The translations under genes were made by a program, and so were the position numbers. The notes under the pieces are model-generated. The model worked only from the letters and a program-made list of their open reading frames with translations, had not been told where the DNA came from and ran no database searches. From Gemmatimonadaceae bacterium (GTDB lineage Bacteria; Gemmatimonadota; Gemmatimonadetes; Gemmatimonadales; Gemmatimonadaceae), in assembly GCA_035533755.1 (NCBI GenBank), contig DATLTC010000057.1:1-33180 (forward strand): a DNA stretch of 33,180 nucleotides, in the 5' to 3' direction. Below, one piece after another: positions 1 to 33,180 of the stretch. Within the stretch, counting starts at the first letter, position 1, and each line of letters starts with the position of its first letter.

Positions 1-461
1 GCCACGCCCGTGGTGGAACGCACCATGGACCCCTTGGCCCGCAGCCGCGAGAACGAGAAGCCCGTGCCGCCGCCCGACTGATGGATGAGCGCCATGCTCG
101 CCAGCGTGTCGTAGATGCCGTCCTTATGGTTGGACAGGGCATCCGCCACCGGCAGCACGAAACAGGCCGACAGCTGCCCCAGGGGACGGCCGGCGTTCAT
201 GAGCGTGGGCGAGTTGGGCTCGAACCGGCGCTGCGTCATGAGCGCGTAGAACTCCCGCGCCTGCTGCTCCACCTGCTCGTCCGTGGCCCCATATCTACGG
301 TCCGCCTCGGCCACCACGGTCGCCACGCGCCAGAACAGGTCCTCGGGTTGCTCTACCGAGGCCCCCTTCTCGTTCTTGATCAGATAGCGCTTGGCCAGCA
401 CGGTCCGCGCGTTCTGCGACAGCGACGCGAGGCCAGCCGGTGGGTTTTTCGAGACGGGCAT
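1..461 (-). CDS. nrdJ: Adenosylcobalamin-dependent (class II) ribonucleotide reductase, N-terminal part, cut by window edge
   Basis: This enzyme reduces ribonucleotides to deoxyribonucleotides using adenosylcobalamin to generate the active-site thiyl radical. The 153 visible codons begin MPVSKNPPAGLASLSQNART and then show the class II signatures in order: LAKRYLIKNEKG, EQPEDLFWRVA, FEPNSPTLMNAGRPLGQLSACFVLP (residues about 79-104), and HQSGGGTGFSFSRLRAKG followed by VRSTTGVA at the edge. The PNSPTLMNAG and GQLSACFV segments with the first active-site cysteine are intact. The ATG is preceded by GGGAG, about ten bases upstream. The rest of the gene lies outside the window. The family call rests on motif recall and is secure; assignment to the B12 class rather than class I rests on the SGGGTGFSFSRLR pattern. 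The leader holds phased repeats described separately. Confidence 0.93.
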   Translation of the reverse strand, partial: MPVSKNPPAGLASLSQNARTVLAKRYLIKNEKGASVEQPEDLFWRVATVVAEADRRYGATDEQVEQQAREFYALMTQRRFEPNSPTLMNAGRPLGQLSACFVLPVADALSNHKDGIYDTLASMALIHQSGGGTGFSFSRLRAKGSMVRSTTGV

Positions 462-582
462 AGTGAAAACACTCCCAATTGGTGAAGCGATGTCAAGGAC
501 GGTCGGGGCGGCCGGCAGAGGACACTTTGCAGCCCCGGTGTTCATGGGGTGGGGGCGCAACGTACCCGGGATCGTGAAACCA

Positions 583-610
583 CGCCAGCCCCATGCCAAC
601 ACATTGCCAA
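583..610 (-). promoter_or_regulatory. Three 11-bp-phased direct repeats upstream of nrdJ (candidate operator)
   Basis: Read on the minus strand, TTGGCA, TTGGCA and CTGGCG occur at exact 11-base intervals (605-610, 594-599, 583-588 in plus coordinates). One-helical-turn direct repeats are typical of OmpR/PhoB-type response-regulator sites, and one copy could also serve as a -35 box. The nrdJ start lies about 120 bases downstream. Function is inferred only from spacing. Confidence 0.35.
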
Positions 611-624
611 TCAACGACTTGCGA

Positions 625-669
625 TATCAACATCACGAACGTGAGACGGGGCGACCGTACACGTTGATA
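625..669. repeat. Nested dyad symmetry upstream of nrdJ
   Basis: TATCAAC at 625-631 is repeated inverted as GTTGATA at 663-669. Inside this lies the perfect 12-bp palindrome TCACGAACGTGA (633-644). It does not match the usual NrdR-box pattern as I know it. It may be a repressor site or an RNA stem in the nrdJ leader. Confidence 0.35.
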
Positions 670-910
670 ACAAATCGTGACAATGTGAGAACAATCAATC
701 GCACCTGAACCAGTGCGGATTTGCAGTGCGCAGTTGGCAGTTAAACCTAACGAATTCAGGGTCTTACGGCAGAGGCCCTCAACGGATATCCGGCGCGCAG
801 ACGGGCGCGCGGCGTCGCCGGTTGCTCACAAAGCTGCTGTAGCGGTTTGCCTGCTCCCACGCGCCAAAAACAACGGGACGTGGCCCCCACTGGGAGTTAA
901 CCGACGCCTG

Positions 911-1420
911 TCACAGTTCCGGGAATGCTCCCCGCCGGTGCTCCTCCTGCAAGGCCAGATAGCTCTCCACGGTGCCGCGGATGCGCGCGCGCTCCTCCGC
1001 CGAGGTCTGCCGCACCACGCGGCCCGGCACGCCGAGCACGAGCGAATTGGGCGGCACCACGAACCCCTCGGTGCACACCGCGCCCGCGCCGATGATCGAC
1101 CCCGAGCCCACGCGCACGTTGTTCAGCAGCACCGCCCCCATGGCGATCAGGCAGTCGTCGTCCACCGTGGCGCCGTGGACGATGGCGCGGTGTCCGATGC
1201 CCACGCGCTCGCCGATGATGCACGGCACGCCGTGATCCACGTGGATCACCGTGCCGTCCTGCACGTTGCTGTCGGCGCCGATGGTGATGGGCGCCGTGTC
1301 GCCGCGCAGCGCCGCGAACGGCCACACCGAGACGCGCGGCCCCAGCGTCACCTGGCCGCAGACGAAGGCGCGCGGATGGACGAACGCCGAGGGATGGACA
1401 CTGGGAGCGATGGGCGCCAT
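911..1420 (-). CDS. Gamma-carbonic anhydrase-type left-handed beta-helix protein
   Basis: The 169-aa protein has the hexapeptide-repeat pattern of the gamma-carbonic anhydrase / YrdA / PaaY family. Three candidate zinc-binding histidines sit in the expected places: H60 in GTVIHVD, and H77 and H82 in GIGHRAIVHG. The conserved stretches LRGD, NVQDGTVIH, IGMGA-like IAMGAVLLN and VPGRVVR are all present, and the length is normal. It may hydrate CO2 or only bind metal; many members have no proven carbonic anhydrase activity. The ATG overlaps the stop of the upstream peptidase gene by one base (TGATG), so it is very probably translated as the last gene of the amidase-peptidase operon. An earlier in-frame start exists but would lie inside the upstream gene. 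Confidence 0.9.
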   Translation of the reverse strand: MAPIAPSVHPSAFVHPRAFVCGQVTLGPRVSVWPFAALRGDTAPITIGADSNVQDGTVIHVDHGVPCIIGERVGIGHRAIVHGATVDDDCLIAMGAVLLNNVRVGSGSIIGAGAVCTEGFVVPPNSLVLGVPGRVVRQTSAEERARIRGTVESYLALQEEHRRGAFPEL

Positions 1421-4353
1421 CAGAACGAGAGGCCGAGGGAGAAGTAGGTGCTCACGCTGGGGGCGCCGACGAGGGCGCCGTTGTGCGTGGGCAGCGCCAC
1501 GCCGAACCGGAATTGGTACGGCGTGTCCCAGTCGAGCACGGCGGCGGTGAGGCTGAACTCCACGCCGGCCGACGCGATGGTGAAGTGCTGGGCGAGCACG
1601 GGGTCGCGGCACACCGTGCCCTGGGCGAACACGGCCGGGCACCACGCCCCGCCGGCGTCGTAGAACGCCGACAGCGAACTGCGATCGAGGAAGAACGGGA
1701 GCATGCCCCAGCCCCGGTCGAGCAGCGCCAACGGCACGCGGTACTCAGCCGACGCGGCAAAGGCGCGCAGGCCGATGAGGGAGGCGGCGTCGAAGCCGCG
1801 CACCGGGAAGGTGCGCCGCCCCTGGCCCAGCACCACGCCGGGCACGATCGAGATGGCCGAACCGCTGGCGCCGCCCACCTCGAAGTAGCTGGTGGAGCGG
1901 TCGTCGCTGTACCCCACCGTGCCGGTGACGGCCAGCACCTGGTGCGCGAACGTGGGCAGGTTGATGGACTTGTAGGCGTTGGCCGACGCCACGGCGCTGA
2001 ACGTGGCGCCCGACGCATTGCCGCTCGTGAATCGCTCGCGCACGGTGGCGGCGCCGGTGAGCCCGTCCTCGGGCGAGATGCTCAGCGTGGGCCGCTGCGC
2101 GTTGCTCCACACGCCGCTGGCGATGAGCGTGGGATAGTAGTACGCCCGCGCGAACGACGAGTCGATGCGGGCGCGGAGCGGCGCCGGATCGGTGGCGTAG
2201 TCGTGCGCCTCGAGGCCGGCCAGGAGCGACAGCGACGAATACGTGCGGAAGCGCGGGCGGACGTACGTGGCGCCCAGGGTCACGATGCGGGTGCGCTTGC
2301 GCAGCGTGCCCACCGCCACGCGCTGGTCGTTGCGGACGACGCCGTCGTTCTCCCAGTCCTGCTCCCCGCTCACCGATAGGATGGGCATGCCGAGCCCGGC
2401 GTAGTCGTAGTTGAACGCTCCGGTGAGGCCGGTGCCGTCGGTGGGCACGAACAGCTCCGCGCTGTAGCTGTGGCGGCCCACCACGTCCACGCCGCTGGTG
2501 TACGCGCCCACGCGGGCGCCGCCGGCGATGGACGGCTCCTCCACGGGCATCCAGTACCGGGGCCACAGCCCGTGCCACGGCGAGAAGCGCGTGGCCGGCG
2601 TGGTCACGCTGTCGGCCGGGGGCGCCGGCTGGGGCAGCGCCAGGGAGTCGAGCGGCGGCGCCGGCACCGGCGTGATGCGGTCGAGCGCGCCCACGCCCAC
2701 GTGGTAGCCGTCGCCCAGCACCACCGACGCGGCCAGCCACCGCCCGTCGGGCGACACCGACGGATAGAACATGCCGGTGGCCACGTTGGTGAGCATCTCG
2801 AGATCGTTGCCGCCGGTGCGACCGGTGCCGGCGGGCGCGAACCGCGCCGAGTAGATGTTGGTGATGCCCGTGCGGTCGGAGCTGAAGAAGATGCGCGTGC
2901 CGTCGGGCGACCAGCTGGGCGCCGCCTGCACGGCGTGGGCCGGCGAGATGCGCTGCACGATGGCGCCCGTGGTGTCGAGGACGACGATCTCCGACGTGCC
3001 GCCGCGCTGCCAGCGCGCCGCGGCGATATACTGGCCGTCGGGCGACCACCGCGGCTCGGTCCACTGCACGTCTTCATTGCCGCGGGCGAGCACGCGCAGC
3101 CCCGTGCCGTCGGACCGCAGGAGCACCAGCTGCGTGGCGGCGGGGAGGGTCTGCACGGCCACGATGCGCCCGTCGGCGTTCACGTCGGGCACGGTGAGCC
3201 GCGCCCCGTGGGTGAGGCGCACCGTGCGCCGGCCGCGCTGCGCGAACAGATCGGAGCGCACGTGGTACGCGTCCACGTATTCCAGCTGCGTGAACAGCTG
3301 CTCGCCGTCGGGGAGCACGAGGGTGGGCGAATCGCTGTTGCGGCGCTCCAGCCGCGCCTCGGTGCCGTCGAGGGCCACGCTGTAGGCGGCGTAGCTGGCG
3401 CGCCCGTCGCTGCCGGTGAAGGTGATGGCCGTGTCGTCGGCCCAGCGCGGGAAGTTGGCGAAGCCGCCGCCCACGGTGAGGTAGCGCCAGCCCGGCGTGG
3501 GCGGGCCCGGCTCGTCCATCGACTTGGTGACCGAGTCGCTCCACCGCTTCCAGGCGTTGGTGAACGAGATGCCGAACGCCTCGCCCGCCGGCCGGTTGAG
3601 CCAGATCGGGATGAGCTGCGACGCCTCGTCCTCGACGAAGTTGTGCAGGCTCCGCTCGCCGCGCATCTGCGCCAGGTAGTTCACGAACAGCGAGCCGAAC
3701 ACGTACGGCGCGTTGCCGTATGGGAACCGCGCGTCGGCGATGCTGATCTGGTCGATGGACGGGAACCGGTGCTCGGCGGCGAAGGCGCGGGCGATCATGC
3801 GGTGGTCGGAGCCGATGACGCGGCCGGCGCCGGTGAACCGGGACTCGTAGTAGACCGCCAGCCCTTCGGTGAGCCAGCGCGGCGCGTAGGCATTAGGAAA
3901 CAAGTATGGCGCCCGGCCGAACACGTGCTGCGCCAGATCCCAGATCCCGCGGCTGCGGTCGAGGTGGAAGATGTGGGTGAGTTCGTGCGTCACCACCATC
4001 GCGTCGGCGTCGTCGGTGAACCGCAGCGACACGTCGTTCACCGGCGGGTTGGCGTAGATGACGATGCGGTTGGTGGGGAACGTGGTGGCGTAGCCGTTGG
4101 TGAAGTCCACGTCGTCGCTGATCACGAGGTCGATCGTGCCGCGCGGCGGGGTGAGCTCGCCGGCCAGCTGCCCGTACGCCACCTCGGCGTTCACCGCGGC
4201 GCGCCGGGCCTGCGATTCCAGCGCCGGCGTGAACAGCACGCGGAAGTGCGGCGTGCGGAGCACGCGCCAGTCGGCGTTGGGCGCGAGTTGGGCGCGCGCT
4301 GTTGCCGAACAGGCGGCGATCAGGGCCAGCGCCAGCAGCGCGCGGCGGATCAT
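1420..4353 (-). CDS. Secreted MA-clan metallopeptidase fused to a TolB-like propeller and an Omp85-like beta-barrel
   Basis: The 977-aa protein starts with a signal peptide (MIRRALLALALIAACSATARA). A gluzincin-type peptidase domain follows: HELTH at residues 123-127 supplies two zinc histidines and the catalytic glutamate, and E163 in WLTEGLAVYYE is the expected third ligand. The middle (about 300-620) has TolB/WD40-like blades with repeated WSPDG and SPDGRW motifs and SSDRTGITNIYS. The last 300 or so residues look like an Omp85/BamA-type surface-antigen barrel: alternating beta strands, a VRGF motif, AEYRVPL, and a terminal phenylalanine as in outer-membrane barrels. I infer an outer-membrane protein with a periplasmic or surface-exposed peptidase; substrate unknown. 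It overlaps the amidase stop by four bases (ATGA). A larger open frame extends upstream but only shadows the amidase. Confidence 0.85.
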   Translation of the reverse strand: MIRRALLALALIAACSATARAQLAPNADWRVLRTPHFRVLFTPALESQARRAAVNAEVAYGQLAGELTPPRGTIDLVISDDVDFTNGYATTFPTNRIVIYANPPVNDVSLRFTDDADAMVVTHELTHIFHLDRSRGIWDLAQHVFGRAPYLFPNAYAPRWLTEGLAVYYESRFTGAGRVIGSDHRMIARAFAAEHRFPSIDQISIADARFPYGNAPYVFGSLFVNYLAQMRGERSLHNFVEDEASQLIPIWLNRPAGEAFGISFTNAWKRWSDSVTKSMDEPGPPTPGWRYLTVGGGFANFPRWADDTAITFTGSDGRASYAAYSVALDGTEARLERRNSDSPTLVLPDGEQLFTQLEYVDAYHVRSDLFAQRGRRTVRLTHGARLTVPDVNADGRIVAVQTLPAATQLVLLRSDGTGLRVLARGNEDVQWTEPRWSPDGQYIAAARWQRGGTSEIVVLDTTGAIVQRISPAHAVQAAPSWSPDGTRIFFSSDRTGITNIYSARFAPAGTGRTGGNDLEMLTNVATGMFYPSVSPDGRWLAASVVLGDGYHVGVGALDRITPVPAPPLDSLALPQPAPPADSVTTPATRFSPWHGLWPRYWMPVEEPSIAGGARVGAYTSGVDVVGRHSYSAELFVPTDGTGLTGAFNYDYAGLGMPILSVSGEQDWENDGVVRNDQRVAVGTLRKRTRIVTLGATYVRPRFRTYSSLSLLAGLEAHDYATDPAPLRARIDSSFARAYYYPTLIASGVWSNAQRPTLSISPEDGLTGAATVRERFTSGNASGATFSAVASANAYKSINLPTFAHQVLAVTGTVGYSDDRSTSYFEVGGASGSAISIVPGVVLGQGRRTFPVRGFDAASLIGLRAFAASAEYRVPLALLDRGWGMLPFFLDRSSLSAFYDAGGAWCPAVFAQGTVCRDPVLAQHFTIASAGVEFSLTAAVLDWDTPYQFRFGVALPTHNGALVGAPSVSTYFSLGLSF

Positions 4354-5990
4354 CGCGAGGCCCCGAGCCCGCGGAAGTAGGCGGCGAGCCCGTCGGCGAT
4401 GCCGCGCGCGTACGCCTGTTGGAACTGCGCCGTGCGCAGCGCCGCCTCCTGCTGCGGGATGATCACGAACGCCCCCTCGCAGAGGATGGACGGCATCCAG
4501 GTCTGGCGGGCCACGGCCAGGCTGCGGAACAGCACGCCCTGGTCGGGGAGGCCCATGGACCGCACCATGCCCTGCTGCACGGCGCGGGCCAGCGGCTCGG
4601 ACTGCCCGCGATAGAAGTACGTGGCGCTCCCCTCGGTGGCGGTGAACGGATTCATGCCGTCGGGGAACGCGTTCAGGTGGATGGACACGAACGCGTCGGC
4701 CTCGGCGCGGCGCGCGATCACGGCGCGGTCCTCCAGCCCCACCGGCTCCGGCGTGGTGCGCGTCATCACCACGGCGGCGCCGCGCGACTCGAGCAGCGTT
4801 TGAAGGCGCTGGGCCACGGCGAGCACGGCCGTCGATTCGTGCAGGTCGGTGGGGCCCGTGGCGCCGCCCGGCGGATGGCCGGCGTCCACCGCGATCACCA
4901 GTCCGCGCAGCGGATGCGCCGCGTCCACGGCGGGTGGACGGCGCACGCGCAGCACGAAGTGGCCGTCCTGCCACAGCACCAGGTAGCCGTACGGGTGGGC
5001 GCTCAGGTGCAGCGTGTAGCGCACGCGGTCGGTGGCCACCTGGGCCCATTCCACGCGGCGGATGAGCGTGTCGCCGGTGGGATAGCGTATGATGTCGGTG
5101 TTGCCGTGGGTGTCGTAGAGCGTGAGATCGATGGCGTGGTCGCGCTCTTCGATGAAGTAGGCCGGCCGGTTGGCCACCGGGAGCACGAAGTCCTCGTAGC
5201 CCGGGGCCGAGCGCACCACGCCGTCGCCGGTCACGCGGCGCGGCGGCTCGGTGTCGTTCACCGCGTGGACCAGCGAATCGGGCACCCAGATCCGGAGCTC
5301 GTGGTCGAGCGCGATGCGCGTGTAGCCGCCCAGGCGGCCGTCGCGGCGCACCACCGTGCCCGGCAGCAGGAACCAGTGGTAGGTGGACCCCGGGATGGCG
5401 CGGCCCACGATGGCGTCGTCGGTGTCGGGGAGCGTGGAGAAGGGATCGTCCAGCCGCACCCAGGACGACGTCGTGTCGAGCGCAGGGGGCGGCGGTGGCG
5501 GCTCGGGGCGGCCGCGGGAGGGCACGCGCACCCGCACTTCGTGGCTCACGCGCACCGTGTCGGCGCCGAGGGCGGCCACGAGCTGGTAGCGTGGGTCGGC
5601 GGCCGGCGGATTGGCCACCCAGGCCATGAATGCGCCGTTGGGATAGACCTGGGCGGGCGTGCCGTCGATGGTCAGCGTGGCGTGGCCGTTGCCCAGGGAT
5701 CCGAGGACGAAGGTGGATTCGCTCGAGGTGATGAACTGCCGGTCGGCGGGGTACACCACGTGGACGGCCAGGGGTCCGTCCACGGGGGGGATGGGGGGCA
5801 GCGGCGCGGGCTGGCCGGCCGCGGATGGCTGGGCGGGGGTGCGTGAGGCGGGCCCGGGCTTGCGGCCGGCCGCTTGGGCGCCCGGTGGCGCCTTGGCCGG
5901 CGCCGGCGGGGGGGCGGATGTGGCCGGGTGCGTGCACCCCGTGGCGGCTGCAATGGCGACGAGCGCGAAGCGGGCAACGGAGCGCGGCAT
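4350..5990 (-). CDS. N-acetylmuramoyl-L-alanine amidase (Amidase_3), probable lipoprotein
   Basis: The protein is 546 aa. It has a short signal sequence ending AAATGC, with C19 as possible lipidation site; the lipobox is not ideal. A Pro/Ala-rich linker (20-75) and a beta-rich N-terminal half (about 75-350, unrecognised) follow. The C-terminal Amidase_3 domain (about 360-540) has H372 in VDAGHPPGG, E385 in DLHES, H438 in SIHLNAF, and catalytic E505 in CEGAFVI, i.e. the full zinc-ligand and catalytic set. Such enzymes cut the amide bond between MurNAc and L-Ala in peptidoglycan, here presumably in the periplasm. It is the first gene of the operon with the barrel-peptidase and carbonic anhydrase, and diverges from the signalling cassette across a 141-base spacer. 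Confidence 0.9.
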   Translation of the reverse strand: MPRSVARFALVAIAAATGCTHPATSAPPPAPAKAPPGAQAAGRKPGPASRTPAQPSAAGQPAPLPPIPPVDGPLAVHVVYPADRQFITSSESTFVLGSLGNGHATLTIDGTPAQVYPNGAFMAWVANPPAADPRYQLVAALGADTVRVSHEVRVRVPSRGRPEPPPPPPALDTTSSWVRLDDPFSTLPDTDDAIVGRAIPGSTYHWFLLPGTVVRRDGRLGGYTRIALDHELRIWVPDSLVHAVNDTEPPRRVTGDGVVRSAPGYEDFVLPVANRPAYFIEERDHAIDLTLYDTHGNTDIIRYPTGDTLIRRVEWAQVATDRVRYTLHLSAHPYGYLVLWQDGHFVLRVRRPPAVDAAHPLRGLVIAVDAGHPPGGATGPTDLHESTAVLAVAQRLQTLLESRGAAVVMTRTTPEPVGLEDRAVIARRAEADAFVSIHLNAFPDGMNPFTATEGSATYFYRGQSEPLARAVQQGMVRSMGLPDQGVLFRSLAVARQTWMPSILCEGAFVIIPQQEAALRTAQFQQAYARGIADGLAAYFRGLGASR

Positions 5991-6065
5991 CGCCTCAAGC
6001 TACGAAGGGCGGGCAATTGAGGGAAGCGACGGAGAGCGGCGCACTTGCGCCATTTCGGAACTTCA

Positions 6066-6094
6066 TTGACCCCCTTTTCCGCGGGTCCTATATT
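6066..6094 (+). promoter_or_regulatory. Sigma-70-type promoter of the FHA/kinase cassette
   Basis: TTGACC (6066-6071) and TATATT (6089-6094) are separated by exactly 17 bases, close to the consensus for housekeeping sigma factors. Transcription would begin near 6101, giving a leader of about 30 bases before the GTG start of the zinc-ribbon/FHA gene, with GGTGGAG (6117-6123) as ribosome-binding site. Confidence 0.75.
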
Positions 6095-6131
6095 CGCGCG
6101 TCATGGCGCTTTTTGCGGTGGAGACGACAGC

Positions 6132-7240
6132 GTGACCGCGTGCACGTTCTGTGGTCGAGAGAACGACACGGCGGCGCGCTTCTGCATTGACTGTGGAAAG
6201 CCCATCAACCCATCGGACGCTCGCGTGGCGCCGGCGTACGTACCCGATGCCTCGGGGACGCCGCGTCCACATCCCGTAGTTGCCCAGCCTCCGGCTCCGA
6301 AGGACTCAAACGCCGCCGGCGTTCCCAACACTCGCGTGTCAAACTCCCCTGCGGCATCGAAGGTGACGTGTTCGCGATGCGGCAAGCCGGTGGACGCATC
6401 GCTCCCGTTCTGCGCGCATTGCGGCAATCGCGCCACCGCGACGCCCAAAGAGGGCAGCTGCGAGAAGTGCGGCGCGCCCTTCCAGCAGGGGGTGGACCTG
6501 TTCTGCGCCCGCTGCGGGGGGCGGGTGGGCGAGCGGGTCTCGGTGGCCGACCAGCAGGCGGTGCTGGGCACGCAGGTGCTGGGCGCTGCCCGGCGCGACG
6601 TGGGGCCGCGGCTGGCGCTGCTCAACGACGCCGGCGACATCGCCAAGACCTTCACGCTCGACCGCGGCGAGGCCGTGGTGGGACGCGGCGAGGCCGACAT
6701 CAAGTTCCACGACGACGTGTATCTGTCGCCGCTGCATGCGCGATTCGACCTGCGCGAGGGCGTGCTCTGGCTGCGCGACCTGGGGTCGCGCAACGGGAGC
6801 TGGGCATTCATCGACGGGGCCGTGAAGCTCATGGACGGCGACCGGATGCTCGTGGGCTCGCAGGTGCTGCGGTTCCGGCGGCTGGGCTATCCGGGGCCGC
6901 ATCCGCCCGAGGCCGATTCCACGCGGCGCATGGGATCGCTCACGCCGTCGGTGGACGTGGCGGTGCTGGAGCAGCTCCGGGCCGACGGGAGCGTGCGCGA
7001 CACCTTTCATCTGTCGCCCGGGCGCAGCGTGCTGCTGGGGCGCGAAACGGGCGACTGGATCTTCCCGTACGACCAGACCATGAGCGGCCGGCACGCGGAG
7101 ATCCGGTCGGAGGACTCGGACTTCTTCGTGCACGACACCGGCAGCCGGAACGGCGTAGCGATGGGCGTGCGGGGCGAGCAGCCCGTGAAGAAGGGCCAGC
7201 GCCTGCTCCTGGGCGATCAGATCCTGCGTGTGGAGAGCGT

Positions 7241-7244
<4 letters not shown>
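6132..7244 (+). CDS. Triple zinc-ribbon, double FHA-domain protein
   Basis: The 370-aa cytosolic protein begins with three CxxC...CxxC zinc ribbons: C4/C7/C18/C21, C80/C83/C94/C97 and C110/C113/C125/C128. Two FHA domains follow. FHA1 (about 160-248) has GR at 184-185, S199/H202 and N221 in GSRNGS. FHA2 (about 280-368) has GR at 303-304, S318/H321 and N340 in GSRNGV. The residues that contact phosphothreonine are therefore retained in both. It is probably an adaptor that binds phosphorylated targets of the adjacent kinase. I chose the GTG start because GGTGGAG lies eight bases upstream and the first ribbon begins at residue 4; an in-frame ATG further upstream would overlap the promoter. Its stop overlaps the kinase start by four bases (GTGA). 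Confidence 0.85.
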
Positions 7245-8926
<1,682 letters not shown>

Positions 8927-8948
8927 CCGGCCCTTGACCTCGCTCACC

Positions 8949-10082
8949 ATGCCCTCCCCCGGCGGCGCTGCCCGCGGATCCGTGATCGTCCACGTCTTCG
9001 GCAAGACGGACGTGGGACGCACCCGCGAGCACAACGAGGACGCCTTCGTCGTCGCCGACCTCACGGCCGACGACGCGTCGCTGCAGCCGTCGGTGCGCAC
9101 GCACACCGCCGGCCCCCGCGGGTCGCTGTTCATGGTGGCCGACGGCATGGGCGGCGCCGCGGCCGGCGAGATCGCCAGCGAGATGGCCACCAACATCGTG
9201 CTCCGCGAACTGCGCCGCGATTGGCTGCCGCACGTCCATCCGTCGGCCGCGGCGTTCGCCTCCGCCCTCAAGCGCGCCGCCGCCGTGGCCAACGCCGAGA
9301 TCAACGCCTACGCCGCCAACCACGCCGAATACCGCGGCATGGGCACCACGGCCACGATCGCCGGCCTGCTCGGCGACACGCTGTACCTGGTCCAGGTGGG
9401 CGACAGCCGCGCCTATATCGTGCGCGACGGCGAGGCCCGCCAGATCACCAAGGACCAGTCGCTGATGCAGAAGCTGGTGGAGGCCGGCGAGCTGACCGAG
9501 GAGGAAGCCGAACGCAGCGAGCGGCGTAACATCATCCTCCAGGCCCTCGGCCCCGAATCCACGGTCAAAGTGGACCTCACGCATCAGCGCGTGCGCCGCG
9601 GCGACACGCTCGTGCTGTGCAGCGACGGGCTGTCGGGACAGGTCACGCGCCAGGAGATCGCCCAGGCCGTGGTCGAGGAGCACGACCTCATGGCCACCTG
9701 CAAGCGGCTCATCGACCTGGCCAACTCGGCCGGCGGCCCCGACAACATCACGGTGATCGCGGCGCGCTTCGACGGCGAGGGGCTCGAGGACGTGGCCGAG
9801 GGCGACCATGTGGGGCACCGCGTGTTCCCGCTGGGAGAGCCGGGCCATACGCCGGCCATGGGCATGGACCGCGTCGTGGACGAGGCGAGCCAGCGCACCA
9901 CGGTGCCCATCCACGCGGTTTCGGCCGCCGAGGTGCCGGAGACCGAAGCTGCCGTGACCCCGATGGTGAGCGAGGAGCGCCGGGCCCGCGGCCTCGCCAT
10001 CCAGCGCATGCTCCTGGCCGTCCTCGCCGTGGTCATCGTGCTCGCCGCGGCGTGGTGGCTGTTGCACGGTCCGCGCGACTGA
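8949..10082 (+). CDS. PP2C-family Ser/Thr protein phosphatase with C-terminal membrane anchor
   Basis: The 377-aa protein carries the PPM/PP2C motifs in order: NED (D31), VADGMGGAAAGE (D65, G66), GTTATI, GDSRAYIVR, DQSL, CSDGLS and GGPDNITVI. These supply the metal-binding aspartates. The catalytic domain covers about 15-260. A linker then leads to one hydrophobic helix near the C-terminus (about 351-372), ending HGPRD, so the catalytic part should be cytosolic and membrane-tethered, as in PrpC/PstP-type phosphatases. No good ribosome-binding site precedes either the ATG used here or an in-frame TTG fifteen bases upstream, so the exact start is uncertain. It lies 22 bases after the kinase stop and one base before the FHA-protease start. 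Confidence 0.92.
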   Translation: MPSPGGAARGSVIVHVFGKTDVGRTREHNEDAFVVADLTADDASLQPSVRTHTAGPRGSLFMVADGMGGAAAGEIASEMATNIVLRELRRDWLPHVHPSAAAFASALKRAAAVANAEINAYAANHAEYRGMGTTATIAGLLGDTLYLVQVGDSRAYIVRDGEARQITKDQSLMQKLVEAGELTEEEAERSERRNIILQALGPESTVKVDLTHQRVRRGDTLVLCSDGLSGQVTRQEIAQAVVEEHDLMATCKRLIDLANSAGGPDNITVIAARFDGEGLEDVAEGDHVGHRVFPLGEPGHTPAMGMDRVVDEASQRTTVPIHAVSAAEVPETEAAVTPMVSEERRARGLAIQRMLLAVLAVVIVLAAAWWLLHGPRD

Positions 10083-10083
10083 C

Positions 10084-11472
10084 GTGGCGCTCGAGATCCG
10101 CATCCTGGACGGCGCCCGCGCCGGCCAGCGCGAGGTGTTCGAGAAGTCGGTGATCGCCGTGGGACGCCACCCGCTGAGCGATCTACGATTCGATCCCGAG
10201 CGCGACCTGGACGTGTCCACCAAGCACGCCGAGATCCGCGGCGTGAACGGACGCTACGTCATCCACGACAACACGAGCACCAACGGGACGTACGTGAACG
10301 GCGAGCGCGTCCTGCCCGACCGCGAACTGGCGGACGGCGACCGGATCGCGTTCGGCGAGCACGGGCCGCAGGTGGAGATCCGCATCGTCGCATCGGCGCC
10401 GGCGCCGGCGCCCGCCACGCGCCTCGGCCACGAGTCGCCGGTGCGGCCCATGGCCGCCGCGACCGTCAGGGAGACGCCGCGGCGCTCCACCACCGAGCGC
10501 ATCGCGATCGCCGTGCAGGAACACACGTCGCGCCTCACCCGCCTGTTCTTCGCCGCCGTGGTCGTGCTCGGCGCCGGCATCGGCGTGGCGTTCTGGGCCG
10601 GACACCGCGCCGCGGCCGCGCAGGTGGCGCAGCTCCAGCAGATGCTCGCCCAGAACGAATCGGCCTCGACGGCGCTGGATGCGCGTCTGCATGCCATGGC
10701 CGACACCAACTTCTCGCACGCACTCGCGCGGCGCAGCGATTCGTTGCGGGCCCGCATCGCGCGCACGCCCGGGAACTCGGCCGGCGCCATCGACTCCATC
10801 CGCTCGGCGCTCGAGTCGCAGCACGCGCTGGTGACGATGGACGTACCGTCGATCAATGCCCGCAACGCGCCGGCCGTGGCCATGCTCTACTCGGATTTCG
10901 ACGGCCACTATTTTGCGGGCACCGCGTTCGCCGTCACACCGGGCGGGCTGCTGGTCACCAACCGGCACAACGTGCAGAACGCCGACGGCACCCGCGCTAC
11001 GCGCCTCGCCGTCACCTTCCGCAACACGGACGACGTGTGGCCGGCGCACGTGGTGCGGGTGAGCGATGACACGTCGGTGGATCTGGCGCTCATCCAGATG
11101 GACCGCGGCGGGCCCTTTACCACCGTGCAGGGCATCAGCCCGTCGGCCGCCGCCGCGCCCGAGGGCGCCCCCGTGCTGACCATCGGATTCCCGCTCGCCA
11201 CCGATCTGCCCATGGAGGGCAGCGGCGCGAATATGATTGCCAAGACCACGCTCGATCCCGGCACGGTGAGCAAGCGCGTGTCCACGGTGCTGCAGATCGA
11301 TTCCTACGCGGCGCACGGCTCCAGCGGGAGCCCGGTGTTCAACGCGCAGGGCAACGTGGTGGGCGTGGTGTTCGGCGGCCCCGCGGAGGCGGCGGGCCGC
11401 ATCGTCTACGCGGTGCCGGCCGACAAGCTCGCCGCGTTCCTCGGGTCAGACGCCCCCGGCATCATCAAATAG
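10084..11472 (+). CDS. FHA domain - transmembrane helix - trypsin-like serine protease
   Basis: The 462-aa protein begins with an FHA domain (about 3-101): GR at 27-28, S45/H48 and N67 in STNGTY. A Pro/Ala linker and one membrane helix (about 154-174) follow. A coiled-coil-like region (176-200) and helical spacer lead to a trypsin/DegP-like protease domain (about 265-455). The catalytic triad is visible: H295 in TNRHNV, D333 in SVDLALI and S414 in HGSSGSPVF. No PDZ domain follows. The topology puts the phosphothreonine reader in the cytosol and the protease in the periplasm. The GTG start is one base after the phosphatase stop, so it is translated with the cassette. A link between phosphorylation and proteolysis is my inference. 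Confidence 0.88.
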   Translation: MALEIRILDGARAGQREVFEKSVIAVGRHPLSDLRFDPERDLDVSTKHAEIRGVNGRYVIHDNTSTNGTYVNGERVLPDRELADGDRIAFGEHGPQVEIRIVASAPAPAPATRLGHESPVRPMAAATVRETPRRSTTERIAIAVQEHTSRLTRLFFAAVVVLGAGIGVAFWAGHRAAAAQVAQLQQMLAQNESASTALDARLHAMADTNFSHALARRSDSLRARIARTPGNSAGAIDSIRSALESQHALVTMDVPSINARNAPAVAMLYSDFDGHYFAGTAFAVTPGGLLVTNRHNVQNADGTRATRLAVTFRNTDDVWPAHVVRVSDDTSVDLALIQMDRGGPFTTVQGISPSAAAAPEGAPVLTIGFPLATDLPMEGSGANMIAKTTLDPGTVSKRVSTVLQIDSYAAHGSSGSPVFNAQGNVVGVVFGGPAEAAGRIVYAVPADKLAAFLGSDAPGIIK

Positions 11473-11477
11473 ACCCG

Positions 11478-11658
11478 CGGGTGGGCATCCAGAACGGAGA
11501 GTGAGCACAGGATGCTCCGGATTGGACGGATGCTACGGCTAGCACACTTGGGGGCTTCGGGGGTGAGATCTTCCCGCCGGAGCCCCCTATTGCTTGATCA
11601 GGAGCATCCGTCCGATCCGGAGCACCTGTTCAACCCCTGGGTTCTGGATGCCCACCCG
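11478..11658. repeat. Palindromic element, copy A (181 bp), at a convergent gene junction
   Basis: The whole segment is a long imperfect inverted repeat centred on AGATCT (11566-11571). The outer arms CGGGTGGGCATCCAGAAC (11478-11495) and its exact complement (11641-11658) pair over 18 bp. The middle arms (about 11508-11536 with 11600-11628) pair almost completely with one one-base offset. The inner stem begins with G5 at 11550-11554 and ends with C5 at 11583-11587. Copy B shares the architecture and a 25-base identical segment (11510-11534 here). It begins six bases after the FHA-protease stop and contains the anmK stop. No T-tract of a standard terminator is visible. No target-site duplication was seen. 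Confidence 0.85.
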
Positions 11659-12802
11659 GCGTGAACTTGCCCAGCACGCGCGGGCCCCGGGCGCCGGTAG
11701 CGCGCGGCACGTTGCCGGGCAGGCGCTCCAGGAACAGGTGCGCCAGCAGCGCGAACGCCACCGCCTCCTTGGCCTCGTCGTCGAAGTAGGCGTCGCTGAA
11801 CCGGCGCACCGACATCGGCGCCAGTTCGCGGCGGATGGCCTCCACGAGCGCGCCGTTCCTGGCGCCGCCGCCGGACAGCAGCACCTCCGCCGCCGGCTCG
11901 GGCATGAACCGGCGATAGGCGTCGGCGATGCTGCGCGCCGTGAGCTGGGTGGCCGTGGCGGCCACGTCGGCCGGCGACGCATCGGGCACCGCGTCGCGGC
12001 ACATCGCGATCACGCGTTCGGCGTACGCCGCGCCGAACAGCTCGCGTCCCGTGGACTTGGGCGGCTCGGCGGCAAAGTAGGGATCGGCGAGCAGTGCATC
12101 CACCACGCGCTCGATGGCCGTGCCGGCCCGCGCCAGCTCGCCGTCCACGTCGAACCGGCGGCGCGCATCGAGGGCGCGCACCACGCCGTCGATCACCGCC
12201 ACGCCGGGCCCCGTGTCGAACGCGCGCACCGCCGACAGGTCTCCGTTCGGCGGGACGATCGTGACGTTGCCGATGCCGCCCAGATTCTGCAGCGCGCGCC
12301 AGTCGTCGCCGGCAAAGAGCAGCGCGTCGGCCATCGGGACCAGGGGCGCGCCCTGCCCGAGCGCCGCCACGTCGCGCACGCGGAAGTCGCTCACCACGTC
12401 CACGCCCGTGCGCTCGGCGATCACCGCCGACTCGCCGATCTGCCAGGTGGCATGCGGCGGCTCGTGCCAGAGGGTCTGCCCGTGCGACGCGATGGCGCGC
12501 ACCTCGCGGCGCGCCACGCCCGCCTCGGCCATCACCGCGACGGCGGCGTCGGCCAGCCACCCGCCGAGGTCGAATTGCAGGAGGCAGTACTCCTGCGCCG
12601 TGCCGATGGACATCGCGCGGTGCAGCGCGTCGCGCTGCGCGGCGTCGTACTCGCGCACCACGAACGCGATCAGTTCGGGCTCGAGCCGGGCGTCGCGCTC
12701 GTGAAAGCGCACGGCCACGGCGGAGATGCCGTCGAGCGACGTGCCCGACATCAGCCCCACGTACACGGGCGGGCGCGCCGCCGGCGACGCGGGCCCGCTC
12801 AC
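11630..12802 (-). CDS. anmK: 1,6-anhydro-N-acetylmuramic acid kinase
   Basis: AnmK opens and phosphorylates anhydroMurNAc to MurNAc-6-phosphate in murein recycling. The 390-aa protein shows the family motifs GLMSGTSLDGIS (16-27), AIASHGQTLWHEP, WQIGESAVIAERTG, VSDFRVRDVAALGQGAPLVP, NLGGIGNVT, FDTGPG and LLSGGGARN. The GTG start overlaps the murQ stop by four bases (GTGA), and its product is the substrate of MurQ. The usual family ending around VLGKFTPG is followed by GHPEPRG and a stop, both encoded by the right arm of palindromic element A, so the native C-terminus has probably been replaced or extended by the element. Confidence 0.95.
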   Translation of the reverse strand: MSGPASPAARPPVYVGLMSGTSLDGISAVAVRFHERDARLEPELIAFVVREYDAAQRDALHRAMSIGTAQEYCLLQFDLGGWLADAAVAVMAEAGVARREVRAIASHGQTLWHEPPHATWQIGESAVIAERTGVDVVSDFRVRDVAALGQGAPLVPMADALLFAGDDWRALQNLGGIGNVTIVPPNGDLSAVRAFDTGPGVAVIDGVVRALDARRRFDVDGELARAGTAIERVVDALLADPYFAAEPPKSTGRELFGAAYAERVIAMCRDAVPDASPADVAATATQLTARSIADAYRRFMPEPAAEVLLSGGGARNGALVEAIRRELAPMSVRRFSDAYFDDEAKEAVAFALLAHLFLERLPGNVPRATGARGPRVLGKFTPGGHPEPRG

Positions 12803-13719
12803 GGGACGGGGGGCGGGTTGCGGCCGATCACGCGGCGGATGACGCCGCCCTCGCGATCGAGCGCCTGCTCGGCCGCGGCGCGATCGACGCCCAGAAAGTG
12901 CATGACGATCGCCGTCTTCACGCTGGCGCCGGCGGCGGCCAGCAGGGCGCGCGCTTCGTCGGGCGAGACGTCGCACACTTCGACCACGATGCGCCGGCTG
13001 CGCTCGGCCAGCTTGGCGTTGGTGGCTTGCAGGTCCACCATCAGATTGCCGTACGTCTTGCCCAGGCGGATCATCGCGCCGGTGGTGATCATGTTGAGCA
13101 CGAGCTTGGTGGCCGTGCCCGCCTTGAGGCGCGTGGACCCGGTGACTGCCTCGGGTCCGGTAATGGGCAGGATGACGAGGTCGGCCGCCGGCTCGTTGGA
13201 CGCCGGCGGCGGCGAACAGGCGATGAACGCGGTGCTCGCGCCCACCGCCTTGGCATGCGCGAGCGCGCGATGCACGTACGGCGTGGTGCCCGAGGCGGCG
13301 ATGCCGATCACGAAGTCGCCGCGGCGCACGCCCGCCGCGTCGAGATCGCGCACCGCGTCCTCGACGCGGTCCTCGGCGCTCTCCTGCGAGCGCGTGAGCG
13401 CCGGCAGCCCGCCGGCGATGATCCCCTGCACCATCTCGGGATCAGAGCCGAAGGTGGGCGGGCATTCGGACGCGTCGAGCACGCCCAGGCGGCCGGAGGT
13501 GCCGGCGCCCACGTAGAACAGCCGGCCGCCGCGGCGAAAGGTCAGTTCCGCCTGGGCGATCGCCGCGGCGATACGCTCGCGTTCGCCGTGCACGGCCGCC
13601 GGCACGGCGCGATCCTCGGCCGCGAGCAGGTCGACGATTTCGATCGGCGTGGCGAGATCGATGTCGGCCGTGCCCGGATTACGCTGCTCGGTGATGCGCG
13701 GATCGTTCGCTGTGGCCAC
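12799..13719 (-). CDS. murQ: N-acetylmuramic acid 6-phosphate etherase
   Basis: MurQ cleaves the lactyl ether of MurNAc-6-phosphate to give GlcNAc-6-phosphate and lactate. The 306-aa protein has the normal length and the motifs TEQRNPGTADID, YVGAGTSGRLGVLDASECPPTF (about 69-90, the sugar-phosphate SIS fold with active-site Glu), GIIAGG, IGIAASGTTPYV and GSTRLKAGTATKLVLNM, plus GNLMVDLQATNAKL. It uses a GTG start 21 bases after the lipoprotein stop and is directly coupled to anmK, giving a two-step recycling module. Regulation cannot be read from the sequence; no MurR-type regulator or transporter is next to it. Confidence 0.96.
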   Translation of the reverse strand: MATANDPRITEQRNPGTADIDLATPIEIVDLLAAEDRAVPAAVHGERERIAAAIAQAELTFRRGGRLFYVGAGTSGRLGVLDASECPPTFGSDPEMVQGIIAGGLPALTRSQESAEDRVEDAVRDLDAAGVRRGDFVIGIAASGTTPYVHRALAHAKAVGASTAFIACSPPPASNEPAADLVILPITGPEAVTGSTRLKAGTATKLVLNMITTGAMIRLGKTYGNLMVDLQATNAKLAERSRRIVVEVCDVSPDEARALLAAAGASVKTAIVMHFLGVDRAAAEQALDREGGVIRRVIGRNPPPVP

Positions 13720-13740
13720 GTCGGACGAATGAGGGACGTG

Positions 13741-14535
13741 CTACTGGATCACGACCGGTGCGTTGAGCTTCACCGTCATGTTGCTGCCCTGCGCGATGCA
13801 GCCCTCGAAGTTTGCCGTCGTGGCGGCCACGGCGCCACCCGCCGCCGCGCCGGCCACCCCGCCGACTACGGCGCCCTGGTTGCTCTTGCCCAGGATCTTG
13901 CCGGCGATGGCGCCGATCAGGGCCCCACCCACCACCTTCTGCACGTCCTTGGACGTGGGCTCGTTGCGCACTCGCTCGATGGTCTCGGCGGTGACCGTGG
14001 CGCTCACGACGTACGTGCGGCCATCAACGACCACCGACTTCACGTCGAAGCCCATGTCGATGGGGTCCTTGATGTTCTCGCTGCGCTTGAGCGCCGTGAT
14101 CTGCATGTGCACGGTGGCGCCGGCCGGAATGCTCACGCCGTTGCTGCCGGCCACCGTTTCGGCCACCGTGGCCGAGACGAGATCGCCCACCTTGTGCGTG
14201 TTGGTGCACACGCGCTGGTCGGGGTGCAGCAGGAGCGACGTGCCCGCGGCGACCTCGCCGCCGACCGGACGCGCCGGCTGCGTCCGGATGGGTTCCACGG
14301 GCGGCCGGGCGGGCGTCGAGGGCCTGGCAGCCACGGGGGTGCGCCGCTTCGTGGCGGGCGCGGGGGCGGGGGCAGGCGCCTGTGTCGTGTCGCTGAGCGC
14401 CGGCTGGGTGGCCGCCGCGGGCGCCACCTGGAGGCTCGTCGAGTCCGTGCTGGCCGCCTTCTGTTCGCCACCGCAGGCCGCGAGCAGAACCGTCATCGCG
14501 AGCGCCGCACTCATCCGGCCGATATATTCTGGCAT
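13741..14535 (-). CDS. Glycine-zipper lipoprotein, function unknown
   Basis: The 264-aa protein has a signal peptide with a good lipobox (LLAAC, C21), so it is probably a lipoprotein. A low-complexity Ala/Pro/Thr region (about 25-95) follows. The folded part (about 95-195) contains DLVSATVAETVAG and an IPAGATVHMQI motif seen in proteins of the TrbI/VirB10-like or YcfL-like beta fold; I do not recognise a family with certainty. Residues 203-235 form a glycine zipper (GGALIGAIAGK...GAVVGGVAGAAAGG) that could insert into or cross a membrane. The ATG is chosen because AGGGGGA lies five bases upstream on this strand; a longer frame exists but has no such site. It heads the murQ-anmK run. Confidence 0.8.
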   Translation of the reverse strand: MPEYIGRMSAALAMTVLLAACGGEQKAASTDSTSLQVAPAAATQPALSDTTQAPAPAPAPATKRRTPVAARPSTPARPPVEPIRTQPARPVGGEVAAGTSLLLHPDQRVCTNTHKVGDLVSATVAETVAGSNGVSIPAGATVHMQITALKRSENIKDPIDMGFDVKSVVVDGRTYVVSATVTAETIERVRNEPTSKDVQKVVGGALIGAIAGKILGKSNQGAVVGGVAGAAAGGAVAATTANFEGCIAQGSNMTVKLNAPVVIQ

Positions 14536-14573
14536 CGTCGTCCCCCTGTGTATGGATCGCCTCTGGTGCATGA

Positions 14574-14579
14574 AGTATA
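14574..14579 (-). promoter_or_regulatory. Candidate -10 box for the lipoprotein-murQ-anmK operon
   Basis: TATACT on the minus strand lies about 40 bases upstream of the lipoprotein ATG, in the spacer to the divergent ABC exporter. The -35 position 17 bases further up (CCGACG) is weak. The motif includes the palindrome GTATAC, so it could also contribute to the opposite promoter. Confidence 0.35.
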
Positions 14580-14645
14580 CACAGATTGTCCGCGGCCGTC
14601 GGGCGTCGTGATCGCCGCCGCCCGCTCCGACCCACCCACTTCCGC

Positions 14646-16421
14646 ATGAGCGACCGGCCCACCCTGCGGCGCCTGCTCCCCTACTATCGCCCCTACCGGC
14701 GAAAGATGGTGCTGGGGCTGTTCCTGACGGTCGTGTCATACGCGTTCTCAACCGCCGGCCCGTGGTTCCTGCGCGCCGCCGTGGATGATTTCGTATCGCG
14801 GGCGCCGCTGGTCAAGATCTGGCTCCTGGTGGGCGCGATGCTGGGCGTGGCGCTCGTGGCCGGCTTCTTCCGGTTCCTGATGCGCGAGCTGCTCAACAGC
14901 GTGAGCCGGTGGATCGAGTACGACCTCCGCAACGACCTGTTCGCCAAGCTGGAGACGCTCGATGCGGCGTATTTCGCGCGCATGCGCACGGGCGACCTGA
15001 TGGCGCGGCTCACCAACGACCTCTCGGCGGTGCGGATGGCCGCCGGGCCGGCCGTCATGTACCTCACCAACACGATCGCCGGCGGCACGTTCGCGCTGCT
15101 GGTCATGCTCCATATCGACGAGCGGCTCACGCTCATCGCGCTGCTGCCGATGACGCTGCTGCCGGTATCGATGCTCTGGCTGGGACGCGCCATCCACGAA
15201 CGGTTCGAAGCCGTGCAGGAGCAGTTCGGCCAGATGACGACGCGGGCCCAGGAGAACATCTCCGGGGTGCGCGTGGTGCGCGCCTATCGGCAGGAGGGGC
15301 CGGAGAGCGAGCGGTTCGCGGCCCTGGGCCAGGACTATCTGCAGAAGCAGATGCGGTTGGCCACGCTGTACGGCGTGATGCACCCGTCGTTCAGTCTGCT
15401 CGCCGGCCTGGGCGCCGTGGTGGTGCTGGGGCTGGGCGGCGCGATGACCATCCGCGGCGAGATCACCGTGGGATCGTTCGTCGCTTTCGGCCTGTACCTG
15501 GGGATGATCACCTGGCCGCTGATCGCGCTCGGCTTCGTGACCAATCTGTTCCACCGCGGCGCGGCGTCGATGGGGCGGTTGCTCGACGTGCTCGACGCCG
15601 AGCCGACGATCGTGTCGCCGGCCGCGCCGCGGCCGCTGCCGGCCGCCGCCACCGGACGGACGATCGAGTTCCGGCGCGTCGGGTTCCATTATCCCGTGGC
15701 GGACGACGCCGCGCCCCGTTGGGTGCTGCGCGACGTGAGCTTCACGGTGCCCGCGGGGGCGACGGTGGGAGTGGTGGGTGCCACCGGCAGCGGCAAGAGC
15801 GCGCTGCTCGATCTCGTCCCGCGCGTGTTCGACCCGCAGGAAGGCGAGATCCTCATCGACGGCGTGCCGCTCGCCGCGCTCGACCTCGACGCCTGGCGCC
15901 GCGAGATCGGCTACGTGCCGCAGGAGAGCTTCCTGTTCAGCGAGTCGATCGGGCGGAACCTCGACTACGGCGCGCCGGACGACGCGTCGCGCGACTGGGC
16001 GGCGTCGGTGGCGCAGCTCACGACGACGATCGAGGCCCTCCCCGACGGCTACGACACGATGCTGGGCGAGCGCGGGATCAACCTGTCGGGCGGCCAGAAG
16101 CAGCGGGCCGCGCTGGCGCGGGCGCTGGCGCGCAAGCCCACCGTGGTGCTGCTCGACGACGCGCTGAGCGCCGTGGACACGCACACCGAAGCCGAGATCC
16201 TGCGCGCGCTGCGCACCACGCTCGCCGGACGCACGGCGCTCATCGCCTCGCACCGCGTGTCGGCCATCCGCGACGCGACGTTCACCGTGGTGCTCGACGA
16301 GGGGCGGGTGGTGGAACAGGGCCCGCACGAGCGCCTGATCGCGGCCGGGGGACGCTACTGGTCGCTGCTCAACCGCCAGCAGCTCGAGGAGTCGCTCGAC
16401 GCGTCCGTCGAGCCGGCGTAG
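14646..16421 (+). CDS. ABC-type exporter half-transporter (MsbA-like, TM domain plus NBD)
   Basis: The 591-aa protein has the exporter fold: a six-helix membrane domain (about 15-310) with ENISGVRVVRAYRQE typical of coupling regions, then an ATPase domain (about 335-580). The ATPase has Walker A GATGSGKSALL, the Q-loop region YVPQESFLF, signature LSGGQKQR, Walker B VVLLDDALSAVD and H-loop ASHR. All catalytic elements are intact; note aspartate in the usual catalytic-glutamate position after Walker B (LLDDALS), as in some half-transporters with a degenerate site. It probably works as a dimer; the substrate (lipid, drug or peptide) cannot be told. No clear ribosome-binding site precedes the ATG. 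Its stop codon lies on the first base of palindromic element B. Confidence 0.92.
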   Translation: MSDRPTLRRLLPYYRPYRRKMVLGLFLTVVSYAFSTAGPWFLRAAVDDFVSRAPLVKIWLLVGAMLGVALVAGFFRFLMRELLNSVSRWIEYDLRNDLFAKLETLDAAYFARMRTGDLMARLTNDLSAVRMAAGPAVMYLTNTIAGGTFALLVMLHIDERLTLIALLPMTLLPVSMLWLGRAIHERFEAVQEQFGQMTTRAQENISGVRVVRAYRQEGPESERFAALGQDYLQKQMRLATLYGVMHPSFSLLAGLGAVVVLGLGGAMTIRGEITVGSFVAFGLYLGMITWPLIALGFVTNLFHRGAASMGRLLDVLDAEPTIVSPAAPRPLPAAATGRTIEFRRVGFHYPVADDAAPRWVLRDVSFTVPAGATVGVVGATGSGKSALLDLVPRVFDPQEGEILIDGVPLAALDLDAWRREIGYVPQESFLFSESIGRNLDYGAPDDASRDWAASVAQLTTTIEALPDGYDTMLGERGINLSGGQKQRAALARALARKPTVVLLDDALSAVDTHTEAEILRALRTTLAGRTALIASHRVSAIRDATFTVVLDEGRVVEQGPHERLIAAGGRYWSLLNRQQLEESLDASVEPA

Positions 16422-16594
16422 CGGGCATCAGGAACGGAGAGGTTCGGCCGGATGCTCCGGATTGGACGGATGCTCCGGATAAAGATCCGGGGGCTCCGGC
16501 GGAGAGATCTTCCCGCCGAAGCCCCCTCTCTTGTTCCGAAGCATCCGTTAAATCGGGAGCATCCTGTAGAAAGCCCTGCGATCCTGATGCCCGC
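16421..16594. repeat. Palindromic element, copy B (174 bp), at a convergent gene junction
   Basis: The segment is a long imperfect inverted repeat exactly centred on AGATCT (16505-16510). The outer arms GCGGGCATCAGGA (16421-16433) and its exact complement (16582-16594) pair over 13 bp. The middle arms carry two copies of GGATGCTCCGGAT 18 bases apart (16450-16462, 16468-16480), complementary to 16536-16566. The inner stem runs from G5 at 16489-16493 to C5 at 16522-16526. It shares the order of parts, the outer GGGCATC arms, the AACGGAGAG box and the 25-base segment (16450-16474) with copy A. It begins on the last base of the exporter stop and ends nine bases before the CcdA stop. Confidence 0.85.
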
Positions 16595-16603
16595 CTGCCG
16601 CAC

Positions 16604-17332
16604 CTACATCCGCTTGAGAATGAAGTCGGGCGTCATCTTCTGCAGCGTGCCGGTGAGCACGGTGAGGTAGCCGCTCACGAGTAGCACGCCGACCACGATG
16701 AGCAGGACGCCCGACGCCTTGGTGAGCCACGCCAGCCGGGCGCGATTGCGCTGCGCGAACACGATCAGCTCCTCGAGCGCCACCGCCGAGATGAGGAACG
16801 GCACCGCGAGGCCCGCCGAGTAGGCGGTGAGCAGGACCGCGCCGCGCCCGGCGTCGCCCGCCGTGGCCGCGAACGTCAGGATCGACCCCAGGATCGGGCC
16901 CAGACAGGGCGACCATCCGGCGCCGAACGCCATGCCCACGATCACCGTGCCGAAATAGCCAAGCGGCTTGTTGCGCAGGTGCACCCGCGTGTCCCGGCCC
17001 AGGAACGGCAGGTTGAACGCGCCCACCAGGTACAGCCCGAACAGGATGATGATCACCCCGCCCACGCGCGCCACCCATTCGCGGTGCACGAGCAGCAGGC
17101 GCCCGAGGGCGCTCGCTGCCACGCCCATGGTCACGAACACGATCGAGAATCCGATCACGAACAGGAAGGCGTGCAGGAGCGCGAACCGCCGCGACGACTG
17201 CACGTCCTCCAACGAGATGCCGGTGATGAACGTGAGGTAGCTCGGCACCAGCGGCAGCACGCAGGGCGAGATGAAGCTCACCAGCCCGGCCACGAACGCC
17301 ACCACGAGGCCGATCTCGTTCCCGGGCGCCAT
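16604..17332 (-). CDS. ccdA: CcdA/DsbD-type cytochrome c biogenesis membrane protein
   Basis: The 242-aa integral membrane protein carries electrons from cytosolic thioredoxin across the membrane for disulfide reduction, typically in cytochrome c maturation. It has six strongly hydrophobic segments. The two redox cysteines of the family are present in the expected motifs: C24 in FISPCVLPLVPSY and C143 in GAGWSPCLGPILGS. The length is that of the short CcdA form, without the periplasmic domains of DsbD. The ATG lies four bases after the upstream hypothetical gene, so it belongs to the same transcript. The gene ends next to palindromic element B. The symbol is by family; no other cytochrome c biogenesis gene is in view. 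Confidence 0.9.
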   Translation of the reverse strand: MAPGNEIGLVVAFVAGLVSFISPCVLPLVPSYLTFITGISLEDVQSSRRFALLHAFLFVIGFSIVFVTMGVAASALGRLLLVHREWVARVGGVIIILFGLYLVGAFNLPFLGRDTRVHLRNKPLGYFGTVIVGMAFGAGWSPCLGPILGSILTFAATAGDAGRGAVLLTAYSAGLAVPFLISAVALEELIVFAQRNRARLAWLTKASGVLLIVVGVLLVSGYLTVLTGTLQKMTPDFILKRM

Positions 17333-17336
17333 GGCG

Positions 17337-17819
17337 CTAGCCGGCCGCCGGTTGGTGAGCGAGGACGATGGCGCGGATGTCGTCGCCCGTCATGCGATCC
17401 ACTTCCTCGGCGTCCTCGGCGCGGCGCTGCACGCCACGCACCACCTGGTCCACCGTCACCAGCGGCGCGTCGGCCTCGGCCTTCACCGACACCTCCCAGC
17501 GGCCCCGCTCCGGGCCCTTGAGGGTGTGCCGGTACGACGCGCTGTACACGGTGTATCGCTCGGGAAGCGCGGGCTCCGCTGCGTACGGCGATTCCTCGGC
17601 GTCGGCCCCGGCGTCGCCGGCGTTCGCGTCGCCGGCTCCGGCCGCAGGCTCATCCACCGGCGGCGCGGGCTCCGGCATCCGCGCCGCGATCACGGCCACG
17701 CCGCTCTCCACGCCCCCCACCCGCCGCGCCGAGAAGAAGTGCACCTCGAAGATGTCGGCGCCCGGCATCTGCTCGGTGAGCGCCAGAATGAATCGCTCGC
17801 GCGTCTCGGTGGGAATCAT
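17337..17819 (-). CDS. Hypothetical protein, 160 aa
   Basis: I do not recognise a family. The N-terminal part (1-50) reads as an alpha/beta segment (ERFILALTEQMPGADIFEVHFF...SGVAVIAARM). An acidic Ala/Pro/Gly-rich linker (about 50-85) comes next. A second beta-rich segment has YTVYSASYRHTLKGPERGRWEVSVKAEAD (about 88-118), then a helical C-terminus. It has no signal peptide or membrane helix. The coding frame is supported by strong G/C bias at third positions, a four-base ATGA overlap with the TIGR00300-type gene upstream and the four-base spacing to ccdA. Its place in the operon suggests co-expression with both, but no function can be given. Confidence 0.75.
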   Translation of the reverse strand: MIPTETRERFILALTEQMPGADIFEVHFFSARRVGGVESGVAVIAARMPEPAPPVDEPAAGAGDANAGDAGADAEESPYAAEPALPERYTVYSASYRHTLKGPERGRWEVSVKAEADAPLVTVDQVVRGVQRRAEDAEEVDRMTGDDIRAIVLAHQPAAG

Positions 17820-18937
17820 CGCGCTCCCGCGGCCTCGGCCACGGCGGCCACGCGGCGCGCGTCGAGTTCCCGTTCCACGTACAGTCGCATGATGTGCATG
17901 AAATCCTGGGCATTGGTGACCACGCCGAACGCCTGGTGCGTGCCGCGATCCTTGAGCTTGCTCACCACGAACTCCGACGAGTCCACGCAGATCGTGGGCA
18001 GCTCGCGCATCGTGCCGTCGGGCTCGGTGACGAACGCCGGCAGCATGTTGCCGGTGGCGATCCCGTGCAGCGCCGAGGCGATCAGGATGGCCATCGTGGC
18101 CTTGATCGTGTGGCGCCGCATGGCGTCCTGCGCCTTGAGCATGTCGGTGATCACCTCGGGCAGCGGGCCGTCGTCGCGGATGGACGCCGCGAGCACGAAC
18201 GGCACGTCGTGCAGCACGCAGGCCCGCATGATGCCGTCGGTCACGATCCCCTGCTCCACCGCCGCCCTGATCGAACCCGCCGCGCGCACGCTGTTGATGG
18301 CGCGCATGTGCAGCCCATGTCCGCCCTGCGTGGGGATGCCGCCGCCCGTCATGCCGAGCGTGGTGCCGTAGATCGACGCCTCGATGTCGTGCGCGGCCAC
18401 GGCGTTCCCCGCCAGCAGCGCGGCCACGAACCCGTGTTCGATGAACCACACGAGGTCGGCGCGGGCGCGAGCGTGGACCAGCGCCGGTCCCGCCACCCAC
18501 ACCGGGTATCCGCCCCGGTCGCGCTCCTCGAGCAGGATGCGCGCCATCAGCGCGTAGTCGATGGGCTTCTCGCGCGACACGGCGCTGGACATGAACTGGA
18601 ACTCGCCTTCCTGCCCGCCCTGCGCCAGCGCGTGCTCGTACACGAAGATCCCTTCGCTCCCGTTCTCGGCGCGGCCCACCGCCACCAACTCGCCCTGTCG
18701 CACGCGCCGCATCTCGCGCGCCCACAGCTCGCCCGCCGTGTCGAGCACCAGCGCCGCGTCCATCCGCGGCTCGCGCGGCGAACGCCAGGCGCCGCCGATG
18801 CGGGCGTACGTGGGGAGGTTGGTGGTGGAGAAGAACCCGTCCGGCACCACGCCGTCCGCCGGCGCCGGCACGAATCGCGCGTCGGGCGCATCGGCGAGCT
18901 CCGGCGCGGCCAGATTCGGGGGCGGGATGATGATCAC
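17816..18937 (-). CDS. TIGR00300-family protein, archaeal-type ornithine cyclodeaminase-like
   Basis: The 373-aa protein matches the conserved body of the TIGR00300 family, whose members include archaeal ornithine cyclodeaminases and the C-terminal part of cyanobacterial arginine-degrading AgrE/ArgZ proteins. Recognisable blocks are PDGFFSTTNLPTYARIGGAW, VWVAGPALVH, GFVAALLAGNAVAAHDIEASIYGT, GGHGLHMRAINSVRAAGSI, PFVLAASIRDDGPLPEVITD and GIATGNMLPAFV. The N-terminal domain found in longer members is missing; the protein starts only about 25 residues before the core. It may bind a dinucleotide and act on an amino acid, but this is family inference. The first usable start is a GTG right after a G5 run that can pair with a nearby C8 run, which could mask it. 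It is four-base coupled to the hypothetical gene downstream. Confidence 0.75.
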   Translation of the reverse strand: MIIIPPPNLAAPELADAPDARFVPAPADGVVPDGFFSTTNLPTYARIGGAWRSPREPRMDAALVLDTAGELWAREMRRVRQGELVAVGRAENGSEGIFVYEHALAQGGQEGEFQFMSSAVSREKPIDYALMARILLEERDRGGYPVWVAGPALVHARARADLVWFIEHGFVAALLAGNAVAAHDIEASIYGTTLGMTGGGIPTQGGHGLHMRAINSVRAAGSIRAAVEQGIVTDGIMRACVLHDVPFVLAASIRDDGPLPEVITDMLKAQDAMRRHTIKATMAILIASALHGIATGNMLPAFVTEPDGTMRELPTICVDSSEFVVSKLKDRGTHQAFGVVTNAQDFMHIMRLYVERELDARRVAAVAEAAGAR

Positions 18938-18986
18938 CCCCGAAAGATGACGGGGGGGGAGAGGCCGAACAAGCTCACCGCCCCCT

Positions 18987-21248
18987 TTACAGCAGCGAGA
19001 CGGGGTCCCGGTCGATGATGATCCGCATGCCCGACTGCGACGGCACCGGGAATCGGGACGCGAAGTATCGGCACACCCGCGTGAGCGCCCCGGCCTGCGG
19101 CGACTTGAGCAGCAAGTGCCAGCGCCACCGCTGCTTGACCCGGTCCACCGGGCAGGGCGCCGGCCCGATGATCGACAGCACGCCGGGCTCGCGCCGCGCC
19201 ACCAGCGCGTGCAGCCACGCCCCCGCCGACTGCGCCAGCTCGACCGTGGCCGCCTCGGAGAGGCCGCTCACGATCACGTTGGCCAGCCGCGAGAAGGGCG
19301 GATACGGGGGACTCCGCCGTCCGTCCAGCTCCTGCGCCACGAACTTCTCGTAGTCGTGCGTTGCCGCGCACTGCACGGCGTGGTGCTCGGGCACGCGCGT
19401 CTGCACGAACACCTGGCCGCGCTTGACGCCGCGGCCGGCGCGCCCCGCCACCTGGCTCACCAGCTGGAAGCAGCGCTCCGACGCGCGGAAGTCCGGCATG
19501 TTGATGCCGGTGTCGGCGTCCACCACCCCCACCAGCGTGACGTTCGGAAAGTCGAGCCCCTTGGCGATCATCTGCGTGCCGAGCAGGATGTCCACCTCGC
19601 CGCGCTCCACGCGATCGAGAATCTCGGCGTGCGCCCATTTGCCGCTCGTCGTGTCCATGTCCATGCGGGCGACGCGCGCCGTGGGGTAGCGGTCGACGAG
19701 CAGCCGTTCCACCTGCTGCGTGCCCAGGCCCTTGCCGCGCAGCACCAGGCCGCCGCACTTGGGGCACGCCGCGCGCATGGGCTCCGCGTACTGGCAGTAG
19801 TGGCACACCAGGCGTTCGGGCACGCGGTGGTAGGTGAGGCTCACGTTGCAGTTGGGACACGACGCCACGTCGCCGCAGGCGTCGCACTGCACGAACGACG
19901 CGTAGCCGCGCCGGTTGAGCAGGAGGATGCTCTGCTCGCCGCGCGAGAGCCGGTCGACGATCGCCGCCTCGAGCGGCTCACTGAGCACGTAGCGCAGCGC
20001 CGCCTCCTCCGTCGACAGGCGCCGCGGATGCGTCTTGGGATCGGGCCGCCGCATGTCCACCACGCGCACGTCGGGCAGCACGCCGCCGCCCACGCGGTCG
20101 GGCAGGCGGAGCAGATGATGCCGGTGGGCGAGGGCATTCTGCCAGCTCTCCAGGCTCGGCGTGGCGCTGCCCAGCACCACCACCGCGCCGTCGCGCCGGG
20201 CGCGCATCAGCGCCACCTCGCGGGCGTGATAGCGCGGCGTCTCGCCCTGCTTGTACGTGGCCTCGTGCTCCTCGTCGAGAATGATCGCCCCGAGGTTGTC
20301 GAGCGGCGCGAACACCGCCGACCGCGCGCCCACGGCGATGCGCTTGTCGCCGCGCGACAGCGCCAGCCAGGCGTCGTACCGCTCGCCGTCGCTGAGCCCG
20401 CTGTGGAGCACCGCGATGCGGTCGCCGAACACGGCGCGGAAGCGGCCCACGGTCTGCGGGGTGAGCGCGATCTCGGGCACGAGCACGATCGCCGTCTTCC
20501 CCCACTCGTCCACCACCCTGCGCAGGAACTCCACGTACACCAGCGTCTTGCCGCTGCCCGTGATGCCGTGGAGCACGAACGACTCGCCCCCGCCCGCCGC
20601 GCAGAGCGCCTGCACCGCGGCGCGCTGCGCCGGCGTGGGGTCGTGCGGCCCCTGCGTGGGCGACGGCCGCGCGGCGAACGGATCGCGCTCCACCACCTCC
20701 TGCTCCATGGAGACGATCCCCCGCTTGACCAGAGCCGCGATCGCCGACGCCGAGGCGCCGAGCTGCCCCACCAGATGCTCCACCGGCGCCCGCCCGCCCA
20801 GCGACTCCAGCAGCTCGTACACGGCCCGCTGCTTGGGCGCGCGCTTGAACAGCGCGTCGCGCTCGAGCAGCGACGGCAGTTCGCGCGCCAGCCGCGCCAC
20901 CCGCCGCTCCTTGCGCGACGGCTCGGGCGCCCGCACGGCCGACAGCGCCGCGGGCAGCATCGTGCGCAGCACGACGCCCAGCGGCGCCACGTAGTACTCC
21001 GACATCCAGCGCGCCAGGTCGAGGAGATTCTCGTGCACCACCGGCGCGTCGTCGGGCGCGGCGAGGATGTCCTTGGGCACGAACTCGGGCGTGGGCTCGG
21101 CCAGCCCCACCACGAGGCCGATCGTCCGGCGGCCGCGCACCGGCACGACGACGCGCGACCCCACCCCCACGCGCCCCGCCATCGCGTCGGGCACGGCGTA
21201 GGTGAACTCGCGGAACAGCGGCAGCGGGAGGGCGACCGAGATCAGCAT
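18987..21248 (-). CDS. priA: Primosomal replication-restart helicase PriA
   Basis: PriA binds abandoned replication forks and reloads the replicative helicase. The 753-aa protein has the N-terminal DNA-binding segment (PLFREFTYAVPD, GSRVVVPVRGR), the superfamily 2 motifs GITGSGKT (Walker A), LVPEIALTPQ, DEEHE (Walker B) and LGSATPS, then the zinc-binding insert with eight cysteines (CDACGDVASCPNCN...CHYCQYAEPMRAACPKCGG), and GTQMIAKGLDFPNVTLVGVVDADTGINMPDFRASER and QVAGRAGR of the C-terminal helicase lobe. Everything needed for activity is present. It follows the dipeptide epimerase gene by 25 bases, with ATG start. Confidence 0.97.
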   Translation of the reverse strand: MLISVALPLPLFREFTYAVPDAMAGRVGVGSRVVVPVRGRRTIGLVVGLAEPTPEFVPKDILAAPDDAPVVHENLLDLARWMSEYYVAPLGVVLRTMLPAALSAVRAPEPSRKERRVARLARELPSLLERDALFKRAPKQRAVYELLESLGGRAPVEHLVGQLGASASAIAALVKRGIVSMEQEVVERDPFAARPSPTQGPHDPTPAQRAAVQALCAAGGGESFVLHGITGSGKTLVYVEFLRRVVDEWGKTAIVLVPEIALTPQTVGRFRAVFGDRIAVLHSGLSDGERYDAWLALSRGDKRIAVGARSAVFAPLDNLGAIILDEEHEATYKQGETPRYHAREVALMRARRDGAVVVLGSATPSLESWQNALAHRHHLLRLPDRVGGGVLPDVRVVDMRRPDPKTHPRRLSTEEAALRYVLSEPLEAAIVDRLSRGEQSILLLNRRGYASFVQCDACGDVASCPNCNVSLTYHRVPERLVCHYCQYAEPMRAACPKCGGLVLRGKGLGTQQVERLLVDRYPTARVARMDMDTTSGKWAHAEILDRVERGEVDILLGTQMIAKGLDFPNVTLVGVVDADTGINMPDFRASERCFQLVSQVAGRAGRGVKRGQVFVQTRVPEHHAVQCAATHDYEKFVAQELDGRRSPPYPPFSRLANVIVSGLSEAATVELAQSAGAWLHALVARREPGVLSIIGPAPCPVDRVKQRWRWHLLLKSPQAGALTRVCRYFASRFPVPSQSGMRIIIDRDPVSLL

Positions 21249-21273
21249 GCGGCGCGTGCCGCGGCGCGGGGCG

Positions 21274-22302
21274 TCACGCGCCGCGCAGCCGCACTCCCAG
21301 GCCGGGCGCGTCGGGGATCGCGATGCGGCCGCCCTCGATGGTCGCCCCCACGTGCGGATCGTCGGCCAGCAGCGCCGCGCCGTCGAGGTCGGCGTCGTCG
21401 AGCAGCGGCGCCAGATGCGCCGCCGCCGTGATGCCGAGGCTGGTCTCGATCATGCACCCCATCATCACGCGCATGCCGTGGGAGCGCGCCGTGGCGATCA
21501 TGCGGTGCGCTTCGCGGAATCCCCCGCACTTGGCGAGCTTGATGTTGATGCCGTCCACGGCGCCGGCCAGCCGCGGGATGTCGGCGGCCGTGACGCACGA
21601 CTCGTCGGCGATGATCGGCAGCGCCGAGCGTTCGCGCACGAAGCGCAGCCCCTCCAGATCCTCGGGCGGCAGCGGCTGTTCCACGAACTCCACGCCGTAG
21701 CGGGCCAGTCGCTCGATCATCGCCAGCGCGTGCTTGGGCGTCCACGCGGCGTTCGCGTCCACGCGGATCACCTTGCCCGGCGCCGCGCCGCGCACCGTGC
21801 GCACGATCTCGTCGTCGCGATCGGTGCCCAACTTCACCTTGAGCACCGGATACGCGGCGGCCTGCTCCACGCGCCGCACCAGCTCCTCCTCGGTGGGCGC
21901 AATGGCGATCGTGAAGCTCGACGGCGGCGCCGCGGCCGGCGTGAGCCCCCACAGGCGGTACAACGGCACGCCCAGCCGCTTGCCCACGAGATCGTGCATC
22001 GCGGCGCTGATCGCCATGCGCGCCGCCGCGTTGCCGCGCAGCGCGCGGAACAGCGCGTGCTCCAGATCCTCCAGCGCCCACGCCTCGGCCGCCTCGACCA
22101 CCGGGCGCAGCTTCTCGAGCGCCGCCACCACGGTCTGCGCCGTCTCGCCGTAGAACGGGCTCGGCGCCGCCTCGCCCATCCCTTCGGCGCCGTCGCGGTC
22201 CACAAGGCGCACCCGCACTCGCGCATACTCGCTGGCGCCGCCGCGCGCGATCACGAACGGATGCGCCGTGTGCACCGTGACCGGCTCGTAGGACAGGCGC
22301 AT
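21274..22302 (-). CDS. Dipeptide epimerase of the enolase superfamily (L-Ala-D/L-Glu epimerase-like)
   Basis: The 342-aa protein belongs to the muconate-lactonizing subgroup of enolase-like enzymes. It shows the acid/base lysine motif LKVKLG, the metal ligands in RVDANAAW (Asp), EFVEQPL (Glu) and IADESC (Asp), and the second lysine in INIKLAKCGG. This combination is typical of dipeptide epimerases that process the L-Ala-D-Glu of murein peptides, which suits the amidase and MurQ/AnmK nearby; the true substrate of this member is not proven. Translation may start at this ATG, which overlaps the kinase stop by one base (TGATG), or at a GTG three bases upstream giving a four-base overlap. Confidence 0.9.
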   Translation of the reverse strand: MRLSYEPVTVHTAHPFVIARGGASEYARVRVRLVDRDGAEGMGEAAPSPFYGETAQTVVAALEKLRPVVEAAEAWALEDLEHALFRALRGNAAARMAISAAMHDLVGKRLGVPLYRLWGLTPAAAPPSSFTIAIAPTEEELVRRVEQAAAYPVLKVKLGTDRDDEIVRTVRGAAPGKVIRVDANAAWTPKHALAMIERLARYGVEFVEQPLPPEDLEGLRFVRERSALPIIADESCVTAADIPRLAGAVDGINIKLAKCGGFREAHRMIATARSHGMRVMMGCMIETSLGITAAAHLAPLLDDADLDGAALLADDPHVGATIEGGRIAIPDAPGLGVRLRGA

Positions 22303-23309
22303 CACCGCGGCGGCGCTCCCGCCGAGTGGCGCGCCACCCAGGCCGAGCGGTGCGCGTCGTCATGGCCCGGCAGGCCGTTGATGTAGGCGATCAATGCGTC
22401 GGCCAGATCGTTGGCCCGCTGATACCGCCCGCTCGGCCCCTTGGCCAGGCACTGCATGATGATCGCCGACAGCGCCGGCGGCACGCGCGAGTCCACCTGG
22501 TCGGGCGCCACCGGCTGCTCGTGCACCTGCTTGTAGCCCACCGAGAATGCATCGGGCCCGTCGAACGGCGGGAATCCCAGCACCGCCTCGTACAGCACGA
22601 TGCCCAGCGCGTACACGTCGCTTCGGCCGTCCACGAGCTTGCCCATGGCCTGCTCGGGGGACATGTAGTGCGGCGTGCCCATGGCCCGCCCCGACGCCGT
22701 GAGCCGTCCCTGGTTCCGCGCCTCGGCGATGCCGAAGTCGGTGAGCATCGCGTTGCCGTCCTCGTCGAACAGCACGTTGTCGGGCTTGATGTCGCGGTGC
22801 ACGATGCCGCGGCGATGCGCGTAGTCGAGCGCCGTGGCCACCTGGGCGATGGCCGTGGCCGCCTCCACCGGATCCACCATCTTGCGGCGCGCGATGCGGT
22901 CGGACAGCGACCCGCCCGAGAGGTACGGCATGACGGTGAACACCGTGGTGCCCAGACTGCCGCTGTCCATGACCGGACAGATGTGCGGATGCACGAGCCG
23001 GGCGGCCGCCTGCGCTTCGCGGCGGAACCGCTCCATCATCTCGGCGTCCTTGGCGAGATGCGCGTGCAGAACCTTGATCACCACCGGCCGCTCGAGCTGC
23101 GCGTGGTCGGCCAGGAACACGTCGGCCATGCCGCCGCCACCCAGCCGCTGCATCACGCGATACCGGCTGCCCGTGGCCTGGCGCAGCGCCGAGATGGTCT
23201 CGCTGGGCTTCTCGGCGGGCGCCCGGTCCAACTCGGGCAGCGGCGCGCTGCAGCGGGTGCACGTGTCGGCGGAGGTGCGATTCCAGGTGCCGCACTCTGG
23301 ACAGAACAT
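22302..23309 (-). CDS. Soluble Ser/Thr protein kinase with N-terminal zinc ribbon
   Basis: The 335-aa protein begins with a four-cysteine zinc ribbon (C3, C6, C17, C20). A Hanks-type kinase domain follows (about 50-310): glycine loop LGGGGMADV, K79 in VVIKVL, HRDIKPDN with D173, DFG at 191-193 and GTPHYMSPEQ. All catalytic residues are present. No membrane helix or sensor domain follows; it ends soon after the kinase fold. The ATG next to the ribbon is preferred over an in-frame ATG 48 bases upstream because GGAG lies eight bases ahead of it. It is coupled to the dipeptide epimerase gene, so a link to murein recycling is possible but unproven. Confidence 0.92.
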   Translation of the reverse strand: MFCPECGTWNRTSADTCTRCSAPLPELDRAPAEKPSETISALRQATGSRYRVMQRLGGGGMADVFLADHAQLERPVVIKVLHAHLAKDAEMMERFRREAQAAARLVHPHICPVMDSGSLGTTVFTVMPYLSGGSLSDRIARRKMVDPVEAATAIAQVATALDYAHRRGIVHRDIKPDNVLFDEDGNAMLTDFGIAEARNQGRLTASGRAMGTPHYMSPEQAMGKLVDGRSDVYALGIVLYEAVLGFPPFDGPDAFSVGYKQVHEQPVAPDQVDSRVPPALSAIIMQCLAKGPSGRYQRANDLADALIAYINGLPGHDDAHRSAWVARHSAGAPPR

Positions 23310-23385
23310 GCTACGCGCTCCGCGGATCCTGGCGACGGACGGGTTGAGTGGATTCAAAACATAGCATGGCCACGCCCTGCCCGCA

Positions 23386-24312
23386 TCACGCGAGCGCCCG
23401 CAGGTGCGTCACGCAGGCCGCGCCCAGGCGGTCGGGCACGTAGCCGCCTTCGAGCGCGCTCACCACCCGCCCGCCGCACCAGGCGTCGGCCCGCTCCGCC
23501 ACGGCGCGCGTGAGCAGCGTCACATCGCCCAGCTCCAGCGTGAATCCGCCCAGCGGATCGCCGGCCAGCGAGTCGAATCCCGCCGAGATCAGCACGAGAT
23601 CGGGGGTGAAGCCGCGAACCGCGTGGTCCACGGCCCCGAGCAGCGCCTCCACGTACCGCGCCGCCGCGAGCCCGCCCGGCATCGGCACGTTCCACACGTT
23701 CCCGTGGGGCCCGCGATCGTCGGCCGCCCCCGTGCCCGGGTACCACGGCCACTGGTGCATGGACACGAAGCGGATGTCGGCCGTCTGCTCCACCAACGCC
23801 TGCGTGCCGTTGCCGTGGTGCACGTCCCAGTCCACGATCAGCACGCGCTCGGCGCCGTGCCGGCGGCGCGCATAGTGGGCGCCGATCGCGACGTTGCCGA
23901 ACAGGCAGAACCCCATGGCGCGATCGCGCAGCGCGTGGTGGCCCGGCGGACGCACGGCCGAGAAGCTGCGGGTGGCCCGGCCGTCGAACGCCATGTCCAC
24001 GCCGTCGAGCACGCAGCCGGCGGCGGCGGTCGCGGCAGCCCACGAGCCCTCGCTCGCCACCGTGTCGGCATCCAGACGGCCGCCGCCGCGCTCGGCCAGC
24101 CGGCGCACCTGCTCCACGTACGCCGCGTCGTGCGCCAGGAGCAGCTCGTCCACCGTGGCGTGCCGCCCCTCGACGTGCTGGGCGGCGTGGAACAGATCGG
24201 GGTCGTCGCGCAGCGCGCGCGGGATGGCGCGCAGCCGCCCCACGTGCTCGGGGTGTCCCCACCCCGTGTCGTGGCGGCCGCAGTCGGAGTGCGATATGTA
24301 CGCGAGCGACAT
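23386..24312 (-). CDS. Histone-deacetylase-family zinc hydrolase (AcuC/acetylpolyamine amidohydrolase-like)
   Basis: The 308-aa protein has the arginase/deacetylase fold signatures: HPEHVGRL, SAVRPPGHHA (H125/H126, the active-site His pair), MGFCLFGNVAIGA, DWDVHHGNGT (zinc ligands D163 and H165), ISAGFDSLAGDP (ligand D247) and LEGGY (Y291, transition-state tyrosine). All catalytic residues are retained. Bacterial members deacetylate small molecules such as acetylpolyamines or acetyl-lysine proteins; which applies here is unknown. It begins 28 bases after the stop of the ubiquitin-like protein gene and may share its transcript. Confidence 0.92.
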   Translation of the reverse strand: MSLAYISHSDCGRHDTGWGHPEHVGRLRAIPRALRDDPDLFHAAQHVEGRHATVDELLLAHDAAYVEQVRRLAERGGGRLDADTVASEGSWAAATAAAGCVLDGVDMAFDGRATRSFSAVRPPGHHALRDRAMGFCLFGNVAIGAHYARRRHGAERVLIVDWDVHHGNGTQALVEQTADIRFVSMHQWPWYPGTGAADDRGPHGNVWNVPMPGGLAAARYVEALLGAVDHAVRGFTPDLVLISAGFDSLAGDPLGGFTLELGDVTLLTRAVAERADAWCGGRVVSALEGGYVPDRLGAACVTHLRALA

Positions 24313-24340
24313 CCCGGCTCCGCCTGCGCCGCCCGCGCCG

Positions 24341-24667
24341 CTACCGCAGCGGGCGGCGGCGGCGGAACGTCAGCAGCAGGATTCCGCCATCGACCACGCC
24401 GGCGGCGGCCAGCGACTCGTGCTCGTTGAGAATCTCCCAACCGTGCAGCTTGACCACGAAGTCCTCGTGGTACTGCGCCTGCGGAAAGAGCGCGGTGAGG
24501 GCGTGCTTCTTCACCGTCTCCACCGTGTCGGTGGGCGGCGCCTGGATGCGCACCGTGTCCCACACCTCCGGCATCTCCACGCGGATCGTGATCGTCCGCT
24601 CGTCGTGCATGCCGAGGCGGATCGTGTCCGTCCGGGCGCGCAGCTGGGTGGCGAAGGGCGCGGTCAT
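24341..24667 (-). CDS. Small ubiquitin-like (beta-grasp) protein
   Basis: The 108-aa protein has an N-terminal extension (1-35) and a ubiquitin-like core (about 36-102). The core can be laid on ubiquitin strand by strand: DTVRIQAPPTDTVETVKKHAL matches the TITLEVEPSDTIENVKAKI segment, then DFVVKLHGWEILNEHESLAAAGVVDGGILLLTF matches the beta3 to beta5 region with its hydrophobic spine. It ends FRRRRPLR; there is no di-glycine tail, so it is probably not a conjugated modifier and may act as an interaction domain like YukD/EsaB. The start overlaps the preceding unknown gene by four bases (ATGA). The fold assignment is my reading of the pattern. Confidence 0.7.
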   Translation of the reverse strand: MTAPFATQLRARTDTIRLGMHDERTITIRVEMPEVWDTVRIQAPPTDTVETVKKHALTALFPQAQYHEDFVVKLHGWEILNEHESLAAAGVVDGGILLLTFRRRRPLR

Positions 24668-24969
24668 GCCACCCCCGCCGGCGCCGCCATCGGCGGCAGC
24701 GTGGTGAAGAACCGCGCCAGCTGCATGGTGAACAGGTACGACGAGCCGGTCACGCGCGAGCCGCCGTCCGCCGGCGCCGCAGCGATCACGATCTCCTCGC
24801 CGCCCTGGCCGCGAAAGCTCGCCCACCCAGGCCCCTGCTCGTCGGGAAACGCCGCGTACAGCGGATTGCGCCCCGCGAAGAACTGCCCGGCCCGCGCCAG
24901 CACCTCGGCGGCGGCCAGCGGTGTGAAGCATTCCTGCATCGTCTCGTGTGACGGAGTCATGACGGTCAT
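24664..24969 (-). CDS. Hypothetical protein, 101 aa, between a kinase-like gene and the ubiquitin-like gene
   Basis: I do not recognise it. It has no signal peptide. The N-terminal half is helical (PLAAAEVLARAGQFFAGRNPLYAAF) and is followed by a beta-rich stretch (GWASFRGQGGEEIVIAAAPADGGSRVTGSSYLFTMQLARFFTTLP) that vaguely recalls one half of an SRPBCC/START-like fold; this is not reliable. The start is either this ATG, which overlaps the upstream stop by four bases, or an ATG nine bases further in that has GGA at a better distance. Coupling to both neighbours by ATGA overlaps makes it very likely real and co-translated with them. Confidence 0.75.
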   Translation of the reverse strand: MTVMTPSHETMQECFTPLAAAEVLARAGQFFAGRNPLYAAFPDEQGPGWASFRGQGGEEIVIAAAPADGGSRVTGSSYLFTMQLARFFTTLPPMAAPAGVA

Positions 24970-26357
24970 TCCGGGTTGATTCTGTTGCCGGGGGGCGTGG
25001 CCCCCCGCGCCCGCTCGGCGGGCCCTTCGTACACCAGCGGCAACTCGACGCGCAACGTCGAGCCCTCTCCCGGCGCGCTCACCAGGACGATGTCTCCGCC
25101 CAGCAGTCGTGCCGTCCGGCGCGCCAGCGCGAGCCCGAGGCCCGCCCCTGCCCGCCCCCCGTGCGGCGCCGATCCCTCGGCCCGCCGGAACTCGTCGAAC
25201 ACGTAGCGCTGCGCGTCGAGCGGGATGCCCACTCCCGTGTCCTCCACGCGATACACCACGCGGTCCTCGTGCACCTCCACCGCCGTCCGCACCTCGCCGG
25301 CCTCGGTGAAGGCATACGCGTTGGCGAGCAGTCCCGCCAGCAGCCGCACGATGCGGCGTCGATCGCTGGCCATCGTCGGCGCCGTCTCCGGCTCGACGCT
25401 CTGCAGCGCCACGCCGTCGCGGCGTCCGCCCGTGAGCGTCAATGCTTCGCGCATCGGCTCCCGCGCGTCGAACGCGCTCACCGCCGGCTCCACCCCGCCC
25501 CGCTTCAACTCCGAGATCTCCAGCAGGTCGGCGATGCGCGCCAGCAGCATCTCGCCGGCGTCCTTCACCTGCGCCATCGACCGGCTCTCGGCGCCGGCGT
25601 CGGGTGGCGCGTCCGCTGCCCGTGCCCTCGAAATGTAACCGACCAACTCGGCCAGCGGCGCGCGCAACTCCGTGGAGATGTTGGCCAGGAATTCATCCTG
25701 CAGCCGCCGCGCTTCGAGCGCCGCCGAGTATTGGCGTTCGAGTTCGGTGTTGGTGTCCACGAGCACCGAATTGGTGCGGCGCAGGTCGTCGATCAGCCGC
25801 GCCTTCTGCGCCGTGGCCGCCATCTGATCGGCCACCATGCGCAGCAGGCTGCGCGTTTCGGCGCTGAGGCCGCCGGCGGCGCCGAAGTAGAACGTGACCG
25901 TGCCGAGCACCCCGGACCCCGTCTGCAGCGGGAGGGCGACGAGGGAGCGGAAGCCCAGCTCGGTGGCCACCTCCTGCCAGTCCTCGAGCGAGGGATCGGC
26001 GAAGATGTCGGGGACCTCGATGGCCCGGCGCTCGCTGGCCGCCTCGCCGCTGGGGCCGAAGCCCAGCCGCACCCGCATCTCGCCCAGGAAGGGCGTGTAC
26101 TGCTCGGGCCAGTTGTGCGCGGCGGCCAGCCGCATCAGCTCCGACGCGCCGTCCACCAGATAGACGCACGCGAACGTGGCGCCCACCACCGGGCTCACCC
26201 GGTCGAGCGCGAACTGGAAGACCTCTTCGGGGCGATCGGCGGTGAGGAAGGCGTGAACGATCTCGCGGACCGCCATCAGCTCGCGCAGTCCGAAATCCAC
26301 GCCCTCTGCGGGCGTGCGAAGGCGTGTCTCGCCTGAGATCGCGGGGGCCCGGCTCAC
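24966..26357 (-). CDS. GAF-domain histidine-kinase-like protein lacking the phospho-acceptor histidine
   Basis: The 463-aa protein has a GAF domain (about 30-185), a linker helix, a DHp-like two-helix region (about 205-290) and a HATPase_c domain (about 325-442). The ATP site looks intact: N346 in LLANAYAFT, DTGVGI (373-378) and GAGLGLALAR (404-413). In the H-box the sequence is FLANISTELRAPL, with Thr229 where SHELR normally supplies the phosphorylated histidine. No receiver domain is fused and no response regulator is adjacent. It may be a pseudokinase, signal through ATP-dependent conformational change, or use another residue. The GTG start has no ribosome-binding site and may be leaderless. 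It is coupled to the hypothetical and ubiquitin-like genes. Confidence 0.85.
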   Translation of the reverse strand: MSRAPAISGETRLRTPAEGVDFGLRELMAVREIVHAFLTADRPEEVFQFALDRVSPVVGATFACVYLVDGASELMRLAAAHNWPEQYTPFLGEMRVRLGFGPSGEAASERRAIEVPDIFADPSLEDWQEVATELGFRSLVALPLQTGSGVLGTVTFYFGAAGGLSAETRSLLRMVADQMAATAQKARLIDDLRRTNSVLVDTNTELERQYSAALEARRLQDEFLANISTELRAPLAELVGYISRARAADAPPDAGAESRSMAQVKDAGEMLLARIADLLEISELKRGGVEPAVSAFDAREPMREALTLTGGRRDGVALQSVEPETAPTMASDRRRIVRLLAGLLANAYAFTEAGEVRTAVEVHEDRVVYRVEDTGVGIPLDAQRYVFDEFRRAEGSAPHGGRAGAGLGLALARRTARLLGGDIVLVSAPGEGSTLRVELPLVYEGPAERARGATPPGNRINPE

Positions 26358-26393
26358 AGCGTCAATGTACGACAGGAGCGGAAAAGCTGCCAG

Positions 26394-26416
26394 ACGTTTG
26401 TTTACACGGTTGTTTA
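26394..26416 (-). promoter_or_regulatory. Direct repeat upstream of the kinase-like gene (candidate regulator site)
   Basis: In plus orientation ACGTTTGTTTA (26394-26404) and ACGGTTGTTTA (26406-26416) repeat at a 12-base interval, differing at one position, in the 105-base spacer after the SDR gene. A weak promoter (CTGGCA, 18 bases, TACATT on the minus strand) lies just downstream, with its TACATT at 26362-26367 and its predicted start at or next to the GTG codon. Confidence 0.3.
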
Positions 26417-26462
26417 TGGGCCGCCGAGCGCCGGCGGACCGGCCGTCCGGGCCACCGGGCTG

Positions 26463-27149
26463 CTAGCCCTTCTTGGCCAGCGCCCGGATCTCCACCCGGT
26501 GCACCACCACGTTGGGCGGCGTGGCCAGCACATGGGCCACCGCCGCCGCCACGTCGTCCGGGCGGAGCGCCCAACCCTTGGACGCCGGATCGCCATCGCC
26601 GAACGCCGTGGCCACGCCCCCGGGGCTCACCACCGAGACCTTCACCCCCTGGTCGCGCACCTCGAGCATCAGGCACTCGGCAAAGCCCATCACCGCGTGC
26701 TTGGTGGCCGCGTAGGCGGTGCCGCCGGGGAACGCGCTCCGCCCGGCGATGGACCCGATGATCACCACGTGCCCGCGCTGACGCGCGACCATGCCGGGCA
26801 GCAGCGCGCGGGTGACGTGGTAGAGCGCGTTGAAGTTCACGTCCACCTGGCGATGCCATTCCTGGGGCGTGAGCTCGAGCAGCGGCTTGAGGATGCCGAC
26901 GCCGGCGTTGTTCACCAGGACGTCGGCGTGCACGCCGGCCAGGGCGTGCGCCACGGCAGCGGCGTCCGTCACGTCCAGGACGAGCGGCGTGCAGCGGCCG
27001 CCCGACGTCTCGATCTCGGCGGCGAGCGTCGCGAGTTCGGCGGCGGAGCGGGCTGCGGCTACGATGTCGTGGTCGGCGGCGAGCGTGCGGGCGATGGCGC
27101 GACCGATGCCGCGCGAGGCGCCGGTGATCACGGCGGTGGGTCTGGACAT
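26463..27149 (-). CDS. Short-chain dehydrogenase/reductase
   Basis: The 228-aa protein is a classical SDR: TGASRGIG (9-16) binds the dinucleotide, LVNNAG is present, and the catalytic Ser in IIGSIAG, Tyr and Lys in YAATK are all in place, followed by VSPGGVAT. The basic residue after the glycine motif region (AARSAAE) suggests NADP(H) preference. It resembles general 3-oxoacyl-ACP-reductase-like SDRs; the substrate cannot be told. It starts 36 bases after the M3 peptidase stop. Confidence 0.9.
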   Translation of the reverse strand: MSRPTAVITGASRGIGRAIARTLAADHDIVAAARSAAELATLAAEIETSGGRCTPLVLDVTDAAAVAHALAGVHADVLVNNAGVGILKPLLELTPQEWHRQVDVNFNALYHVTRALLPGMVARQRGHVVIIGSIAGRSAFPGGTAYAATKHAVMGFAECLMLEVRDQGVKVSVVSPGGVATAFGDGDPASKGWALRPDDVAAAVAHVLATPPNVVVHRVEIRALAKKG

Positions 27150-27185
27150 GACGACGCTCCTCGGCGCGATGCCGCGCGGTGAAGA

Positions 27186-28700
27186 CTACCCCAGCAGCCG
27201 CTCGATGGAGCGCACCAGCGGCGCGAAGCTTAGCGCCTTGCCCGACACGCGCTGCGCCTGCTCCTGCGCCAGTTCGCGCTGTCCGTGGCCGAACAGCTGG
27301 CCCACGATCCACGGCCCGGCCGCGGGGTTGCGCCACCAGTCCTCGTCGAACCGCGCGGTGAGCGTCTCGGTGAGCAGCGCCTGGAGCTGCCACGCGCGCA
27401 GGTAGCGCGCCGAGTAGTAGCGCGCGTCCACGTCCACGAACGCGTCGGCGGGCGCGTAGCGGAACGTGGTGGCGTCGGTGAGCAGCTGCACGTAGAGATC
27501 GGGGAGCGCGCCCCAACTCACGTCGCCGCCGTACAGGTGCGTCTCGTAGATCAGCTTGGCGCAGTAGCGCCGCAGGAACTGCAGTTCCTCGAAGCCGGCG
27601 CTGCGCAGGAACCTGGGGGCGTCGGCCTTGCTCAGCGACGCGTACCGCGCCAGCCAGCGCGGATCCTGCATCATGTGGTCGAACAGCATCGCGTAGCCTT
27701 CGGTGACCGAGTTGTCGCCCATCCACCGGTACTCGAAGGGCAGCGACGGATCGGTGTACGCGAAGTGCAGCGCGTGCCCGAGTTCGTGGAGAAAGGTGTT
27801 CCAGTCGCTCTGCCCGCCGTGGGGCCGCAGCACCAGGTACACCTCGTCGGGCACGCGCACCGGCGAACAGAAGGCGCGCGACCGCTTGCCCTCGCGGTCG
27901 CCGGTGTCGAACACGATCCGCCCGTCGGCGTCCGGCGCGATGCCCATCTCGCGCACCTGGCCGAGGATGCGGTCCTGCATGCCGTTCCACGGAAATCCGC
28001 CGTCGAATTCGCGGGCCCGCATCAGCGCCAGGGCGTCGGCGCGCGTGGCGTCGGCGGGCGGGATGCCCAACCCGCGCTTCACGAACTCGGCGTACACGTC
28101 GTCCCACATCGACCGCGTATCGCGCAGGAACCGCTCGCACTCGGCGCGCAGCTCGTACAGCGAGAAGCCGGCCATCAGGTCGAACGTGGCGTTGTAGCCG
28201 CCGCCCAGATCGAGCCCCTCCACGATCTCGCGCTCGCGCTGGAAGCGCTCCAGGCGCAGCGGAGCCAATTCGGCGGCCACGAGCTTGGCCCGCGCCGCCT
28301 CGAGCGCCAGCCGCTCGGCGCGGTCGGTGGAGTTGGCGATGTCGATGGCCACGCGCTGGAAGGGCACGCTGCCCCCGGGGGTGGCGATCACGGCGTGGCT
28401 CTCCCACGCGATCTCGCGCTCGTCCAGCGCCGCCAGCTCGCGCGACGCCTGCGACTCCACCTGCCAGTCGAGCAGCTGCCGGAGGCCGCGATACTCCTCG
28501 GTGTCCGGCGGGGCGGCGCGGAACGCGTCGAGCACCAGGGCCAGCGATTCGTCGCTCATGATCGCGCCGTACTGCGCGTACAGCGGCTGGAGTTCGGCCG
28601 TGGCCTTCTGGCCGGAATGCGCCAGATAGTATTCGCGCGAGATCGCCTCCATGAACGCCTGCCCATCGCGCCGCAGGCGGTCGAGCGAGAGCGCGCTCAC
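27186..28700 (-). CDS. M3-like zinc metallopeptidase (oligoendopeptidase-type)
   Basis: The 504-aa protein is rich in helices and carries HELGH at 305-309 (two zinc histidines and catalytic Glu), with E334 in SVTEGYAML 25 residues later as the expected third ligand, plus the downstream [10 protein letters not shown] region typical of M3/M2-like peptidases. It lacks a signal peptide, so it probably acts on peptides in the cytosol. It is shorter than classical oligoendopeptidase F (about 600 aa). The GTG start overlaps the glyS stop by four bases (GTGA). Larger open frames that cross this region read partly through the neighbours and are not used. Confidence 0.88.
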
Positions 28701-30055
28701 CGGGCCGCGCGCTCCGCGATCAGCGCGCCCACGCGCTCGGCGGCCACGCGCTCCTGGACGAGCGTGTCGCGGTCGCGCAGGGTCACCGTGCCGTCGGCCA
28801 TCGTCTGGCCGTCCACGGTGATGCAGCACGGCGTGCCCACTTCGTCCTGCCGGCGGTAGCGGCGGCCGATGGCCCCCGACTCGTCGTAGAACACGGGGAA
28901 CGACCGGCGCAGGTCGTGGGCCAGCTTCTCGGCGAACTCCGGCATCCCGTCCTTCTTGACGAGCGGGAACACGCCGGCCTTGATCGGCGCCAGCGACGGA
29001 TGCAGCGCCAGCACGGTGCGCCCCTCGGTCTCGCCCTCCACGGCCTCTTCGCGATAGGCATTCACGAGCACGGCCAGCGCCGTGCGGTCGGCGCCCACCG
29101 ACGTCTCGACCACGAACGGCACGAACCGCCGGTTGTTGGGCTGGTCGAAGTACTCGAGCTTCTTGCCCGAGAACTCCTGGTGCCGGCTCAGGTCGAAATC
29201 GCCGCGGTGGTGCACGCCCTCGATTTCCTGGAAACCCAGCGTGCCGCCGAAGTCGAACTGGATGTCGAACGCGGCCCGCGCGTAGTGGGCCAGCTCCTCG
29301 GGCGTGTGCTGGTGGAAGAGCAGCCGCGATTCGTCGAGCCCGAGCGCGCGGTGCCAGGCCATGCGCTGCTCCTTCCAGTATTCGAACCACTGCATGTGGT
29401 CGCCTTCGGGATCGACGAAGAACTGCATCTCCATCTGCTCGAACTCGCGCGTGCGGAAGATGAAGTTCCCGGGCGTGATCTCGTTGCGGAACGCCTTGCC
29501 GATCTGGGCGATGCCGAACGGCACCTTCTGGCGCGTGGACTGCTGGACGTTGAGGAAGTTCACGTAGATGCCCTGCGCCGTCTCCGGACGCAGATACACC
29601 ACGGCCGCGCTCTCCTCCACCGGCCCCATGAACGTCTTGAACATCAGGTTGAACATCCGCGCTTCGGACAGCGTGCCCTTCATGCCGCAGGCGGGGCACT
29701 GCGCGTCGGGCGTGCCCGGCGTGCCCTTGATCCTGGCGTCGTCGGCGCGGAACCGCTTCTTGCAGTTGCGGCAGTCGATGAGCGGATCGGTGAACCCGGC
29801 CACGTGCCCGCTCGCCTCCCACACCTTGGGGTGCATGAGGATCGCGGCGTCCAGCCCTTCGATGTCGTCGCGGGCGCGGACCATCGCGTTCCACCAGCGA
29901 TCCTTGATGTTCCGCTTGAGCTCCACGCCCAGCGGCCCGTAGTCCCACACCGATCCCGTGCCGCCGTAGATCTCGGAGGACTGGAAGATGAAGCCGCGCC
30001 GCTTGCAGAGCGACACGAGCTTCTCCATCACGTCGGGATATGAACTCGTCGCCAT
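28697..30055 (-). CDS. glyS: Glycine-tRNA ligase (homodimeric, archaeal/eukaryotic type)
   Basis: The 452-aa enzyme charges tRNA-Gly. It has the class II motifs and family signatures: [18 protein letters not shown] (15-32), [84 protein letters not shown], and the C-terminal anticodon-binding part with [11 protein letters not shown]. The zinc-type cysteines DCRNCKKRF and CPACGMKG are present. This is the single-chain type, not the alpha2beta2 form of many proteobacteria. The chosen ATG gives the usual N-terminus; upstream frame extension has no support. Spacing to ypdA is 120 bases with no clear promoter seen. Confidence 0.96.
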
Positions 30056-30175
30056 AATAAAGAGAACCCTGAATGGGCAGTGGGCGGTATGCGGCGGGCC
30101 GCGCGCCGCGGCGGACCGTCGCGCGCGAACCGCCAACCGTTCAGAGCTGAAGTTAAACCCGGAATCCGCCGTCCG

Positions 30176-31200
30176 TCAGGAATCCAGCTCGGCGCTCAAC
30201 CGCGGGCTGTCCGGCGCCGGCCGTCCCAGGAGCCGGGCCACGATCCGGTCGCCATGGTAGCGCCCGTTCTCGATGAACACCCGGTTGGCGTCATAGCCGG
30301 CCACCACCACGCCGGCGATGAATACGCCCGGCACATCGGTCTCCAGGGTGGCCGGGTCGTGGGCGGGCACCCCGGTGGCGGGGTCGATGGTCACCCCCGC
30401 ATCGCGCAGCAGCGTGAGGTTGGGCGCGAACCCCGTCATCACGTATACCAGCGACGCGGGCACCCGCTCCTCGCCCGCCGGCGTGGCCACCAGCACGGCG
30501 CCGGGCCCGATGGCGGCCACGCGGGCCTCCCACCGCACCGCGATGCTCCCCTCCCGCACTCGGTTCTCGAAGTCGGGCAGCACCCACGGCTTGATGCGCT
30601 TGTCGAACGTGGGCCCGAAGTGCACGAGCGTGACGCGCGCTCCCGAGCGCCACAGATCGAGCGCTGCTTCGGCCGCCGAATTCCCGCCGCCCACCACCAC
30701 CACGTCCTGCTGGAACGCCTCGTGCCCCTCGCGGTACTCGTGCGCCACGTGCGGCAGGTCCTCGCCCGGAACGCCGAGCTTGTTGGGCGAGCCGAAATAG
30801 CCCGTGGCCACGACCACGGCGCCGGCGCGGATCACGCGCTCGTCGCCGGCACGGGAGTGCGTATGCACCCGGAACGCGCCCTGCGTGCCCTCGATGGCCC
30901 GCACCCGCTCGTACTGGCGCACCTCCAGCCCGAAATGCTCCACCACGGCGCGATAGTACGCCAGCGCGTCGCGCCGGCTGGGCTTCTCGGTGGCCACCAC
31001 GAACGGCATGCCGCCCAGCGACAGCTTCTCGGCGGTGGAGAAGAAGCGCACGTACGTGGGATAGTGCGTGATCGTGCTCGCCACCACGTGGGCGTCCACC
31101 ACCACGGCGCGCAGCCCGGCGCGCTGCGCCGAGATGGCGGCGGCCAATCCGCACGGTCCGGCGCCGACGATCAGCACGTCGACGTCCACGCCCTCGTGCG

Positions 31201-31204
<4 letters not shown>
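30176..31204 (-). CDS. ypdA: YpdA-type FAD-dependent disulfide reductase
   Basis: The 342-aa flavoprotein resembles YpdA (bacillithiol-disulfide reductase, Bdr): FAD motif VGAGPCGLAAA near the N-terminus, HYPTYVRFFSTAEKL, ATGYFGSPN, VPGEDLPHVAHEYREGH, the NADPH motif VVVGGGNSAAEAAL, and IKPWVLPDFENRVREG. These match the family closely, so I use the symbol, but its true substrate depends on which low-molecular-weight thiol the organism makes. The ATG overlaps the purA stop by four bases (ATGA), so the two are one transcript. Confidence 0.88.
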
Positions 31205-32484
<1,280 letters not shown>

Positions 32485-32516
32485 GCGGCTCCTGGGAGGT
32501 CGAACCCGTAGGCAAC

Positions 32517-32546
32517 GAAAAACGCCCCGGAGTTCCCCGGGGCGTT
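32517..32546 (-). terminator. Intrinsic terminator after the M28 peptidase gene
   Basis: On the minus strand AACGCCCCGG (32546-32537) pairs with CCGGGGCGTT (32530-32521) around a six-base loop, a 10-bp GC-rich stem followed by a run of five T (32522-32518). It lies about 70 bases after the peptidase stop and just upstream of purA, and overlaps the start of the purA transcript predicted from the nearby promoter. Confidence 0.85.
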
Positions 32547-32551
32547 GATTG

Positions 32552-32579
32552 AATCTACCGGTCGAGCGGGAGGTGTCAA
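32552..32579 (-). promoter_or_regulatory. Promoter for purA-ypdA
   Basis: On the minus strand TTGACA (32579-32574) and TAGATT (32557-32552) are separated by 16 bases. The -35 is perfect. The predicted transcription start is near 32545, at the base of the terminator hairpin, so the purA mRNA would begin with that hairpin. Confidence 0.6.
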
Positions 32580-32613
32580 CGAGCCGCGTCCAGCGCGAGG
32601 ATCACGACGGCCA

Positions 32614-33180
32614 TCAGCGTAACTCCCTGACAGCGGTGGCGAGGAGTTCGGCCACGGCGTCGATGCCCGTCCCCTCCAGTTGCCCTACGGAGTCGCGGGG
32701 CGTGTGGATTCGAAGCAGCGTGGCCACGCCCGCGCGGCTCACGGTCACCGCGCGCCAGCCGGCCCGCGTCAGCGCCACGCCATCGGTGAGAATGCCGGCC
32801 GGCAGCCGCCGCGCCGCCACCGGCAGCGCGAGCGCGCGGGCCGCGCGTTCCACGGCGGCGGCCAGCGCCGCGGAGCGCCGTCCGGAACCGAGCACCGCGT
32901 ACGCGCCGCGGTCGTCCACGGTGTCGCAGTTGATCGCCGTGCCCGCGGCGCGCGACGCCGCCCATGCGTGCGCGCCGGCCAACCCCATCTCTTCGGCGTC
33001 GGTGAGCAGCACGCCCACCGCCACGCGCGGGTCGAGCCGCCGCGCCGCCGAGAGCACCGCCACCACCCCCGACGCGTTGTCCACGGCGCCGGGCGAATCG
33101 TTGCCGGTGCCCACGAACATCAGCAGCGCGCCGCCCACCGCGCCCACCGCCCCCGAGATCCACAGTTGCGGCCAGCCGCC
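32614..33180 (-). CDS. M28-family zinc peptidase, 5' end beyond the window
   Basis: The visible 188 residues continue an open frame beyond the edge: GGWPQLWISGAVGGALLMFVG reads as a hydrophobic, possibly membrane, segment, followed by the M28 core with SPGAVDNASGV (metal-binding Asp), TDAEEMGLAGAHAW (catalytic and metal-binding Glu pair), and NCDTVDDRG (further Asp ligands). The C-terminal half is a little degenerate but retains IHTPRDSV, which normally carries the last zinc His. The family cleaves N-terminal residues or glutaminyl or similar groups; the substrate is unknown. An intrinsic terminator follows. Confidence 0.8.
   Translation of the reverse strand, partial: GGWPQLWISGAVGAVGGALLMFVGTGNDSPGAVDNASGVVAVLSAARRLDPRVAVGVLLTDAEEMGLAGAHAWAASRAAGTAINCDTVDDRGAYAVLGSGRRSAALAAAVERAARALALPVAARRLPAGILTDGVALTRAGWRAVTVSRAGVATLLRIHTPRDSVGQLEGTGIDAVAELLATAVRELR

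Follow-up and report, generated by a model that had tools for sequence, protein, structure and literature searches.

The closest described relatives of the repeats considered here are the REPs, which the available portions of two papers present as dispersed intergenic palindromes, with different families lying beside different partner genes (PMC3116915, PMC3733652). The second of these sources, in the portion available, defines REPs as short hairpins of 20-40 bp that carry, at one end, the tag GTAG or CGTC, and reports a bias of REP-containing gaps towards unidirectional and convergent gene pairs (PMC3733652). In the REPIN/RAYT system the partner is a Y1 tyrosine transposase. Aside from REPs, the MITEs of DDE insertion sequences are also short, non-coding, inverted-repeat and dispersed, while Cas4 and casposon-associated nucleases offer a point of comparison for the partner protein described below.

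The window, that is, the whole stretch of 33,180 nucleotides of Gemmatimonadaceae DNA that was analysed, contains two quasi-palindromes of about 175 nt, copies A and B (181 and 174 nt, Table 1). A preliminary description had called them near-complete inverted repeats centred on AGATCT, with common GGGCATC...GATGCCC ends, AACGGAGAG boxes and 25 identical bases, and all of this is borne out by the sequence. The self-reverse-complement scores are 90 for copy A and 88 for copy B, against a maximum of 46 when the whole window was resampled 20 times (Markov-2), and the fold z-scores are -11.3 and -11.5, respectively, with none of 200 shuffles equally good. The element had also been placed at both convergent gene junctions of the window, and a codon-usage gene caller trained on eight genes of the source genome indeed finds exactly two such junctions, 11472/11630 and 16421/16604, each with the element. 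In copy A the right arm runs into the 3′ end of anmK, whose stop lies at 11630, and encodes the last anmK residues.

Table 1. Coordinates of the two palindromic copies, their parts and the neighbouring genes in the window.
Feature	Position	Strand	Basis or remark
Palindromic element, copy A	11478..11658	none	self-reverse-complement score, fold z, genome BLAST, model R1
A outer left arm, GGGCATC...AACGGAGAG	11483..11501	none	sequence; similar outer ends in G035 and G041 copies
A inner repeat with CGGAT units	11510..11534	none	identical to 16450-16474
A central hairpin	11550..11587	none	centre AGATCT 11566-11571; sequence and fold
A outer right end, GATGCCC	11647..11653	none	sequence
Palindromic element, copy B	16421..16594	none	self-reverse-complement score, fold z, genome BLAST, model R1
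B outer left arm, GGGCATC...AACGGAGAG	16423..16441	none	sequence
B inner repeat with CGGAT units	16450..16474	none	sequence comparison
B central hairpin	16489..16526	none	centre AGATCT 16505-16510; terminator-like tail on minus strand
B outer right end, GATGCCC	16586..16592	none	sequence
FHA + trypsin-like domain protein, left neighbour of A	10084..11472	+	
anmK (anhydro-N-acetylmuramic acid kinase), right neighbour of A	11630..12802	-	3′ end inside element
ABC exporter, left neighbour of B	14646..16421	+	
DsbD-type membrane protein (PF02683), right neighbour of B	16604..17332	-	

Genome BLAST and a model of the family, R1, recovered about ten clear copies in the source genome and further copies in relatives; the model was built from 9 full or near-full copies of the source genome, with C90 and weaker ones coming on top. 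The orthologous junctions of sister species are either empty (junction A in G058 and G035, junction B in G058) or hold elements with different inner arms, and in more distant species of the genus a copy is closer to its own genome's copies than to the orthologous copy. This dispersal, the presence or absence at orthologous junctions and the species-specific arms make a non-autonomous palindromic mobile element the best-fitting of the options initially listed. R1 matches in distant genera may represent other families of the same build, because the model rewards long stems. An inner-arm pattern scan of genome contigs returned no match, with the source genome and very near genomes possibly outside its scope.

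Another of those options, that the copies are primarily RNA devices selected at convergent junctions as bidirectional terminators, 3′-end protectors or RNase III targets, appears improbable. The extreme stability of the hairpins favours it, as does their placement: among 66 copies with two called neighbours (a subset of the R1 matches, from 8 genomes, in which junctions common to members of the genus enter more than once), 24 lie in convergent gaps, against 21 of 196 random gaps, and 6 in divergent gaps, against 40 of 196. Three further copies from these genomes, without a called gene on one side, stand outside the 66. In the source genome alone 6 of 12 copies are convergent (p = 0.0015). The convergent placement is thus a strong bias but no rule, as 36 of the 66 copies are codirectional, and a strictly convergent-junction device was rejected since 42 of them sit elsewhere. 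The reported lack of a T-tract holds for copy A, which has no terminator-like match (GC-rich stem and T-tract), a point against such a device, but not for copy B, whose minus strand gives a single match (16526-16489, followed by GGATCTTTAT) that speaks for it. The emptiness of both junctions in sister species also counts against selection for an RNA function, and so does the weakness of the covariation within the genome: across the 9 copies, 5 of 47 pairs and 9 of 408 cells are altered on both sides, with a score that exceeds all 500 shuffles and that, as the tool warns, can arise from relatedness alone. Covariation was therefore rejected as proof of an RNA function, and the inner-stem change first read as compensatory is not so, CTTCGG against CCGGAG giving T·G in copy A and CTCCGG against CCGAAG giving C·A in copy B. 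A known RNA family was rejected as well, as Rfam has no match in the window at the gathering cut-off; below threshold, 11400-16700 gives 5 matches, four of which are to miRNA-precursor models. It is possible that a terminator or 3′-protector role arises as a side effect of the palindromes.

Outside the window, two copies of the source genome (C26:688-902 and C26:1358-1599) enclose a GxxExxY gene (PF13366). Its product matches the GxxExxY profiles TIGR04256 / PF13366 with 109.8 bits against a cut-off of 35 and 116.4 bits against 22, and residues E32, D71, E81, K83 and Q95 are invariant in 50 GxxExxY proteins. With a profile score above cut-off and intact catalytic residues, it is a PD-(D/E)XK nuclease (PDDEXK_3). 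The closest match of the predicted fold is SSO0001 (Z 10.1), presumably a Cas4 protein; Holliday-junction resolvases and many restriction-type nucleases follow at Z about 6-8, values that the aligner calls common, so that only the top match was relied on. This fold and the E, D, ExK, QxxxY pattern are shared with Cas4 and casposon-associated nucleases, whereas the Cas4 Pfam score of the protein (12.5 bits) lies below the cut-off of 22.7. The Cas4 matches in PADLOC were weak (best E 0.0061), and among PDB sequences the GxxExxY profile had no match at E <= 1.

Palindromes are associated with GxxExxY genes well beyond this genome. In the sampled Gemmatimonadaceae, long palindromes adjoin GxxExxY genes about three times as often as they occupy other intergenic gaps, being present in 51 of 179 adjoining gaps against 14 of 150 random gaps (p = 1.2e-5). 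The random gaps came from a further 400 kb sampled in 15 of the Gemmatimonadaceae genomes, which was added because a comparison within the GxxExxY loci alone (51/179 against 4/26, p = 0.24, not significant) had only 26 control gaps. A set of 112 family loci among the matches listed (30, 2 of the source genome and the next 80 by rank) gave a palindrome score of at least 40 within 650-bp flanks at 48; compared with far flanks, in which coding and intergenic DNA are mixed, palindromes lie upstream of the gene at 26/112 against 1/107 farther out and downstream at 31/109 against 2/106. Direct repeats between the two flanks, at the same score, occur at 11/109 of these loci against 0/102 for far flanks, and at 8/75 against 0/71 for named loci. 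Among 80 named loci from several phyla 11 pass the palindrome threshold, and ACGGAT is the top-enriched 6-mer near the gene (90 of 155 segments against 37 of 151, coding and intergenic DNA again mixed). The sets of 80 and 112 overlap by at least five loci (L253, L254, L274, L275 and L280), of which L254 is one of the 11 positives. L268 is positive by its downstream palindrome, its upstream score being due to a run of N, and the same probably explains a score of 100 among the controls of the named set (L287, 100 N). A literature search of titles and the beginnings of abstracts found no description of an association between GxxExxY/PDDEXK_3 and palindromes.

The association could have arisen without any action of the nuclease, if the palindromes were moved by host repair, replication slippage or another transposase and GxxExxY were a passenger or an independent element settling beside them. 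This explanation is considered unlikely, albeit far from negligible. It gains from genome G002, which carries R1 copies and no PF13366 match, from the 64 of the 112 loci, among the matches listed, that have no palindrome at threshold, and from the lack of a target-site duplication visible by eye in 8 copies of the source genome. Against it, GxxExxY is the only family that lies next to copies in more than two genera, and the direct repeats between flanks exceed those of far flanks in both sets of loci. Moreover, different palindromes adjoin different GxxExxY genes, and palindrome similarity follows protein similarity over 48 loci (rho 0.27, 0/1000 permutations), a correlation that may partly reflect shared descent. 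A hand count from the tables of R1 and PF13366 matches puts co-occurrence at 16/17 against 52/82.

Individual genomes repeat the arrangement seen in C26. In G001 (C49), a GxxExxY gene upstream of lepA is flanked by copies in the same way, and R1 copies directly adjoin GxxExxY in G041 (C118) and G015 (C2). In three further genomes the palindrome adjoining GxxExxY recurs elsewhere: G016 has it at no fewer than 40 places; Citrifermentans bremense has 26 occurrences, not all of them complete, of which two enclose the GxxExxY gene; and in G040, 4 palindromes in one 20-kb stretch match it. Of the stretches that supplied the random gaps, 8 contained 16 intergenic palindromes, and 5 of these match a GxxExxY-adjacent palindrome of the same genome (1 in G016, 4 in G040), 2 match GxxExxY-adjacent stretches that are not palindromic (G009, scores 12 and 22; this genome was left out of the dispersal count) and 9 match none of the GxxExxY loci compared.

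This is reminiscent of REPIN/RAYT, in that the palindromes are intergenic and dispersed, have members of one family next to a partner gene (C26, G001 C49, G016, G040 and C. bremense) and are biased towards unidirectional and convergent gaps, as the available portion of the REP source describes. Unlike REPINs, the present palindromes have a PD-(D/E)XK nuclease as partner, are mostly about 80-280 nt long and carry short repeated units in their arms; copies A and B, with GGGCATC/GATGCCC ends, also lack the GTAG or CGTC tag of the REP definition as given in that portion. Unlike MITEs, they are palindromic along nearly their whole length, have no known cognate transposase in a search limited to Y1_Tnp and show no duplication of the target site by eye in 8 copies of the source genome. 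It is very unlikely that they are what remains of a DDE-type MITE or of a REP/RAYT system with its Y1 transposase, despite the resemblance to REPs in palindromy, dispersal and gap bias and the presence of Y1_Tnp (PF01797) in 3 of the 13 genomes searched that carry such palindromes. Y1_Tnp has no match in the source genome (G000) and is absent from 9 of the 12 others, including G016 and G040, so that RAYT was rejected as a general mover. The three genomes with the gene, in none of which it was placed next to palindromes, are G015, G041 and C. bremense (G099), and RAYT is a possible mover there.

Taken together, copies A and B on balance probably belong, as non-autonomous members, to a dispersed family of palindromic repeats with a GxxExxY (PDDEXK_3) nuclease as partner gene, and a REPIN-like system with a PD-(D/E)XK partner is the best reading of the palindromes. 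Briefly, the nuclease would act on its cognate palindromes in the form of a hairpin, a cruciform or a single-stranded arm, after which repair by the host would copy or homogenise them, by analogy with the service that RAYT is thought to render to REPINs. Copies would persist mostly downstream of genes because insertion there may be least harmful, and once established they would be likely, as a secondary effect, to provide neighbouring transcripts with a very stable 3′ hairpin. It is suggested more tentatively that small GxxExxY nucleases create, move or homogenise interspersed palindromes across phyla without a transposase, by cutting the cognate hairpin or cruciform and repair copying. If this is true, one system of co-evolving enzyme-repeat pairs would take in many of the long palindromes found in phyla such as Gemmatimonadota, Bacteroidota and Acidobacteriota. 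GxxExxY is named after a motif and appears, in the literature portions available, as a CRISPR-adjacent gene call; the link to the repeats provides a substrate for the enzyme and a mover for the repeats, both of which can be tested. There is thus a hint of a relative of the REP system that is linked to a nuclease and has not been described before. If confirmed, it would be a second version of the REPIN/RAYT arrangement, built on a different chemistry, and would go some way towards explaining why such palindromes build up downstream of genes and are alike within a species.

Elements A and B, the two palindromes at the window's convergent gene junctions, belong to a dispersed repeat family that is polymorphic among related genomes and associated with genes for GxxExxY (PF13366/TIGR04256), a PD-(D/E)XK nuclease. 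That both are genuine, near-complete inverted repeats, as the preliminary description had it, was borne out by their palindrome scores (match of a segment to its own reverse complement; see table), against a maximum of 46 among 20 resampled windows, and by a folding z of about -11 for each. The compensatory inner-stem change claimed there proved mistaken, the position reading T·G in A and C·A in B. Across nine own-genome copies, both sides had changed in 5 of 47 pairs and 9 of 408 cells; pairing is kept, yet within-genome covariation is weak. Element A is flanked by an FHA/trypsin-like protein gene and anmK, and B by genes for an ABC exporter and a DsbD-type protein. The right arm of A (window 11630-11658) encodes the C-terminal residues of anmK; in the related genome G035, where the element is absent, anmK ends before the corresponding point.

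Positions and build of elements A and B, and the GxxExxY gene on contig C26 with its flanking copies
Feature	Position	Detail
Element A, quasi-palindrome	11478-11658	self-reverse-complement score 90
Element B, quasi-palindrome	16421-16594	self-reverse-complement score 88
Outermost part of A/B		GGGCATC ends
Second part inward of A/B		AACGGAGAG box
Third part inward of A/B		arm with repeated CGGAT units (GGATGCTCCGGATTGGACGGATGCT)
Fourth part inward of A/B		variable spacer
Innermost part of A/B		central hairpin around AGATCT
GxxExxY gene, small	C26 968-1399	TIGR04256 109.8 bits (cut-off 35); PF13366
Copies flanking the C26 GxxExxY gene	C26 688-902 and 1358-1599	

In the own genome (3.25 Mb, 103 contigs, 98% complete), BLAST and the family's covariance model R1 revealed clear copies on contigs C57 (the window; two copies), C13, C26 (three), C45 and C10, a shorter one on C64, one on C90 (E 1.5e-9), and weaker ones on C61, C67, C2, C36 and C68. 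R1 had been trained on nine copies, those on C57, C13, C26, C45 and C10 plus the shorter C64 one. No target-site duplication was visible in eight own copies. A separate palindromic family, whose units are CGGAT-like and which has GATGCCGG at its ends, forms an array of about four head-to-tail units at C2:1010-1800 (L052). A palindrome at C67:26825-27051 (L049) contains CGGATT-like units together with recurring AACAGC/GCAGTT stretches; its architecture falls between that of the window's family and that of the families in other genera.

Turnover was followed within the genus in four genomes, the own genome (G000), G001, G058 and G035. Both elements are present in G000 and G001; at junction A the flanking genes almost abut in G058 and G035, and junction B is empty in G058 and is occupied in G035 by a palindrome of 95 nt whose outer ends are similar and whose inner arm is different. 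Between G000 and G035, orthologous copies at five junctions were less similar (0.08-0.18) than the within-genome means (0.19-0.38). One of the five, the DUF58-lepA junction, compared by its D copy, carries two copies around GxxExxY in G000; in G035 it has a single copy and lacks the gene. Between G000 and G001 the orthologue similarity exceeded the paralogue mean at three of four junctions, and three junctions common with G058 gave no clear orthologue excess (0.20, 0.28, 0.12). The pattern fits vertical retention over short times, with homogenisation or re-targeting over longer times.

Placement at convergent junctions, proposed from the two window copies, stands as a bias and falls as an exclusive rule; the outcome that would have counted against it, copies scattered regardless of gene orientation, was not observed. 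Among 66 copies in eight genomes (three further copies were without a called neighbour), 24 are convergent, 36 codirectional and 6 divergent, versus 21, 135 and 40 of 196 random gaps (40 bases or longer) drawn from 15 Gemmatimonadaceae genomes; convergent junctions are enriched (p = 7e-6) and divergent ones depleted (p = 0.04), with within-genus shared junctions counted more than once in both values. The own genome alone has 6 convergent, 5 codirectional and 1 divergent among 12 copies or fragments. REPs are reported to favour unidirectional and convergent gaps (PMC3733652).

GxxExxY was the sole neighbour family in more than two genera among 154 genes next to 82 copies, occurring in six genomes, or in four genomes of three genera once G016 and G040, whose loci were chosen for having it, are left aside; the other recurring families are mostly within-genus shared junctions, a few being related-protein pairs in two genera. 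R1 copies directly adjoin GxxExxY in G001 (C49), G041 (C118) and G015 (C2). R1 matched 17 of 99 family genomes and PF13366 matched 68; by hand count from the tables, PF13366 is present in 16 of the 17 R1-positive genomes versus 52 of the 82 others. The exception, G002 (91% complete), has several R1-type palindromes (L060, L225-L227) and no PF13366 match. The own genome has a second GxxExxY gene (within C71:1-850, L036), flanked on each side by a direct copy of a repeat that does not resemble the window's family (flank-flank score 53). Of these copies, the right-hand one passes as a palindrome (49) and the left-hand one, close to the start of the contig, fails (19).

Among 112 family GxxExxY loci (30 first fetched, 2 own, and the next 80 by rank among the matches listed), 48 had a palindrome score of at least 40 within the 650-bp flanks; the upstream flank was palindromic in 26/112 and the downstream in 31/109, falling to 1/107 and 2/106 at 800-1450 bp. 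Intergenic gaps beside GxxExxY were palindromic more often than those in 400 kb of other DNA (51/179 vs 14/150, p 1.2e-5), also at lengths of 150-450 (38/103 vs 10/84, p 9e-5); a control within the same loci, with few gaps, gave 51/179 vs 4/26 (p 0.24). GxxExxY-adjacent palindromes recur across the genomes that carry them: at no fewer than 40 places in G016, at 26 places in Citrifermentans bremense R1, several of which are partial or adjoining and two of which lie directly either side of the gene, and, at high density, four times in 20 kb of G040 (a CACCACGGAGGCACGGAG-type palindrome; C21:400001-420000, L359). Eleven of 80 named loci, which come from Bacteroidota, Acidobacteria, Chloroflexi, Gemmatimonadota and other groups, passed the palindrome threshold; in this set, flank-flank direct repeats occurred in 8/75 versus 0/71 controls, and the most enriched 6-mer was ACGGAT (90/155 vs 37/151 segments, z 6.0), a unit also found in the arms of the window's elements; in the 112 family loci, the enriched 6-mers showed more variety and less enrichment (top z 4.6). 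Next to GxxExxY at three Flavobacterium loci (L291, L300, L325) are A+T-rich repeats, tandem or palindromic, whose units resemble AACACAGATT/AATCTGTGTT; they are possibly the same system in Bacteroidota. At G042:C39:25331-25645, two TAG codons interrupt the frame of a match to GxxExxY, which is probably a decayed gene.

The main competing explanation makes GxxExxY a mere fellow traveller of the palindromes. Loci with more similar GxxExxY proteins tend to have more similar palindromes (48 loci, rho 0.27, 0/1000 permutations), a correlation to which shared descent can contribute. Of 16 palindromes from random stretches, five match a GxxExxY-adjacent palindrome of the same genome, two (G009) match a non-palindromic stretch beside GxxExxY, and nine match none of the GxxExxY loci compared. 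In G009 (L354, L355, L157, L173), the sequence next to GxxExxY genes that resembles the arms of palindromes, and is not itself palindromic, perhaps represents single arms or decayed copies. Of the 13 genomes searched for Y1_Tnp, the transposase of REPIN systems, 10 gave no match, among them the own genome, G016 and G040; the three that have it are G015, G041 and C. bremense.

An alignment of 50 GxxExxY proteins shows no variation at E32, D71, E81, K83 and Q95 and almost none at Y99; these residues make up the PD-(D/E)XK set, with a QxxxY motif. The confidently predicted structure (pLDDT 91.8) best matches SSO0001, a Cas4 protein (Foldseek E 3.5e-4; VIA Z 10.1, rmsd 3.6 over 100 residues); the score against the Cas4 Pfam profile was under its cut-off. 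In open-access literature, GxxExxY is mentioned for a CRISPR-adjacent gene call. Judged by titles and abstract starts, no paper describing its link to palindromes came up in the literature searched, which included few subscription papers and no bioRxiv preprints.

In its working, the palindrome/GxxExxY system resembles REPIN/RAYT as presented in two reports (PMC3116915, PMC3733652), but it departs from those systems in two of their defining traits, the Y1 transposase, with no match in 10 of the 13 genomes, and the tagged short hairpin. The best reading is that the palindromes are non-autonomous units spread or homogenised via the nuclease and host repair: GxxExxY would act on hairpins or cruciforms extruded by the palindromes, and host repair would then spread or homogenise them.
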